From Levilactobacillus huananensis (GTDB taxonomy: Bacteria; Bacillota; Bacilli; Lactobacillales; Lactobacillaceae): a DNA stretch of 64,000 bases. The first letter of the stretch is position 1. Each line of letters starts with the position of its first letter. Made by a program: the position numbers and the translations under genes. The stretch is taken from contig NZ_RHOC01000001.1 in assembly GCF_003946145.1 (NCBI RefSeq), forward strand, positions 186,001 to 250,000. Reading direction: 5' to 3'. The notes under the pieces are model-generated. The model made no database searches and was not told the origin of the DNA. It was given only the letters and a program-made list of their open reading frames with translations. Shown here in pieces: positions 1-64,000 of the stretch.

Positions 1-3000
1 ACGAAGATCGCCATGCATTATTCAAAAAACTATTACAACAACTGGACTTAGCTGGGGAAGCTGAGCAACCTTATTTTGCTACGGCCAGTATTGACCGTCT
101 AACGGTGCACGAACAGTCCCGACGATGGCAATTTTATCTCAAGTTCGACCAGTTACTTCCGTTCACGGCATTCGTTGACTTTCAGAATCATTTACAGGTT
201 GCCTTTCGAGACATTGCGACAGTCGAGGCGACTTTTCTAGTTGATCAACCGGAGCTCACCAATCGCGTGCTGGGAGACTACTGGGAATGGGTCGTTAAAA
301 ACAGTCAGCTGACGGGAAGCCTCGTGCAGGAACTCTGCCAGTCGCAGGTGCCTCAACTCGATCCGGATGGCCGCGTGTTGTTGTACGCCCAAAATGAAGT
401 CGTCAAAAACTTCCTCAGTAACCAAGCTTTGGGGCCGTTGGAGGCCACTTACCGGCAAGTTGGGTTCCCAAAATTCAATATTCAGGTGAAGGTCGACGAG
501 TCCAAGTCGCAGGCTAAGATTGAGGAATTCAAGGCTCGACAACAAAAGACTGATGCCCAGTTGGCACAACAGGCCGCTGCGGCCATTGAGAAGGCTAATC
601 AAAAGCGGCAGAGCCAAGGAGACGTTGTGGCTGCTAGTGGGCCAACACAAATCGGAAAGACCATTAAGGGAGACCAACCGGTCACACAGATGGTTGAGAT
701 CACGCAAGAGGAACGGTCCGTCATCGTTGAGGGTTACGTTTTTGACAAGGAAGTACGTAAACTGCGTTCTGGTCGTCAACTTCTGACCTTAAAGATTACA
801 GATTACACCTCGTCAATTGTGGTCAAGAAGTTCTCCCGCGGGGCGGAAGATGAGGCTCAATTTGCCGGAGTTGATGAAGGCAGCTGGGTCAAAGTTCGTG
901 GGAGCGTCCAAGAGGATAGCTACATGCGCGACCTGGCTTTGAATGCTTATGATATCAACGAAGTGAAACACGCCACGCGTCAAGACACAGCACCCGCCGA
1001 TGAGAAGCGCGTTGAACTTCATCTGCACACGACCATGAGTCAGATGGATGCTACTAATCCAATTGGGGATTACGTTAGTCGGGCTAAACAGTGGGGAATG
1101 CCGGCCATGGCCATTACGGACCATGCCGATGTTCAAGGCTTCCCGGCGGCCTTTAATGCCGGCACGAAAGCCGGAGTCAAGATGCTTTACGGTGTCGAGG
1201 CCAACCTGGTTGATGACGGGGTTCCGATCGGGTATAACAGTGCCCATGTGCCATTAGACGGCGCAACCTATGTTGTTTTTGACGTGGAAACCACTGGATT
1301 ATCTGCTATTTATGACAAGGTGATCGAACTTTCCGCCGTGAAGATGGAGCATAAGAACGTTGTCGACCAATTCGAAGAATTTATTGATCCCGGATTTCCT
1401 CTATCGGAACAGACAACCAACCTGACCAGTATTACTGATGATATGGTGGCTGGGTCAAAGTCTGAAGAAGAGGTCTTCAGACTCTTCCGGGAATTCTGTG
1501 GGGATGCCATCATCGTTGGGCATAATGTGACCTTCGATGTTGGGTTCATGAATACCGGGTATCAGCGTCATGGTATGCCGGAGATTCCTAATCCCATTAT
1601 TGATACGTTAACCTTGGCACGTTTTCTTTATCCGACGTTGAAGAGTTACCGGCTGAATACGTTAGCCAAACGTTTCCACGTCAGCTTAGAGCATCATCAC
1701 CGGGCGGTCTACGACGCTGAGTCAACGGGTCATTTGAACTATCTCTTCTTAAAGGACGCCGAGGACCGCTATGACATCCAGTATCACGACCAGTTGAATG
1801 ATCACATGACGGATAACGATGCTTATAAGCACGCTCGTCCCAGCCATGCGATTCTGATCGCGAAGACACAGGATGGATTGAAGAATATGTTCCGGCTGGT
1901 GTCTGCCTCCAACGTAGATTACTTCTATCGCGTACCACGGGTGCCACGAAGTCTGTTGGATAAGTACCGTGATGGCATCATCGTGGGCTCTGCTTGCTCT
2001 TCGGGTGAAGTGTTCACAGCTATGATGCAAAAGGGTCAGGTAGAGGCCGCTGCTAAGGCCAAATACTATGATTATCTGGAGGTTCAACCCAAGGCGGCTT
2101 ACCAGCCATTGATTGACTCTGGCTTGATCGCTGATGAGGCGAACCTCGAAGAGATCGTGAAGAACATGGTAACGTTGGGGCATGATCTCAACAAGCCCGT
2201 GGTGGCTACGGGGGATGTTCATTACCTTGATCCCGAGGATTACATCTATCGTAAGATTTTAATTCATTCACAAGGTGGGGCGAACCCGCTGAATCGACAG
2301 GAATTACCAGACGCCCATTTCATGTCAACCAACGAGATGTTGGACGACTTTGCTTATCTGGGGGCCGAGACGGCTAAAGAAATTGTGGTTACCAATACCC
2401 AAAAAATTGCCAACGATGTGGATGAGGTTCACCCGTTGAAAGACAAACTCTACACGCCACGAATGGAAGGGGCCGAAGACGAAATTCGGCAACGGACCAT
2501 GGATACGGCGCATGCGTGGTATGGTGATCCACTTCCTGAATTGGTGCAACATCGTGTCGACCGGGAATTAAAGTCGATCATTGGAAATGGGTTCTCCGTG
2601 ATTTACTTGATTGCCCAACGACTGGTAGCTAAGTCTAATAAAGACGGTTATTTGGTTGGGTCTCGTGGGTCCGTTGGATCCAGTGTTGTGGCGACATTCA
2701 CCGGAATTACTGAAGTAAATCCCTTACCACCACACTACCGCTGTCCAAACTGTCAGTATTCTCACTTCTATACCAAGGGGGAATACAGTTCCGGATACGA
2801 TTTGCCAGAAAAGAACTGTCCTAAGTGTGGGACACTCATGATTGGTGATGGCCATAATATCCCATTCGAAACCTTCTTAGGGTTCAAGGGAAACAAGGTG
2901 CCTGATATTGATTTAAACTTCTCTGGGGACTACCAGCCCATCGCTCATAACTATACCAAGGTGTTGTTCGGAGAAAAGAATGTTTATCGAGCCGGAACCA

Positions 3001-4334
3001 TCGGAACTGTGGCCGATAAGACTGGTTACGGGTACGTCAAGGCCTACGAACGTGATACTGAACAGACATTACGTGGGGCCGAGATTGATCGGTTAGCGAA
3101 GGGTGTGACTGGGGTTAAGCGAAACACAGGGCAACATCCCGCGGGAATTATCGTTGTGCCAGACTATATGGATATTTACGATTTCACGCCGATCCAGTAT
3201 CCAGCCGATGACCAGAACGCGGCTTGGCAAACGACCCATTTTGATTTCCATTCGATTCACGATAACATTTTGAAAATTGATATCCTGGGGCATGATGATC
3301 CTACGATGATCCGGACCTTGCAAGATTTGTCTGGCGTTGATCCGCAGACAATTCCAATGGATGATCCGGGTGTCATGGCGTTGTTCTCCGGAACGGATTC
3401 ACTCGGGGTTACACCCGAGCAGATTCAGTCCAAGACTGGGACGCTAGGTGTGCCTGAATTTGGGACGCGATTCGTTCGTGGAATGCTGGAAGAAACGCAT
3501 CCACAGAACTACTCACAACTCCTGCAAATTTCTGGACTATCCCACGGGACCGACGTTTGGTTGGGAAATGCTGAAGAATTGATCAAGAATGGTACGGCTA
3601 CCATCGCCAACGTTATCGGTTGTCGGGATAACATCATGACCGACTTGATTAACTTCGGATTGGACTCTGAAACTTCCTTCCAAGTCATGGAACACGTGCG
3701 GAAGGGTCGAGGGATTCCTGATGAATGGCAAGAAAAAATGAAGGCAACCGACTGTCCAGACTGGTATATTGATTCTTGTTTGAAGATTAAATACATGTTC
3801 CCACGGGCCCATGCTGCAGCCTACGTGTTGATGGCACTCCGAGTAGCTTACTTTAAGGTCTATTTCCCGATTATTTATTACGCAGCTTACTTCTCCGTCC
3901 GTGCTGATGACTTCGATGTCGTGGCGATGTCTCAAGGCAAAACGGCTGTGAAGGCTGCGATGAAGGCCATCAATGACCAGGGGATGGACGCGTCTACTAA
4001 GGATAAGAATCTCCTGACAGTGTTGGAACTCGCAAACGAAATGTTGGAGCGGGGTTACAATTTCAAGATGATCGACCTAGAGAAGTCAGATGCTGCCGAT
4101 TGGATTATCGATGGTGACACACTGATTGCGCCGTTCCAAGCCGCACCTGGTTTGGGGTTGAACGTGGCCAAGCAGATTGTGGCTGCCCGTAACGACCGAC
4201 CATTCATTTCCAAGGAAGACCTGGCCAAGCGAGGCAAGGTTTCCAAGACCATCATTGACTTTATGACTGAGAATGGCGTTTTGACGGGCTTGCCCGATGA
4301 GAATCAGCTCAGCTTGTTTGATGATATGATGTAG
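1..4334 (+). CDS. polC: DNA polymerase III PolC (5' end outside window)
   Basis: This is the replicative Gram-positive polymerase with built-in 3'-5' proofreading. The reading frame is open from base 3, and the residues before the GTG at 105 match the PolC N-terminus ([10 protein letters not shown], then [16 protein letters not shown]). The true start is therefore a few codons upstream of the window. About 1,443 residues are visible, close to the family length of about 1,440. In order, numbered from the first visible residue: an N-terminal/OB region, a PHP domain beginning at [12 protein letters not shown] (about 337), an inserted DEDD exonuclease ([10 protein letters not shown] about 425, [10 protein letters not shown] about 565), the rest of PHP, a CPNC...CPKC zinc site (about 914-940), and the polymerase core with [11 protein letters not shown] (about 969). 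It ends with a beta-clamp-type tail, QLSLFDDMM. Confidence 0.97.
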
Positions 4335-4379
4335 ACCTTTCCAACCCGCAAATAACCGGCTTAGACACCATGGCAACGC

Positions 4380-4407
4380 TTACAATACCCGCTAAGTATG
4401 TTACAAT
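4380..4407 (+). promoter_or_regulatory. Probable sigma-A promoter for the small membrane protein
   Basis: TTACAA (4380-4385), a 16-base spacer and TACAAT (4402-4407) lie about 50 bases upstream of the start codon at 4460. No clear terminator is seen between polC and this point. Confidence 0.45.
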
Positions 4408-4459
4408 AAAAGTGAGAAATAAAGAACTTTGATCACTTTAACGAAAGCAGGTGTTCACC

Positions 4460-4732
4460 ATGCTCCGGCACTTTACGAGGTTACCAGATGGGTGGATTTT
4501 TCTGGCAGGTTATTGTTTGATTGGTTTAGGTTACATTCTGTGTGGACTTGTAGCTAGCGTCACGGCCGTCCCGTTTCTGACGGTCGTGGTGGGTTACTTC
4601 TTGATAGCGTTCATTTTGACAACGATTAAGGCCTTTAGTTTAAAAGAAATGGCCCTGAATCGACTTAATTTATTGGTATTTGAATTTATCACGATTGTGG
4701 GATTTGTGATCCTCTTGGTGACAGAGTTCTAG
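4460..4732 (+). CDS. Small integral membrane protein of unknown function
   Basis: A 90-residue, almost wholly hydrophobic protein with three likely membrane segments (about residues 12-35, 38-58 and 70-89) separated by a short charged loop (KAFSLKEMALNR). I chose the ATG at 4460 because the Shine-Dalgarno-like AAAGCAGG (4445-4451) is well spaced from it, whereas the upstream in-frame GTG at 4451 overlaps that site. The gene stands alone between polC and the rimP operon and has its own putative promoter. I do not recognise the family, and nothing in the sequence indicates a function. Confidence 0.65.
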   Translation: MLRHFTRLPDGWIFLAGYCLIGLGYILCGLVASVTAVPFLTVVVGYFLIAFILTTIKAFSLKEMALNRLNLLVFEFITIVGFVILLVTEF

Positions 4733-4747
4733 TCACCGGCGGATCGG

Positions 4748-4776
4748 TTGCAATCCCGCGGCAGATGTAGTAAAGT
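4748..4776 (+). promoter_or_regulatory. Sigma-A promoter of the rimP-nusA-infB operon
   Basis: TTGCAA (4748-4753), a 17-base spacer and TAAAGT (4771-4776). It predicts a transcript start near 4783 and a leader of about 79 nt before the rimP start. Confidence 0.6.
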
Positions 4777-4805
4777 AATGGTTGTAGTTAAACTCGTTTT
4801 TAAAT

Positions 4806-4833
4806 GAGTGAGCAGTTTATGCTCACTCTTTTT
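4806..4833 (+). terminator. Leader terminator/attenuator upstream of rimP
   Basis: A perfect 9-bp stem, GAGTGAGCA/TGCTCACTC, with a 5-nt loop is followed by five T residues. It lies inside the leader, between the promoter and the rimP ribosome-binding site. It therefore looks like an attenuator for the operon rather than the end of the upstream gene. In Bacillus subtilis the nusA operon is autoregulated by NusA-dependent termination at a leader terminator; a similar role here is inference. Confidence 0.7.
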
Positions 4834-4861
4834 AATGGAAAAATGTAGGAGGCGGAATTCT

Positions 4862-5335
4862 TTGAGTACTGTCGTCGAGAGCGTGACGGCCTTAGCCCAG
4901 CCAATTGTGGCGCATCATCAGTTTGAATTAGTTGACGTGGAGTTTGTCAAAGAAGGTAAGAGCTGGTACCTACGGGTCTACATTGATAAGCCCGGAGGCA
5001 TTAATATTGAGGAGTGTGCAATGGTTAGCGACGAACTATCTGAGAAGTTGGATAGCTTGGATCCAGACCCAATTCCTCAGGCCTATTTTCTCGAAGTATC
5101 CTCTCCGGGTGCTGAGCGGCCATTGAAGAAGCCGGCCGATTTTGAACGAGCCGTGGGTGATTACATCCACGTTTCCCTGTATCAAAAGATTGGTCAGAGC
5201 AAGGTTTACGAGGGAACCTTGGAGAAATTAGAGGCAGAATCCCTAGATCTCAAGGTCAACCTCAAGGGACGCATTAAAACGTTAACCATTCCACGTGATG
5301 CGATTGCCCAAGCCCGGTTAGCCGTCAAGTTCTAA
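4862..5335 (+). CDS. rimP: Ribosome maturation factor RimP
   Basis: Cytoplasmic factor for 30S subunit maturation (formerly YlxS/YhbC), about 157 residues as expected. The N-terminal domain has the family pattern [20 protein letters not shown] and ends in [14 protein letters not shown]; the C-terminal SH3-like domain follows ([15 protein letters not shown]). The start is the TTG at 4862, which is preceded by a perfect AGGAGG (4847-4852) nine bases away. The longer upstream frame would run through the leader hairpin and is unlikely. First gene of the operon, 24 bases ahead of nusA. Confidence 0.95.
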
Positions 5336-5359
5336 CTTAATTAAGGAGCGAAACACAAC

Positions 5360-6577
5360 ATGAGTAAAGAATTATTGGGTGCCTTAGACGTCCTTGAGAC
5401 GGAAAAAGGAATCGCAAAGTCAGTGGTTATCGATGCCTTAGAAGCAGCCTTAGTGTCTGCTTACAAGCGTAATTATGACCAAGCACAAAATGTCGAAGTC
5501 GAATTCGACCAGAAGAAGGGGAACATTCACGTCTTTGCCGTCAAGAAGGTTGTGGACCAAGTCTACGATTCTCGTTTGGAAGTCGGCTTGGATGAAGCTT
5601 TGGCGATCAACAAGGGTTACGAATTAGGCGATGACATCAAGTTTGAAGTGACGCCTAAGAACTTTGGCCGGATCGCTGCACAGACGGCTAAGCAAGTTAT
5701 CTTGCAACGAGTCCGTGAAGCCGAACGGAATATCATCTTCGATCAATACAGTCAATATGAAAATGAAATCGTGACAGGTGAAGTTGAACGTCAGGATTCT
5801 CGATTTGTTTATGTGAGTCTGGGCAAGGTGGAAGCTGTTATGGGTCGTCAAGACCAAATGCCTAACGAAACCTACCGAATTCACGACCGCATCAAGGTTT
5901 ACGTGACGCGGGTGGAAAATGCCACCAAGGGCCCACAGGTCTTCGTTAGTCGGACTCACGCTGATTTATTGAAGCGTCTGTTTGAAGAAGAAGTTCCTGA
6001 AATCTACGACGGAACCGTTGAAATCATGGCAATTGCCCGTGAAGCCGGCGACAGAGCTAAAGTTGCCGTTCGTTCGAACAATCCTGACATCGATCCTGTT
6101 GGGACCAGTGTTGGCCCTCGTGGACAACGTGTTCAGACGATTGTTAACGAACTCGGTGGCGAAAACATGGATATCGTTGAATGGACTGAAGACGAAGCCA
6201 AGTTCATTGCCAACGCTTTGAACCCAGCTGAAGTGCTCGACGTTATCTTTGATCCCAACAACGAACGTGCTTGCGAAGTCATCGTACCTGACTATCAATT
6301 GTCATTGGCGATCGGTAAGCGTGGACAAAATGCCCGGTTAGCCGCAAAGTTGACAGGTTACAAGATTGATATTAAATCAGAATCCGAAGCGTCTGCTATA
6401 ATGGAAGCTGATCAGGAAACGACTGCCGATGAAACTGAAACACCCGCTGATGAAAATGCTACGGCTGCTTCAGACCAAGAGGCACCAGTTGCTGACAGTG
6501 AAGCTGCCGCAACTGATGTGACTTCGTCAGACGCCCCTGATGACACCAGCGACGATGATTCAACGACGGCAGAATAA
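5360..6577 (+). CDS. nusA: Transcription termination/antitermination factor NusA
   Basis: RNA-polymerase-binding factor that modulates pausing, intrinsic termination and antitermination. The 405 residues show the N-terminal domain (about 1-125), an S1 domain (about 135-200) and two KH domains (GTSVGPRGQRVQTIVNELGG about 248, and SLAIGKRGQNARLAAKLTGY about 315). From about residue 346 there is an unusual low-complexity tail rich in Ala, Thr, Asp and Glu that is absent from the shorter Bacillus protein. The start is preceded by AAGGAG. NusA may act on the terminator in its own operon leader. Confidence 0.97.
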   Translation: MSKELLGALDVLETEKGIAKSVVIDALEAALVSAYKRNYDQAQNVEVEFDQKKGNIHVFAVKKVVDQVYDSRLEVGLDEALAINKGYELGDDIKFEVTPKNFGRIAAQTAKQVILQRVREAERNIIFDQYSQYENEIVTGEVERQDSRFVYVSLGKVEAVMGRQDQMPNETYRIHDRIKVYVTRVENATKGPQVFVSRTHADLLKRLFEEEVPEIYDGTVEIMAIAREAGDRAKVAVRSNNPDIDPVGTSVGPRGQRVQTIVNELGGENMDIVEWTEDEAKFIANALNPAEVLDVIFDPNNERACEVIVPDYQLSLAIGKRGQNARLAAKLTGYKIDIKSESEASAIMEADQETTADETETPADENATAASDQEAPVADSEAAATDVTSSDAPDDTSDDDSTTAE

Positions 6578-6604
6578 TACCCATCTCAAGGAGGTTCGGG
6601 GCTT

Positions 6605-6901
6605 ATGAAACAACGTAAGGTTCCGTTACGTAAAGATATTGTAACGGGAGAAATGGCACCCAAGAAGCAGTTGGTGCGTGTGGTTCGCAACCAACAGCAA
6701 GAGGTCAGCATTGACCCGACCGGGAAGCAATCCGGCCGTGGGGCCTACATCGCTTTAGATGTTGCCGTTGCAAAACGGGCTAAGGCGGAACGGACTTTTG
6801 ACCACGTGTTTGACGTTAAGATCGATGATCAGTTCTATGATGACCTGATCGCCTACGTCGATCACCAACAAGCGCGTCGAGAATTATTCGATCATGACTA
6901 A
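6605..6901 (+). CDS. ylxR: YlxR family RNA-binding protein
   Basis: A 98-residue basic protein of the YlxR family, which nearly always sits between nusA and infB. The N-terminal RKVPLRKDIVTGEMAPKKQLVRVVR and the GRGAYIALDVAVAKRAKAE segment are family hallmarks. The canonical CxxR Cys is absent; the corresponding region reads RKDIVTGE. Family members are thought to bind nucleic acid, and RnpM-like regulation of RNase P has been proposed for this family. The AAGGAGG site lies 10 bases upstream. The 3' end overlaps ylxQ by 8 bases, implying translational coupling. Confidence 0.9.
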   Translation: MKQRKVPLRKDIVTGEMAPKKQLVRVVRNQQQEVSIDPTGKQSGRGAYIALDVAVAKRAKAERTFDHVFDVKIDDQFYDDLIAYVDHQQARRELFDHD

Positions 6902-7199
6902 TTCCGAGCGTGCCTTACAACTCCTAGGTTTGGTTCGGCGAGCAGGTAAACTGATCACCGGCGAAACCTTTGTCTTAGCCGCAGTACGTGATGGCTCCGC
7001 CAAATTGGTCTTACTCGCAAGTGATGCGGGTCAGAGTAGTCAGAAACAATTTCGTGACAAGACGACGAGTTACGATGTTCCATTAAACGAAGACTTTACG
7101 AAAGACCAGTTGAGCACGGCCATTGGGTCGGCGCGCACGGTCATCGCAATTACAGATCCGGGATTCGTCCGGAAGTTACAAACATTACTTGCTAAGTAG
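6894..7199 (+). CDS. ylxQ: L7Ae/L30e-type ribosomal-like protein YlxQ
   Basis: A 101-residue protein of the L7Ae/L30e fold (RALQLLGLVRRAGKLITGE, then AKLVLLASDAGQSSQKQF). Proteins of this family bind kink-turn RNA. It overlaps the end of ylxR by 8 bases and is followed 47 bases later by infB. Its position in the nusA-infB operon is highly conserved in Firmicutes. The exact cellular role is not settled for the family. Confidence 0.92.
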   Translation: MTNSERALQLLGLVRRAGKLITGETFVLAAVRDGSAKLVLLASDAGQSSQKQFRDKTTSYDVPLNEDFTKDQLSTAIGSARTVIAITDPGFVRKLQTLLAK

Positions 7200-7246
7200 C
7201 CGCCTGACGTTCTCGTGATCGATAGAAATTAAAGGAGTGTGAAGAT

Positions 7247-9652
7247 ATGGGGAAAAAGCGAATTTATGAACTCGCCAAAGAAATTAATGTCTCCAGTAAA
7301 CAAATCATCGCGAAGGCCGAAGAAAAAGGCTTTCCGGTGAAAAACCACATGTCAACGCTCGGCGAGAACGAAGAACGTCAGTTACGGGCTGCTTTTTCTA
7401 AGAAGCAGCCAGCGGCATCCCAATCCAAGCCTGCCAAGACTCAAGCTGCACGACCAGCACAACATCGGGCCGCTAAGCCAGCAGGTCAGACGAGCCAAAA
7501 AGGCAAGCCAGCGGGACAAAGTCACGGCCAAGCCAGTGCCTCTCACCAGGCCAACGGCAACAGCCGTCCGAAGTCACAGACGACCAGTCAACGGTCCGGT
7601 CAGAACAAGTCACAAGGCCAGCAACACAATACTAATAAAAATAACAGCCAGTCTGGAAGTCACCGTCAAGAGCAACACAATTCCGGCACCGGCAGATTTG
7701 GTGGAAGTTTGAATAATAATACGAATAATAGTAATGGACGCCGTTCCAGTACCAACAGCCGCGGCGGCCGTAATAACCGCAACAACCGGAACAATAACCG
7801 GCGGCGGAACAACAATAACCGTTACAAGAAGAACCAACGGATTAAAGATGTAAACCAACACAAGGGTGCACCAGAACGTAAGAACAAGGCATTGCCAGAT
7901 GTTTTGGTTTATTCCGATGGGATGAATGCGCAAGACCTGGCAAAGATCTTACACCGTTCATCTGCTGAAATTGTCAAGAAGTTATTCATGTTGGGCGTGA
8001 TGGTTAACCAAAACCAGTCTCTCGACAAAGATACGATTGAAATTTTGGCTGATGATTACGGTATCCAAGCTGAAGAAAAGGTTCAAGTTGACGTATCCGA
8101 TATCGATAAGTTTTTCGATGCTGAAATGGCTAATACGGATCACCTAGTTCCTCGGGCACCAGTTGTCACGATCATGGGACACGTTGATCACGGTAAGACC
8201 ACGTTATTGGACCACTTACGTCACTCTCACATCACAGCTGGTGAAGCCGGTGGGATCACGCAAGCCATCGGGGCCTACCAAGTGCACTACAACGATAAGA
8301 CCATTACGTTCTTGGATACCCCAGGACATGCGGCCTTTACCGAAATGCGGGCGCGTGGTGCTGAAATCACCGACATCACGGTGCTGATTGTTGCCGCTGA
8401 TGATGGTGTGATGCCACAAACCATCGAAGCTATTCACCATGCGAAGGCTGCTGGAACACCAATTATCGTCGCAGTTAACAAGATCGATAAGCCAGGTGCT
8501 AACCCCAACCACGTTATGGAACAGTTGACAGAATATGAATTGATTCCTGAAGACTGGGGTGGTGACACCATCTTCGTTGAAATCTCAGCGAAGTTTGGGA
8601 AGAACATCGATGAGTTACTCGACATGATCTTACTCCAGGCTGAAGTGTTGGAATTAAAGGCTAACCCAGAACAAAATGGGGCCGGTTCTGTCATTGAAGC
8701 ACGTTTGGACCAAGGTAAGGGTTCCGTTGCCACATTGCTGGTTCAACAAGGAACCTTACACGTTGGGGATCCAATCGTGGTTGGGAACACCTTTGGACGT
8801 GTCCGGACCATGGTTAACGAACGGGGTCGTCGTATTAAGGACGCCGTTCCGGCAACGCCAGTTGAAATCACTGGGTTGAGCGATGTGCCTGAAGCCGGGG
8901 ACCGTTTCGTGGTCTTCGATGATGAAAAGACGGCCAGAGCTGCTGGTGAAGAGCGGGCTAAGGAAGCCTTGATTCAAGACCGGAAGAACACGAGCCACGT
9001 CACGTTAGACAACCTCTTCGATTCCCTCAAGGAAGGCGAAATGAAGGAAGTTGACGTCATCATCAAGGCTGACGTTCAAGGTTCCGTTGAAGCCTTGGCA
9101 GGTAGCTTGAAGAAGATTGAAGTTTCCGGTGTGCGGGTGAACATTATTCACTCTGCCGTTGGGGCCATTAACGAAAGTGATGTAACCTTGGCCGAAGCTT
9201 CAGACGCGATCATCATCGGGTTTAACGTTCGTCCTACGCCACAAGCACGTTCACAGGCTGACTCCGACAAGGTTGATATTCGCTTACACAATGTCATTTA
9301 CAATGCCATTGATGAAATTGAAACAGCCATGAAGGGTCTGCTTGAACCAACGTATAAGGAAGAAGTTATTGGTCAAGTTGAAGTTCGTCAAATCTACCAT
9401 GCATCCAAGGTTGGCACGATCGTTGGTGGGATGGTTACGGATGGTAAAATAACATCCGACAGTGACGTCCGGTTAATCCGTGACGGCGTTGTGATTTACG
9501 AAGGTAAGCTGGGATCACTCAAGCGCTTCAAGGATGATGCTAAGGAAGTTAAGCAAGGCTTTGAATTAGGATTAACGATTGAGAACTACAATGACGTTAA
9601 GGTGGACGATGTTATTGAAGCCTACGTGATGAAGGAAGTTCCTGTTAAATAA
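7247..9652 (+). CDS. infB: Translation initiation factor IF-2
   Basis: GTPase that delivers initiator tRNA to the 30S subunit. The 801-residue protein begins with the small IF2N helix ([19 protein letters not shown]). A long disordered stretch (about 50-205) follows, very rich in Gln, Ser, Asn and Arg and containing runs of Asn/Arg, a typical but extreme lactobacillar insertion. A second IF2N is at about 215-265. The G domain starts near 305, with G1 GHVDHGKT (about 310), G3 DTPGHAAF (about 356) and G4 NKID (about 411). The C-terminal beta-barrel domains complete the protein. ATG with AAAGGAG upstream. Confidence 0.98.
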
Positions 9653-9672
9653 AGAATCGGAGGCAAACAGTC

Positions 9673-10023
9673 ATGGCACAATATCGAGTTGGCCGGTTGG
9701 AACAAGAAATCCAACGGGAAGTTACGGATATTTTACTAAAACGTGTTCGCGACCCACGGGTTGATGGCGTCACCGTTACCGGTGTCGAAGTTACCGGTGA
9801 TTTACAACAGGCGACGATTTACTACAGTATTTTATCGGACAAGGCTTCTTCCGCTGAAAAGACGGCAGAAGGTTTGAAGAAGGCTACGGGACTGATTCGT
9901 TCCGAACTAGGTTCGCGGCTAAGTATCTACAAGACGCCGGAATTGATGTTCGAACAAGACGCGTCCGTTCGTTATGGTAGTCGGATCGATGAATTGCTCA
10001 ATGATCTCCACCACCAAGAGTAG
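9673..10023 (+). CDS. rbfA: Ribosome-binding factor A
   Basis: A 116-residue KH-fold factor for 30S maturation and cold adaptation. It shows the N-terminal QYRVGRLEQEIQREVTDIL and the KTPELMFEQDASVRYGSRID segment near the C-terminus. It starts 20 bases after infB with a good ribosome-binding site and is the last gene before a strong terminator. Confidence 0.96.
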   Translation: MAQYRVGRLEQEIQREVTDILLKRVRDPRVDGVTVTGVEVTGDLQQATIYYSILSDKASSAEKTAEGLKKATGLIRSELGSRLSIYKTPELMFEQDASVRYGSRIDELLNDLHHQE

Positions 10024-10047
10024 GAAACACGGGTTGTAGAGAACAGG

Positions 10048-10082
10048 AAGGCGTTGGTCCAATCGGACCAACGCCTTTTTTT
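10048..10082 (+). terminator. Intrinsic terminator of the rimP-rbfA operon
   Basis: A perfect 13-bp stem (AAGGCGTTGGTCC and its complement) with an AATC loop and a T tract. It lies 24 bases after the rbfA stop and separates the operon from truB. Confidence 0.9.
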
Positions 10083-10121
10083 GCCCCCAGATGAGATAGG
10101 TTTTGAAATGGAGGAAGACAC

Positions 10122-11030
10122 ATGGATGGAATTATTCCCCTGTATAAAGAACGAGGACTCACCAGCTTCGACTGCGTGGCAAAGCTGCGCCATATTCTGC
10201 ATACCAAGAAAGTGGGTCACAGCGGGACGCTTGACCCTAGCGTTGATGGGGTCCTCCCCATTTGTATCGGCAGTGCGACCAAGGTTGTCCCATACCTCAT
10301 GGGCTCCGGGAAAATTTATCGTGGCACCTTAACCTTGGGTCTGGCCACAACGACCGAGGATTTAGATGGCGACGTGGTCGAACGTCAACCATTGACCAAG
10401 GCTTTTACGGCTGATCAATTGAGTCGGGCTGCCATGGCCTTAACCGGAACCATTCAGCAGACACCGCCGATGTACTCCGCGGTCAAGGTTCGTGGACGCA
10501 AACTTTATGAGTATGCCCGGGCAGGTGAGACGGTAGCGCGGCCGACGCGAACGATTACGGTCACGCGTTTTGATTTGACCACGCCCGGAGACTTTGATGT
10601 CGAGCAGGGTACCCAGACGGTAGCATTTGAGATTGCCTGTTCCAAGGGAACCTATGTGCGAACATTAGCCGTTGACTTGGGACGCCAGCTGGGTGTGCCG
10701 GCCGTTATGGCTTCACTCACGCGGATCAAAAGTGGGGGGTTCACTCTGGACCAGGCCGTCACGTTAGACGAGGTCGCAGCTGCGATGGCCGCTGAGGACT
10801 TATCGTCGATCTTACGGCCAATTGACTATGCTCTGACGCAGTACCCACATGTGGCCCTCTCGGAGCGTCTATGGGGATTGGTTAAGAATGGTGTTTTCCT
10901 CGATCAGGCTCAAGTTGGCAGTACCGAACCGATCGTTGCCCTAAGTTATGCGGGGACAACGAAATGTCTGTATCAATTTTTACCGGAGAAGCAGCAGTAT
11001 AAACCACTCAGAATGTTTGCAGTGGACTAA
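10122..11030 (+). CDS. truB: tRNA pseudouridine(55) synthase TruB
   Basis: Makes pseudouridine 55 in the T-loop of tRNAs. The 302 residues begin MDGIIPLYKERGLTSFD and contain the catalytic Asp motif HSGTLDPSVDGVLPICIG (about residues 32-49), the YSAVKVRGRKLYEYAR block (about 117), and the KGTYVRTLAVDLG motif (about 178). GGAGGAAG precedes the ATG. ribF follows 24 bases downstream, an arrangement conserved across Firmicutes. No convincing promoter was seen between the rbfA terminator and truB, so some readthrough or a weak promoter is likely. Confidence 0.97.
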   Translation: MDGIIPLYKERGLTSFDCVAKLRHILHTKKVGHSGTLDPSVDGVLPICIGSATKVVPYLMGSGKIYRGTLTLGLATTTEDLDGDVVERQPLTKAFTADQLSRAAMALTGTIQQTPPMYSAVKVRGRKLYEYARAGETVARPTRTITVTRFDLTTPGDFDVEQGTQTVAFEIACSKGTYVRTLAVDLGRQLGVPAVMASLTRIKSGGFTLDQAVTLDEVAAAMAAEDLSSILRPIDYALTQYPHVALSERLWGLVKNGVFLDQAQVGSTEPIVALSYAGTTKCLYQFLPEKQQYKPLRMFAVD

Positions 11031-11054
11031 GATTTTTGGAAAGAGGCGTCAAAC

Positions 11055-12005
11055 ATGGAAATTATCCGTATTCACCATCCACTGGACCCACGCCAAATTC
11101 CGGCAGATCCCGTGGTACTTGCGATGGGGTTCTTCGATGGCTTGCATCGGGGACACCAGGCCGTCATTCGACGAGCCAAGGCCTTGGCCCAGGAACGACA
11201 CGTTAAGCTGGCGGTTCTGACCTATGATCATCATCCGGCGATTGTTTACCGAGCATTAACCAGAGATGACCAGAAGTACCTCAGTCCCACCGAACGAAAG
11301 CTCAATCAGCTGGACCGGATGGGCGTTGACCGAGTCTTTCTAGTGAACTATACCGGTGAGTTCTCGGCCCAATCACCTCAGACTTTCGTGGACAACTACT
11401 TGGTGGCGTTTCACACAGTAGTGGCCGTGGCTGGTTTTGACCATACTTATGGCAAGAAGGATGTCGCCACGATGGCGCGTCTGCCCCAGTACGCGCAGGG
11501 ACGTTTTGAGGTTGAAACGGTCGATGAACAGATCAGCAAAGCCGATAAGATTAGCTCAACTCGGATTCGAGCAGCCATGAAGCAAGGCCAAATTGACACG
11601 GTGAATGACCTTCTTGGTTACCTTTATCGGACGACTGGGACGGTGGTGCACGGCGAGGCCCGAGGCCGAACCATTGGATTTCCGACGGCAAATATTCTGA
11701 CGCCTAATGATGAATGGTTACCAGGTATCGGGGTGTACACGGCACGTCTTAAGGTTAGCGCCATTTGGTATCCAGGTATGATGTCCGTGGGACGTAACGA
11801 TACCTTTGGTAACAATCGCCCCGTGACAGTCGAAATGAATCTCCTTGATTTTCAGGGCAACCTTTATGGGGAACCCGTGGAGGTTGAGTGGCATCACCGG
11901 TTGCGTGGTCAGGTTAAATTTGCTGGTGCCGATGAATTGGTCACCCAACTGAAGCAAGATGAGGTTGCCACTCGGGCCTATTTTGCCCAGGTAGCCGCCG
12001 AATAA
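11055..12005 (+). CDS. ribF: Bifunctional riboflavin kinase/FAD synthetase
   Basis: Converts riboflavin to FMN and FMN to FAD. The N-terminal nucleotidyltransferase carries MGFFDGLHRGHQAVIRRA (about residues 24-41) and SSTRIRAAM (about 168). The C-terminal flavokinase domain carries GRTIGFPTANI (about 200) and a VGRNDTFGNNRPVTVEMNLL-type motif with the catalytic Glu. Length, 316 residues, is normal. Co-transcribed with truB. Confidence 0.96.
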   Translation: MEIIRIHHPLDPRQIPADPVVLAMGFFDGLHRGHQAVIRRAKALAQERHVKLAVLTYDHHPAIVYRALTRDDQKYLSPTERKLNQLDRMGVDRVFLVNYTGEFSAQSPQTFVDNYLVAFHTVVAVAGFDHTYGKKDVATMARLPQYAQGRFEVETVDEQISKADKISSTRIRAAMKQGQIDTVNDLLGYLYRTTGTVVHGEARGRTIGFPTANILTPNDEWLPGIGVYTARLKVSAIWYPGMMSVGRNDTFGNNRPVTVEMNLLDFQGNLYGEPVEVEWHHRLRGQVKFAGADELVTQLKQDEVATRAYFAQVAAE

Positions 12006-12012
12006 ACCGAAA

Positions 12013-12039
12013 TTAGCACTTGATCCCACTGATTGCTAA
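12013..12039 (+). promoter_or_regulatory. CIRCE operator (upstream copy)
   Basis: TTAGCACTT, nine bases, then GATTGCTAA. Compared with the CIRCE consensus TTAGCACTC-N9-GAGTGCTAA it has one change in each arm. It is upstream of the -35 box and its centre is 84 bp from the second copy. Confidence 0.8.
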
Positions 12040-12056
12040 AAATCCTACCAGATTTC

Positions 12057-12085
12057 TTGACTTCAAAACCTGGTTTTGCTACATT
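12057..12085 (+). promoter_or_regulatory. Sigma-A promoter of hrcA-grpE-dnaK
   Basis: TTGACT (12057-12062), a 17-base spacer and TACATT (12080-12085). It lies between the two CIRCE operators. Confidence 0.6.
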
Positions 12086-12096
12086 ATATATGTGTC

Positions 12097-12123
12097 TTAG
12101 CACTTGATTAGTTTGAGTGCTAA
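12097..12123 (+). promoter_or_regulatory. CIRCE operator (proximal copy)
   Basis: TTAGCACTT, nine bases, then GAGTGCTAA: one mismatch to the consensus HrcA-binding inverted repeat. It covers the predicted transcript start and lies 17 bases before the hrcA start. Confidence 0.93.
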
Positions 12124-12139
12124 AAAAGGGGTGATTGTG

Positions 12140-13177
12140 ATGCTTTCAGAAAGACAAATGATGATTCTGCGAGCCGTTGTCCGCGACTTCACTAACACAG
12201 GTGTGCCAGTGGGGTCCAAGACATTAGCCAAGCAGTTACCCATCCACGTAAGCTCGGCGACAATTCGTAATGAACTGGCAGCCTTGGAGGAGCAGGGACT
12301 CATCGAGAAGACCCACTCCTCTTCCGGCCGGATTCCTTCTGGTGAAGGCTATCGGTATTACGTTGACCATTTGGTCAAACCAGATCCGTTGCGGCCAAAT
12401 GATATAGATGTGATCCAGTCCTCATTGGGCGGTGATTTTCATAAGATTGACGAAATCATTTCACAATCCGCGACGATCCTGTCAAATCTGACGAGTTACA
12501 CGGCATTTACACTGAAGCCAGAACTTAAGGACAGCCGATTGAGTGGCTTCCGTTTAATCCCATTGGGCAAGCGGCAAGTTATGGCCATCCTGGTTACCGA
12601 CAGCGGTGACGTTGAAAATCAGACGTTTGACGTTAATGAGAAGGTTACCGGTGAACAGTTGGAAGCCGTCGTTCGCTTAATCAACGACCAACTGGTGGGG
12701 TTAACCTTGCCAGAGGTCCTGAAGAAACTTCAGCAGGATATTCCACTGAAGATTGCCAATTATTTGCAGAGTCCCGAGGGGTTCCTCGACATTTTTGGCG
12801 ACGTGCTCACCCGAGCCGCACAGGAGCGCTTCTATGTTGGCGGTCGTTTGAACCTGTTGAACTTCTCACAGGATAGCGACGTCGATTCACTGAAGTCGCT
12901 GTATGCGATGCTCGATAAGACGGATGACATTGCCGATGTCTTGGGGCAGCCCAGTGACAAGATTTCCGTTCGGATTGGGAATGAAATGACCAATGATGCG
13001 CTACGTAACTTCAGTTTGATTACCGCGACTTACGATGTTGACCAACATGGCCAAGGAATGATTGCCATTCTGGGGCCGACGCGGATGCCTTATTCGCGGA
13101 TGCTGGGAATTGTCGGGGCTTTTCGTGAAGAGCTCGCGAAAAAACTACTGGATTATTACCGGTTTTATGACGAGTAA
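12140..13177 (+). CDS. hrcA: Heat-inducible transcription repressor HrcA
   Basis: Represses class I heat-shock genes by binding CIRCE. The 345-residue protein starts at the ATG at 12140 ([17 protein letters not shown]), preceded by AAAGGGGTGATT. The longer upstream frame would run into the operator and is rejected. The winged helix contains [20 protein letters not shown] and [20 protein letters not shown] (within about residues 25-75). The GAF-like dimerisation domain occupies the rest. It is autoregulated through the two CIRCE sites. Confidence 0.97.
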
Positions 13178-13197
13178 AGAAAGGGAGGTTTTTTATC

Positions 13198-13776
13198 GTG
13201 GCTGACAAGCAACAACCGTCCACAGATGACCAAACCGCGGCAAAGGCCGCCAAGAAAGCAACGGATGCACCTAAGCAAGCAAAAGCTGAGACTGTAAAGC
13301 CTAAGCCAAAACTTGTTGCTAGTGCTGAAGAAGTCGCCAAGCTTAACAAGCGCGCCGATGACTTCGAAGACAAGTACCTTCGTGCCGAAGCTGAAGTGCA
13401 GAATGTTCAGGCACGCTTTCAAAAAGAACAGGCAACCTTGATCAAGTATGACGGGCAACAGCTCGCCAAAGATATCTTGCCTGTGATTGATAACTTGGAA
13501 CGTGCCTTGGCCGTTGAGACCAGTGATGAGGCTGGTGAACAGCTGAAGAAGGGTGTCCAGATGACCTATGATCATTTGGAAGATGCTTTGAAGCGAAACC
13601 ACGTCACCGAAATTGCCGCACTTGGCCAGAAGTTTGACCCAACGCAACACCAAGCCGTTCAATCGGTTCCGGTTGAAAAAGGTCAGTCGGCCGATACAGT
13701 GGTCAACGTGCTTCAAAAGGGTTACCAGTTAAAGGACCGGGTTCTCCGGCCCGCCATGGTTGTCGTGGCACAATAA
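13198..13776 (+). CDS. grpE: Nucleotide exchange factor GrpE
   Basis: Releases ADP from DnaK in the chaperone cycle. The GTG at 13198 follows GGGAGG. The 192 residues comprise a disordered Ala/Lys/Gln-rich N-terminus (about 1-45), a long coiled coil with [19 protein letters not shown] (about 60), and the C-terminal beta domain with FDPTQHQAV and [18 protein letters not shown]. It lies 20 bases after hrcA with no CIRCE in between, so it is expressed from the hrcA promoter. Confidence 0.96.
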
Positions 13777-13814
13777 TTTGCAAACAAAAAACTTAAAAAA
13801 AGAGGGAATTTTTG

Positions 13815-15689
13815 ATGGCAAGTAACAAGATTATCGGGATTGACTTAGGGACGACCAACTCAGCCGTTGCCGTTCTTGAAGGTAGTACCCCTAAGATTAT
13901 CGCAAATAAAGAAGGCGCTCGGACGACGCCATCTGTTGTCGCATTTAAAGATGGCGAAACGCAGGTTGGTGAAGTTGCTAAGCGCCAAGCCATCACAAAC
14001 CCGAACACCATTTCATCTATCAAGAGTCACATGGGTGAAGCAGGTTACAAGGTTTCCGTTGATGGAAAGGATTACACGCCACAACAAATCTCTGCAATGA
14101 TTTTACAACACTTGAAGGCCTTCGCTGAAGACTACATTGGTGACACGGTTGACAAGGCCGTTATCACGGTGCCAGCTTACTTTAACGATGCGCAGCGTCA
14201 AGCGACTAAGGATGCCGGTAAGATTGCTGGCTTAAACGTTGAACGGATCATTAACGAACCTACGGCTGCTGCCTTGGCTTACGGCTTAGATAAGCAGGAC
14301 AAGGATGAAAAGATCATGGTCTACGACCTTGGTGGTGGGACTTTCGATGTTTCCGTTCTTGACTTGGGTGATGGTGTCTTTGACGTTCTCTCAACGAACG
14401 GTGACACGCACTTAGGTGGGGACGACTTCGACAAGAAGATCATGGACTGGTTAGTTGATGACTTCAAGCAAGAAAACGGCGTTGACTTGTCCAAGGACAA
14501 GATGGCCTTACAACGTTTAAAGGATGCTGCCGAAAAGGCTAAGAAGGACCTCTCTGGGGTTACCGAAGCACAAATCAGCTTGCCATTTATCTCTGCTGGC
14601 GACAATGGTCCACTGCACTTACAGAAGTCATTGAGCCGTGCTAAGTTCAACGAATTGACGGCCGACCTGGTTGAAAAGACGCGGATCCCTGTTGAAAATG
14701 CGTTGAAGGATGCTGACTTGAAGGCTGGCGACATTGATGTCGTTATCTTAAACGGTGGGTCCACTCGGATTCCAGCCGTTCAAGAAGCCGTTGAAAAGTG
14801 GACGGGTAAGGAATCCAACCATTCCATCAACCCTGATGAAGCTGTTGCTTTAGGGGCTGCTGTTCAAGGTGGGGTTATCACCGGTGATGTTAAGGACGTT
14901 GTGTTACTTGATGTGACGCCATTATCCTTAGGTATCGAAACCATGGGTGGGGTCTTCACGAAGTTGATTGACCGTAACACCACGATTCCTACCAGCAAGT
15001 CTCAAGTCTTCTCAACCGCTGCTGATAACCAACCAGCCGTTGATATCCACGTCTTACAAGGTGAACGGCCAATGGCTGCTGACAACAAGACGTTGGGTAA
15101 CTTCCAACTTGCCGACATTCCAGCTGCACCACGTGGGGTTCCTCAAATCCAAGTGACGTTTGATATCGATAAGAACGGGATCGTTAACGTTTCTGCTAAG
15201 GATATGGGAACGAACAAGGAACAAAAGATTACCATCAAGAGTTCCGGTGGTTTATCCGACGAAGAAATCGATAAGATGATGAAGGAAGCTAAGGAAAACG
15301 AAGCTGCCGACAAGAAGCGTAAGGAAGAAGTCGACACCAAGAACGAAGTCGATCAATTGCTCTTCCAGACTGATAAGACGTTGAAGGACGTTAAGGGTAA
15401 GGTTTCAGATGATGAAATCAAGAAGGCTGAAGACGCTCGCGATGCCTTAAAGAAGGCCCAAGAAGCCAACAACTTGGATGACATGAAGACCAAGAAGGAT
15501 GACCTGACTAAGATTATCCAGGACCTCTCCGTCAAGTTGTATCAACAAGCCCAACAAGCACAAGGTGACGCTGCTGGCGCCGGTCAAGCTGCTGGTGCTG
15601 ATGGTGCCAAGACCGATGGTAAAGACGGTGACACTGTCGATGGTGACTTCCACGAAGTTCACGACGACGATGACCAAGACAAGAAGTAA
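13815..15689 (+). CDS. dnaK: Molecular chaperone DnaK (Hsp70)
   Basis: ATP-dependent chaperone working with DnaJ and GrpE. It starts at the ATG at 13815; the adjoining TTG at 13812 is less likely. Motifs: phosphate-1 [16 protein letters not shown] (about residue 7), phosphate-2 [14 protein letters not shown] (about 170), the adenosine motif [13 protein letters not shown] (about 312), and the linker [18 protein letters not shown] (about 362). The 624 residues lack the extra N-terminal loop of proteobacterial Hsp70, which is typical of Gram-positives. The tail is Ala/Gly/Asp-rich. Confidence 0.98.
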
Positions 15690-15718
15690 GGTCAGCTGTT
15701 AAGTTGTCAATAATCGGG

Positions 15719-15756
15719 CAAAAAGTCAGAGTCCGCTGGGCTTTGGCTTTTTGTTT
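15719..15756 (+). terminator. Terminator between dnaK and dnaJ
   Basis: A 13-pair stem (CAAAAAGTCAGAG against CTTTGGCTTTTTG, two wobble pairs) with a 9-nt loop is followed by TTT. A possible dnaJ promoter, TTGGCT-17-TATTCT, begins inside the right arm, so dnaJ may be partly uncoupled from dnaK. Confidence 0.55.
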
Positions 15757-15813
15757 CGAGTATGCTATTCTTACTAGTAGCGAAAATTTTCGGAATTGAT
15801 TGGGAGGAAAACG

Positions 15814-16959
15814 ATGGCGCAAACGGACTTTTATGGCGTATTAGGTGTCTCCAAGGATGCTAGCCAAGATGAAATTAAGAAAGCCTATCGTAAGTTATCA
15901 AAGAAGTATCATCCAGATTTAAACAAGGCCCCGGATGCGGCGGACAAGTTTAAGGAAGTTCAAGATGCTTACGATGTTTTAGGCGATAAGGACAAACGAG
16001 CTAATTACGATCAGTACGGTTCTGCCGATGGTCCCCAAGGATTTGGTGGCTTCGGTGGCGGCGATGCTGGTGGTTTCGGCGGCTTTGGTGGTGGCGCCGG
16101 TGACTTTAGCGACATCTTTAGCCAAATGTTTGGCGGCGGTGCCCAACGAAATCCCAACGCGCCTCGTCCGGGTCGTGACCTGCAGTACCAGATGGACTTG
16201 AAGTTTGAAGAGGCCATTTTTGGGAAGAAGACCAAGATCAAGTACACGCGTGAAGCTCAGTGTCACACCTGTGGTGGTAATGGTGCTAAGCCAGGCACGT
16301 CACCTGAGACTTGTCATCAATGTGGCGGTTCCGGTTACGTGACGACTGAGACTAACACGCCATTAGGGCGGATGCGTCGCCAGCAACCATGTCCTGTTTG
16401 TCATGGGACGGGTCAAGAAATTAAGGAGAAGTGTCCAACCTGTGGTGGATCTGGCCATGAAGAAGAAAAGCACGAAGTTGAAGTTACAATTCCAGCCGGA
16501 GTTGATGACGGTCAACAAATGCGGTTACAAGGTCAGGGTGAAGCCGGTCAAAACGGTGGCCCTTATGGGGATCTCTTCATTATCTTTGAAGTGACGCCTA
16601 GCAAGGACTTCCGGCGTGATGGCACTGAGATCTTCTTTGATCAACCCATTTCCTTCGTCCAAGCGGCAATGGGTGATGACGTGACGGTGAAGACCGTCCA
16701 CGGCGATGTGAAGTTGAAGGTGCCTGCTGGTACTCAGGGTGGCACCATCTTCCGGCTACGTGGCAAGGGTGCCCCTCGTTTGCGTGGTAACGGCAATGGT
16801 GATGAACATGTCACGATCAAAGTCTTAACCCCTAAGAACTTAAATAAGGGACAACGGGATGCCTTACGTGACTTTGCCAAGGCTAGTGGTGAAAGTGTTT
16901 CCGGCTCGGGCAAAGGTAACTTATTTAACAAAATGAGAGACAAATTTAATGAGAATTAG
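15814..16959 (+). CDS. dnaJ: Chaperone protein DnaJ (Hsp40)
   Basis: Co-chaperone that stimulates the DnaK ATPase. It starts at the ATG at 15814, seven bases after GGGAGG. The J domain ([23 protein letters not shown] in KYHPDLNK) occupies residues 1-70. It is followed by a Gly/Phe-rich linker, four CxxCxGxG zinc repeats ([32 protein letters not shown]), and the C-terminal substrate-binding domains. Length, 381 residues, is normal. Confidence 0.98.
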
Positions 16960-16994
16960 TTATGGGGCCAACTTGCTCAAATAGCTAATCTATC

Positions 16995-17026
16995 AAGGCC
17001 GCTGAAGGTTTTCGGCGGCCTTTTTT
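16995..17026 (+). terminator. Intrinsic terminator after dnaJ
   Basis: AAGGCCGCTGAA pairs with TTCGGCGGCCTT and is followed by a run of T, 35 bases after the dnaJ stop. Confidence 0.88.
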
Positions 17027-17091
17027 GTGCCCAAACAATTACATCAAAAATTATGAAAGAAAAAGAAAGTGTTAAGCTTGAGTAGTGTTGA

Positions 17092-17120
17092 TTGCAATCC
17101 GGTTTTGGCAATGCTAATCT
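17092..17120 (+). promoter_or_regulatory. Sigma-A promoter of the dlt operon
   Basis: TTGCAA (17092-17097), a 17-base spacer and TAATCT (17115-17120) with an upstream TG (extended -10). It predicts a transcript start near 17127. Confidence 0.6.
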
Positions 17121-17126
17121 CAAAAC

Positions 17127-17260
17127 ATAAGGAACGTGGCGGAGCCACGGAATTCCTCCCTGTGCAGCTTGGATTCGTCGGGGAAAAGACAGGTTGTATG
17201 GGTGCGAACGGAAGCTGATTTGGGGGACGAATCAATCAGCAGAACCTGGGGGTGAGTTTC
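17127..17260 (+). ncRNA. Structured dlt leader RNA, possible cis-regulator
   Basis: This untranslated leader of about 134 nt in front of dltX holds several complementary segments. There is a perfect hairpin CGTGGC-GGA-GCCACG (17135-17149). GATTCGTC (17172-17179) pairs with GACGAATC (17226-17233). The second of these lies in the loop of GCTGATT/AATCAGC (17214-17220 and 17234-17240), which makes a pseudoknot. CAGGTT (about 17190) can pair with AACCTG next to the ribosome-binding site. CAGCTT/AAGCTG (17165-17170 and 17212-17217) would form an alternative fold. I do not recognise a known RNA family; the regulatory role is inference. Confidence 0.45.
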
Positions 17261-17410
17261 ATGAGAGCAAAGTGGCTGGCGTTTTGGCATCAGCCAGTGG
17301 TCGCCTTTATTGGCTGGACAGCGTTTTACTTTGTTATTTTGATGGTACTAGTTTATTTATATGGGTATAGTGGGTTAAATAATTCCACGTTTATCTATAA
17401 CGAATTCTAA
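17261..17410 (+). CDS. dltX: D-alanylation-associated small membrane protein DltX
   Basis: A 49-residue protein found immediately upstream of dltA in most Gram-positive dlt operons. It has one membrane helix (about residues 12-36) and the conserved C-terminal end STFIYNEF. DltX-type peptides are required for D-alanylation and are thought to act with DltB at the membrane, where the C-terminal motif takes part in D-Ala transfer. The ATG follows CTGGGGGTGAG. It begins directly after the structured leader, so any leader control would act on its translation first. Confidence 0.93.
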   Translation: MRAKWLAFWHQPVVAFIGWTAFYFVILMVLVYLYGYSGLNNSTFIYNEF

Positions 17411-17465
17411 TCGTTTGGGGTCAACCGACTAGATTAGATAGAAATTCTATTGGGGGGGATATAGA

Positions 17466-18995
17466 ATGATTGAAAATATGATTACAACTATTGACCATTT
17501 TGGTCAAGTCGATCCCAACCGGATCGCTTATGATTACCTGGGTCAAACCAACACTTATGGTGAGCTGAAGAGTCGTTCGGACGCTCTCGCTGCACATTTA
17601 GACGCCATGCAGTTACCGGCAAAGGCTCCCATCTTAGTTTATGGGGGACAAACCTTTAACATGCTGGCGACTTTTTTAGGCATTGTGAAGAGTGGTCACG
17701 CCTATGCACCGATTGACACGCATTCACCATTAGAACGAGTTACGACGATCAATGAAATTGCACAGCCCGCAGCGGCCATTGCCGTTGAGGCCTTACCAAC
17801 TACACTTGGGTCAACGCCGGTGATTACGCCGGATGCCCTAGACAACATTTTCAATGGTCCCGTTGTGGATTACCAAGTCGATCACGCCGTTGCAGGGGAT
17901 GATAACTACTACATCATCTTTACCTCCGGGACGACTGGGAAGCCCAAGGGGGTTCAGATTTCACATACGAATCTTTTGAGCTATGTTAACTGGATGTTGA
18001 GCACGGACTTCGCGTTACCTGACGCGCCTAGGACGCTGTCACAAGCGCCATACTCATTCGACCTATCTGTTATGGACTGGGGGCCAACCTTGGCTGCTGG
18101 TGGGACGTTGGTAGCATTACCTAAGCAGATTACGGATAATTTCCGTCAGCTCTTTGAAACCTTGCCAACGATGGACCTGAACGTCTGGGTTTCCACACCG
18201 TCCTTTATGGATATTTGCTTGTTGGAGCCCACTTTTGATGCCGAACATTATCCACATCTTAGCCGGTTCCTGTTCTGTGGGGAAGAATTAACCCACGGAA
18301 CCGCGCAGACGCTGTTGGATCGATTCCCAAGTGCGCGGATCTTCAACACCTATGGCCCAACCGAAACGACGGTTGCCGTCACCCAGGTTGAGATTACCGC
18401 AGAACTTTTGGCAGATAATCCTCGATTGCCAATCGGGTACGCCAAGCCAGACACCACGATTACCGTGGTCGATGACGAGTTGAACCCGGTTCCTGCTGGC
18501 ACAGAGGGTGAACTGCTAATTAGTGGGCCATCAATGTCTAAGGGTTACCTCAACAACCCGGAAAAGACGGCAAAGGCCTTTGTGACCAGCGATGGTCATG
18601 AAGTCTACCGTTCGGGTGACCTAGGAGTTCAACTGACTAACGGGCTTATCATGTACCGTGGTCGGACGGACTTCCAGATCAAGCTTCATGGTTATCGGAT
18701 CGAACTTGAAGAAGTCAATCACTACTTGACGCAAGAGGCGCACATTCAGGTAGGGGTTGCCGTTCCTCGGTATGACCGAAACCACAAGGTGAGCCAACTG
18801 ATTGCGTGGATTGTCCCGAGCAGTTCGGATTTCGCCAACGAATTGGCGCTTACGAAGGCCATTAAAGAAAACTTACAAGGTGGCGACATGATGGAATATA
18901 TGATCCCACAGCGATTCGTGTATAAGGAAAGCCTGCCGATGACTCCCAACGGCAAGGTTGATATCAAATCAATTATCGCTGAGGTCAATCAATAA
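17466..18995 (+). CDS. dltA: D-alanine--poly(phosphoribitol) ligase DltA
   Basis: Activates D-alanine with ATP and loads it onto the carrier DltC. It is an ANL-superfamily adenylation enzyme of 509 residues with core A3 IIFTSGTTGKPKGVQISH (about residue 150), A5 NTYGPTETTVAVT (about 295), A8 YRGRTDFQIKLHGYRIELEE (about 394) and the C-terminal catalytic Lys in MTPNGKVD (about 495). The ATG follows a G-rich site, with a second in-frame ATG five codons later. The stop overlaps the dltB start by one base. Confidence 0.97.
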   Translation: MIENMITTIDHFGQVDPNRIAYDYLGQTNTYGELKSRSDALAAHLDAMQLPAKAPILVYGGQTFNMLATFLGIVKSGHAYAPIDTHSPLERVTTINEIAQPAAAIAVEALPTTLGSTPVITPDALDNIFNGPVVDYQVDHAVAGDDNYYIIFTSGTTGKPKGVQISHTNLLSYVNWMLSTDFALPDAPRTLSQAPYSFDLSVMDWGPTLAAGGTLVALPKQITDNFRQLFETLPTMDLNVWVSTPSFMDICLLEPTFDAEHYPHLSRFLFCGEELTHGTAQTLLDRFPSARIFNTYGPTETTVAVTQVEITAELLADNPRLPIGYAKPDTTITVVDDELNPVPAGTEGELLISGPSMSKGYLNNPEKTAKAFVTSDGHEVYRSGDLGVQLTNGLIMYRGRTDFQIKLHGYRIELEEVNHYLTQEAHIQVGVAVPRYDRNHKVSQLIAWIVPSSSDFANELALTKAIKENLQGGDMMEYMIPQRFVYKESLPMTPNGKVDIKSIIAEVNQ

Positions 18996-20203
18996 TGTTG
19001 ACCTTTGAACCGTACGGTAACCCAACTTATTTCGCCCTGTTGGGAGTGGCACTCTTGCCACTGATGATTGGTATTCTGTACGGCAAGCGGTCGCGTCTGT
19101 ATGAAACGTTAATTTCAATTTTCTTCCTGGTTCTCACCTTCGGCGGTCCGAAGTGGACGCAAGGAGTAGCTTTGATCATTTACATTTTGTACGAGGTGGC
19201 GTTGACCTGGGGGTATGCCGTTTACAGAAAGCAACATAATTCGGGGCCCGTCTTCTTTATGACGGTGATCCTGTCCATCTTACCGTTAACCATCGTGAAG
19301 GTGACACCGGCTGTGGCCAATGGTCAGTCTTCACTGATTGGTTTCCTGGGTGTTAGTTATCTTTCGTTCCGTGCCGTTCAAACAATCATGGAAACACGTG
19401 ATGGCACACTGAAGGATTATCAGGTGATGACCTTCCTACAATTCATGCTCTTCTTCCCGACGATTTCATCCGGGCCAATCGACCGTTATCGGCGTTTCGA
19501 AGCCGATTATCGGACGGTTCCCGATCGGGATAAGTATCTGGGTATGATTCAAAAAGGGGTTCGCTATATTTTTGTGGGATTTCTGTATAAGTTCATTCTG
19601 GCGTATTACTTTGGAACGATCTTGATGCCGAAACTGCAAATTATGGCTATGAACTCACGAGGTGGTTTCTTAGATCTTTCTTGGCCAGTCGTGGGTTACA
19701 TGTATTGTTACAGTGCCGACTTGTTCTTTGACTTTGCTGGTTACAGTTTGTTTGCCGTCGGGACCTCTTATCTTATGGGGATTGAGACGCCGATGAACTT
19801 CAATCAGCCTTGGCGGTCACCTAACATTAAAGATTTCTGGAATCGTTGGCATATTACATTGTCATTCTGGTTCCGAGACTTCATTTATATGCGGTTAGTC
19901 TTCTGGTTCATGAAGCACCGGGTATTCAAGAAGCCAACCACCACAGCCAATGTCACGTATATTATTAATATGCTTGTCATGGGTTTCTGGCATGGGGTCA
20001 CGTGGTATTACATCACTTACGGTCTGTTCCACGGGGTCGCGTTGGTGCTCAATGACGCGTGGTTACGGTATAAGAAGAAGCACCGCCAAAGTATCCCGCA
20101 TAACGGGTTTACCCAGGTGTTTGCTATCTTCCTAACAGCAAATATGGTTTGTTTCAGTTTCCTGATCTTCTCTGGGTTATTGGATAAACTGTGGTTTCAC
20201 TAA
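18995..20203 (+). CDS. dltB: D-alanyl transfer membrane protein DltB (MBOAT)
   Basis: Polytopic membrane O-acyltransferase that moves D-alanine from DltC across the membrane to teichoic acid. The 402 residues contain the MBOAT signature around FWNRWHITLSFWFRDFIYM (about 283-301) and the conserved active-site His in GFWHGVTWYYITYGLFHG (about 329-346). Start and dltA stop overlap as TAATG, indicating coupling. Confidence 0.97.
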   Translation: MLTFEPYGNPTYFALLGVALLPLMIGILYGKRSRLYETLISIFFLVLTFGGPKWTQGVALIIYILYEVALTWGYAVYRKQHNSGPVFFMTVILSILPLTIVKVTPAVANGQSSLIGFLGVSYLSFRAVQTIMETRDGTLKDYQVMTFLQFMLFFPTISSGPIDRYRRFEADYRTVPDRDKYLGMIQKGVRYIFVGFLYKFILAYYFGTILMPKLQIMAMNSRGGFLDLSWPVVGYMYCYSADLFFDFAGYSLFAVGTSYLMGIETPMNFNQPWRSPNIKDFWNRWHITLSFWFRDFIYMRLVFWFMKHRVFKKPTTTANVTYIINMLVMGFWHGVTWYYITYGLFHGVALVLNDAWLRYKKKHRQSIPHNGFTQVFAIFLTANMVCFSFLIFSGLLDKLWFH

Positions 20204-20241
20204 ACTAAGAGTTTCATAATTCGATCGAGGGGGAAATTATA

Positions 20242-20475
20242 ATGGATATCAAAGCAACGGTTTTACAAATTTTAAACGATTTAACGGGGAACGATGTTAG
20301 TGGGGCCATGGACGATAATTTATTCGACAATGGTTTATTAGACTCCATGGGTTCCGTTCAATTGTTATTACAACTTCAAAGTGACTTAGGTGTTAATGTA
20401 CCAGTTTCTGAATTTGAGCGGTCAGAGTGGGACACGCCCAACAAGATTATTGCGAAAGTAGAAAGTCTGGCTTAG
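20242..20475 (+). CDS. dltC: D-alanyl carrier protein DltC
   Basis: A 77-residue acyl-carrier-type protein with the phosphopantetheine Ser in [16 protein letters not shown] (about residue 35). It accepts D-alanine from DltA and hands it to DltB. A GAGGGGG site precedes the ATG. dltD starts three bases after the stop. Confidence 0.97.
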
Positions 20476-20478
20476 TTT

Positions 20479-21768
20479 ATGGCCAAGCGACTACTACGGA
20501 TCTTTGGTCCGTTAATTCTCGCGGCTATTCTAGTTTTCGCGGTATTGGTTTCGCCGGTTACCTTTGGTTTTAAGCACATGAGTGCCGCCAAGGAACGGCA
20601 GGCTGCTGTTTCACTGTCACCCAATATTTTGCGGGGGAAGCACGTTAAGGAAGCTGCACTCGGTGATGGATACGTGCCGTTCTTTGGGTCATCAGAATGG
20701 TCACGAATCGACCCGATGCACCCGTCCGTGCTCGCTCAGAAGTATCACCGGGATTACCGGCCGTTTCTCTTGGGTGCCCGGGGCACACAGTCGTTAACAC
20801 AGTTCTTCGTGATGCAAAACATCCAGAGCCAGTTACGAAATAAGAAGGCAGTCTTCTTCATTTCGCCACAATGGTTCGTTAAGGGTGGGACGCGTAAGGA
20901 TGCCTTTGGGTTCTACTACTCACAACTGCAAACGAGTGAATGGTTGAGCCATTATCGGCATGATGCGATTGATCAGTACGCTGCCAAGCGGTTGCTTCAA
21001 ATGCCCGCGGCGAAGTCCGATCATTTCATCAACACGGCCTTACAGCAGGTGGCCGATGGAAAGTCTCTAACTGGTTACCAACGTTTCTACCTGCAATCGC
21101 GTAAGAATATGTTGACCCAGGAAGACCAATTCTTCTCTGGAATCAATTTACCATCACGAAACTTAGCTCGAGTTAACCAGCAAGCCCAGAAGTTACCCAC
21201 TCATTATTCTTACTCGGCGCTGGATTCACTCGCAGGCCGCATCGGTAAAGCACAGACCGGTAACAATAGCTTCCACATCAGCGATCAATTCTACAACCAT
21301 GGTCTCAAACAGGAGTTAAAGAAGGGGAAGCTGAAGAACTTCCAGAAGAACCTCTCTTACCTGAAGTCACCGGAATACAGTGATTTCCAACTTTGTTTGG
21401 ATCAGTTTGCTCGGTTGAATACCAACGTGCTCTTCATCATTCCACCGATTAATCAGAAGTGGCAGGAGTACACGGGGTTGTCGCCAGAGATGTTGCGGCA
21501 GTTTGATCAGAAGATTCGCTACCAACTTGAGTCCCAAGGGTTTAACAACATTGTCGACTTGAGTGATAAGGGGAACGTGCCGTACTTCATGACGGATACG
21601 ATTCACCCTGGTTGGCGGGGTTGGTTAGCGATTGACCAACGGGTTAACCCGTTCCTCAGTCAAAAACAAGCGCAACCAAAGTATGATATTAGTGACAAGT
21701 TCTATTCAAAGACTTGGCAACAATTGGGACCTTCTCAACTGAGCCAGTACGAACAGACATCGAAGTAA
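20479..21768 (+). CDS. dltD: D-alanylation protein DltD
   Basis: Membrane-anchored extracytoplasmic SGNH-like protein needed for the last D-alanine transfer step onto lipoteichoic acid. It has an N-terminal signal anchor (about residues 7-30), the catalytic Ser block VPFFGSSEWSRIDPMHPS (about 66) and the DTIHPGWRGW block with the paired Asp/His (about 373). Length, 429 residues, is normal. Last gene of the operon. Confidence 0.96.
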   Translation: MAKRLLRIFGPLILAAILVFAVLVSPVTFGFKHMSAAKERQAAVSLSPNILRGKHVKEAALGDGYVPFFGSSEWSRIDPMHPSVLAQKYHRDYRPFLLGARGTQSLTQFFVMQNIQSQLRNKKAVFFISPQWFVKGGTRKDAFGFYYSQLQTSEWLSHYRHDAIDQYAAKRLLQMPAAKSDHFINTALQQVADGKSLTGYQRFYLQSRKNMLTQEDQFFSGINLPSRNLARVNQQAQKLPTHYSYSALDSLAGRIGKAQTGNNSFHISDQFYNHGLKQELKKGKLKNFQKNLSYLKSPEYSDFQLCLDQFARLNTNVLFIIPPINQKWQEYTGLSPEMLRQFDQKIRYQLESQGFNNIVDLSDKGNVPYFMTDTIHPGWRGWLAIDQRVNPFLSQKQAQPKYDISDKFYSKTWQQLGPSQLSQYEQTSK

Positions 21769-21774
21769 ACAAGG

Positions 21775-21805
21775 AAGACCCGAAACTAGTTGTTTCGGGT
21801 CTTTT
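21775..21805 (+). terminator. Intrinsic terminator of the dlt operon
   Basis: A perfect 12-bp stem (AAGACCCGAAAC and complement) with a 5-nt loop, ending in TTTT, just after dltD. Confidence 0.85.
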
Positions 21806-21842
21806 GCGTTCATTGAGAGTCGTTAGCAGTGTTCCTTTTAGT

Positions 21843-21871
21843 TTGTACTTGCTGCGGATGGTTGGTATAAT
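21843..21871 (+). promoter_or_regulatory. Sigma-A promoter of lepA
   Basis: TTGTAC (21843-21848), a 17-base spacer and a perfect TATAAT (21866-21871), 39 bases ahead of the lepA start. Confidence 0.75.
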
Positions 21872-21909
21872 TGTTGGGACATGGTGTTATAGGAAAGTAG
21901 GAAATCAAC

Positions 21910-23742
21910 ATGGATCTTGAAAAACTTAAAAACCATCAAAAATATATTCGAAACTTTTCCATCGTGGCCCATATTGACCATGGGAAGTCGACCTTAGCCG
22001 ATCGTATTCTGGAATTAACGGATACAATCTCCAAGCGAGATATGCAAGATCAAGTGTTGGATAACATGGATCTTGAACGAGAACGTGGGATTACGATCAA
22101 GTTAAATGCCGTAGAATTGACGTATCACGCCAAGGACGGCCATGACTATGAGTTTCACCTGATCGATACGCCAGGGCACGTGGACTTCTCCTATGAGGTC
22201 TCACGAAGCTTGGCGGCGTGTGAAGGGGCTATCTTAGTGGTTGATGCTGCCCAAGGGGTTGAAGCGCAGACGTTGGCCAATGTCTATTTGGCTTTGGATG
22301 ATGATTTGGAGATTGTACCGGTCATCAATAAGATTGATTTGCCAGCCGCCGATCCAGAGAAGGTTAAGAATGAAATCGAAGAGGTCATCGGTTTGGATGC
22401 CTCCGATGCTGTGCTGGCAAGTGCTAAGCAAGGGATCGGTATTCCGGAATTACTGGAGCAGATCGTGGATAAGGTTCCTGCCCCAACTGGTGATTTAGAC
22501 GCACCACTTAAGGCTTTGGTCTTTGACTCCGTCTACGATGACTATCGTGGGGTTGTCTTGAGTGTTCGAGTCTTTGAGGGAACGGTTCAGCCCGGCGATA
22601 AAATCCAATTGATGAATAGTGGTAGTGTCTATGAGGTGACTGAAGTGGGGGTTAACTCACCGAAGCCGATTTCACGCGAATACCTTATTGCTGGGGATGT
22701 GGGTTATATCACCGCCAGCATCAAGGATATTACGGACACCCGTGTTGGGGATACCGTCACCAATGCGGCAGATCCCGCTGAAAAAGCGTTACCGGGTTAT
22801 CGTGAAATGGCACCAATGGTTTATGCCGGATTGTATCCCACGGATAATGCGAAGTTAAATGACCTTCGTGAGGCCCTAGAGAAATTGAAGTTAAATGACG
22901 CGGCTTTGGAATTTGAGCCAGAAGCGTCACAAGCGTTGGGCTTTGGGTTTCGGTGTGGTTTCTTGGGAATGTTGCATATGGATGTCATCCAAGAACGACT
23001 CGAACGTGAGTTTAATCTCGATTTAATTACGACGGCACCATCCGTTACGTACCACGCTTATTTGACCGACGGGACGATGAAGGAAGTCGAAAACCCCGCA
23101 GAGATGCCCGAGGCTTCTTCGATTAAACGAATTGAAGAACCGATCGTGAAGGCGACGATTATGGCACCTAACGAGTATGTTGGGGCGATTATGGAGCTGT
23201 GCCAACATCGACGTGGTCAATTCTTGACGATGGAATATTTGGATGAATATCGCGTTAATATCATGTACAACATGCCTTTGTCAGAGATTATTTTTGACTT
23301 CTTTGACAAATTAAAATCCAGTACCCGTGGGTATGCGTCATTGGATTATGAGACTAATGGGTACATGGAAGCTGATTTGGTCAAGATTGATATTCTGTTG
23401 AACGGCGACCAAGTGGATGCCTTGAGTTTCATTGCGCACCGGACATTTGCCCCACAACGGGGGCGTGAGATTGCGTCACGGTTGAAGAAGATTATTCCGC
23501 GGCAAAACTTTGAAATCCCTGTTCAAGCGGCTATTGGCGCCAAAATTATTGCCAGAACGACTATTAAGGCCTACCGGAAAGACGTTACGGCTCATCTCTA
23601 TGGGGGTGACCGTACTCGGCGGATGAAACTGCTCGAGAAGCAAAAGGCCGGAAAGAAACGGATGAAGGCTGTCGGGAAGGTTGACATCCCGCAGGAAGCG
23701 TTCATGGCCGTTTTGAAGACTGATGAGGATGAAACTAAGTAG
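21910..23742 (+). CDS. lepA: Elongation factor 4 (LepA)
   Basis: Ribosome-associated GTPase implicated in back-translocation and 30S assembly. The 610 residues show G1 [16 protein letters not shown] (about 21), G3 [16 protein letters not shown] (about 83), G4 [13 protein letters not shown] (about 138), EF-G-like domains III and V, and the LepA-specific C-terminal domain ending [20 protein letters not shown]. It is the last core gene before the integrated relic. Confidence 0.97.
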
Positions 23743-23845
23743 TGACGCGGGTTATATGCAACTGCCTTTTCGGTATCCAACATTTATCCTGCGTGTATCC
23801 GACGAAAAGTTGAAATGGTAGGATAAAATAGTTTTTGGTGCCGGA

Positions 23846-25100
23846 TTAGGCATCATGGTTCATCATCTTTTCAAAGATGTCGACTGTTTCAGTACTCATC
23901 TTTTTTGTGATATGAGAATAGGTATCAAGTGTTGTAGAGATTCGAGAGTGCCCAAGGCACGCTTGAATCTTTTTTATATTGGTATCATTTTCGATTAACA
24001 TTGTTGCATGTGTATGTCGAAACGAATGAAAGTCAAATGGAAGACCTAATTCTTTCTGAATTTTATCAGCGTGGTACTTGATAGAAGATGGGGAACAGGT
24101 GCCTCATTTTCTTTTGTACATACAAAATTGGAATCATGGTACTTCCGTACCACAATTTTGAACCATTTGGTCCCTACGTTTTTTCTTTAGTAGATCGACT
24201 GAAGACTGGACAATCAATATATTTAGGTAGCTGACCTCGTTTTTTAGGAGGGCAATTTCAAAACTTACCTTTTCATGTTTAATTTCTTTATTCAAATTGT
24301 AGGATGAAGTGTCGGATAAACCATGCTTTTTATCTTCCCGACGCTTTTTTTGGAGAATTGTAACATATCTTGGTGAACATCTATGGTTTGTGCTTCAAGG
24401 TCGATTGCGTCCATTCAAAGCCACAAACTACGTCGCTTCGTATATCGTTCTCAAAGTCTATTTGTAGAGGCATGTTAAACGGACTAGGAAAGGATATCAC
24501 AGAAAGGATTATCTGACATTGTTCTATGGTAATTATCATTAAATCGAAGCGTTTTCTACCTCTTCGTTGCTCATATTTTGGCATTTTACATAGTCTCCCA
24601 GATTCTCTTTAATAAGTTGGATGGGGAAGACGACCATTTTAAATTCTTTGCAAAGGACAGTGAGTATGATTTCTACAGCGTGTTTGGCTAGGTCAGTGTC
24701 CCCAAGGTCATTCATTATTTTTTTGCAATGAAGCAGGTCTAATCGATTTACATTGGTATTTTCTAATGGCAGGATCGATATATTTGTTAATTACATTTGA
24801 GTAGTTTACTTGAGTGTGTCCCTTTAGATTTTTAATAGATAATTCTCATACCAATATTCAAAATAATTGCTAACACTCATATTAGAAAAGTTAATCGGTA
24901 CACCACAATTTTCGTATTCTAAAATATTTTTTCGAAGTATAATTTCGACCTCACCAAGGGTATTTCCACCAAGACGTTCAATACGGGGCTATTTTCCTTT
25001 TCATATATCAAAGGAGTAGTACCAGTATTTGTAATGCTGTTTAACTGCTTCCTGTATACAAATTCCTTCAAGAATATGTTTCTAGTGGTTGGTTCACGAG
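23846..25100 (-). pseudogene. Decayed tyrosine integrase
   Basis: Reading the minus strand in changing frames reconstructs a full phage/ICE-type integrase. There is a fragmentary arm domain (RIERLGGNTLGEVEIILRKN) and a core-binding domain (SVSNYFEYWYENYLL, later MNDLGDTDLAKHAVEIILTV). Next comes the first catalytic box (FENDIRSDVVCGFEW, Arg retained). The C-terminal block has HSFRHTHATML, CLGHSRISTTLDTYSH and the nucleophile Tyr, ending at a TAA at 23846-23848. At least four frameshifts or stops break it, so it is non-functional. It lies about 100 bases from the lepA stop; the attachment site was not identified. The upstream limit is approximate. Confidence 0.85.
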
Positions 25101-25125
25101 CAAACATGTGTTCTTTTTGGCTTAA

Positions 25126-25146
25126 ATAAAAAGCCCCAATAGGGGC
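25126..25146 (-). terminator. Terminator of the DUF5067-like gene
   Basis: On the minus strand GCCCC-TATT-GGGGC is followed by a T-rich run, eight bases beyond the stop of the gene at 25154-25903. Confidence 0.75.
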
Positions 25147-25153
25147 CATGTAG

Positions 25154-25903
25154 CTATTTAGATGATTTTAGTGGAATGGTTATATCGTAGGTATGCAGAG
25201 TTCCTGAGTCTCCTGTGTCGGCGTCCATTTTCAAACGAATGGATGAAAATTGATTAGTCTTGTTTAAGTGAGGAACAAAGAAAACTAGAACTGCTTTTTT
25301 GGTTGCACCAGAGTTAATATCATCAATTTTTTGGCTTTCCATGGACGCAATATTTATTTGCTGACCATCACTGGTATTCAAGACGGATTGGCCGTCAAAC
25401 AAGGTCATATCTGCGCCAGCGGTGAATGATAAGCTAACCGCAATGAATCCTTCCTCGGATGTGTTTCCATTATCGTCATCATCATAACTGAATATATCCG
25501 TAGTAGCGACATTAACGCCTGTTACCTCTAGATCTGAATTGTTAAAACTGGTATCCCCATAGTTGCTTTTAAAAGTTTGCCGTTTTTTAATAGATACATC
25601 GGTCCCATCAGACAGTTGGACATCTGAATCGTCGGATGTACTATCATTGGTATCCGATTCGGAGTCACTATCAGTGCCCGATGAGTTACTATCCTCAGAG
25701 GAGGATGATTCTAGAACCGCTTCGGTTCCTTGATCCTGTGACTGTAGTCGTTGCTGGTGAACCGCAAATCCAACTCCTCCGATTACAATGATAACAATTG
25801 TGATTCCAAGCCATATGTACCAGTGTCCATACCACTTAACTCCAGTTTGTTCCTTAACTACATATATTTTTCCGTCTTCACCCTTAATGGTCTTTTTGGC
25901 CAT
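25154..25903 (-). CDS. Membrane-anchored DUF4352/DUF5067-like protein
   Basis: A 249-residue protein with a short cytoplasmic N-terminus (MAKKTIKGEDGKIYVVKEQ), one membrane helix (about residues 30-48) and an extracellular Ser/Asp/Thr-rich linker (about 62-100). A beta-rich C-terminal domain resembles DUF4352/DUF5067 (EEGFIAVSLSFTAGADM, NLN-type ending TYDITIPLKSSK). It sits between the integrase and the repressor, where temperate elements of lactic acid bacteria often keep a surface-exposed exclusion protein; that role is inference. AGGAGG precedes the ATG. A 27-bp motif shared with two other exported genes lies upstream at 25943-25969. Confidence 0.8.
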   Translation of the reverse strand: MAKKTIKGEDGKIYVVKEQTGVKWYGHWYIWLGITIVIIVIGGVGFAVHQQRLQSQDQGTEAVLESSSSEDSNSSGTDSDSESDTNDSTSDDSDVQLSDGTDVSIKKRQTFKSNYGDTSFNNSDLEVTGVNVATTDIFSYDDDDNGNTSEEGFIAVSLSFTAGADMTLFDGQSVLNTSDGQQINIASMESQKIDDINSGATKKAVLVFFVPHLNKTNQFSSIRLKMDADTGDSGTLHTYDITIPLKSSK

Positions 25904-25942
25904 GTGAAATTCCTCCTAGTATGTATCCCAGCATGGGACTTT

Positions 25943-25969
25943 CAGCTTTTATAGTCATCAGTTTTGGAC
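25943..25969 (-). promoter_or_regulatory. Shared 27-bp upstream motif, copy A
   Basis: On the minus strand it begins GTCCAAAACTGATGAC and ends AAAAGCTG, 40 bases before the start at 25903. It is identical at 25 of 27 positions to copy B (31146-31172). The outer end overlaps an arm of the inverted repeat at 25966-26008. Confidence 0.55.
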
Positions 25970-26008
25970 TACGATTTATGTCCGGAACAAGGTGATGAAT
26001 CGTAGTCC
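25966..26008. repeat. Inverted repeat in the 25904-26304 intergenic region
   Basis: GGACTACGATTTAT pairs with ATGAATCGTAGTCC (one wobble pair) across a 15-nt loop. No T tract follows on either strand. Apart from this, the shared motif and the repeat at 26257-26296, I see no feature in 25904-26304. Confidence 0.6.
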
Positions 26009-26256
26009 AGAGCGCCGGTATTATTGATGTTTTTTCCGTTCACTGCTATAAGTACAGCCTTAACGATTGAGTTATCTGTATTGCGGAGAGAACTTAGAGT
26101 TAATGGTAATTTTGGCAAAATTGTATTTTAACATCTGTATTTTCCATAATCATTTCCCCCAAAAAAATATATAGTTTTAAATGGTTGAAATCATGTGCGC
26201 TATTAATGGCACTTGATTTCAGTACTTAACTTCATCGTAAGGTAGTCCATATCGAT

Positions 26257-26296
26257 ATTGCTTAGCCAATTTCTTATATGAACCGGCTAAGCAATT
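26257..26296. repeat. Inverted repeat beyond the immA remnant
   Basis: Perfect 11-bp arms ATTGCTTAGCC and GGCTAAGCAAT separated by 18 bases, adjacent to the last codons of the ImmA pseudogene on the minus strand. It lacks a T tract on either side, so it is not a standard terminator. Confidence 0.5.
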
Positions 26297-26304
26297 GTTA
26301 TCCT

Positions 26305-26640
26305 TAATATAAAGAGCTTTCAATTAGTATCGCAAAGAAGTCCATCAGCTTATATTCTGTGTCGAACTTAGAGTGAGTGCAGGTGCAATATCCAACCGAA
26401 CCTTCATGTATAATCACATGGCCAAGTTTGTGGACCATAATAGAGTATTGGTAGGGTTTGTACTGATGGACTCGTTAAGTATGGTGCTACTACTGTCGCT
26501 TACAAAAATAGATAATTTTATAAGCGACAGTAGTAGCACCATTCAACTTGGATATTCAACTTCTCTGCGATGATAAATGGATTAGCGGTTTGGTAGCGGG
26601 AAGTGACTGCCCTAACGATATTACTTATTTTCAAGCACCC
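26305..26640 (-). pseudogene. ImmA/IrrE-type metallopeptidase remnant
   Basis: The minus strand gives, in pieces, the start of an ImmA-like protein (RYQTANPFIIAEKLNIQVEW) and its metal site, now HKLGHVIIHEG. The catalytic Glu of HExxH has become Lys. In between, a frame change and the inverted repeat at 26481-26542 destroy the reading frame. Intact ImmA proteases cleave the neighbouring repressor to induce excision. The position directly downstream of the repressor gene fits that role. The gene is clearly dead. Confidence 0.8.
26481..26542. repeat. Perfect 22-bp inverted repeat inside the immA remnant
   Basis: Arms ATGGTGCTACTACTGTCGCT+TA (26481-26502) and its exact complement (26521-26542) flank 18 bases that themselves contain AAAAT/ATTTT arms. 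One arm continues the immA reading (VEWCYYCRL on the minus strand), so the other looks like an inverted duplicate of it. No target-site duplication was found. Confidence 0.9.
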
Positions 26641-26642
26641 AC

Positions 26643-27020
26643 TTATTTTTTCTCTTTCTTTTTTTCATTCCAGAAGATTGTTGCCATCGCTACTCGTACT
26701 TGAGCATCTTGCTCAGGGGTCAAATCCACGCCGCCAAAAGTAATTGAACCTTCATTAGACTCAAGGAACTCCTTGAGATCTTTTGTATCCTGTTTAGTTG
26801 CCCAACTTGGAGTTTGATTTTTCCCGAGTAGATAGTCGGTCGTGACCTTGAAAAGATCTGCGAACTTCGCAAGTTCCTCGTTCGTAACTGCGCGATTACC
26901 ATGCTCAATTTTGTTCATAGTAACCTTATTGAAACCCATGCGATCGGCTAATTCTTTTTGCGTCCAATCATAAGCTTCACGCAAATTGACTATTCTTAAA
27001 ACTAGTTTATTGTTCATCAT
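26643..27020 (-). CDS. XRE-family (cI-like) repressor
   Basis: A 125-residue protein with an N-terminal helix-turn-helix (LREAYDWTQKELADRMGFNK, then IEHGNRAVTNEELAKFADLF, ending in YLLGK near residue 67). A short C-terminal region (about 70-125, DLTPEQDAQVRVAMATIF) has no Ser/Lys protease pair, consistent with control by ImmA rather than self-cleavage. Either of two adjacent ATG codons may be the start; the second is better spaced from GAGG. It is divergent from the Cro-like gene at 27185. The gene is intact although its immA partner is dead. Confidence 0.85.
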   Translation of the reverse strand: MMNNKLVLRIVNLREAYDWTQKELADRMGFNKVTMNKIEHGNRAVTNEELAKFADLFKVTTDYLLGKNQTPSWATKQDTKDLKEFLESNEGSITFGGVDLTPEQDAQVRVAMATIFWNEKKKEKK

Positions 27021-27030
27021 GAGCCTCGCT

Positions 27031-27170
27031 TTCGTTACTGTATTGACAACTAAATGATAGCACTGTTACTTTTTTAGAAACAAAAAAGTTTCAAAAAGAG
27101 TAACTATTTACATTGGAATACTAAAATAGTAACTATATTATATAGTTATGGGTAACATATCAGTAACCGA
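27031..27170. promoter_or_regulatory. Divergent operator region of the first immunity switch
   Basis: GTAAC occurs at 27100, 27129, 27152 and 27163, and its complement GTTAC at 27034 and 27065, all between the repressor and cro-like genes. A 19-bp palindrome, TAACTATAT-T-ATATAGTTA (27130-27148), includes one of them. TTTACA-17-TAACTA is a possible rightward promoter. The repeated sites are good candidates for repressor/Cro binding. Confidence 0.6.
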
Positions 27171-27184
27171 AAAGAGGTGCGAAC

Positions 27185-27400
27185 ATGATGGGATTAGATT
27201 TGAAACTGATTAAGAAACGCCGAATCGAGCTTAGATTGACGCAGCAGGATATGGTTGACCGCCTAAGCCTAAGAACTAGGGCGAATTATTCTCGATACGA
27301 AAGCGGCAAATACACTTTCGGTGCTGATTCTGTTCCGGTACTACATCCGGTACTTAAGATGCCGACGACTAAACTTTTTACACAAAGGTTACTGAAATAG
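27185..27400 (+). CDS. Cro-like XRE-family protein, C-terminus probably frameshifted
   Basis: A 71-residue helix-turn-helix protein (LKLIKKRRIELRLTQQDMVD, TRANYSRYESGKYTFGADS) transcribed away from the repressor, with AAGAGGTG upstream. The tail LFTQRLLK looks wrong. In another frame the DNA reads YTKVTEIETGIDDKSEEAS to a TGA at about 27438, which continues the expected ending. A one-base change near the TTTTT run at about 27374 is likely. The DNA-binding part remains intact. Confidence 0.7.
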   Translation: MMGLDLKLIKKRRIELRLTQQDMVDRLSLRTRANYSRYESGKYTFGADSVPVLHPVLKMPTTKLFTQRLLK

Positions 27401-27437
27401 AAACCGGCATCGATGATAAGTCTGAGGAGGCGAGCTG

Positions 27438-27635
27438 ATGAAAAAGAGGTAGGTAATTCATTTTTGCAAATCGGGTGGATTTAACCACTTAGTGAATGTA
27501 TTTGTGGGCAATAACTTGTTTGCGGCAGTTACATTTACTGATGAAGAAGTGAAAAATATTTTGCAAAAATATCCACTAGCCCAAGGTAATCTCTTTGCAC
27601 TAGTGGAAGGGGTAGAAATTAAGCTAAAAAGTTAG
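27438..27635 (+). pseudogene. Small phage-type gene with an early stop
   Basis: A 65-codon frame starting ATG with AGGAGG upstream is interrupted only at codon 5 by TAG (27450-27452). After it, the frame reads VIHFCKSGGFNHLVNVFVGN and continues to the TAG at 27633. Function unknown; it follows the cro-like gene as early genes of temperate elements do. Its end overlaps the convergent DUF2513 remnant by four bases. Confidence 0.65.
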
Positions 27636-28001
27636 AAGCCTAATCGATTTTTAATAATTTTAGCGGCAGCGGCGCTAACGATACTGAGAGAGGCAGAACC
27701 AACTTTTGAAATAACAGTGTCTTTTGTTTCTTTCCAGACACTGTTGTCACGAATATTGTCTAAGTATTTGTGGCCTTCCCATGTTAATTTGGTTGATTAC
27801 AATTGTTCCACCTTGAATAACTGCGCCACCATCAAGTAAACTTGCTTCATCCAATAGGGCAACACAATAGATAACTTCACCTTTTCCCCATTTGTCTTTC
27901 ATTTCGTCAATGAGATCGTCAGTATAACGAGGATTTCCAATCGGTACGTTGTTTTCAACCCAAATTAATATATCTCGAACACAATCATGTTCTAGTTTCA
28001 A
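27632..28001 (-). pseudogene. DUF2513-like protein gene, frameshifted
   Basis: The minus strand begins MKLEHDCVRDILIWVENNVP, the DUF2513 hallmark, and runs to INQINMGRPQILRQYS. The expected continuation is in another frame: TWEGHKYLDNIRDNSVWKET, followed by an amphipathic tail ending IIKNRLGF and a TAA at 27632-27634. A single indel near 27775 accounts for the break. The function of DUF2513 is unknown; such genes are frequent in prophages. Confidence 0.8.
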
Positions 28002-28063
28002 TTTTATTCACTTCCTGTTCATATCTATTATGACACAGGGATGAGCACAGAGAAGGTGAGCTG

Positions 28064-28253
28064 ATGGAAAAAGAAAGCCATGCTGAATGTTTCGGCAACC
28101 GTCTACAATTTAGACGACATAAAAGGGTTGCTACCATAAATAGTCGCCTTAGAGGGAAAATATGATGTTGAATTAACTATTTCTTATTCGGATTGTTCCA
28201 AGGATCAATTTCTCCCTGAACAGTTTTTAAAAGAAAATCGTAATCCTGAGTAA
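28064..28253 (+). pseudogene. Small broken gene of the relic
   Basis: A good ribosome site (AAGGTGAG) precedes the ATG at 28064, but the frame shifts almost at once. The frame from the ATG at 28080 reads MLNVSATVYNLDDIKGLLP, meets TAA (28137-28139), and continues IVALEGKYDVELTISYSDCS to the TAA at 28251. Unknown family. From 28254 to 28448 I see no gene. Confidence 0.5.
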
Positions 28254-28448
28254 CGGTAACAACGCATAGCATCATCCTTACTTGTGTTGATTTGTACACG
28301 GCTGTTATTATTCTAGCGTTGCCTTGGTTAATTCAACAGTGAGTTCTTTATCAGACTTCTCTGGTATATTCTTCACCGCCATCCATACTAATTGGACCAA
28401 AAGAGGTGATGGGTATTAATTTACCAATGAACAAAGAGAGGTGAGTTA

Positions 28449-28661
28449 ATGAAGAAAGAATGCAAAGAAATTCTCGAACAACAACTGCAATTGCTGTCTG
28501 ATAGTTCCAAGAAAGCAAGTCCTGATGAACTTATGGAATTAACTAACTGTATGAATCGAATTCTACAGGTGCTTGTAGATGGGGATGCCAAGCTGAACTT
28601 GAAAACACAATTGTGTGAGAATGATCAGCAAAGGATAGATATGCTTGAGAGTCATATTTAG
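28449..28661 (+). CDS. Small acidic hypothetical protein
   Basis: A 70-residue, largely helical charged protein (KKECKEILEQQLQLLSDSSK) preceded by AGAGAGGTGAG. Position and size resemble the small early genes of temperate elements. No recognisable domain. It is one of the few intact frames in the relic. Confidence 0.5.
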   Translation: MKKECKEILEQQLQLLSDSSKKASPDELMELTNCMNRILQVLVDGDAKLNLKTQLCENDQQRIDMLESHI

Positions 28662-28702
28662 TATATCGAAAGGCTTCATCATTAAATAATGGAAGTGAAT
28701 TA

Positions 28703-28903
28703 ATGAATGGCGATGATCTTCTTTACTTCTTTTTTATTAGTACACCGGCCATTATCATTCTTTCTATAGCGGGGAATATTTTCCTCTACGTACTTTTACC
28801 CCATTCTTACAATTGTTGCGCTTCTGTATTCTCTCGCGACCGTATTTTCCAGTTAGTAGCATCCATCGCTGTGAAGCCATTAATGATTTCACAGTATTTC
28901 TAG
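28703..28903 (+). CDS. Small membrane protein of unknown function
   Basis: A 66-residue frame with one or two hydrophobic segments (LLYFFFISTPAIIILSIAGN, residues about 5-32). A GGAAGTGA site precedes the ATG. The C-terminal half is less convincing and may be out-of-frame sequence. No family recognised; it could be a decayed gene. Confidence 0.4.
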   Translation: MNGDDLLYFFFISTPAIIILSIAGNIFLYVLLPHSYNCCASVFSRDRIFQLVASIAVKPLMISQYF

Positions 28904-28922
28904 TTCAAAGAATGCTGTCCAG

Positions 28923-29741
28923 TTATGAAAGCAGTTTAGAGATCCAGTTAAACAGGCCGACTAAAAATTGTATGGCCTCATAGTAGCCTTTGACTTGCAC
29001 GATGAAGTCAAACAGAGATTTTATATAAATCCAGAAGAAAGTTATGTCGAGTGATGACATATCATCGGAGGTGAGCTCATCATCAGAAAAGTTTTCCGCA
29101 TGATATTTAGCTTCAGCAATATCATCTTCAAGACCATTAGAAGGTTGTTCTCGTACTATATTCTCTTTTTGACCATTATCGCCTGGATTACTAGTGGTAT
29201 TTTCACTAGCAGACTTGGAGTCATTCAAGGCGTCACTATGATTATTGCCATTGTAAGTTTGTTCTCTCGTAGGGTGAGAAGATTGCGTATAGAAATCTTT
29301 AAATGGTTGTTGTGACAACAATCTTTGAAAATTAGCTCGTTGACGGGATGTCAATAATTCGCTAGAAGATCCGATTAAGTTTTTGACCTGATTATATGAA
29401 GTTGCTAACAGCATATTCTGCTTTGTTGCAACATTGAATGAGCTAGATTGAATTAGTGATCCCTTGTCTTTAATAATTTCCTTAATCCATGGAGAATCTT
29501 TAGCTAATTGTGAATAAGCATTTGTGTTCTTTGAAAAAATGGACGGATTTTTCCTTTTAAATTCATCGAGAAAATTAAAATTTTGTTTCGCCATTTTCAT
29601 TTGTTGTGCAGTTAGCTTGTTCATAGATTTTATTTGTCCTAAGGCAAGTTTACGAGAGTCATAAAAAGGCTGGTTTTGCTTGAGATGCTCTTGGAATTTC
29701 TTGAAATCGTCCGAGTTATAAAACTCAAAATCGTCACTCAT
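28923..29741 (-). CDS. Unknown protein with C-terminal membrane region, coupled to an HTH regulator
   Basis: A 272-residue protein of no family I recognise. The N-terminal part (about 1-140) is charged, helical and rich in Lys/Gln/Asn. A Ser/Asn/Asp/Glu-rich linker (about 150-220) follows. The last 45 residues (ITFFWIYIKSLFDFIVQVKG onward) are hydrophobic or amphipathic and likely associate with membrane. Its ATG overlaps the stop of the upstream HTH gene as ATGA, so the two are translated together. It is intact among pseudogenes, which suggests retained selection. It could be an effector held in check by the HTH protein; this is inference only. Confidence 0.7.
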   Translation of the reverse strand: MSDDFEFYNSDDFKKFQEHLKQNQPFYDSRKLALGQIKSMNKLTAQQMKMAKQNFNFLDEFKRKNPSIFSKNTNAYSQLAKDSPWIKEIIKDKGSLIQSSSFNVATKQNMLLATSYNQVKNLIGSSSELLTSRQRANFQRLLSQQPFKDFYTQSSHPTREQTYNGNNHSDALNDSKSASENTTSNPGDNGQKENIVREQPSNGLEDDIAEAKYHAENFSDDELTSDDMSSLDITFFWIYIKSLFDFIVQVKGYYEAIQFLVGLFNWISKLLS

Positions 29742-29974
29742 TTTTCCACCTCGTTGTAAGGTGAAAAGTCAAAGAAGTCACGAACTGAGATGCCAAGTCC
29801 ATTACAAACTTTATATACCGTATCAATTCTAGGAGCTGATCCACGATTAACGATGTTGTTTAGTGTAGTGGCTCGTATTCCAGACAGAACAGCAACTCGA
29901 TTCAAGATGATATTTTCTTGTTTCATAAATGTGTACAGACGATTAACGAAGTAGGAACCGTGTTCAGATTTCAT
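29738..29974 (-). CDS. XRE-family regulator, first gene of a two-gene operon
   Basis: A 78-residue helix-turn-helix protein (LYTFMKQENIILNRVAVLSG, then TTLNNIVNRGSAPRIDTVYK). The ATG at 29974 is preceded by AAGGAG; the longer frame from a TTG would start before this ribosome site. The stop overlaps the start of the 272-residue gene. The upstream region carries two ACCC-N4-GGT palindromes, so autoregulation is likely. A dead XRE gene faces the opposite way at 30133. Confidence 0.82.
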   Translation of the reverse strand: MKSEHGSYFVNRLYTFMKQENIILNRVAVLSGIRATTLNNIVNRGSAPRIDTVYKVCNGLGISVRDFFDFSPYNEVEK

Positions 29975-29992
29975 GTTTACTATGCTCCTTAC

Positions 29993-30061
29993 ACCCAAAT
30001 GGGTAACTATATATATAGTAGTGTAGCAAACTATATTTTAAAACTGTATACCCGAATAGGT
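29993..30061. promoter_or_regulatory. Operator pair of the second immunity switch
   Basis: ACCCAAATGGGT (29993-30004) and ACCCGAATAGGT (30050-30061) are 57 bp apart and flank an AT-rich stretch with TATATATATAG, a likely -10 region for the leftward operon. They are plausible binding sites for the HTH protein. Confidence 0.5.
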
Positions 30062-30132
30062 TTACTTTTATCACAAAATGGTATTCATTATGATGAATGT
30101 GCCAAAAAGTGTCAATGAACTAAGGTGATTAT

Positions 30133-30339
30133 ATGATTGGTGGAGAGAGCTTAATTCGAATGTGAAAGCAGTGTGGCTTGTCCCAAGCCCGATCGTCGGA
30201 TCAAAGTGGGCTTCCACAAACGACTATTAGCGGTATTGCGAATGATTCAAAAACACTAGGCCTGAAAAATGCAATTAAATTGGCTAAAGTGTTCGGAGTT
30301 CATGCTGAAGAATTATTGCTAGAGGAGGTGACCAAGTAG
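30133..30339 (+). pseudogene. XRE-family gene with an internal stop
   Basis: The frame MIGGESLIRM, then TGA (30163-30165), then KQCGLSQARSSDQSGLPQTT and on to EELLLEEVTK (TAG at 30337-30339) is a 68-codon Cro/antitoxin-size HTH protein. CGA to TGA is the likely mutation. It is divergent from the regulator at 29974, as expected for a repressor/Cro pair. Confidence 0.7.
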
Positions 30340-30470
30340 TGGAAGTAACGGAAGAACAACTGCAGCAAATGATTCAAGTGAAGGTTAAAAAGGCGGTTGC
30401 AGATAGCAATTTTGAAAGTGGCTTCAGTGACCTGACAATCTTAGAAAAGATTACTTACTTTGCAAAGTAA
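30339..30470 (+). CDS. Small hypothetical protein, coupled to the XRE remnant
   Basis: A 43-codon frame with a GTG start overlapping the previous TAG (TAGTG) and AGGAGGTGACC upstream. The product is charged and helical (MEVTEEQLQQMIQVKVKKAV, ending KITYFAK). It ends just before a strong terminator. No family recognised. Confidence 0.5.
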   Translation: MEVTEEQLQQMIQVKVKKAVADSNFESGFSDLTILEKITYFAK

Positions 30471-30496
30471 GATTCGGAGACACCAGCTCAATTCGT

Positions 30497-30532
30497 AAAA
30501 AACATCACTCAGTTAAGCGAGTGATGTTTTTT
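30497..30532. terminator. Bidirectional terminator
   Basis: AAAAAACATCACTC and GAGTGATGTTTTTT form a perfect 14-bp stem with an 8-nt loop, T-rich on both strands. It lies between the convergent genes ending at 30470 and 30539 and marks the right edge of the HTH-rich relic. Confidence 0.9.
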
Positions 30533-30538
30533 CAAAAA

Positions 30539-31123
30539 CTAGAAATTGTAGTTCCGGCTACTAATGTAATGCCAAGAACCTTTCTTGTACTTGTAAATTG
30601 TAATGTAGTCCCCATGTTGCCACTGCCATTCGTGATGTTTGGGATTGATTTTCAAGTCGTTGTCAAAGATAACTTTTTTATACTGAGTAGGTTTGAAATC
30701 GGAAAGTATCGAACTATCCTGGTCCTTGGAGTAAAAAGTATTGACCTTATCCATCGTTACTTCAGTCGCGATGCGATAGCCATGGAATGGCAGGTACTTT
30801 GTCATTTTGAACCAACTCGTATTGTTACCACCTTTGCGGACCGAGTACGTGTACTTCTTACCGGAATTAAAGCGGCCGGACTGCAAGGCCCAACGCGTCT
30901 TTCCAGTCCAATGGCTCAGGCTGTAGCGGGTGCCGGATTTTACGGTGTAAGTTTTAATCTTCTTCGACGTCGAATTTTGAATCTTATCAACCTTGACCGT
31001 TTTGGTCAGATCGACCCATTGAGCCTTTTGCCAGTGACTGGCGGCATGTGCAGTGGTGGTTGAGCCAGCTACACCAAGCGCAGCCAAGACCACAGCAGTC
31101 AGAATAAATGTTTGTTTCTTCAT
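30539..31123 (-). CDS. Secreted protein of unknown function
   Basis: A 194-residue protein with a clear signal peptide (MKKQTFILTAVVLAALGVAG, cleavage probably after AHA near residue 29). The mature part is basic and rich in Tyr, Trp and Lys (SLSHWTGKTRWALQSGRF, HGDYITIYKYKKGSWHYI), a style common in lactobacillar extracellular proteins. The start follows GGGAGGA. Copy B of the shared 27-bp motif lies 22 bases upstream. The opposite-strand open frame 30521-31063 is judged a shadow. Confidence 0.82.
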   Translation of the reverse strand: MKKQTFILTAVVLAALGVAGSTTTAHAASHWQKAQWVDLTKTVKVDKIQNSTSKKIKTYTVKSGTRYSLSHWTGKTRWALQSGRFNSGKKYTYSVRKGGNNTSWFKMTKYLPFHGYRIATEVTMDKVNTFYSKDQDSSILSDFKPTQYKKVIFDNDLKINPKHHEWQWQHGDYITIYKYKKGSWHYISSRNYNF

Positions 31124-31145
31124 GTTATCCTCCCAGGAATATGTA

Positions 31146-31172
31146 CAGCTTTTAACGTCATCAGTTTTGGAC
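31146..31172 (-). promoter_or_regulatory. Shared 27-bp upstream motif, copy B
   Basis: Differs at 2 of 27 positions from copy A and more from copy C (32723-32750). Same orientation and similar distance to the downstream start codon. From 31173 to 31514 I see no further feature. Confidence 0.55.
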
Positions 31173-31514
31173 GGTGTGATTTTTAAGGAGCCCTTCTTTT
31201 GCCGGTTCAAAGACTGAGGCAATGTCTCTGAGCGACTAGTTGGAATAAAAATTCCGCACTTTAATCAGCCATCAGTCATTCAAATGAACTAAAGATTAAT
31301 GGTCAGAAGTGACGATAAATTAACTCGGTAATTAGTTAGCGTGTTTATTATACAACGATTATTTTTATCTGCGCAATAAAATTATAGAGATGGCCGAGGT
31401 GGGTTAGTTTATAAATCACGCTTTCTTAGGCGGTGGCGGGGCAACAGAATTGCTGAAGGCCATGATAAGCTAGTTCTATCGATGAAATACTTGGCGACTA
31501 TGGGGGTAATTAGG

Positions 31515-31772
31515 ATGGAATTTGTCTTTAAGAATGGTATTCAGGGATTTAGTCAGCGCCTACACGAAGTCATTGATCAACTTGATGATACGGATTTAGG
31601 ACTCTTACAGGTTTTGTTAGATATTGCAGTTAATCCGGACCAAGAGATCACTTTTAAAGTCATTGAGGAACGCTTAGCGGTGACGCCAAAGGAACTTGAC
31701 CATATTCTCATGCGTCTCGAGCACTTTGGACTGATTACTTGGCAGGCGGAACCAGCTCGGGCAACGAAATAA
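31515..31772 (+). CDS. Small hypothetical protein, possible winged-helix type
   Basis: An 85-residue protein starting at the ATG at 31515, with FKVIEERLAVTPKELDHILM followed by RLEHFGLITWQ. That pattern (helix, turn, recognition helix, then GLI) looks like a small winged-helix DNA-binding fold. The call is tentative; regulatory targets cannot be inferred. It is followed directly by a terminator. Confidence 0.65.
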   Translation: MEFVFKNGIQGFSQRLHEVIDQLDDTDLGLLQVLLDIAVNPDQEITFKVIEERLAVTPKELDHILMRLEHFGLITWQAEPARATK

Positions 31773-31777
31773 GGAGA

Positions 31778-31807
31778 GGGTCTGGGACAAAAATCCCAGG
31801 CCCTTTT
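31778..31807 (+). terminator. Intrinsic terminator after the 85-residue gene
   Basis: A 10-pair stem GGGTCTGGGA/TCCCAGGCCC (one wobble) with a CAAAAA loop and TTTT. Confidence 0.8.
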
Positions 31808-31829
31808 GTGCCGCTCACTTTTTTCGATC

Positions 31830-31863
31830 AAAAAAGCGTAGAACAAATGAGTTGTTCTACGCT
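31830..31863 (-). terminator. Terminator of the 120-residue gene
   Basis: AGCGTAGAACAA/TTGTTCTACGCT is a perfect 12-bp stem with a 5-nt loop. On the minus strand it is followed by TTTTT. Confidence 0.85.
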
Positions 31864-31867
31864 GACT

Positions 31868-32230
31868 TTATTCGCGTTCGGCATCTTCGGCCAATTCCAG
31901 CCAGATGGTCAGGGCAGACGGGATGTAGTCTGGCCATTCTTCCATCTTCTTGGCACAGCGCTGTAAGACGTGGCTAACCTGATCTTTGGCAAGATCTTGG
32001 AAGACGGTTAAAGCGAGTTCATTGTCTTCTAAATCGGCCATGAGGGTCGGAACGGTGTGTTTCCATTCATCGACTAAATCTTGATAAATAACAATACGTC
32101 GGGCTTCTTTAATCGTGTAGTCAACGCCCTTGGTTTGTAACTGTTTAACGAAACGATCATATTCCGCAAAAACGGACTTTTGTGCGCGTTTCCAGTCAAC
32201 CTTCGTAAACGTTCTATCTTCTACTTCCAT
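31868..32230 (-). CDS. Cytoplasmic hypothetical protein
   Basis: A 120-residue acidic, mostly helical protein (DWKRAQKSVFAEYDRFVKQL, EWPDYIPSALTIWLELAEDA). No signal peptide or membrane segment. Probably a conserved lactobacillar protein of unknown function. It has its own terminator and lies outside the phage-like relic. Confidence 0.7.
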   Translation of the reverse strand: MEVEDRTFTKVDWKRAQKSVFAEYDRFVKQLQTKGVDYTIKEARRIVIYQDLVDEWKHTVPTLMADLEDNELALTVFQDLAKDQVSHVLQRCAKKMEEWPDYIPSALTIWLELAEDAERE

Positions 32231-32403
32231 GCTTTCGACCTCTTTATTCCCACGTGAATTTGTGAAAACTTATCGAATAATTATAAGAACTTTAAAACCG
32301 TACCTTCACATAGTATAGCATTTTTCTGAAGAATGAGTAGTGACGCTTTTTAGCATTCGGCTAAACAGCGGGATGGCGGTCTTTTACGTGACTCATAGAA
32401 AAT

Positions 32404-32430
32404 AAAAAGAGCCATCTTAGGCTCTTTTTT
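32404..32430. terminator. Terminator of the small secreted protein gene
   Basis: AAAGAGCC/GGCTCTTT with a 6-nt loop; T-rich on both strands and located just past the minus-strand stop at 32435. Confidence 0.75.
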
Positions 32431-32434
32431 AAAT

Positions 32435-32692
32435 CTAATAACAGCCTCTGATACGGCACTGTTTATAATGATGTTTCTTGGCCCACTTGAGCGTGACACG
32501 TTTGACCTTACGGGCCCGGCGTAACCCACGACATTTCTTTGAAAAATGATACTTTTTCCCTTTGTAAGGGGCGATCCACACGTGTGATGATCGTGCTTGC
32601 GCGATGGTGACTGGTGCGGCGAGGGGTTCTGCGACACTTCCAAGAGTGAAGGCAACCGCGACGACCGACAATGCCCGTCGTAAGATTTTCAT
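32435..32692 (-). CDS. Small secreted Cys-containing basic protein
   Basis: An 85-residue protein with a signal peptide (RRALSVVAVAFTLGSVAEPL, cleavage near ARS at about 35). The mature domain of about 50 residues is very basic: APYKGKKYHFSKKCRGLRRA, then VTLKWAKKHHYKQC. The spacing YHxxxxC...AxxxxYxxC resembles Ada-type zinc-binding modules often attached to secreted nucleases. A DNA- or cell-wall-binding role is inference. GGGAGG precedes the ATG and copy C of the shared motif is upstream. The nuclease operon lies next to it on the same strand. Confidence 0.75.
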   Translation of the reverse strand: MKILRRALSVVAVAFTLGSVAEPLAAPVTIAQARSSHVWIAPYKGKKYHFSKKCRGLRRARKVKRVTLKWAKKHHYKQCRIRGCY

Positions 32693-32722
32693 ATGTATAT
32701 TCCTCCCTGAAACTAAAGTTGA

Positions 32723-32750
32723 CAGCTTTTTACGTCGTCAGTCATTGGAC
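32723..32750 (-). promoter_or_regulatory. Shared 27-bp upstream motif, copy C
   Basis: The most divergent copy: CAGCTTTT, then ACGTC, GTCAGT and TTGGAC in the plus-strand sense with one inserted base. It ends only eight bases beyond the nuclease stop and lies 30 bases ahead of the start at 32692. Confidence 0.45.
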
Positions 32751-32757
32751 AACTAAT

Positions 32758-33618
32758 CTAGCTGACGCGACTATATCCTGTGGCGCGACTATATCCTGTG
32801 GCATAATCGATATGATAACCGGGTTCAATGTTAAAGATATAGACGTTGAAGCGTACCGCGTTACTCCCAATGGATTGGGCTCGCATCTGAACTCCGCGGG
32901 CGACGAGTTCGTTACCTTTAAAGATTGGTGTCACGGCGTAGCGAACATAATTATTTCGGCTGGCCTTGAGGTAAGTTGCAACGTCCATTTCGTTATGCAG
33001 CATGCTGGGATTGTTCAGCGTTCGAGTTCCAGTCATGAGATTCTTCATATTGTTATTTTGTCCGGTAAATTGGTAACCGATCAGATGACTACGGTTGTAG
33101 AGCCAACCATGAGCTGTCCGCTTGTTATGCCAACCGGTTGGGTCGACTGTGAGGGCTTCCCGTTTACTCTTAGGCATCAAGGATTGGTTTAAGAGGGCAG
33201 CCGCGCCGGTTACGCGGTTCAAGCTATCTAAATCATGGTAGGTTTGCCAGGCCCCCTTAGCCGTTGATAGCTGGTGATGACTGAAATGGGGGTTATTGTC
33301 GTCAATCGTGATCTCCTGTTGGCCATTGTAGGACAGGGTGGATAAATTCGTTTTAGCGGACTTTTTGGTTTTCTTATGATGTGCTTCCTTTTTCAAGGCA
33401 GTTTGTTGCTGATTCAAGCGGGTTTGTTCGCGGTCGAGACGCTTCTTTTCCGCGGCATTTGCTTTTTCGAGCTTAATGGCCTTCTTTTCTGGTCCGTGGT
33501 CCCGGACGATCTTCGTGGCATTAGCTGTCGAATGACTGGCCTGTTGGGAACTGCAACCACCAAGCAAGAGGGTGAGGCCTGTAAGTATGTATAGCGTGAG
33601 ACGAAATTTCTTTGACAT
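32758..33618 (-). CDS. Secreted DNA/RNA non-specific endonuclease (DNA-entry type)
   Basis: A 286-residue lipoprotein-like or anchored nuclease. The N-terminus has a lipobox-like LTLLLGGCSS (Cys about residue 22), followed by a Lys/Gln-rich helical linker (about 45-90). The beta-beta-alpha-metal nuclease domain has GWLYNRSHLIGYQFTGQNNN (about 175) and the asparagine block NLMTGTRTLN. The usual DRGH is replaced by NRSH, as in DNA-entry nucleases of the EndA/NucA style. The C-terminus carries a tandem ATGYSR duplication. Its start overlaps the stop of the upstream membrane gene by one base. Confidence 0.88.
   Translation of the reverse strand: MSKKFRLTLYILTGLTLLLGGCSSQQASHSTANATKIVRDHGPEKKAIKLEKANAAEKKRLDREQTRLNQQQTALKKEAHHKKTKKSAKTNLSTLSYNGQQEITIDDNNPHFSHHQLSTAKGAWQTYHDLDSLNRVTGAAALLNQSLMPKSKREALTVDPTGWHNKRTAHGWLYNRSHLIGYQFTGQNNNMKNLMTGTRTLNNPSMLHNEMDVATYLKASRNNYVRYAVTPIFKGNELVARGVQMRAQSIGSNAVRFNVYIFNIEPGYHIDYATGYSRATGYSRVS
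32766..32801 (+). repeat. 18-bp tandem duplication in the nuclease C-terminus
   Basis: CGCGACTATATCCTGTGG occurs twice without a gap (32766-32783 and 32784-32801), adding six in-frame residues (ATGYSR) just before the stop. It looks recent. Confidence 0.95.
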
Positions 33619-34286
33619 TAGCGACGCGCCTTTCTATAGCCAGCGGCCTGAGCCTGAGCCTCAGTCTGGAAGTACACCGCATTTTGACTATTCATGTGGT
33701 AGCCAGCTTGGTCTGCTGTGTGGTAAATTTTAGAATTCCGATTGCCGATGATTTTTCCCTGCTGGCTGGTATTCAGATTACCCCGGTGAGTTTTATGGGA
33801 ATCGGTATTGGTTGACGCGGCCTGACTGGTCGTCGTCTCGGCTTTACGAGTACTGGCAGCTTCACTAGCAGCTTTTTTCTGGCTAGCCTTCTTGGCCTTG
33901 GCTACCGACACTGTAGAAGCGCTCATCGAACTGCTCTGGTCAGCGAGCGCTTCACTGGCCTTGGATTGTTGACTCGCTGAATCAGACAGACGTCTGGACT
34001 CGGCCTGAGCTTTGGCTAGTCGGGCGGTGCCGACCTTAATGGTTTTAGTGGGCGTGGTTGAATCGCTTGAGTTTCCCAAACCGCCGAACCCCATTAGAAT
34101 GACCAGTACGCCGAGAATGCCGATGATCCAGTGACGCTTGGATGTCTTGAAGAAGGCCCACCAGACGCCGTAACCGCCAAGTAGGAAACAAATTAATAGG
34201 AATATAATGACAATGACCTCCCCTAATCTCGTGATTTTCGGCTTTGGCGCGGCAATTAAGCCCCACAGATAATTAAGCCGCCTCAC
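33618..34286 (-). CDS. Membrane-anchored companion of the nuclease, Ada-like C-terminal module
   Basis: Two membrane segments (VIVIIFLLICFLLGGYGVWW and HWIIGILGVLVILMGFGG) are followed by a long Ala/Ser/Lys-rich helical region. The C-terminal module is IGNRNSKIYHTADQAGYHMN, then NAVYFQTEAQAQAAGYRKAR. It matches Ada-type metal-binding modules in layout but has lost their cysteines. The start is uncertain. The open frame extends to a TTG at 34322 and has a GTG at 34286. The only strong ribosome site (GGGGAGG, 34223-34217) instead precedes in-frame ATT codons at 34214 and 34208. The stop overlaps the nuclease start, so the two are coupled. Confidence 0.75.
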   Translation of the reverse strand: MRRLNYLWGLIAAPKPKITRLGEVIVIIFLLICFLLGGYGVWWAFFKTSKRHWIIGILGVLVILMGFGGLGNSSDSTTPTKTIKVGTARLAKAQAESRRLSDSASQQSKASEALADQSSSMSASTVSVAKAKKASQKKAASEAASTRKAETTTSQAASTNTDSHKTHRGNLNTSQQGKIIGNRNSKIYHTADQAGYHMNSQNAVYFQTEAQAQAAGYRKARR

Positions 34287-34384
34287 TAATTTTAAGAGAA
34301 GAGGTGGCGATCCGCAACCCAAAGTTTGACTTTTTCGTTAAGTTTGGGGCGATGATAAAATAATAGGAGCGTTATGACGTACAA

Positions 34385-34412
34385 AAAAACATCCCCATGA
34401 CTGGGGATGTTT
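34385..34412. terminator. Terminator after mscL
   Basis: AACATCCCC/GGGGATGTT with a 6-nt loop, flanked by A7 on the plus strand so that the minus-strand transcript ends in T7. Confidence 0.85.
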
Positions 34413-34420
34413 CGGTCGTG

Positions 34421-34792
34421 CTAATTTTTTTCCTTGAGCAGGTCCACAATTTCCTTGAGGTAACGTTCCTCTGGTGTGGTAGTGTCCACTTCTGGCTCGG
34501 GTTTTTTGGCTACGAGCTTATTAATCAATTTGATTAAGAGGAAGACAACGAAGGCAATAATCAAGAAATTGATGATTGAGTTGATGAAAGCCCCGTACTT
34601 GAAGTGGGCCTTCCCAACACTGAAGACCAGGTCGGAGAAATCGATGCTGCCAATGAAAATTCCGAGTAGGGGGTTGATGAGGTTATCTACCAGGGAATTC
34701 ACAATGGCGGTAAAAGCGGCCCCGACGATGACCCCAACGGCTAGGTCCATGACATTTCCTCGGGCGATAAATTCCTTAAATTCTTTAAGCAA
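34421..34792 (-). CDS. mscL: Large-conductance mechanosensitive channel MscL
   Basis: A homopentameric inner-membrane channel that opens on hypo-osmotic shock. The 123 residues have the N-terminal amphipathic helix ([20 protein letters not shown]), TM1 ([17 protein letters not shown]), the periplasmic loop, TM2 ([20 protein letters not shown]) and the charged C-terminal bundle ([18 protein letters not shown]). AGGAG precedes the ATG. The 324 bases upstream (34793-35116) hold only AT-rich promoter-like sequence. Confidence 0.96.
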
Positions 34793-35116
34793 AATGACTC
34801 CTCCTTCACAAAATTAGTTCTTACTTATATTTTTAACGATCTTATTATAAAATGCAACCAATATGCGGTGGTTGGATTACCCGCGGCATAAGACTTTTGA
34901 TAGAAGCAGCTCTAAAACTATGGTAAAATGTAAGTGGTTTCAGGATGAGATGATGTTTCTTGAAATCGACTATCATAAATTGTTGGTTTTCGTGTCGTTT
35001 CGCTTGCAATCGTTAGTGAAATCAACTATTATCAATTATTGATACATTTTAATCCGACTTAACTCTCGAGCGATTGAAATGAAGAACGAGTAAATAGTCA
35101 TTAGGAGGTGATTACC

Positions 35117-35434
35117 ATGCTGAGTCGAACCAAACAATTCTTACGGCAACATAACTATCGTTATGAAAAGTCGTATATTCGGCCGTTGATGGCACCCGAA
35201 AGTGTGTATGTCTTCAAATTTGGTCGAGATTCGCTCAATAACCGGGTAATCATTCGTTATGGACATACGTGGACCGGACGGCAGCGAATTAACGAAATTG
35301 ATTTGCGGCTGCACAAACAGAAGCATCCGCGTGTATTCCAAAATGAGGCGGATATGTTAGATTATTTAGAAACACGTCTAGCCCAGCGGGATCATAAGGA
35401 CGCTGAAAATCCGACCGATGCCGAAAAGATCTAA
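35117..35434 (+). CDS. Small basic hypothetical protein
   Basis: A 105-residue soluble, basic protein (MLSRTKQFLRQHNYRYEKSY, then RLHKQKHPRVFQNEADMLDY). The ATG at 35117 is well spaced from AGGAGG (35103-35108); the GTG at 35108 overlaps that site. Known only as a conserved lactobacillar hypothetical as far as I can tell. No neighbour suggests its role. Confidence 0.65.
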   Translation: MLSRTKQFLRQHNYRYEKSYIRPLMAPESVYVFKFGRDSLNNRVIIRYGHTWTGRQRINEIDLRLHKQKHPRVFQNEADMLDYLETRLAQRDHKDAENPTDAEKI

Positions 35435-35461
35435 AGCGATATTTTTAAATGTTTTAGTGGT

Positions 35462-35497
35462 GAGCTAGAGACAATTCTTTGTCCTGGCTCTTTTTTT
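35462..35497 (+). terminator. Intrinsic terminator before prmA
   Basis: GAGCTAG-A-GACAA pairs with TTGTCCTGGCTC (one bulged A) and is followed by T7. Confidence 0.75.
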
Positions 35498-35526
35498 AAA
35501 TTAATTTTTCAAGGAGGATGTCATTT

Positions 35527-36477
35527 ATGGAATGGACAGCAGTTAGTGTGCTGACGACCAATGAAGCGGTCGAAGCCGTTAGCAACATCTTACAGGAGGC
35601 CGGAGCTAGTGGCGTTAAGATTGACGATGCGGCTGACTTTAAGAATTTAAAACCGGGAAAATTTGGGGAAGTCGTGGATCTTGCGACGATTCCACATCGC
35701 GATCATGGCGCGGAGATTACCGCTTATTATCCGGAAACCATTTTCATCCCAGAAATTTTACCGACCATCAAGCAGCGAGTCAACGACCTGGCTAAATTCG
35801 GTCTGGATCCACTGCCTGGAACTGTGACGACGGCTGCTGTCGATGATGAGAGTTGGGCAACGTCTTGGCAGAAGTACTATCATCCAGTCCGGGTCACCCG
35901 TTATTTGACGGTAACGCCAAGTTGGGAAGATTATCAACCGAAGCAGGCTGAAGAAAAGGTGATTCGGTTGGACCCAGGGATGGCCTTTGGAACGGGGACA
36001 CATCCAACCACACGGCTGTCATTGACGGCCTTAGAGATGGTGGTTCGCGGTGGTGAAACCATGTATGACGTGGGAACAGGTTCTGGTGTGCTGAGTATTG
36101 CGGCGAAGCTCATGGGGGTCAAAGACATTACAGCTTTTGATCTCGACGAGGTTGCAGTGCGTTCGGCTAAAACCAATCTTGATCTGAATCCGGTTGCTAG
36201 TGATGTTGTGGCCAAGCCTAACGATCTTTTGAAAGGTATTCATCAACCCGTGAACTTGGTTGTGGCCAACATTTTGGCTGAGATCATTTTGCCTCTGGTA
36301 CCCCAAGCCTGGGAAAATCTGACACCCGGTGGTTACTTCTTGACGTCTGGAATCATTGCTGACAAGTTGGAGACCGTGGTGGCGGCACAGAAGAAGCAAG
36401 GCTTTATTATTGATAACATTCTACAAATGAAGGATTGGCGTGGTGTGATTGCCCACAAGCCAACGGAGGACGAATAG
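35527..36477 (+). CDS. prmA: Ribosomal protein L11 methyltransferase
   Basis: SAM-dependent methylation of ribosomal protein uL11. The 316-residue product has the PrmA N-terminal domain and a Rossmann methyltransferase with [17 protein letters not shown] (about residues 143-159), [19 protein letters not shown] (about 179) and [13 protein letters not shown] (about 245). I chose the ATG at 35527 because the AAGGAGG site directly abuts the earlier ATG at 35518. rsmE follows with a two-base gap. Confidence 0.95.
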
Positions 36478-36479
36478 GC

Positions 36480-37229
36480 ATGCAACGTTATTTTTTAGAT
36501 GACCCGCATCGGACTGGCGATCAACTGATCTTACCGGAAGCCATCACGCGTCACTGGATTCGTGTTATGCGGGCTCAGGTGGGCGATCGGGCAGAATTTG
36601 TCGATAGCACAGCACACCTTTTTGTAGGAGCACTCGCGGTCATGGAACCCGAGGCCATGGTGACACTGACGATGGTCCCCACGCCTGAAGTTGAATTGCC
36701 GGTGGCGGTGACCATCGCCTGTGGGTTACCAAAACAGGAGAAGGCCGAATGGATTACCCAGAAGGCGACGGAATTAGGGGTGGCGAACATTGTCTTCTAT
36801 GCCGCTGATTGGTCGGTGGCCAAGTGGCAAGGCAATAAGGTAGGCAAAAAGATCGCCCGATTGAATAAGATTGCGGCAGCAGCGGCCGAGCAATCTCATC
36901 GTTTGCACCGGCCAGAAGTCACCTATGCAGCCAGCCTGGCTGACGTGCTTGAACAGCCAGTAGATGTCCGTTTGATGGCTTATGAAGAATCAGCCAAGCA
37001 AGGGGAACAGAGCGCCTTAAATCAGCAGTTAACCGCTTTGACGCCGGGGCAAACGCTTCTGACGATCTTTGGTCCAGAAGGTGGGATTAGTCCTGCCGAA
37101 GTTGCGCAGGCGACGGCGGCACAGACCACCTTAGTGGGTTTGGGACCCCGCATTTTACGAACTGAAACGGCGCCATTATATCTCTTAGCGGCGACGTCAA
37201 TGGTTTTGGAGTTACAGACGCCAAGATAA
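36480..37229 (+). CDS. rsmE: 16S rRNA (uracil-1498-N3)-methyltransferase
   Basis: SPOUT-class enzyme methylating U1498 of 16S rRNA. It starts at the ATG at 36480 (MQRYFLDDPHRTGDQ), with GGAGG inside the end of prmA. The product has the N-terminal PUA-like domain and the C-terminal knot with FGPEGGISPAEVAQA and LGPRILRTETAPLYLL. 249 residues, as expected. Conserved pairing with prmA. Confidence 0.96.
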   Translation: MQRYFLDDPHRTGDQLILPEAITRHWIRVMRAQVGDRAEFVDSTAHLFVGALAVMEPEAMVTLTMVPTPEVELPVAVTIACGLPKQEKAEWITQKATELGVANIVFYAADWSVAKWQGNKVGKKIARLNKIAAAAAEQSHRLHRPEVTYAASLADVLEQPVDVRLMAYEESAKQGEQSALNQQLTALTPGQTLLTIFGPEGGISPAEVAQATAAQTTLVGLGPRILRTETAPLYLLAATSMVLELQTPR

Positions 37230-37296
37230 CTTAATGAAATCTGGCTGAAAACATGCTAAAATGGTTGCAATTATCATGAGAGATGGGTGAGGGCAT

Positions 37297-37632
37297 ATGG
37301 CAGTTCTAGAAAGAATCGGCTGGCGTTACTGGCTGGTTAGCCTAGGAATGGGGTTACTGGTTCCGGCATTAGCAACTTGGCTTGGAATTAGCCCGGTTTG
37401 GCGTTTTGGGGGCCTCTTGATCGTCATTAATGGTGTGTTAGCTGTGACGTTGGGGCGTTGGATTTTTCGACGATCGCAACCTGGTTGGTGGGTCATTATT
37501 TGGCCCGTGGTATATTTAATTGGGGCCATGCTTTTCTTACCCCGATATACCCGGTATTTTGCAATTGTTTATCTTTGCCTGTCTTACTTAGGCTACGGGT
37601 TAACACAAACAAAGAAATCTGTTGAATCATAA
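37297..37632 (+). CDS. Small membrane protein of unknown function
   Basis: A 111-residue protein with about four hydrophobic segments (LVSLGMGLLVPALATWL, LLIVINGVLAVTLG, WWVIIWPVVYLIGAMLFL, IVYLCLSYLGYGLT). The segment pattern resembles YdgA/DUF3021-like small membrane proteins, but I cannot assign a family. GATGGGTGAGG precedes the ATG. It lies between rsmE and relA, both conserved neighbours. Confidence 0.7.
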   Translation: MAVLERIGWRYWLVSLGMGLLVPALATWLGISPVWRFGGLLIVINGVLAVTLGRWIFRRSQPGWWVIIWPVVYLIGAMLFLPRYTRYFAIVYLCLSYLGYGLTQTKKSVES

Positions 37633-37663
37633 ATTTTAAAATTCAAGGGTGGTGGCGTTCAAT

Positions 37664-39895
37664 ATGACCAAGGAACGCATCTGGACAGCTGAAGAAGTAA
37701 TTGCTCGAGTTAGCAAATATATGAATGCACAACACGTGGAAATGGTGGTTAAGGCCTGTCATTTTGCGACGGTAGCGCACAAAAATCAATTCCGTCAATC
37801 TGGTGAACCTTATATCATGCATCCCATTCAGGTTGCCGGTATTTTAGCCGATCTGAACATGGATCCCGAAACAGTTTCCGCCGGCTTCCTACACGATATC
37901 GTGGAGGATACCGGGGTGACCTTGAGTGATGTGCGTGAGCTCTTCGGTGACGACGTGGCCTTGATTGTGGATGGCGTCACCAAGCTCGGTAAGATCAAGT
38001 ACAAGTCGAACCGAGAGCAGTTGGCGGAGAACCATCGGAAACTCTTGCTAGCGATGTCTAAGGATATTCGGGTCATGATCGTCAAGTTAGCCGATCGACT
38101 CCATAACATGCGGACATTACAGCACTTACGACCAGACAAGCAACGGCGAATTGCCAATGAAACGTTGGAAATTTATGCACCACTGGCCGATCGTTTAGGG
38201 ATTAGTACGATTAAGTGGGAACTCGAAGACATTTCGCTCCGTTATCTGAATCCCCAGCAATATTATCGGATCGTGCATCTCATGAATTCACGGCGAGACC
38301 AGCGAGAACAGTATATTGCTGCTGCGATCAAGGTGATTCAGTCGTCGATCGCGGACTTAAATTTAAAGCCTGAAATTTATGGTCGGCCTAAGCACATCTA
38401 TTCCGTTTACCGGAAGATGAAAGACCAACACAAGCAATTTAGCCAGATCTATGATCTGTTGGCCATCCGCGTTATCGTGGACACCATCAAGGATTGTTAT
38501 GCGGTATTAGGAGCCATTCATTCTCAATGGAAGCCTATGCCCGGCCGTTTCAAGGACTACATTGCGATGCCTAAGGCTAACATGTACCAATCCCTACATA
38601 CCACGGTGATTGGACCTGAAGGTAAGCCCCTTGAAGTGCAAATTCGGACTAAGGAAATGCATGCCGTTGCTGAATACGGGGTTGCGGCGCACTGGGCTTA
38701 CAAAGAAGGTGTCAAGGACAAGGTTCAAGAAACCAACTCCGGTGACAAGCTCAATATCTTTAAGCACATCATTGAATTACAAGAAGATACTGATGACGCT
38801 TCCGACTTCATGGACAGTGTCAAGGGAGAGCTCTTTGGCGACCACGTTTATGCGTTTACCCCTAAGGGTGATGTGTTGGAACTGCCCAAGGGTGCTGGTC
38901 CACTAGACATGGCTTATGCTATCCATACCGAGGTGGGGCACCATACCACCGGGGCGACCATCAACGGAAAGATTGTTCCCTTGAATTATGAGATTAAGAA
39001 TGGGGATATCGTGGATATTCGCACGTCGTCTAGTTCTGCTGGTCCTAGTCGAGATTGGATGAAGTTGGTCTCGACACGGCGAGCGCGCAACAAGATTAAG
39101 CAGTTCTTCCGGCAGAGCGATCGCGAACAGAACATTGTTCAGGGTCAGGACGCCATCGAACGACTTTTACGTGAAATGGGGTACGATCCCAAGGTCCTGA
39201 TGGCCAAGTCTAATATGGACAAGGTCATCGGTAAGATGCATTACCAACATGCCGATGACTTATTGGCAGCGATTGGTTTCGGAGATGTTCAACCACGAGG
39301 TGTGGTGAACCGGTTGACGGATGATGTTCGTCAGGCCGCTGAAGTTGAACGCCGCCGGCAGGAAGAACGAGAACTACTAGAAGAGCATCAAACAATTAAG
39401 AATGATACCGAAAATGACAAGAAGGATCGCAAGAACAAAGACACCGATGGCGTGGTTATCGAGGGTGTCGACAATCTGCTGATTCGGTTGAGCCATTGTT
39501 GTTCACCGGTTCCTGGCGACGACATTATTGGGTACATCACCAAGGGGCGCGGGGTTTCCGTGCACCGGAAGGATTGTCCGAATGTTCAGCATGCCGAAGA
39601 TAACGGTGAACGAATTGTGGCGGTTCGCTGGGGAAATCTGGCTGGTGATAAGACCAATTACAACGCCGATATCGACGTCCAAGGTTACAACCGTAATGGA
39701 TTGTTGAACGATGTCCTTCGGTCCATTAACAACAGTACCAAGTACCTCACATCTATTAATGGGAAGGTGGATCACAACAAGATGGCCACTATTTCTATTA
39801 GCCTGGGGACACGGAATCTAGTTGAATTGCAACGGATCATGGATAACATTAAAAACATTGCGGACGTCTACGTTGTTAAGCGGGCGTTCCACTAG
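37664..39895 (+). CDS. relA: Bifunctional (p)ppGpp synthetase/hydrolase RelA (Rsh)
   Basis: Makes and degrades the stringent-response alarmone. The 743-residue protein has the HD hydrolase domain (AGFLHDIVEDTGVTLSDVRE, about residue 73, intact HD), the synthetase domain (YRKMKDQHKQFSQIYDLLAI and YQSLHTTVIGPEGK), a TGS domain (VYAFTPKGDVLELPKGAGPL, about 400) and a C-terminal ACT domain. The ATG at 37664 follows AAGGGTGG; nearby GTG codons at 37649 and 37652 are less well spaced. The low-complexity KNDTENDKKDRKNKD linker (about 582) is notable. Confidence 0.96.
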   Translation: MTKERIWTAEEVIARVSKYMNAQHVEMVVKACHFATVAHKNQFRQSGEPYIMHPIQVAGILADLNMDPETVSAGFLHDIVEDTGVTLSDVRELFGDDVALIVDGVTKLGKIKYKSNREQLAENHRKLLLAMSKDIRVMIVKLADRLHNMRTLQHLRPDKQRRIANETLEIYAPLADRLGISTIKWELEDISLRYLNPQQYYRIVHLMNSRRDQREQYIAAAIKVIQSSIADLNLKPEIYGRPKHIYSVYRKMKDQHKQFSQIYDLLAIRVIVDTIKDCYAVLGAIHSQWKPMPGRFKDYIAMPKANMYQSLHTTVIGPEGKPLEVQIRTKEMHAVAEYGVAAHWAYKEGVKDKVQETNSGDKLNIFKHIIELQEDTDDASDFMDSVKGELFGDHVYAFTPKGDVLELPKGAGPLDMAYAIHTEVGHHTTGATINGKIVPLNYEIKNGDIVDIRTSSSSAGPSRDWMKLVSTRRARNKIKQFFRQSDREQNIVQGQDAIERLLREMGYDPKVLMAKSNMDKVIGKMHYQHADDLLAAIGFGDVQPRGVVNRLTDDVRQAAEVERRRQEERELLEEHQTIKNDTENDKKDRKNKDTDGVVIEGVDNLLIRLSHCCSPVPGDDIIGYITKGRGVSVHRKDCPNVQHAEDNGERIVAVRWGNLAGDKTNYNADIDVQGYNRNGLLNDVLRSINNSTKYLTSINGKVDHNKMATISISLGTRNLVELQRIMDNIKNIADVYVVKRAFH

Positions 39896-39907
39896 AGAGG
39901 GGTCAAT

Positions 39908-40354
39908 ATGCGAATTTTATTGCAAAAAGTCAGCGAGGCCTCTGTCACCATTGATGGTGAAGTTCACGGAGCCATTAAAAAGGGATTCTGCCTGTTGGTA
40001 GGTGCCGAGGATAGTGATACCAGTGAAGAGGTTGAATATCTGGTGCGTAAGATTAGTAAGCTGCGGGTATTCGAAGACGCTGATGATAAGATGAATCTGA
40101 GTCTGAACGATGTCGATGGTAGTGTGTTGTCCGTCTCCCAGTTTACGCTTTACGCTAATACTAAGAAGGGTAACCGGCCAAGCTTCGTAGATGCCGGCGA
40201 TCCAGCACATGCTGAAAAGATTTATGCCGAGTTCAACCAGAAGATGGCAGCCACGGGGATTCCCGTCGCAACCGGTGTTTTTGGCGCCGATATGCAGGTG
40301 GCCTTGGTGAATGATGGACCAGTCACGATTTGGTTTGACACGGATCACAAATAG
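39908..40354 (+). CDS. dtd: D-aminoacyl-tRNA deacylase
   Basis: Removes D-amino acids wrongly charged to tRNA. The 148 residues show [19 protein letters not shown], the [17 protein letters not shown] block (about 78) and the C-terminal [20 protein letters not shown] with the Gly-cisPro-type motif region. It follows relA by 12 bases, the arrangement found throughout Firmicutes. Confidence 0.97.
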
Positions 40355-40366
40355 ACAATGATCACG

Positions 40367-40396
40367 AGGGGTCGGCACAGTCCGGCTCCTTTTTTA
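40367..40396 (+). terminator. Terminator after dtd
   Basis: GGGGTCGG/CCGGCTCC (two wobble pairs) with a CACAGT loop and T6. The HAD gene starts immediately after. Confidence 0.7.
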
Positions 40397-40407
40397 GGAG
40401 GAAAATG

Positions 40408-41061
40408 ATGCGTTATCAACATTACTTTTGGGATTTCGATGGCACGCTGGTCAATACCTACCCGGGGATGGTGCAGGCTTTTAGTGATGCCTTGATCGCT
40501 AGTGGAATCAATGACTTTGAACTTGATCCGGAAGCCATTTATCAAGCCATGCGACAACACAGTGTGGGGACGGCCTTCCAACGGTTCACGGCCGAGTATC
40601 AGTTGGATGAGGAACGCTTACGGAAAATTTATCAGCGGTCTGTAGGTGAAGCGATCGCAGATGCTGGGGTCTTCGCGGATGTAACCGATCTCTTGTCAGC
40701 GATCGTAGCTGCCGGGGGCCATAATTACTTGGAAACGCATCGGGATAAGGGGGCGTTGACCTTCTTGGCCGATCTGGGTCTAGCAGACTACTTTACCGAT
40801 TTGGTAACGGCCGATGATCACTTTCCCCGGAAGCCAGATCCGAGTGGGTTACAATCTTTATTGACGCGCTATGACATCGATCCGAAAACGGCGATCATGG
40901 TTGGTGACCGCAATCTAGATATTGCGGCGGGTCACCGAGCCGGTATGGCTGGGGCAATGTTTGATCCGGAACACATGATTGTTGATGAGAGCCAACCTGA
41001 AGTCCGGGTGACTCGGATGGCAGAGTTGCAAGAATGGCTATTTAGGACAAGTGATAACTAG
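40408..41061 (+). CDS. HAD-superfamily phosphatase (phosphoglycolate phosphatase-like)
   Basis: A 217-residue HAD subfamily IA hydrolase with the nucleophile motif FWDFDGTLVNT (about residue 7), a helical cap, the Lys in FPRKPDPSGL (about 138) and the acidic motif MVGDRNLDIAAGHRAG (about 158). The Thr/Ser of motif II appears as NYLETHRDKG. The second of two adjacent ATG codons (40408) is better placed from AGGAGG. The substrate cannot be told from sequence. Confidence 0.88.
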   Translation: MRYQHYFWDFDGTLVNTYPGMVQAFSDALIASGINDFELDPEAIYQAMRQHSVGTAFQRFTAEYQLDEERLRKIYQRSVGEAIADAGVFADVTDLLSAIVAAGGHNYLETHRDKGALTFLADLGLADYFTDLVTADDHFPRKPDPSGLQSLLTRYDIDPKTAIMVGDRNLDIAAGHRAGMAGAMFDPEHMIVDESQPEVRVTRMAELQEWLFRTSDN

Positions 41062-41123
41062 ATAATCTTTGTCTGGGATCAGCTGACCTTTTACACATGT
41101 CGAGAGATAGAGGTGATCACAAG

Positions 41124-41155
41124 AAGGCGTCCTGCCAATTTTGGTAGGACGCCTT
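41124..41155. terminator. Hairpin between convergent genes
   Basis: AAGGCGTCCTGCCAA/TTGGTAGGACGCCTT, 15 pairs with one wobble, between the HAD gene and the minus-strand kinase-like gene. The T tracts are short on both strands, so terminator strength is uncertain. Confidence 0.65.
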
Positions 41156-41172
41156 CAGCGTACATAAAATGC

Positions 41173-42012
41173 TTATCCACGTTCCAAGACACTATCCACG
41201 GCTCCGCCATAAGTTTCCCCAAAGAGGTTCAGGTGAGCCAACAGGTAATAGAGCTGGTAGTGGGGCAGCCGATCCTGATAACCCGCAGCTAACGGGTACC
41301 GTTCTTGATAACCACGATAGAAATCGGCAGAAAAACCACCGAAAATGGTGGTCATGGCGAGATCGAATTCTCGGTCGCCATACAACACGTCGGGATCAAT
41401 CAAGGTCGGTGTTCCGTCGGCTGTGAAGAGGTAGTTGCCGGACCACAGATCACCGTGAAGTAGGGATGGGGTAATCTGTCGATCACGATTTTCAGCGATG
41501 ATGTTTTGGCGGACCCGATCATAGGCTTGTTGCCGGCCGGCATTCCAGAGGTGATGTTCTTTAGCCCGTTTGACCAAAGGATCGAGACGTTGTTTCAAAT
41601 AAAAGTGGGTCCAGTCATCCTGCCAAGCATTGTTTTTAGGCAGCTTATCGGTTAAATTGTTTTGATCGAAGCCAAATTGTGGGGCGGTGACTTGGTGTAC
41701 ACGGGCCACGGCTTCGCCAAGTTCACGCTGACTCCCTTGACCAATCTCCAAGTATTCCAGAATCAGGTAGGCATCGCCGTCGATTTGTCCCGACCCGATG
41801 ACCTCGGGTACATTGATGGCTTGACTTAAGGCATGGAGTCCCGCCACCTCATGGTCATAAAAGGTGGCTGGTGTGTGGGACTGGACTAACAAAAAATAAG
41901 GTCCCTCGTTGGTTTGAAGGCGATAGGCATCGTTGATGTCACCACCGGAAACGGGTTCCACCTCGGTGACTTGCTGGAGAGGAAGTTGAGCTAGCCATTC
42001 AGAAGATAACAT
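41173..42012 (-). CDS. Fructosamine/ketosamine-3-kinase family protein
   Basis: A 279-residue phosphotransferase-fold protein. Recognisable blocks are VSGGDINDAYRL (N-terminal lobe), LILEYLEIG, the catalytic loop SLLHGDLWSGNYLF (about residue 185) and IDPDVLYGDREFDLAMT (about 206), as in FN3K-type kinases that help deglycate proteins. The ATG at 42012 is preceded by GAAGG; the longer GTG start is less likely. Real substrates in lactobacilli are not known. Confidence 0.88.
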   Translation of the reverse strand: MLSSEWLAQLPLQQVTEVEPVSGGDINDAYRLQTNEGPYFLLVQSHTPATFYDHEVAGLHALSQAINVPEVIGSGQIDGDAYLILEYLEIGQGSQRELGEAVARVHQVTAPQFGFDQNNLTDKLPKNNAWQDDWTHFYLKQRLDPLVKRAKEHHLWNAGRQQAYDRVRQNIIAENRDRQITPSLLHGDLWSGNYLFTADGTPTLIDPDVLYGDREFDLAMTTIFGGFSADFYRGYQERYPLAAGYQDRLPHYQLYYLLAHLNLFGETYGGAVDSVLERG

Positions 42013-42036
42013 TGAAAAACCTTCTTTCACGAAAAT

Positions 42037-42080
42037 AGAGGACGTCGTGAGCCAGATGATCCTGACTTACGACGTCCTCT
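42037..42080 (-). terminator. Terminator between the amidase and kinase-like genes
   Basis: AGAGGACGTCGT/ACGACGTCCTCT, a perfect 12-bp stem with an internally pairing loop. On the minus strand it is followed by ATTTT. Confidence 0.7.
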
Positions 42081-42104
42081 GACGACTCTATTGTAACACC
42101 ATGA

Positions 42105-42959
42105 CTAAGCGTTACCGGCCTTGAAGTAGGTACGCAAGCCCTTGACGACTCGAGTAGCCACTTGTTTTTGATACTGGGGGCTTTGAATGTCGTGGAAGTC
42201 CTTCTTAGTATTGATGTATCCCATTTCGAGTAACAGGGAAGGCCGATTGTTATCGCGAATGACCTCGAAGTTGCCGTACTTAATGCCACGATTCTGGAGG
42301 GGCAGGTCGTTCATCTCACCGTTGATATCTTCGGCTAGCTCATAAGATGTGTCGCGATGGTAATAGTAGGTCGTGGTTCCAGAAGCCAAGTTACTAGAAG
42401 GCGAGGAGTCAAAATGAAAACTGATGAAGGCACTGGCCTGATTGGTGTTGGCTAACGCTGGTCGATCTGCCAGGCTGACATACTTGTCACTGTCACGCGT
42501 CATGATGACGTGGGCGCCCGTTGCTCGGAGTTGCTTGGCAACTTGTTGGGCCATAGCCAACGTATAGGTTTTTTCGTTATGTTTCTGGTCGATGGAGAGA
42601 GCCCCAGAGTCATTACCCCCGTGTCCCGGATCGAGCACGATGGTGGCTTCGGAAAGGCTGGTGGCACGCTTTAAGTTACCAGGATGATCGACCAGCCAAC
42701 TGGCGACCCAGCCGAAATGGTTGTTGTGATCGCGGACGTGGTACCAGTTGTCCTTTTCACCAATAATGGTTAAACGGGTATTTTTTTCAATTTTGTGGGT
42801 GACCTTGTAGGTCAATCCGGGACCATCACGCAGGTTTAGGTTACTGATAGTAGCAGTCACAGAATTACTGCGGGTGAAGCTAAAGAGCAACCCTCCGGCA
42901 ACTAAGAGGATGACTAGCGCGGTGATGATTCCAGGCCAGTTGTGTGGTTTAAAATGCAT
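42105..42959 (-). CDS. N-acetylmuramoyl-L-alanine amidase with SH3 domain
   Basis: Cell-wall hydrolase cutting the MurNAc-L-Ala bond. The 284 residues have an N-terminal signal anchor (ITALVILLVAGGLLFSF), a bacterial SH3b wall-binding domain (about 35-95, LNLRDGPGLTYKVTHKIEKN) and an Amidase_3 catalytic domain. The latter shows zinc ligands in IVLDPGHGGNDSGA (about 108), an SFHFDSS His (about 178) and the catalytic Glu in SLLLEMGYINTKKD (about 243). Gene order relA-dtd-amidase-hisS-aspS matches Bacillus (yrvJ), although here the amidase is on the opposite strand. Confidence 0.93.
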   Translation of the reverse strand: MHFKPHNWPGIITALVILLVAGGLLFSFTRSNSVTATISNLNLRDGPGLTYKVTHKIEKNTRLTIIGEKDNWYHVRDHNNHFGWVASWLVDHPGNLKRATSLSEATIVLDPGHGGNDSGALSIDQKHNEKTYTLAMAQQVAKQLRATGAHVIMTRDSDKYVSLADRPALANTNQASAFISFHFDSSPSSNLASGTTTYYYHRDTSYELAEDINGEMNDLPLQNRGIKYGNFEVIRDNNRPSLLLEMGYINTKKDFHDIQSPQYQKQVATRVVKGLRTYFKAGNA

Positions 42960-43037
42960 ATGAAAGCTCCTTAAGTAAATTAGTTTTTATTATACCACGT
43001 TGGGCTTTCATTCCCGTTGAATTTCAGGTAAGTCACC

Positions 43038-43066
43038 TTGACTTTTCACGTCCATTTCAGTAAGCT
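43038..43066 (+). promoter_or_regulatory. Sigma-A promoter of hisS-aspS
   Basis: TTGACT (43038-43043), a 17-base spacer and TAAGCT (43061-43066), placing the transcript start near 43073, just ahead of the T-box. Confidence 0.65.
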
Positions 43067-43072
43067 TAGGAA

Positions 43073-43288
43073 GAATAAAATAGATTGCCAATGAGAAAGA
43101 CTAGTAGAGGGAAGCCCGTTTCAAGAGAGACCGTGTTGCTGAGAGCGGTTAGCGGTGTGACTTCGAAGACACTTTTGAGGCTAATGACGGTTGTCCGTCA
43201 TTCGTTTGCAACGTTATCCTGCAGAGAAATTATTAAAGGTGGTACCGTGCATACCTGCGCCCTTGTCTATTGACAGGGGCGTTTTTTA
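43073..43288 (+). promoter_or_regulatory. T-box leader of hisS-aspS
   Basis: The conserved T-box AAGGTGGTACCGTG is at 43236-43249. The terminator CGCCCTTGTC-TATT-GACAGGGGCG with T6 is at 43258-43287. Stem I elements (AGTAG near 43106, AGAGAG, GTTGCTGAGAGCGG) are present. The specifier region reads CGAAGACACTTTTGAGG. The codon following the usual GAA is GAC (Asp, 43168-43170), and the overlapping CAC (His, 43170-43172) is two bases on. Uncharged tRNA would favour the antiterminator and expression of both synthetases. Confidence 0.92.
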
Positions 43289-43319
43289 TTTTCAGCAGGC
43301 GTAGAAAGGGAGAATGCTC

Positions 43320-44615
43320 ATGCGTTATCAACGACCAAAGGGAACGGCTGATATCCTGCCAGGCGACTCACAGATCTGGCAATACGTCGAAGCGACCGCG
43401 CGCAAACTGTTTGCAACCTACCGCTTTGATGAGATTCGGACCCCAATGTTTGAAAATTTTGAGGTCTTCTCACGTACTTCGGGGGATACGTCCGATATCG
43501 TGACTAAGGAAATGTACGACTTTAAGGACAAGGGTGATCGACACCTCTCCTTACGGCCAGAAGGAACGGCCGGCGTTGTTCGGGCGTTTGTGGAAAATAA
43601 ACTTTACGGTCCTGAGACCCAAAAGCCTTACAAAGTTTACTACATGGGGCCAATGTTTCGTTATGAACGGCCGCAATCAGGTCGACAACGCCAATTCCAT
43701 CAGATCGGGGTGGAAGCCTTTGGGAGTGACGCTCCTGAATTAGACGTCGAAGTCATTGCCCTGGGGATGAGCCTCCTAAGTAAGTTGGGCTTGAAGCATC
43801 TGCGTTTGGCCTTGAACACTTTGGGTGACAAAGAATCCCGGGATGCTTACCGTCAGGCATTGATCGACTTTTTGGAACCACACTTTGATGAATTAAGTGA
43901 CGATTCCAAGGTTCGTCTGCACAAGAATCCATTACGGGTTCTTGACAGTAAAGACAAACATGATCAGGCCATCGTGGCTGATGCGCCATCCATCTTGGAC
44001 TTTCTGACACCAGCTGCGACCAACCATTTTGATCGTGTTAAGGCGAGCTTAGATGCTTTAGGAATTGCCTATGACGTCGATTCAACCATGGTGCGGGGGC
44101 TGGATTACTACAACCACACCATCTTTGAAATCATGGCCGATTCACCAGCCTTGGGTGAAGGTTACACCACTGTTCTTGCCGGGGGCCGCTACAACGGTCT
44201 TGTGGAAGAACTCGGTGGACCAGAAATGCCTGGTGTTGGTTTTGGTCTCGGGGTGGAACGCCTCGTCTTACTGATGCAGGCCGAGAAGGTTGCCGTACCA
44301 AACGACAATGCCTTAGATGTCTACGTGGTCGGTATCGGGGACGAAACGTCATTGGAAACTTTGAAGTTGGTTCAGTCGATTAGAGCGGCTGGTTTAACTG
44401 CCGACAGAGACTACCTGGGTCGCAAGCCTAAGGCACAGTTCAAGACGGCTAACCGCTTGTCAGCGGCCTATACGTTGACGATTGGGAGTCAAGAACTAGC
44501 TGACCAAACAGCTAACCTAAAGTCCATGGCAACGGGTGAAGAAGTTAGTGTGCCATTGGCCGATATCTATCAAGATTTTGAAAAAGTCGTGGCTACCAAG
44601 TTTACGGCAAAATAA
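43320..44615 (+). CDS. hisS: Histidyl-tRNA synthetase
   Basis: Class II aminoacyl-tRNA synthetase charging tRNA-His. The 431-residue product has [16 protein letters not shown], motif 1 around [20 protein letters not shown], motif 2 [20 protein letters not shown] (about residue 110), the His-specific [14 protein letters not shown] (about 258) and a C-terminal anticodon domain. I prefer the ATG at 43320, well spaced from GGGAG, over the ATG at 43314. Confidence 0.97.
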
Positions 44616-44628
44616 GAGGGGAAAAGTT

Positions 44629-46428
44629 ATGGAAAAGAATTTAAAGCGGACCACTTACGCTGGTTTAGTCGACGAACAATACCTCGACCAAACTGTCGTT
44701 TTAAAGGGGTGGGTGCAGAAGCGCCGAGACCTCGGAAGCCTGATCTTCGTTGATTTACGTGACCGTGAAGGCTTAGTTCAATTGGTCTTCAGTGAAGAAT
44801 ACGACAAGGACGCCTTAGCCGTTGCCGATCAACTCCGCAGCGAATACGTTATCGAAGTTCAAGGGACGGTCGTTGCTCGGACGCCGAAGGAAATCAATCC
44901 TGACATGCGGACGGGGAAGGTTGAAGTTCGGGTTACCGGCATCAACCTTTTAAACAAAGCCAAGGATTTGCCCTTTGAAATCAAGGATGGCGTCAATGCT
45001 TCCGATGACTTACGGCTGAAGTACCGTTATCTAGATTTACGTCGTCCAGAAATGCAACGGTCATTAATGTTGCGTAACCGGATTGTACAATCCGTTCACA
45101 GTTACTTCGATCAAAATGGCTTCATTGATATTGAAACACCTGATCTAACTAAGTCGACGCCAGAAGGCGCCCGCGATTATCTGGTTCCTTCACGGATCTA
45201 CAAGGGTCACTTCTACGCTTTGCCACAATCCCCACAATTATTTAAGCAATTGTTAATGGGTTCTGGTTTCGATCGTTACTACCAAATTGCGCGTTGTTTC
45301 CGGGATGAGGACTTGCGGGGTGACCGTCAGCCAGAATTTACTCAGATCGATTTGGAAACCTCTTTCCTGACCGCTGAAGAAATTCAAGACATTACTGAAG
45401 GCCTGATCGCTAAGGTCATGAAGGATACATTGAACGTGGATGTCACCTTACCATTTGAACGTATGGATTGGGACGACTCCATGGCCCGCTTCGGGACCGA
45501 CCAACCGGATGTTCGGTTTGGTATGGAATTGAAGGATCTGTCAGCTATCATGGCCAACACCGACTTCAAGGTCTTCTCTGGAGCCGTTGCTAACGGTGGA
45601 CAAGTCAAGGCTATTGCTGTTCCCGGTGGTGCTGACAAGTATAGTCGCAAGGATATCGATAAGTACGGTCAATACATCGAACGCTTTGGTGCAAAGGGCT
45701 TGGCTTGGATGAAGGTGACCGATGACGGCTTCAGTGGTCCAATCGCGAAGTTCTTTAAGGAAGGCGACTGGTTCGACCAGATTACTACAGCTACTGGTGC
45801 TAAGAGTGGCGATCTTTTGCTGTTCGCTGCCGACTCTAAGCGTGTCGTTGCCCAAACTTTGGGTTACTTGCGTGTTGCGATTGCTAAGGAATTAGACATG
45901 ATCGACCAAACCAAGTGGGCCTTTCTCTGGATCGTCAACTGGCCATTGTTTGATTACGATGTTGACTTGAAGCGTTGGGTTCCAGCCCATCACCCATTCA
46001 CGATGCCTGCCGAGGGGGATGCCCACTATCTGAACGATGGCGAGGATCCACACAAGGCCTATGCTCAGAGTTATGACATCATTCTGAATGGTTTGGAATT
46101 AGGTGGCGGATCCATTCGGATTCACACTCGTGAACTTCAAATGAAGATGTTGAAGGCCTTAGGCTTTACGCCTGAACGGGCTGACCAACAATTTGGCTTC
46201 TTATTGAGAGCTTTGGATTACGGGTTCCCACCTCATGGTGGTTTGGCTATCGGGTTGGATCGGTTCGCTCGCCTGTTGGCTAAGCGCGACAACATTCGCG
46301 ACGTCATTGCTTTCCCTAAGAATTCGAAGGCCACGGAACCAATGACGGAAGCGCCAAGTACGGTTGCTGACAAGCAATTAGTTGACTTGGACTTGCAGAT
46401 TACGCCTGACGACCCAACCGATAAGTAG
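44629..46428 (+). CDS. aspS: Aspartyl-tRNA synthetase
   Basis: Class IIb synthetase of the bacterial type, 599 residues. It has an N-terminal OB-fold anticodon domain ([20 protein letters not shown]), motif 2 ([20 protein letters not shown], about residue 217), the bacterial GAD insertion (about 300-410) and motif 3 ([20 protein letters not shown], about 542). The ATG at 44629 follows GAGGGG. It lies 13 bases after hisS and shares its T-box control. Confidence 0.97.
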
Positions 46429-46464
46429 GTCGCGTTCCGGACAACTAAGAAACTGAATTTAATG

Positions 46465-46508
46465 AGACTGATTGATCGCTCATCTGGGTGACTGGTCAGT
46501 CTTTTTTA
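46465..46508 (+). terminator. Terminator after aspS
   Basis: AGACTGA/TCAGTCT extended by wobble pairs, with an internal loop, and followed by T6. Confidence 0.75.
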
Positions 46509-46557
46509 TTGGCATTTGCCGAAAATTAGGCAATGCCGGTGGTTAACTCGGGGATGG

Positions 46558-46587
46558 GTTGACCTCGGTAACGAAAAGACGTTTAAT
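46558..46587 (+). promoter_or_regulatory. Possible msrA promoter
   Basis: TTGACC near 46558, a 17-base spacer and TTTAAT; about 30 bases before the start codon. The -10 box is only fair. Confidence 0.4.
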
Positions 46588-46615
46588 AGAAATATTAGAA
46601 ATTGGAGTGATTATA

Positions 46616-47140
46616 ATGAGTGAAACTGAGACAGCGATTTTTGCCGGAGGATGTTTTTGGTGCATGGTTCAACCCTTTGAGACCTTACCTGGTATTCAAA
46701 AAGTGCTTTCGGGTTACACCGGGGGAAACGTTCCTAATCCGACCTATGAACAGGTTAAGAGTCAGACAACCGGCCATACGGAGGCCGTGAAGATTTGGTT
46801 CGATCCGCAGGTTATTTCGTACGACAAATTGGTTCGCTTGTATTGGCAACAGACAGACCCAACTGATGCTAGTGGCCAGTTTCAGGACAGAGGCGACAAT
46901 TACCGCCCCGTCATCTTTGTTAATAGTCCGACCCAACGAGCCGTTGCCGAGACCTCGCGTCAAGCGCTGCAAGATCGCGAGCAATTTGACCAGCCAATTG
47001 TCACCAGAATTGAAGATGTTCAACCGTTTTACGTGGCTGAAGAACGACATCAGGAATTCTATAAGAAGAATCCGCGGGTTTATGCTGAACAGGAGGCTGG
47101 AGGTCGGTCAGCCTTCATTGCCAAGAACTGGAAAGATTAG
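46616..47140 (+). CDS. msrA: Peptide methionine-S-sulfoxide reductase MsrA
   Basis: Repairs S-methionine sulfoxide in proteins. The 174-residue protein starts at the ATG at 46616 after GGAGTGA. It has the catalytic [18 protein letters not shown] (about residue 8) and [25 protein letters not shown]-type substrate-binding residues. No MsrB domain is fused. It stands as a single gene. Confidence 0.96.
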
Positions 47141-47244
47141 AAGTCGCTAAGAGATCAGTTTGCCCGTGGCCGCCACGAGGGATAAATGCTATACTAATCC
47201 GAGCAATGACAACGATGGAAATAAGTGAGGTCGGTTTTTAAATC

Positions 47245-48120
47245 ATGGATGATGTGCAGCAGTTAATGAAACGGCATACCTACACGACAAAGTTTTCCGT
47301 AGCGTTTTTCTATGGGTTACTGGTGTCAATCGCGGTGAACTTTTTTTGGACACCTGGTAAGATTTATTCTTCAGGTGTGACCGGGCTGGCCCAATTGGTT
47401 AACACGTTAACCGCGGGCTTGGGGGCCTTTCACATTACCACAGCATTGGGATTATTTTTGATTAATATCCCAATGTTTGTGTTGGCGTGGAAGCAGATCG
47501 GTAAAACATTCACTGTATTTACTTTTATTTGTGTGTTATTCGCGTCAATTATGATTCGGCTAATTCAACCCATTCATTTGACCAGTGACCCCATCATTTG
47601 TGCGATTTTCGGGGGAGCTGTCAATGGTTTTGGAACTGGCTTTGCATTGAAGAACGGGATCTCTACCGGTGGGTTGGATATCATCGGAATTGTTCTGCGA
47701 CGGAAGACGGGACGAAGCATGGGAACCATTAACATCGCTTTCAACAGTCTCATTGTCATCAGTGCTGGGTTCGTTTATGGCTGGCCGTACGCGCTGTATT
47801 CAGCCCTGGGACTCTACGTGAATGCTAAGGTCATCGACATGACCTTTACACGACAACAGCGGATGCAGGTCATGGTCATTACGGACCGGCCCAAGACCGT
47901 GATCGACAGTATCCAAAACCACATGCGTCGGGGAATTACGATCGTTCATGGTGCAGAAGGGGCGTATCATCATGATGAGAAGACGATTCTTTTCACGGTG
48001 ATTACCCGTTACGAGATGGATGCGTTGGAAACAGCGATGGAAGAGGCTGATCCTAAGGCATTCGTCAGCATATCTGATACGGTCAAAGTCCTTGGACATT
48101 TCTATGAGCCAAAGTGGTAA
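47245..48120 (+). CDS. YitT-family membrane protein (DUF161/DUF2179)
   Basis: A 291-residue protein with about five membrane segments (VAFFYGLLVSIAVNFFWTPG, then YSSGVTGLAQLVNTL, FGGAVNGFGTGFALKNGIST) and a soluble C-terminal DUF2179 domain (about 205-285, MQVMVITDRPKTVIDSIQNH). The molecular function of this widespread Firmicutes family is not established. Single gene, with a GAGG-type ribosome site. Confidence 0.9.
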   Translation: MDDVQQLMKRHTYTTKFSVAFFYGLLVSIAVNFFWTPGKIYSSGVTGLAQLVNTLTAGLGAFHITTALGLFLINIPMFVLAWKQIGKTFTVFTFICVLFASIMIRLIQPIHLTSDPIICAIFGGAVNGFGTGFALKNGISTGGLDIIGIVLRRKTGRSMGTINIAFNSLIVISAGFVYGWPYALYSALGLYVNAKVIDMTFTRQQRMQVMVITDRPKTVIDSIQNHMRRGITIVHGAEGAYHHDEKTILFTVITRYEMDALETAMEEADPKAFVSISDTVKVLGHFYEPKW

Positions 48121-48201
48121 GCGGAGTGATCCGAGGGCGGTTGGCTGTTCTGGGACGTACGTTTCGCCCGTTTTAAAAAAGTCTCAAATATAAACGCCAA
48201 A

Positions 48202-48237
48202 GGTGAGGGGTTGTGACGATTGTCATGGCCCCTCACC
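48202..48237. repeat. Long hairpin without T tract in the 48121-48354 gap
   Basis: GGTGAGGGGTTGTGAC pairs along its whole length with GTCATGGCCCCTCACC (three wobble pairs), closing a GATT loop. No T run follows on either side. It lies between the YitT-family gene and the promoter at 48307. Confidence 0.75.
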
Positions 48238-48306
48238 GGTGATCAGATAAGCTTCAATCCCGTTTCTTAAGCCTTTTTAAAATTATCTAGGTTCAATGAA
48301 GAGATG

Positions 48307-48315
48307 TGGTATAAT
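48307..48315 (+). promoter_or_regulatory. Extended -10 promoter of the teichoic acid cluster
   Basis: TGG-TATAAT (TG at 48307-48308, TATAAT at 48310-48315) without a clear -35 box, about 40 bases ahead of the glycerophosphotransferase start. Confidence 0.55.
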
Positions 48316-48354
48316 TCTCGGTGTTATGGGTAGCGAAAATAAGTGATATTGGTG

Positions 48355-49506
48355 ATGAACGTGAAAGAGATTTATTTATGGTTAGTTCGACTAATGTCGC
48401 AGCTATGGCGTTGGCGGTCGAGGCGTGATGTGGTTTACCTCATGAGCTTTGACGACAACGTCCCTTTTATACGGGCAATGGGCCAATCGTTACCGCCAGA
48501 TCGGCAGCTGTGGGTGCTTTATCGACCGAAACAACGTGCTGCGGCAGAGCGGTTGGAAGCCGATGGCATTCGGATATTGGAATTTCGGGATGGCTTGCGG
48601 TTCGTGTTAACAGGAATTCCTGTTGTGATGCGGGCTAGGGTCTTATTCTGCGATAACTATTACGCGTTTCTCGGTGGGCTAGCACATCCAGCAAATATGG
48701 TGATCGTGCAGTTGTGGCATGCCGCCGGTGCGATCAAGCGCTTCGGCTGGGAAGATCCCACGACGCCCGAACGTTCGGCAAGTGATCAGCGGCGATTCCA
48801 AGCGGTCTACGATCATTTCGACGAGTATGTTGTGGGGGCTCCAGCCATGGCCCAAGTTTTTGAACGTAGCTATCGTGCATCGTCCCAGCAGATGCATGTT
48901 CTTGGTTACCCACGTTCCGATCGGTTGTTAGACCCTAACTGGCGAGACCAGACCCACGAGCGGGTTGTGCGGTTAGCACCAGAGTTGGTTGACCAGCGGG
49001 TTATTCTATATGCACCAACGTATCGCGAAGGGGTCACGTTTACCCCCCCGAAAGGGTTAGCGGTGGCGTTGCGTGCGGATCCTAAGGCTAAGGTGGTGGT
49101 TAAGCTCCATCCGGCCTTAGCAAACGCCGCGGAACAATTACAACGTGAATTAGGTTCCCAGGTAGTGGTGGCTAAACACTTGAGTACGACGGAATTATTG
49201 ACGGTTGCTGAGACTTTGGTAACCGATTATTCTTCTGTGGCATTTGACTACAGCCTGTTACCTAATGCACATAGCTTGCTATTTTATCTTTTCGATTTAC
49301 CAGCCTATCAGCAAAATCCTGGGGTTCAAAGCGACCTTGCTGATTGGTTGCCAAGTCCAATGCTCACGACGAATGCGCAATTGGCAGCAGCAATTACGGC
49401 TGACGAGGCGACTGATTTCACTCAGTTTAACCGTCACTGGAATACTGCTAACGACGGATCCGCTACCACGCGAGTTATCCGTCGTTACGTTGATCTACTT
49501 AACTAG
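48355..49506 (+). CDS. CDP-glycerol glycerophosphotransferase family protein (TagB/TagF-like)
   Basis: A 383-residue membrane-peripheral transferase that adds glycerol phosphate from CDP-glycerol to teichoic acid or its lipid-linked primer. Family blocks are VIVQLWHAAGAIKRFG (catalytic His, about residue 119), VLGYPRSDRLL (about 182), VILYAPTYREGVTF (about 216), VVVKLHPAL (about 248) and LVTDYSSVAFDYSLL (about 288). Its size, without a large N-terminal domain, is closest to the primase TagB, but TagF-like polymerisation cannot be excluded. The ATG at 48355 is chosen among several in-frame starts. Confidence 0.88.
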   Translation: MNVKEIYLWLVRLMSQLWRWRSRRDVVYLMSFDDNVPFIRAMGQSLPPDRQLWVLYRPKQRAAAERLEADGIRILEFRDGLRFVLTGIPVVMRARVLFCDNYYAFLGGLAHPANMVIVQLWHAAGAIKRFGWEDPTTPERSASDQRRFQAVYDHFDEYVVGAPAMAQVFERSYRASSQQMHVLGYPRSDRLLDPNWRDQTHERVVRLAPELVDQRVILYAPTYREGVTFTPPKGLAVALRADPKAKVVVKLHPALANAAEQLQRELGSQVVVAKHLSTTELLTVAETLVTDYSSVAFDYSLLPNAHSLLFYLFDLPAYQQNPGVQSDLADWLPSPMLTTNAQLAAAITADEATDFTQFNRHWNTANDGSATTRVIRRYVDLLN

Positions 49507-49539
49507 GTTAACGATTAAAAATTAAAGGAGTGCAGTGCC

Positions 49540-50349
49540 TTGAAAGAGGTTATCACCTTATTTAAAGAGCAGATTTCAAGTTTGGGGATTATCTTACGGA
49601 TTTCCCGTTATGAGGATCAAGCCAGTTATCAGAGTCATTACTTAGGTTTAATGTGGGAATACTTATATCCCTTAATCCAAATCGGAATTTACTGGTTGGT
49701 GTTCGGTGTTGGTCTGAAACACGGTCAACCATTGAATGGGGTCAGTTACTTACCATGGATGGTTATCGGGTACTCGGCATGGTTCTTCATGAACCGGGCT
49801 ACGCTGGATGCGTCAAAGAGTATCTTCCAACGGGTCAATATGGTGGCGAAGATGAAATTCCCAGTTTCTGCTTTGCCAACGATTAAGATTGTCAGCAACT
49901 TGAGTTCCTTCTGGACAATGATGGTCTTTTCCATCTTTATCGGGGCCTTGAATGGTGTTTATCCCAAGGTAGCCTGGTTCCAGTGGATTTATTACTTCTT
50001 TGCGATGATCTGTATGTTAGTGGCCTTAGGGATCTTCAACTCTTGTATCAGTGTGCTGGTTCGTGACTATCACATCTTACTTCAGTCGCTGATGCGGATG
50101 TTATTCTACATGTCCGGTGTGCTATTTAACTTCGTTACGACGTCGTTCCCCGCACCTTTCGTCCACTTGTTGGAGTTGAACCCGTACTACTACATCGTTT
50201 CTGGTTTCCGGGAATCCTTCCTGGGAACAGGCTGGTTCTGGGATCGGCCACTGTTGACGTTAGAATTCTGGTTATTTGTTTTCATCGTCTTCATAGTGGG
50301 ATCACACTTGCACTTCAAGTTCCGGTCACGATTCGTTGATTTAATCTAG
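49540..50349 (+). CDS. tagG: Teichoic acid ABC transporter permease TagG-like
   Basis: An ABC-2-type permease of 269 residues with six membrane segments, for export of lipid-linked wall polymers. Characteristic features are RYEDQASYQSHYLGLMWEYL at the N-terminus and NPYYYIVSGFRESFLG near the end. It starts at TTG 49540, nine bases after AAGGAG. A TagH-type ATPase is required for function and is not encoded in this window, so it must lie elsewhere. Sits between two glycerophosphotransferase genes. Confidence 0.9.
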   Translation: MKEVITLFKEQISSLGIILRISRYEDQASYQSHYLGLMWEYLYPLIQIGIYWLVFGVGLKHGQPLNGVSYLPWMVIGYSAWFFMNRATLDASKSIFQRVNMVAKMKFPVSALPTIKIVSNLSSFWTMMVFSIFIGALNGVYPKVAWFQWIYYFFAMICMLVALGIFNSCISVLVRDYHILLQSLMRMLFYMSGVLFNFVTTSFPAPFVHLLELNPYYYIVSGFRESFLGTGWFWDRPLLTLEFWLFVFIVFIVGSHLHFKFRSRFVDLI

Positions 50350-50373
50350 TTGAATTTGAAAGGAGCACGCGTC

Positions 50374-51594
50374 ATGACTAAGGCAGTTCGTAAGATTACT
50401 CAGTCATTGAAGCTAGTTGCTCGTTATGGGCTCATCGTCTTGAACGATGGGCTTATTTGTTTACCTATTAAGCGGCGACTAGTTCTCTTTGAAAGCTTTA
50501 ACGGAAAAGACGTCAACGACAATCCGGCAGCCATTTACCGGGCATTGGTGGCTAGTGACCCACGTTATCGTCAGACAGCTTATTTCAGTGTGAAACCTAG
50601 AGAGTATGCGAAATTGAAACAGCAATATCCGGAGGTTCAATTGGTTCGGCGGTTTACACTCAAGTGGGTCTGGCTCATGGCCAGAGCCCAGTACTGGGTG
50701 CTGAACTCTCGACTCCCAAATTGGTGGCGATCCAACCGGCACACGCGCACCATTCAGACGTGGCACGGGACGCCTCTAAAGAAATTGGGGGCCGATATTG
50801 AACACGTTGCCATCCCGGGAACGTCCACGGCCGATTACCATGAACAGTTTGTAACGGCGGCCTCACGGTGGGATTATCTGATTGCACCGAACCAATATTC
50901 TCGCGACATTTTTAGACGTGCTTTTGGCTATCGCGGACATTTTCTGACGGTAGGTTATCCACGAAATGATGTTCTCTATACCAAGAACCAACCGGCTAAG
51001 ATTGCCGCACTTCGGCAACAGTTGTTGGGCCCAGTCAACGGGCCAGTCGTGACATATGCGCCGACCTGGCGTGATGACATGGCCGTGAGCGAGGGGGTCT
51101 ATCGTTTCGATCTGCCGTTCGATCTCGGTGACTTTTTCAAGCATGTTCCAGCAGGCACACACCTGATTATTCGGCCGCATTATTTGGTCAAAGATGCCGT
51201 GAATATTCGTGGCTTCGAGGATCGTGTGACGGTGTTGGCCGATACTGATATTGCCGAACTCTATCTGATTACAGACTTGTTGACCACGGATTATTCGTCA
51301 GTCATGTTCGACTTTGCTAATTTAAAACGACCGCAACTTTTCTTTGCCTACGATTTAGAACACTATCGCGATCAGCTTCGCGGCTTCTACTTCGACTATC
51401 AAAAAGAAATTCCGGGTCCATTGGTTACCACGGCATCGGCTTTTTATGATCGATTGGATGAGTGGCAACGGCGTGGCGACTTCTCAGCCTACCGTGAGAA
51501 ACAGGCAGCATTTAATCACAAGTTCTGTGAGTGGGAAGATGGGACGGCTAGTCAGCACGTGGCAGACTTAATTATCAGTGGAAAGGATGAGTAG
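50374..51594 (+). CDS. CDP-glycerol glycerophosphotransferase (TagF/TarF-like)
   Basis: A 406-residue enzyme with the family blocks [20 protein letters not shown] (catalytic His, about residue 130), [16 protein letters not shown] (about 192), [12 protein letters not shown] (about 224), [14 protein letters not shown] (about 263) and [19 protein letters not shown] (about 306). It probably extends poly(glycerol phosphate). The ATG at 50374 follows AAGGAG. The stop overlaps the GTG preceding the nfo start. Confidence 0.9.
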
Positions 51595-51596
51595 TG

Positions 51597-52526
51597 ATGT
51601 CAGAATTTCTAATTGGATCACATGTCAGCATGAAGGGAAAGTCGATGTTTTTGGGTTCGGCTCAGGAGGCGGCCCTGTATGGTGAAAATGTCTTTATGAT
51701 TTATACAGGTGCACCGCAAAATACTCGTCGGAAGCCAATCGAAGAGCTTAACATTCCGGCAGGCCAAGCTTTTATGGCCGATCACAATCAACGGGCAGTA
51801 GTCATTCATGCGCCCTATGTGGTCAATCTTGGGAATACAGTCAAGCCTCAGAATTATGGTTTTGCCGTGGAATTTTTGACGGCAGAGATCAAACGGGCGG
51901 CAGCATTAGGGGCCAACCAGATCGTCCTACACCCTGGAGCCCATGTCGGGGCTGGTCCAGATGCCGCGATTGCTCAGATTGGCAAGGGACTTGATGAGAT
52001 CCTGACTGCTACGGATGAACCGGTCCAGATTGCTCTGGAGACCATGGCAGGTAAGGGAACCGAAGTTGGCCGAAGCTTTGAAGAACTGGCTGCAATTATG
52101 GATGCGACCAGTGCTAACGATCGTTTGTCAGTTTGCTTTGATACCTGTCATACGAGCGATGCTGGTTATGACATTGCGACTGACTTTGACGGGGTTCTTA
52201 ATGAATTTGATCATGTGATTGGTGTCGATCGTCTGAAGGTCATTCATCTCAATGATTCGAAGAATCCGCAAGGAAGTCATAAGGATCGGCACGCTAATAT
52301 TGGGTTGGGAACGTTAGGATTTGATGTTTTAAATCGCATTGCGCATCATCCCCAATTGCAGACGGTGCCCAAGATTATGGAGACCCCTGTGATGGGACCC
52401 GATCGTAAGCATGGTGTCAATCCTCACGGTTACGAGGTGGCTATGTTGAAGGCCCAACAATTCAATCCGGACTTTGAAGCTGACGTCTTAGGAGAGAATC
52501 CAGTGGATGCTTTTTTGAATCGATAG
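51597..52526 (+). CDS. nfo: Endonuclease IV (AP endonuclease)
   Basis: Zinc-dependent base-excision repair enzyme that cuts at abasic sites. The 309 residues show [20 protein letters not shown], the metal-ligand block [12 protein letters not shown], the Glu in [13 protein letters not shown], the [15 protein letters not shown] block and [20 protein letters not shown] (about 219). The ATG at 51597 overlaps the preceding gene end region closely (three bases), suggesting coupling to the teichoic acid gene. Confidence 0.95.
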
Positions 52527-52540
52527 ATTATTCAGAACTT

Positions 52541-52582
52541 AAAAAAGTCACGTTCTGCCAGTGAAGGGCGAACGTGACTTTT
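52541..52582. terminator. Bidirectional terminator between nfo and ppsR
   Basis: AAAAGTCACGTTC/GAACGTGACTTTT, a perfect 13-bp stem with a 14-nt loop, between convergent genes. Confidence 0.85.
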
Positions 52583-52597
52583 AGAATTCGAATAACT

Positions 52598-53425
52598 TTA
52601 ATCAGTCAGAGAATGGGGAATCAAATCGTAGTCAACACTCTCCATGATGAGGGTAGCCGTTTCTTCAATCGATTTGTTGGAAACATCAATGACCAGACAA
52701 CCGATCTTCTTATAGAGCCGTTGCGCGTAGTCGAGTTCCAAACTGATCTTATCGGTATCTGAATAGGCACTGTCGGCAGGCAATCCATAAGAAAGCATCC
52801 GCTCTTGCCGAATCTTTCGTAGAATTTCGGGGCGATTGGTCAGACCGAAGATCCGCTTGGGGTCAACCTGCCAGAGTTCATCCGGCAGCTGTGTCGTCGG
52901 CCCCAGAGGGAGGTTGGCAACACGCAGACCCCGGTTAGCCAGGAAGAGCGACAGCGGGGTCTTAGACGTCCGTGAGACGCCAAGAATGACCAAGTCAGCC
53001 TTGAGTAGACCGGTCGGATCCTTCCCGTCATCATAAGCAACGGCAAACTCCATGGCGGCAATGCGATCGAAGTAGGTGTCATTTAAATTGTGCACCAGAC
53101 CAGGAACCTCGACGGGAGTCATTCCGGTTGCTGTTTGCAAGACATCCATGGCGGGCTGGATGCAATCAAACTGATGTAAGCGATTGGCAACAGCAAATTC
53201 TTTGACGTGGGCACTTAATTTAGCATTAACTAACGTGTGAAAAATCATGGCACGTTGTTTTTTCGCCAGGTTGAGAATCCCATCCAAGATGGAATCTGTC
53301 TGAATGAAGGGGAAGCGCTGGTAGCTGGCTTCAACCTTGGGAAACTGCGAGATGGCTGTCTGGGCCACGGTTAGCGCGGTCTCACCGGACGAATCAGAGA
53401 TAATGAATATGGCAATCTTTGGCAT
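52598..53425 (-). CDS. ppsR: Pyruvate, phosphate dikinase regulatory protein (DUF299)
   Basis: Bifunctional Ser/Thr kinase and pyrophosphorylase family that switches PPDK or PEP synthase on and off. The 275-residue protein begins PKIAIFIISDSSGETALTVA. It carries the P-loop-like LGVSRTSKTPLSLFLANRG (about residue 150) and the GLTNRPEILRKIRQERM segment (about 193). The ATG at 53425 follows GGAG; the upstream TTG is less likely. No PPDK or PPS gene is in the window. Confidence 0.93.
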   Translation of the reverse strand: MPKIAIFIISDSSGETALTVAQTAISQFPKVEASYQRFPFIQTDSILDGILNLAKKQRAMIFHTLVNAKLSAHVKEFAVANRLHQFDCIQPAMDVLQTATGMTPVEVPGLVHNLNDTYFDRIAAMEFAVAYDDGKDPTGLLKADLVILGVSRTSKTPLSLFLANRGLRVANLPLGPTTQLPDELWQVDPKRIFGLTNRPEILRKIRQERMLSYGLPADSAYSDTDKISLELDYAQRLYKKIGCLVIDVSNKSIEETATLIMESVDYDLIPHSLTD

Positions 53426-53502
53426 AACACCCAACTCCTCTAGTTATTTCTTATAGTGTACCCCGGAGACGAAATCGGTTCAAATTTTATTTGCTGGCAT
53501 TA

Positions 53503-53531
53503 TTGACGCGGTTTAGCAGTTTATGTATAAT
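53503..53531 (+). promoter_or_regulatory. Strong sigma-A promoter of rpsU
   Basis: TTGACG (53503-53508), a 17-base spacer and a perfect TATAAT (53526-53531), 75 bases ahead of the rpsU start. Confidence 0.85.
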
Positions 53532-53605
53532 AGTTAAGAACCGTTACGCCGATGGATGAAATCCAATTGGTGTTATTATTTGTGCTCGGAGGGAGGGAAT
53601 TTTAT

Positions 53606-53794
53606 ATGGCAAAGACAGTCGTTCGCAAAAACGAGTCTTTTGACGACGCTCTTCGGCGCTTCAAACGTACGGTTTCCCGTAGCGGTACTTTACAAGAATA
53701 CCGTAAGCGTGAATTTTACGAAAAACCAAGTGTGAAGAAAAAGTTAAAATCAGAAGCTGCGCGTAAGCGTAAAGCCAAGAAGAAGCGTTTCTAA
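53606..53794 (+). CDS. rpsU: Small ribosomal subunit protein bS21
   Basis: A 62-residue, very basic ribosomal protein ([20 protein letters not shown], ending [13 protein letters not shown]). The ATG at 53606 follows GGAGGGAGGG; the longer frame from 53552 would read through the leader and is rejected. Near yqeY and phoH as in Bacillus. Confidence 0.97.
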
Positions 53795-53814
53795 GTTCTT
53801 TTTGAAAGCTTAAT

Positions 53815-53850
53815 AAAAAACCATCAATCGTTTTCGGTTGATGGTTTTTT
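53815..53850. terminator. Bidirectional terminator after rpsU
   Basis: AAAAAACCATCAATCG/CGGTTGATGGTTTTTT with a TTTT loop, one wobble pair, between convergent genes. Confidence 0.9.
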
Positions 53851-53857
53851 ATTGCGG

Positions 53858-54892
53858 TTAATTGGTTTCGTTGGTTATGACCACTTTTCCCATCATATGA
53901 TGACTCTCTACCAGCTGATGGGCAGCTCGCAGGTTGTCTGCGTTGATGGGCTGTAGGGTCTTGGTTAACGTTGATTGCAGTTCCCCATTATCAAGTAGCT
54001 GGCCAATCCGTTCCAGAATATCGTGTTGACTGGTCATGTCCGCTGTTTGATAGTAAGACTTGGTATACATCCACTCCCAGGCAAAAGTGGCCCGTTTTTG
54101 TTTCAAAGCGCGGAGATCGACAGGGTGGTCGCTGCCAGTGATGGAAACAATGTGGCCACTAGGGGCAATAAGTTCAGCAATCTCGTGCCAATGTTGGTTG
54201 AGGTTGCTGAGTTCTAGAATGTAATCGACGTCATGACAGCCGAGGTCTCGGACCTGTTGGACGAGATCTTTTCGGTGATTGACCACGTCGTTTGCACCAT
54301 GCGCTTTGGTCCAAGCAATTGTTTCGGGTCGAGAGGCAGTAGCAATGACATGCAATCCAACTGATTGCGCCAGTTGGGTTGCCACGGAACCGACACCGCC
54401 GGCCCCATTGATGATAAGGATGGTTTTTTCACGATTTTCAGAGGTGTCATCTCGTGGGATGCCAAGCTGTTCAAAGAGGGCCTCCCAGGCTGTGAGACTA
54501 GTTAGGGGCATAGCCGCAATTTCCGCGGGCTTTAAAGTCTTGGGCGCGTGGCCCACGATTCGTTCGTCAACGAGCTGGCACTCACTGTCCGTCCCTGGGC
54601 GAATGAAGGAACCAGCATAAAAGACTCGGTCACCTGGTTGAAAGAGGCTGACGGCCTCACCAGTGGCTTCTACGGTTCCATAGGCGTCCCATCCCAACAC
54701 CGTTGGTCGGGCCAATGGTGTTTTAATTCCTTGGCGAACGCCGGTGTCGACTGGATTAACTGAAGTTGCCACGATTTTAACCAATAAGTCATGATCGGTT
54801 GGCGTCGGTTTCGGTTCAAAAAAGGTCGTCAAACTTTTTGGATCTTCAATCGGATAATACTGGGTGACGCCGATGGCGCGCATATCTGTCAT
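53858..54892 (-). CDS. Zinc-less alcohol dehydrogenase/quinone oxidoreductase-like protein
   Basis: A 344-residue medium-chain dehydrogenase/reductase. The GroES-like N-terminal half contains VKIVATSVNPVDTGVRQG and PTVLGWDAYGTVEATGEAV. The Rossmann half has LIINGAGGVGSVATQLAQSV (about residue 150). The zinc-binding residues of true alcohol dehydrogenases are not evident, so it fits the NADPH-dependent quinone oxidoreductase/YogA branch. The ATG at 54892 follows AAGGGAAG. The gene is on the opposite strand, inserted into the otherwise conserved rpsU-yqeY spacing. Confidence 0.88.
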   Translation of the reverse strand: MTDMRAIGVTQYYPIEDPKSLTTFFEPKPTPTDHDLLVKIVATSVNPVDTGVRQGIKTPLARPTVLGWDAYGTVEATGEAVSLFQPGDRVFYAGSFIRPGTDSECQLVDERIVGHAPKTLKPAEIAAMPLTSLTAWEALFEQLGIPRDDTSENREKTILIINGAGGVGSVATQLAQSVGLHVIATASRPETIAWTKAHGANDVVNHRKDLVQQVRDLGCHDVDYILELSNLNQHWHEIAELIAPSGHIVSITGSDHPVDLRALKQKRATFAWEWMYTKSYYQTADMTSQHDILERIGQLLDNGELQSTLTKTLQPINADNLRAAHQLVESHHMMGKVVITNETN

Positions 54893-55037
54893 CTTAAGAC
54901 TTCCCTTCATACTTTCCAGACTAGCGCATTGATTCCAAAAATACAATTTCAGGTTCGTAAGAGAGACATCTTTACCTGACGTCGTTGCCAATAAGGTGTA
55001 AACTTAGTCATAAGATTGATTTTTAGGAGGAAATGTA

Positions 55038-55484
55038 ATGAGTTTAGAAACCCAACTCAACACTGATTTAAAGACGGCCATGAAGGCCCACGATAAGTTA
55101 TCTTTGAATGTGATTCGGATGATGAAGGCTGCCTTAACCAATGAAAAGGTTAAGCAGGGACATGACTTATCAAGTGATGAAGAGTTAACAATTGTTGCGC
55201 GTGAATTGAAGCAACGTAAAGAATCCATGGCAGAATTTGCCAAGGGCAACCGCGATGACTTGGTCGAAGGTGTCAAGGCAGAGATTGCGATCGTTGAAAA
55301 GTATGCACCTAAGCAATTGAGTGAAGATGAGATCACCAAGATCGTGGTTGATAGTATTGCTAAGGTATCTGCTAATGGCATGAGTGATTTTGGTAAAGTC
55401 ATGGGTGTTGTGATGCCACAGGTTAAGGGAAAAGCCGATGGGGCCTTGGTTAATAAGACCGTTAAGGCACAATTAAACAAGTAG
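55038..55484 (+). CDS. yqeY: GatB/YqeY domain protein
   Basis: A 148-residue helical protein of the YqeY family, related to the tail domain of GatB (LETQLNTDLKTAMKAHDKLS, EKYAPKQLSEDEITKIVVDS, MSDFGKVMGVVMPQVKGKAD). AGGAGG precedes the ATG. The function is unproven, though a link to tRNA metabolism is suspected from the GatB homology. Conserved neighbour of rpsU and phoH. Confidence 0.93.
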   Translation: MSLETQLNTDLKTAMKAHDKLSLNVIRMMKAALTNEKVKQGHDLSSDEELTIVARELKQRKESMAEFAKGNRDDLVEGVKAEIAIVEKYAPKQLSEDEITKIVVDSIAKVSANGMSDFGKVMGVVMPQVKGKADGALVNKTVKAQLNK

Positions 55485-55522
55485 GACAGAAACCCGGTGT
55501 GGCGAATAGGCCAGGGGGTGTG

Positions 55523-55551
55523 GCCGTCACGATCTCTCGTGGCGGCTTTTT
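55523..55551 (+). terminator. Intrinsic terminator after yqeY
   Basis: GCCGTCACGA/TCGTGGCGGC (one wobble) with a TCTC loop and T5. Confidence 0.85.
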
Positions 55552-55574
55552 CAATCAGAGGAGGTTGAAAAGTG

Positions 55575-56057
55575 ATGGTGTTAACCTATCAACGGGTGAC
55601 GACGCCAACAATTGAAGAGAATCAACTCTTATTGTTAGCAGATCCCAGCCAGCGGTTAATCGATAGCTATGTGCCAATTAGCACTGTCTATGCGGCAAAT
55701 GACACGACGGGCTTAGCGGGAATGGTGGTCCTAAAGCCACAAGAACCGTTGACGGTTGAGATCATGGCATTGGCGGTCATCCCAATTAAACAACGGCGGG
55801 GGTACGGTCGGGCTTTATTGGTTTTTGCCAAGCAATGGGCCATCGAGCATGGCTATCGTACCGTACGAATTGCGACCGGAACCACTAGTCTGAAGCAGCT
55901 TTACCTCTATCAACAGCAGGGATTTCGTGTGGTACGAGTCGACTCGAATTATTTCACGCGGAACTATAGTCAATCGATCATCGAGAACGGTTTAGTTTTA
56001 CGGGACCGATTGATCTTGGAACGAGCAATTGTCTTACCAAATCTGCCAATCAATTGA
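55575..56057 (+). CDS. GNAT-family acetyltransferase
   Basis: A 160-residue protein with the acetyl-CoA-binding pattern VIPIKQRRGYGRALLVFAKQ (about residue 72), preceded by the beta-strand VEIMALAV. The start may be the ATG at 55575 or the adjoining GTG at 55572; GGAGG lies 7-10 bases upstream. Substrate unknown. It is an addition to the conserved yqeY-phoH order. Confidence 0.85.
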   Translation: MVLTYQRVTTPTIEENQLLLLADPSQRLIDSYVPISTVYAANDTTGLAGMVVLKPQEPLTVEIMALAVIPIKQRRGYGRALLVFAKQWAIEHGYRTVRIATGTTSLKQLYLYQQQGFRVVRVDSNYFTRNYSQSIIENGLVLRDRLILERAIVLPNLPIN

Positions 56058-56155
56058 CTCCGGCCGACTTTTCACGCCGAATCCTTTTACAATCCCCGGC
56101 AATATGCTAAAATTTGTCTATCAGACACTAATTAAAAACAAAGGAGCCACCGTAT

Positions 56156-57142
56156 TTGACTGAGAACGCAACGATTGAAAAAGAATATATCTTAGAACGG
56201 CCCGAGGACGAAATGGGGTTATTGGGCGCTCAGGATCAATTTGTGACGATCCTTGAGGAAGGGCTTAATGTCACGATCAAACCCTTCGGTAATTCAATCA
56301 AAGTCTCTGGTACGACTGAGGCCGTCGACCAAACGTTGGCTATTTTAAGCAACATGAGTGATCTCCTGGCCAAGGGGATCAAGTTAAACAGTGCTGATGT
56401 CCTCAGTGCGATGAAGATGTCTCAGAAGGGCACGTTGACTTATTTTAAGGATTTTTACACCGAAACGTTGATTCGTGACGCAAAAGGACGGTCCGTGCGA
56501 GTCAAGAATTTCGGTCAACGTCAGTATATCGATTCGATTAAGCACAATGACATTACTTTCGGTATTGGACCGGCAGGGACCGGGAAGACTTTCCTAGCTG
56601 TTGTGATGGCCGTGGCTGCATTGAAGAGTGGAGATGTGGAAAAGCTCATCATTACCCGTCCAGCTGTTGAAGCTGGTGAAAGTCTGGGTTTCTTGCCTGG
56701 TGACTTGAAGGAGAAGGTCGACCCATACTTGCGGCCAATCTATGATGCCTTGTACGCCATTCTTGGGGCAGAACACACGACACGGTTGATGGACCGCGGC
56801 GTGATTGAAATCGCCCCATTAGCTTATATGCGCGGGCGGACATTGGAATCGGCTTTTGTCATCTTGGATGAAGCTCAAAACACCACGAACATGCAAATGA
56901 AGATGTTTTTGACACGTTTAGGTTTTGGGTCCAAGATGATTGTTAATGGGGATATCTCCCAGATTGACTTACCCAACAATGCTAAGTCAGGACTGATTCA
57001 GGCCCAACACATTTTACAAAACGTGAAACATATTAACTTCGTCACCTTCAGCTCAGATGATGTGGTGCGCCACCCAGTTGTGGCCAGCATCATTAACGCT
57101 TATGAAGCCAACGATACTAAACCAAATGGAGCTAAAAAATAA
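56156..57142 (+). CDS. phoH: PhoH-like ATPase (PhoH/YbeZ)
   Basis: A 328-residue P-loop ATPase with an N-terminal KH-like region (about 15-75), Walker A GIGPAGTGKTFLAVVMA (about 137) and Walker B FVILDEAQNTTNMQMKMFLT (about 234). It acts with YbeY in rRNA processing in several bacteria. It starts at TTG 56156, nine bases after AAGGAG. A weak promoter TTTACA-16-TAAAAT lies upstream near 56086-56115. The stop overlaps the ybeY start by one base. Confidence 0.95.
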   Translation: MTENATIEKEYILERPEDEMGLLGAQDQFVTILEEGLNVTIKPFGNSIKVSGTTEAVDQTLAILSNMSDLLAKGIKLNSADVLSAMKMSQKGTLTYFKDFYTETLIRDAKGRSVRVKNFGQRQYIDSIKHNDITFGIGPAGTGKTFLAVVMAVAALKSGDVEKLIITRPAVEAGESLGFLPGDLKEKVDPYLRPIYDALYAILGAEHTTRLMDRGVIEIAPLAYMRGRTLESAFVILDEAQNTTNMQMKMFLTRLGFGSKMIVNGDISQIDLPNNAKSGLIQAQHILQNVKHINFVTFSSDDVVRHPVVASIINAYEANDTKPNGAKK

Positions 57143-57630
57143 TGGATTTAGAGATTTATGATAAGACCAAAGATGGCGTGCCAGCCGAACACGTGAAATT
57201 GATTCAAGACGTCCTAGCCTATGCTGGGGATTACCTGAAGTTAGCTGATAACACGGAGATGTCTGTGACGTTGATGAACAATGAAGACATTCATCGAATT
57301 AACAAGCAATATCGTGGTGTTGACCGGGCCACCGACGTCATTAGCTTTGCGATTGAAGATGACGATGAAGAAGCCGCCGAATTTCCACTCGTGATGGATG
57401 ACGAACTGGCAGCAGAGATTCCTGAAAACATCGGGGATATCTTTGTCTCGATGGATAAGGTTGAGGAACAGGCGGAATACTTGGGTCATTCCTACGAACG
57501 AGAACTCGGTTTTCTCGTGGTCCACGGTTTTCTCCACCTTAACGGCTATGATCACATGGAGCCGGAAGATGAGAAGGTGATGTTTAAGCTTCAGGCGGAC
57601 ATCTTGGATGCCTATGGCCTCAAGCGATAA
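57142..57630 (+). CDS. ybeY: Endoribonuclease YbeY (rRNA maturation factor)
   Basis: A 162-residue metallo-RNase for 16S rRNA 3'-end processing and ribosome quality control. The zinc motif VVHGFLHLNGYDHMEPED (about residue 129) holds the His triad HxxxHxxxxxH. INKQYRGVDRATDVISFAIE (about 55) is also diagnostic. TAATG overlap with phoH; dgkA begins 22 bases before its end. Confidence 0.96.
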   Translation: MDLEIYDKTKDGVPAEHVKLIQDVLAYAGDYLKLADNTEMSVTLMNNEDIHRINKQYRGVDRATDVISFAIEDDDEEAAEFPLVMDDELAAEIPENIGDIFVSMDKVEEQAEYLGHSYERELGFLVVHGFLHLNGYDHMEPEDEKVMFKLQADILDAYGLKR

Positions 57631-58009
57631 ACGGAAACAAACCGGGAAGAATCGGGCGTTTATTCAGTCGTTGGGTCACGCGTGGGATGGCCTACGGGCG
57701 TTGTTTCACTATGAACGTAACTTTCGGAAACACCTGGCCTTCGGTACGGCAGCCGTGTTGGCTGGTCTGATCTTACGACTCAATGTTAATGAGTGGTTGT
57801 GGTTGATGTTAGCAATCTTCCTAGTGTTAATCGCGGAGACCCTCAATACCATTGTGGAGGCCGTTGTGGACCTCGTGGTGGGGACAACCTATCATGATCT
57901 AGCAAAACGAGCCAAAGATGTGGCCGCTGGCGGGGTCCTGCTGGCCGCGACCTTCGCGGTGATTGTTGGGGCACTCGTGATGTTGCCGGCGCTGAGTCGT
58001 TGGTTTTAA
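57608..58009 (+). CDS. dgkA: Diacylglycerol/undecaprenol kinase
   Basis: A 133-residue membrane kinase of the DgkA type, which in Gram-positives phosphorylates undecaprenol. Three membrane segments follow a basic N-terminus. The active-site region is VLIAETLNTIVEAVVDLVVG (about residue 75). The ATG at 57608 lies inside the end of ybeY; a second ATG two codons on is possible. Confidence 0.92.
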   Translation: MPMASSDKRKQTGKNRAFIQSLGHAWDGLRALFHYERNFRKHLAFGTAAVLAGLILRLNVNEWLWLMLAIFLVLIAETLNTIVEAVVDLVVGTTYHDLAKRAKDVAAGGVLLAATFAVIVGALVMLPALSRWF

Positions 58010-58021
58010 GTGGAGGAAAAT

Positions 58022-58927
58022 ATGGATAATCCAAATTACAAATCAGGGTTCGTGGCCATTGTTGGCCGGCCCAATGTGGGGAAGTCAACGTTTTTAAACC
58101 GTGTGATTGGCCAGAAGATTGCCATCATGTCGGATACGGCGCAGACTACTCGAAACAAGATTCAAGGGATCTACACAACGGATGACGCACAAATCGTCTT
58201 TATCGATACCCCAGGGGTGCATAAGCCAAAGCACAAGCTGGGCGACTACATGGTCAAGTCGGCACTGTCAGCCTTAAATGAAGTCGATGCCGTGTTGTTC
58301 ATGATTAATGCCGCGGAAAAGCGTGGGGCTGGGGACAACTTCATCATTGACCGCTTGAAGGATGTTAAGGCACCAGTCTATCTGTTAATCAACAAAATCG
58401 ATCAGATTCATCCAGATGATCTGTTGCCAATCATGGAACAATACAAGACGGCTTTGCCATGGAAGGCCGTTTACCCGATCTCCGCTCTGGAAGGGAATAA
58501 CGTCGATGATTTTCTGAGTGACCTGGTTGATCAGATGCCCAATGGGCCACAGTATTACCCTGAAGATCAAGTGACCGATCACCCAGAACGGTTTGTGGTG
58601 AGTGAACTCATTCGTGAAAAAATCTTTATGTTAACGCGTGAGGAAGTGCCACATTCAGTGGCCGTTGAAATCGAAAGTATGAAGCAAAAAGATGAGGACC
58701 ATGTCCACATTGAAGCTACGATTATTGTCGATCGGCCAACCCAGAAGGGAATCATGATCGGTAAGGGTGGAAGCATGCTCAAAAAGATTGGAACGTTAGC
58801 ACGTCGGGACATTGAACACTTGCTCGGTAGCAAGGTTTATCTACAACTGTGGGTTAAGGTTCAGCCCAATTGGCGAGACAAGTCCACGTTATTGAAGAGT
58901 TATGGTTACCGGAAAGACGATCTTTAA
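58022..58927 (+). CDS. era: GTPase Era
   Basis: Ribosome-assembly GTPase that binds the 3' end of 16S rRNA. The 301 residues have G1 [17 protein letters not shown] (about residue 13), G3 [17 protein letters not shown] (about 60), G4 NKID (about 124) and a C-terminal KH domain ([20 protein letters not shown], about 242). The ATG at 58022 is correct because GGAGG lies after the upstream GTG at 58010. Confidence 0.97.
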
Positions 58928-58952
58928 AACTGAAGGAAAGTAGGGATGCGGT

Positions 58953-59744
58953 GTGGCACGTCATGTTACGGATTTTCACGGCATCCTTTTATTTCGCCGT
59001 GATTACGCCGAACGGGATTTCCTAGTGAAGTTTTTGACGCAAGAATTCGGCAAAAAAATGTTTTTAGTTCGTGGCGCCAAGAAGCGCGGTTTTAAGATGG
59101 TAGCGGATATTCTGCCGTTTACGGTAGGCGGCTACGTGGGTGACATTGCCGACGATGGTCTCTCCTACATTCGAACGGCTCGTGAGACGCATCAGTTTCA
59201 GAATATTTCCGCTGATATCTTTAAGAATGCTTATGCCACATACGTCATGAGTTTGATCGATGCGGCTTTTCCGGATAGCCAGCCGTTGCCTGACTGGTAT
59301 CACAAGGTTGAACGGGCCCTGACGTTGATTGATGATGGGATGAACGCCGCTATTGTTACGAACATCATGGAGATTCAGCTGATGCCATCCTTCGGGGTGG
59401 CTCCGCAACTTCAAGGATGTACGATCTGTGGCCGTAACGATTTGCCATTCGATTACTCGGAAAGCTACGGGGGGCTGTTGTGCCAACAGCATTGGCAACG
59501 TGATCCCCGGCGATTGCACTTGTCTCAGCGAACGATTTATTATTTACGGCAGTTTTCCGTCCTGGACTTAGATCGAGTACATTCCATCAAGGTGAAACCA
59601 CAGACGGAGCACGCCTTGCGGCAACTGATGGATGAGATCTATGACAGTCAGATCGGGGTGCATCCTAAGAGCAAGCGGTTCTTGGACCAGATGCAGTCCT
59701 GGTCGGCCCGGATGAAAATGCAGCCGGACAAACCAAAAGAATAA
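58953..59744 (+). CDS. recO: DNA repair protein RecO
   Basis: Mediator for RecA loading in the RecFOR pathway. The 263-residue protein has an N-terminal OB-fold (FHGILLFRRDYAERDFLVKF) and a C-terminal helical domain with a zinc-type motif beginning CTICGRNDLPFDYS and ending GGLLCQQH (about 153-180). GTG start, 25 bases after era. Confidence 0.95.
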   Translation: MARHVTDFHGILLFRRDYAERDFLVKFLTQEFGKKMFLVRGAKKRGFKMVADILPFTVGGYVGDIADDGLSYIRTARETHQFQNISADIFKNAYATYVMSLIDAAFPDSQPLPDWYHKVERALTLIDDGMNAAIVTNIMEIQLMPSFGVAPQLQGCTICGRNDLPFDYSESYGGLLCQQHWQRDPRRLHLSQRTIYYLRQFSVLDLDRVHSIKVKPQTEHALRQLMDEIYDSQIGVHPKSKRFLDQMQSWSARMKMQPDKPKE

Positions 59745-59755
59745 TAAGGTGTTTG

Positions 59756-59801
59756 AAAAGCAGTTCAGGCCGACTCATTATGAGTGCTTGAACTGCTTTT
59801 T
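59756..59801 (+). terminator. Terminator after recO
   Basis: AAAAGCAGTTCA/TGAACTGCTTTT encloses an inner ACTCAT/ATGAGT hairpin; ends in T5. Confidence 0.85.
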
Positions 59802-59947
59802 AGTCTAAATTGGGGGCATCCCGCTGGCGATTGTTTTACAGGAATGATTGGCAGGTGATGACTTGAGAGGTCAGACGTGATAGACTAGCTTCATATCGTT
59901 TTCTAATCAAAATCTTACTGTTTTCCAACGAATGGGAGTGTTTACAT

Positions 59948-60913
59948 ATGAAGTATCGGCAATTAGGTCGGTCCGGTTTAAAAGTTAGCGAACTAGCCTT
60001 AGGGAGTTGGCTGACCGATGTCAGCGATGCGGCAAAACAGACGTTAGCGGCGCAGAGTGTCCAATTAGCTTACGACAGTGGTATCAATTACTTTGACTGT
60101 GCGGACGTGTATAGCGGTGGTGGTGCTGAACGGTTCTTGGGGCAGGCATTGCAACAGTTTCCACGTAAGGAACTGGTCGTGTCGAGCAAGGTTTACTTTC
60201 CCTCAGGCAAAGGGGTTAATGACCGAGGCTTGTCACGGAAACATATTACTGAGTCGATTGATCAGTCATTGGCTAATTTACAAACAGATTATTTAGATCT
60301 GTATTTCTGTCACCGTTTCGATACGCAGACGCCGTTGGCGGAGACACTGGAGACCTTGAGTGGTTTAGTTGATCAGGGAAAGATTTTGTATTATGGGGTT
60401 AGCGAATGGACACCAGTGCAGATTCTTAAGGCGGAACTGATCATTCAGGAGCGGGGGCTTCACCCAATGACGGTGGTACAACCCGAATACAACTTCTTTG
60501 ATCGTTACATTGAACATGAATTGTTAGATTTGTGTGGCGAATTAGGCCTAGGTGTCGTGCCATTCTCGCCATTGGCCCAGGGCTTATTGACGGGTAAATA
60601 TCGTCAGGGACGACCCGTTCCAGCGGGGTCGCGCGGGTCCTTCCAACCGGGCTTGCAGGCACAGTTAGTTCCTGAAAATCTGACTAAGGTTGCGGAACTA
60701 TCGAAGATGGCTGCGGAATTAGGCACGGATCTGGCCACTTTTGCTTTAGCCTGGGACAAACGGGACTCCCGAATTTCCAGTCTGATCGTTGGGGCCAGTA
60801 AGCCGGAACAGTTGCAGAATAATTTGAAGGCTGTTGACTTGGAGCTTCCCGCCGAATATGAAGCACGGATTGATAAGTTGTTTGGATTTAAGAAGTTTTC
60901 CCGTGAAATTTAA
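59948..60913 (+). CDS. Aldo/keto reductase
   Basis: A 321-residue TIM-barrel NADPH reductase of the potassium-channel beta-subunit-like branch (KYRQLGRSGLKVSELALGSW). The catalytic set is Asp/Tyr in YFDCADVYSGG (about residue 50), Lys in VVSSKVYFP (about 79) and His in DLYFCHRFDTQTP (about 118). NADP-binding residues appear in SSLIVGASKPEQLQNNL near the C-terminus. Substrate unknown. It interrupts the usual recO-glyQ order. Confidence 0.93.
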   Translation: MKYRQLGRSGLKVSELALGSWLTDVSDAAKQTLAAQSVQLAYDSGINYFDCADVYSGGGAERFLGQALQQFPRKELVVSSKVYFPSGKGVNDRGLSRKHITESIDQSLANLQTDYLDLYFCHRFDTQTPLAETLETLSGLVDQGKILYYGVSEWTPVQILKAELIIQERGLHPMTVVQPEYNFFDRYIEHELLDLCGELGLGVVPFSPLAQGLLTGKYRQGRPVPAGSRGSFQPGLQAQLVPENLTKVAELSKMAAELGTDLATFALAWDKRDSRISSLIVGASKPEQLQNNLKAVDLELPAEYEARIDKLFGFKKFSREI

Positions 60914-60929
60914 AGGTTGCGGAGTGGCA

Positions 60930-60958
60930 CATCCGAGTTAATCACTCGGATGTTTTTT
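60930..60958 (+). terminator. Terminator after the aldo/keto reductase
   Basis: CATCCGAGT/ACTCGGATG with a 5-nt loop and T6. From here to 61217 I see only AT-rich, possibly promoter-bearing sequence. Confidence 0.88.
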
Positions 60959-61217
60959 GTGTTGTCGGGCTGAATTGGCAAATTCAAAAAAATACGAAAC
61001 TATCAAATTTTTATGATAGTGCTTATTCTCGAAAAGGGGGCTATGCCTGATAAAAGTTACGAAAGCATGGGTCGTTATTGATAAGAGGGTTCAATCTAGA
61101 AATGGTTAGATCAAATGACAGTTTGTTGACCTGAAAGACGAGCTGTGGTGACGTGGTACGATTAATAGTTGGTACATAAAGGGTTAATGATTTTTTTAAT
61201 GAATTTGACCTAAATGC

Positions 61218-61762
61218 GTGGTCAAGGTGAAAGAAGTCCAGGCAATGTCAGTTGATCAGCAACAAACTAAAGGTTTACAAATTTCTCATTGTCGGCAATG
61301 GTTGTTTGTGGGCGTGGCCGCTGCGGTTCTCAGTACCGAGCTTCTCGTTGGCGGTGTGACTCCAGCTCAGGCCGCAACCGCCGATCAGGTACCCACGACG
61401 ATTGCCGGTGAGAACCCAGCTACAGTGGACACGAAGTCTTCGGAAGGGGGGGTGTAAATAAACCGGCAAAGAAAACCCCACAGTCTAGGAAGTCATCTCA
61501 TAAAAAAGCTAACTGTCATGGTCAGTCAACGCCGTGGCCTTTCACAGTCTAGCAGTCGGTAACTGGATCACGTCCGGTCAAGACGACGATGAGTCCGACA
61601 TCGGCAGCCGGACAATTGAAAGGAAATTAACTGGCCACCACCCAACGATAGACGACCTTGCCGCAAACCAGTGAGAACACAAGTTTCTGGGCAGTGATCG
61701 GCGGATGGCTACTGGCTATACTTGGCGGCCTTGACTTAAGTAACCGTCGGCGAGAACCCTAG
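61218..61762 (+). pseudogene. Decayed LPXTG surface-protein gene
   Basis: The N-terminal frame (to a TAA at 61455) holds a degenerate YSIRK/KxYKxGKxW-type signal peptide: ISHCRQWLFVGVAAAVLSTE, then VTPAQAAT. After a G7 tract (61446-61452) another frame continues VNKPAKKTPQSRKSSHKKAN to a stop. Further on, a third segment (61658-61762) encodes a complete sortase signal: LPQTSENTSFWAVIGGWLLA, hydrophobic helix, NRRREP, stop. The middle of the protein has been deleted. Start and end of a former wall-anchored protein therefore survive within 550 bases. The start codon (GTG 61218 or ATG 61245) is uncertain. Confidence 0.8.
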
Positions 61763-61784
61763 TCAGAAGAATGGGGGTCAACCA

Positions 61785-61813
61785 TTGACATCCCCGTCTC
61801 AGACAGCTATCAT
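61785..61813 (+). promoter_or_regulatory. Sigma-A promoter of glyQS
   Basis: A perfect TTGACA (61785-61790), a 17-base spacer and TATCAT (61808-61813), directly after the surface-protein remnant. It predicts a start near 61820. Confidence 0.85.
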
Positions 61814-61819
61814 AAAACT

Positions 61820-62039
61820 CAGTTAAATAAGTCGATTATGATGAATGAGAGTCACCGCGTGCTTGGTTAAGCGAGTTCGGGAAAGTGTAAGCCGAACCCA
61901 AGACGTGATGAGTTGGCACATTCGGAGTCGTTTCCAAGTAAGCTGCTAGTCATGTTTGACTAGAAGTAGGGTGGAACCGCGAAATTAAAACTTCGTCCCT
62001 ACGTGAATTTGCCCAAGTGAATTCTCGTAGGGATTTTTT
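61820..62039 (+). promoter_or_regulatory. Glycyl T-box leader of glyQS
   Basis: The T-box AGGGTGGAACCGCG is at 61968-61981. The terminator TCCCTACG/CGTAGGGA with T6 is at 61996-62039. The specifier loop region GAGTTGGCACATTC gives codon GGC (Gly) at 61915-61917 followed by A, as expected. Uncharged tRNA-Gly would promote readthrough into glyQ. Confidence 0.93.
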
Positions 62040-62119
62040 GCGCGCTTATTTGTTTAATCGATTGACCAAAACGGCCGAATTTAGTCGCTTGGCAACCACA
62101 CAAGGAGGAAACAGCACCC

Positions 62120-63049
62120 ATGACAGAAAAACTGTCCATGCAAGCAATCATTTTAAAGTTACAACAGTACTGGTCCGCACAGGGCTGCATGCTGATGCAA
62201 GCTTACGATACTGAAAAAGGGGCCGGGACGATGAGTCCTTATACCTTCCTACGGGCGATCGGACCAGAACCTTGGAACGCCGCTTATGTTGAACCTTCCC
62301 GCCGGCCAGCTGATGGTCGTTACGGGGAAAACCCCAACCGGTTGTACCAACATCACCAATTCCAAGTAGTGATGAAACCTTCACCAGACAACATTCAGGA
62401 ACTTTACCTGAACAGTCTGAAGGAACTGGGAATTAACCCGCTCGAACACGATATTCGTTTCGTGGAAGATAACTGGGAAAATCCATCCATGGGTTGTGCC
62501 GGTGTTGGTTGGGAAGTCTGGTTGGACGGGATGGAAATCACCCAGTTCACCTACTTCCAAGTCGTTGGGGGGATGGCGGTTGACCCTGTCACTTCCGAAG
62601 TGACTTATGGTCTAGAACGTTTGGCCTCTTACGTCCAAGATGTCAACTCCGTCTTTGACCTGGAATGGGCTGATGGCGTTAAGTATGGGGATATCTTCAA
62701 AGAACCCGAATACGAACATTCCAAGTACAGTTTCGAAGAGAGCAATCAAGACATGCTGTTGCGACACTTCAATGAATTTGAAGATGAAGCTAAGAAGCAG
62801 ATCGCCAATGGTCTGGTTCACCCCGCCTACGACTACATCTTGAAGTGTAGCCACACCTTCAACTTGCTCGATGCCAGAGGTGCTGTGTCCGTTACTGAAC
62901 GTGCCGGTTACCTGTCACGCATCCGAAACATGGCGCGTGCCGTGGCGCGTGCCTTCGTTAACGAACGGAAGAAGCGTGGCTTCCCACTGATTAAGGATGA
63001 AGCCCTGCGGACGAAACTATTAGCAGATGACGAGGAGGCCAAAAAATAA
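62120..63049 (+). CDS. glyQ: Glycyl-tRNA synthetase alpha subunit
   Basis: Catalytic alpha chain of the bacterial alpha2beta2 GlyRS. The 309 residues contain [20 protein letters not shown], the class II block [40 protein letters not shown] (about residue 58) and [20 protein letters not shown] (about 164). AGGAGG precedes the ATG. The stop overlaps the glyS start by one base. Confidence 0.97.
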
Positions 63050-64000
63050 TGGCACACACATTTTTACTGGAAATTGGACTAGAAGAAATGCCTGCCCACG
63101 TGGTAACGCCAGCCATCAAGCAACTGGTTAAGCGGACGGCAGATTATTTAAAAGAACAGCGCGTGGCTTACGAAGACATCAAGCCGTTCTCAACGCCGCG
63201 TCGGTTAGCCATTCAAATCAGTGGGTTAGCTGATAAGCAGGAGGACATTAGCGAATCCGTCAAAGGGCCTGCTAAGAAGATTGCTCAGGATGCCGATGGC
63301 AATTGGACGAAGGCCGCGATTGGCTTTACTCGTGGTCAGGGGCTGACACCCGATGATATTACCTTTAAGGAAATTAAGGGGACGGAATACGTCTACGTAG
63401 ATAAGTTTATTGCCGGTGAACCGGTTGCTACCGTCCTGGCTGGCCTAAAGGATGTTGTGACCGCCATGACCTTCCCAACGATGATGAAATGGGGGACACA
63501 TCACTTTGAATACGTTCGGCCAATTCGTTGGCTTGTGGCGTTATTGGATGCCGATGTCATTCCATTCAGTATCTTGGATGTCACGACTGGCCGCAACACC
63601 CGGGGACACCGTTTCTTAGGAACCGATGTGGATATTGCCACGGCGGCCGACTACGAAGCAGACCTCACGGCGCAGTTCGTGATTGCCGATGCCGACAAGC
63701 GTAAGGCGCTCATCAAGACTCAAATCGAAAAGATCGCTACTGATAACGACTGGACCGTTTCAATCGATGGTGGCTTGTTGGAAGAGGTTAACAACTTAGT
63801 TGAATGGCCAACAGCCTTCGCTGGGAGTTTCGACGAAAAGTACCTGACCATTCCCGAAGAAGTCTTGATTACCTCGATGCGTGATCACCAACGGTTCTTC
63901 TACGCGCGGAATGCTGAAGGCAAGCTTTTGCCTAACTTTATCTCTGTTCGTAACGGGAACGATCATGACCTTCAAAACGTCGTTGCCGGGAACGAAAAGG
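63049..64000 (+). CDS. glyS: Glycyl-tRNA synthetase beta subunit (3' end outside window)
   Basis: The frame opens at the ATG at 63049 (overlapping TAATG with glyQ) and stays open to the window end, giving 317 residues of an expected 690 or so. [56 protein letters not shown] and [20 protein letters not shown] are hallmarks of the beta chain, which binds tRNA. Co-regulated with glyQ by the T-box. Confidence 0.96.

Follow-up and report, generated by a model that had tools for sequence, protein, structure and literature searches.

The window analysed here, a stretch of 64,000 nucleotides from Levilactobacillus huananensis, carries a dltXABCD operon in which dltX comes first and is followed by dltA (start at 17466), dltB (18995), dltC (20242) and dltD (20479). 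The gene dnaJ ends at 16959; the leader region comes next, and then dltX with its ATG at 17261. An earlier reading, made from the letters alone (the sequence-only reading), had placed a leader before the dlt genes, and its gene context was right: DltX is identified by PF12459, and DltA, DltB, DltC and DltD exceed their NCBIfam cut-offs. A DltX search found the protein in 35 of 35 Levilactobacillus genomes, and these, together with one further locus added later (L076), give the 36 loci compared here. In a search of named genomes, 28 of the 31 dltX loci carried the name Levilactobacillus, including L. brevis, L. paucivorans, L. koreensis, L. zymae, L. namurensis and L. spicheri. Measured from ATA to ATG, the leader is 132-140 nt long at all 36 loci, each of which has the Shine-Dalgarno sequence GGGGGTG, with GGGGG and ATG set 8 or 9 nt apart.

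Upstream of the leader a candidate promoter can be read, consisting of TTGCAA and an extended -10-like TGCTAATCT, in which the exact -10 hexamer is ambiguous by about 2 nt. This promoter block is conserved in an oriented alignment of the genus, and a scan for promoter consensus sequences gave no listing for it at 17092-17120. Judged from the promoter spacing, transcription would start at about 17125-17128, and the leader would lie at the 5' end of the transcript, as its 5' UTR. In the same alignment the promoter region from 17069 to 17120 is conserved as strongly as the leader. About 20 nt 5' of TTGCAA lies a conserved block, TTAAG(G/C)TTGAGT, and GCAAT is repeated around the spacer; at the block a regulator of the dlt operon might bind. 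The regulator box TTAAGSTTGAGTR, searched with at most two mismatches, was not enriched (104 + 91 places compared with 107 + 119 for the reversed pattern), and its single further exact copy in the own genome falls within a reading frame. The features of the region are collected in the table.

Table. Features of the dltX leader region, with positions in the window. A1 is the alignment of 27 leaders that was made without structure.
Feature	Positions	Strand	Remarks
Candidate promoter: TTGCAA (17092-17097) and extended -10-like TGCTAATCT (17112-17120)	17092..17120	+	read from the sequence
P1, 5' strand (AGGAA)	17130..17134	+	90.4% of cells paired; 2 of 5 pairs with changes on both sides (A1)
P1a hairpin, 6 bp (17135-17140 with 17144-17149)	17135..17149	+	94.8% of cells paired; 5 of 6 pairs double-changed (A1)
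P1, 3' strand (TTCCT)	17153..17157	+	together with the next CCC, complementary to the Shine-Dalgarno region
P2, 5' strand	17159..17171	+	13 bp with 17190-17202
Kissing strand 1, GATTCGTC	17172..17179	+	P2 loop, followed by GGGGAA in the window; 99.1% of cells paired (A1)
P2, 3' strand	17190..17202	+	13 bp with 17159-17171
P4 hairpin, 7 bp (17214-17220 with 17234-17240)	17214..17240	+	99.5% of cells paired; 5 of 7 pairs double-changed (A1)
Kissing strand 2, GACGAATC	17226..17233	+	P4 loop, GGGG just before; 99.1% of cells paired (A1)
Shine-Dalgarno GGGGGTGA	17248..17255	+	8 nt from GGGGG to ATG
dltX	17261..17410	+	PF12459 DltX match, E 2.4e-22

Comparison of the leaders leaves us almost certain that a real RNA structure has been conserved in the Levilactobacillus dltX leader, with three hairpins in series, namely P1 with P1a, P2 and P4. 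The longest helix is P2. When 27 sequences were folded with both kissing strands and the Shine-Dalgarno sequence held open, P1a, P2 and P4 were read by eye in all of them and P1 in 26, L016 being the one without it. The inner pair of P1 shows an exchange of G-C for A-U. The single-sequence fold of the window is unremarkable (z = -1.45, with 16 of 200 shuffles as good), and therefore the window alone is not beyond chance.

All the pairings listed in the sequence-only reading are present as sequence where it had located them, including the 8-bp pairing of GATTCGTC with GACGAATC. Its 7-bp hairpin with one strand of this pairing in the loop is confirmed across species as P4. The stem of its GGA hairpin covaries and is our P1a, but the loop, GGA in the window, varies among the species. 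P1 and P2 are absent from its drawing. The 8-bp pairing itself, which it took to form a pseudoknot, is borne out by the species comparison; since its first strand lies in the loop of the P2 hairpin, the pairing joins two loops, as a kissing contact of P2 with P4, and is not a simple pseudoknot of one hairpin. Among the 27 rows of A1 the invariant loop residues are ATTCGTCG in the P2 loop and GGGG, a four-G run, together with CGAAT in the P4 loop, in a leader that otherwise changes fast. The G-run of the P2 loop is looser, reading GGGGA by eye in 24 of the 28 rows of the main group, which is A1 with L076. The Shine-Dalgarno core is all G (GGGGG, 17248-17252 in the window) at 36 of 36 loci, and G-runs are kept in the P4 loop as well.

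In A1, which was built with MAFFT and excludes L076 and eight divergent leaders, 87.3% of cells are paired, and 23 of the 37 pairs show changes on both sides; shuffles gave 77.5% of cells paired, and slid controls no more than 46.3%. An adjusted alignment of 28 rows, the A1 rows plus L076, served for the all-pairs test, the null and the counts of pair types, from which the eight divergent rows were left out; in it, L018 and L019 each have one base shifted between adjacent columns. Our null preserves phylogeny by redistributing the changes of each column over the tree. Over 1000 runs its paired cells averaged 813 and never exceeded 894, compared with 1021 observed. Taken helix by helix, the observed value was reached or exceeded in 37 of the 1000 runs for P1, the weakest helix of the leader, in 1 for P1a, in 3 for the kissing helix and in none for P2 or P4. 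In P2, 318 of 364 cells are paired, compared with a null mean of 186. Since the P2 register was picked for each sequence among six loop lengths so as to maximise pairing, the P2 figures in the all-pairs test, the null and the pair-type counts err on the optimistic side; in the MAFFT alignment without this adjustment, the two segments of the helix are paired in 75.3 and 62.5% of cells.

The kissing helix is paired in 222 of its 224 cells over the 28 rows, and six of its eight pairs are invariant in A1. The seventh pair is U-A in 14 and U-G in 13 of the 27 rows of A1, and the outer pair is G-C in 20, C-G in 4 and U-A in 2 of the 28 rows (only G-C or C-G in A1). The compensatory changes that the sequence-only reading would lead one to look for were present in the alignment, yet no single pair stands out: in an R-scape-like test over all 9316 pairs of the 28 rows, E < 0.05 was reached by no pair, structural or not. 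We expect such a test to have little power on 28 related sequences, yet its result counts against the structure. Eight of its ten top-ranked pairs are structure pairs. If E is scaled to the 40 proposed pairs only, 12 would pass 0.05, a figure that is partly circular for P1 and P2 because both were derived from the same sequences. Over the 28 rows, G-U pairs outnumber A-C by 75 to 11, and by 37 to 5 without P2, an excess that suits a sense-strand dlt RNA rather than a palindrome in the DNA. Since the three-hairpin fold has been kept by evolution, the leader is very probably an RNA control element that had not been described.

Eight loci (L028, L030, L031 and L059-L063), grouped around L. zymae, L. 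namurensis and L. spicheri, form a divergent subclade. Despite their widely differing sequence, P1, P2 and P4 were seen again by eye in unconstrained folds of all eight leaders, with P1 formed for example by GCAAU/AUUGC or by CAUUUACC/GGUAAAUG. Here, the tops of P2 and P4 form local stems. Complementarity between the loops was no better than in shuffles at the seven subclade loci tested (72 to 362 of 500 as high; L059, with a leader identical to that of L030, was left out), whereas only 0 to 35 of 500 shuffles were as high in the 28 rows of the main group. The kissing helix is therefore a feature of the main group. In this subclade, local stems on the two hairpins have apparently taken the place of the kissing contact, a natural experiment on that contact; by eye, all eight leaders retain GGGGA in the P4 loop.

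The range of the element was addressed with a model built from the 27 leaders (R1), which matches all 36 dltX loci tried, nine of them outside its training, with E from 8.7e-41 to 6.6e-5. The eight subclade leaders, set aside as a test set, were matched with E from 8.1e-9 to 6.6e-5 in 159 kb, and L076 with 8.7e-41. Within the genome from which the window comes, R1 has a single strong match (3.6e-35); two further matches, at E 0.37 and 2.7, are weak and were judged by score only. Under stricter filters, by which weak matches are lost, R1 matched 27 of 397 genomes of the family, 25 of them from its own genus, and 9 of 395 genomes of the order, seven from the genus and two weak at E 0.073 and 0.079. 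The two family matches outside the genus (E 0.041 and 0.071) are by eye a coding-like stretch and a repeat array, and we read them as chance. At 45 dltX loci outside the genus, which cover 20 genus labels and were drawn from 302 DltX-matching genomes of other genera, the best R1 score with filters off was 10.1 bits (E 0.32). The sequence-only reading had looked to Lactobacillaceae at large; within the genomes sampled, the element was found only in Levilactobacillus, with no convincing copy outside it. As far as the searches show, it appears to be an undescribed, genus-restricted structured mRNA leader.

Two observations were made by eye in other genera. At positions 1200-2220 of the locus L058, a unit of about 42 nt (CCCCCAAAGTATGTCAACCG...) is repeated in an array, after which come repeats that resemble its reverse complement; this array is the source of one of the chance matches of R1. 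At L121, L122, L136-L138 and L160, a TGTTAG-like motif stands 5' of dltX instead of the Levilactobacillus block, possibly the site of a different dlt regulator.

We consider a cis-regulatory role of the leader on dlt to be likely. As a structured 5' leader of about 132-140 nt on the dltXABCD mRNA, it would act in cis and set the amount of Dlt protein. In a scan of the window, the sole terminator-like site on the + strand between dnaJ and dltX lies at 16995-17022, 5' of the promoter, and none was found inside the leader; for this reason, the leader should act on the translation of dltX or on the survival of the mRNA, and not by intrinsic termination. A search for a leader-peptide frame, limited to ATG starts, found none whose position is shared by the 36 leaders. 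With no terminator-like site, no common ATG and no CsrA match found in the genus, translation or mRNA stability is the likely level of control.

The explanation that we tentatively put forward as the best for the whole, at less than even confidence, is a cis leader in which competition for the Shine-Dalgarno sequence is combined with a sensing core formed by P2 and P4. The 3' strand of P1 would be an anti-Shine-Dalgarno sequence, pairing with either the 5' strand of P1 or the Shine-Dalgarno sequence. In the first case the ribosome site would be free and dltX would be translated; in the second case it would be hidden. The kissing core with its conserved loop residues would sense some signal and bias the choice between these two pairings.

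In the window, UUCCUCCC at the 3' side of P1 is able to pair with the Shine-Dalgarno region at -16.6 kcal/mol. The same value is found in L004 and L005, -12.8 kcal/mol in L003, and -6.9 to -10.7 kcal/mol in the other 24 rows of the main group, so that the pairing is strong in 4 of the 28 rows and weaker in 24. The P1 3' region is the best partner of the Shine-Dalgarno sequence in 15 of the 28 rows, and in the other 13 it ranks 11th or better among 106-112 overlapping positions. For the window, the fold with a free Shine-Dalgarno sequence (-36.4) and the kissing duplex (-9.7) add up to -46.1, a sum that omits the cost of closing the kissing loop, compared with -43.9 for the pseudoknot-free optimum. 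On a slightly shorter stretch of the window, the optimum (-43.6) pairs the P1 3' region with the Shine-Dalgarno sequence. The corresponding sums, again without the loop cost, lie below the pseudoknot-free optimum in 20 of the 28 rows and above it in 8. In L060 and L061 the P1 3' strand reads GGUAAAUG and is unable to act as an anti-Shine-Dalgarno sequence. Moreover, part of this complementarity comes about automatically, given that GGAG pairs with CUCC in P1 and that the Shine-Dalgarno sequence is GGGGG. Since it is strong only in the clade of the window and impossible in L060 and L061, competition for the Shine-Dalgarno sequence is our first choice for the switch, but a possibility that we would not call probable.

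A more specific form of this proposal, to which we give a rather low probability, would make the P2-P4 kissing core with its conserved, G-rich loops the aptamer of a genus-restricted riboswitch-like class, in which an envelope-related signal frees or hides the Shine-Dalgarno sequence of dltX. The candidate signals would be a cation, D-alanine, a nucleotide second messenger or a cell-wall precursor, and the output would be the D-alanylation of teichoic acids. The subclade of L. zymae, L. namurensis and L. spicheri would then represent a naturally occurring variant, which swapped the kissing contact for local stems and kept GGGGA in P4. Cationic peptides and pH, which the sequence-only reading had offered as the input, are guesses.

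The leader might also do its work without sensing anything, as a constitutive stabiliser or insulator at the 5' end, where P1 and the kissing core would guard the mRNA against 5' exonuclease and leave the Shine-Dalgarno sequence unobstructed. This would suit the position of P1 at the putative 5' end, a few nt from the predicted transcription start, the 20 of 28 rows in which the fold with a free Shine-Dalgarno sequence plus kissing duplex lies lowest (loop cost omitted), and the persistence of P1 pairing through wide sequence change in the subclade. However, a stabiliser does not need a conserved 8-nt loop-loop helix with invariant loop residues, even if these could serve rigidity, and we regard this account as somewhat unlikely. 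The same invariant residues, in the loops of P2 and P4 of an otherwise fast-changing leader, could instead be the site of a regulatory protein that binds the kissing core and represses or activates the translation of dltX. Against this stands the lack of a candidate protein: CsrA, the obvious reader of GGA hairpins, had no match in the 35 genus genomes but did have one in 3 of 14 control genomes, and GGA is not a constant feature of the loop, which speaks against a leader controlled by CsrA. A protein site is in our view unlikely. In the clade of the window two folds are close in energy, as would be expected of an RNA thermometer or of a fold that responds to pH or ions but has no pocket dedicated to a ligand; yet this balance is not kept over the species, where the difference ranges from -5.6 to +7.6 kcal/mol (28 rows), and melting does not require an 8-bp kissing contact with invariant loops, so that a sensor of this kind is improbable. 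Conservation at the level of the DNA, in an operator or cruciform or by chance next to the promoter, would go together with the strong conservation of the promoter and of the 20-nt block upstream. It is made very improbable by compensatory changes far above the phylogenetic null and by the excess of G-U over A-C on the sense strand.

The switch drawn in the sequence-only reading, in which a pairing of CAGCTT (17165-17170) with AAGCTG (17212-17217) competes with a pairing of CAGGTT (17190-17195) with AACCTG (17243-17248) at the ribosome site, is to our mind scarcely credible. Both pairings are present in the window, and their strands lie in P2, in or beside P4 and at the ribosome site. Nevertheless, the first is complete in 2 and the second in 3 of 27 species, all of them close relatives in the clade of the window, and the two specific competing folds have to be given up. 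CAGCTT/AAGCTG is paired in 57.5% of cells, above 500 of 500 column shuffles, and also on the covariation score, in a control that ignores relatedness; its slid version reaches 50.0%. CAGGTT/AACCTG is paired in 55.6% of cells, a value as high in 91 of 500 shuffles, and its covariation score was matched by 1 of 500. From the general claim of a structured regulatory leader just 5' of dltX, the comparison upholds the structured RNA with its kissing contact and drops these folds.

Several classes of translational riboswitches, for example the purine, preQ1 and guanidine-II classes, have loop-loop or pseudoknot cores. The dlt leader is like them in being a short 5' leader with conserved loop residues, a loop-loop contact and a Shine-Dalgarno sequence just downstream. 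It is unlike them in having no Rfam match at gathering and in being confined to one genus and one operon. Lacto-rpoB and Lacto-usp are orphan, lineage-specific leader motifs of Firmicutes held in Rfam. With these the dlt leader shares a narrow distribution, a single gene context and the lack of an assigned function, whereas its gene context is another one and no Rfam model matched it in the scans made. Rfam release 15 (4227 families) gave no match in the window. A search of 601 bases around the leader with E up to 10 gave 10 matches, all below gathering, and a search in 11 relatives with E up to 1 gave two below gathering, both 5' of the leader in L079.

Koprivnjak and co-workers reportedly described, in 2006, the control of the dlt operon of Staphylococcus aureus by cations. 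The dlt operons of S. aureus and of Lactiplantibacillus plantarum share their function with that of Levilactobacillus, the D-alanylation of lipoteichoic acid. The sequence-only reading knew of no described leader RNA for dltX; in agreement, no Rfam family reaches gathering, and no dlt leader RNA is described in the accessible portions of the open-licence literature searched, including PMC9217812, PMC5094136, PMC7051946, PMC10241514 and PMC9386232. In L. plantarum the operon pbpX2 (dltE)-dltXABCD begins with pbpX2/dltE, according to PMC10241514, whereas in Levilactobacillus dltX comes first after dnaJ, with a putative promoter of its own and a structured leader. At 11 loci of another genus label (g38; L123-L126 and L128-L134), dltX by eye stands closely behind the end of another apparent reading frame, an order which resembles pbpX2/dltE-dltX of L. 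plantarum as given in PMC10241514. At these loci the gap is short, with a strong and close Shine-Dalgarno sequence and no space for a leader.

D-alanylation sets the envelope charge of Gram-positive bacteria and hence their tolerance of acid and cationic peptides. The control of dlt is known mostly via two-component systems. If our proposal is true, a leader RNA on dlt would add an RNA layer to the control of envelope charge in bacteria of food and beer. The natural variants over the 36 loci, including a subclade apparently without the kissing contact, make the mechanism directly testable.
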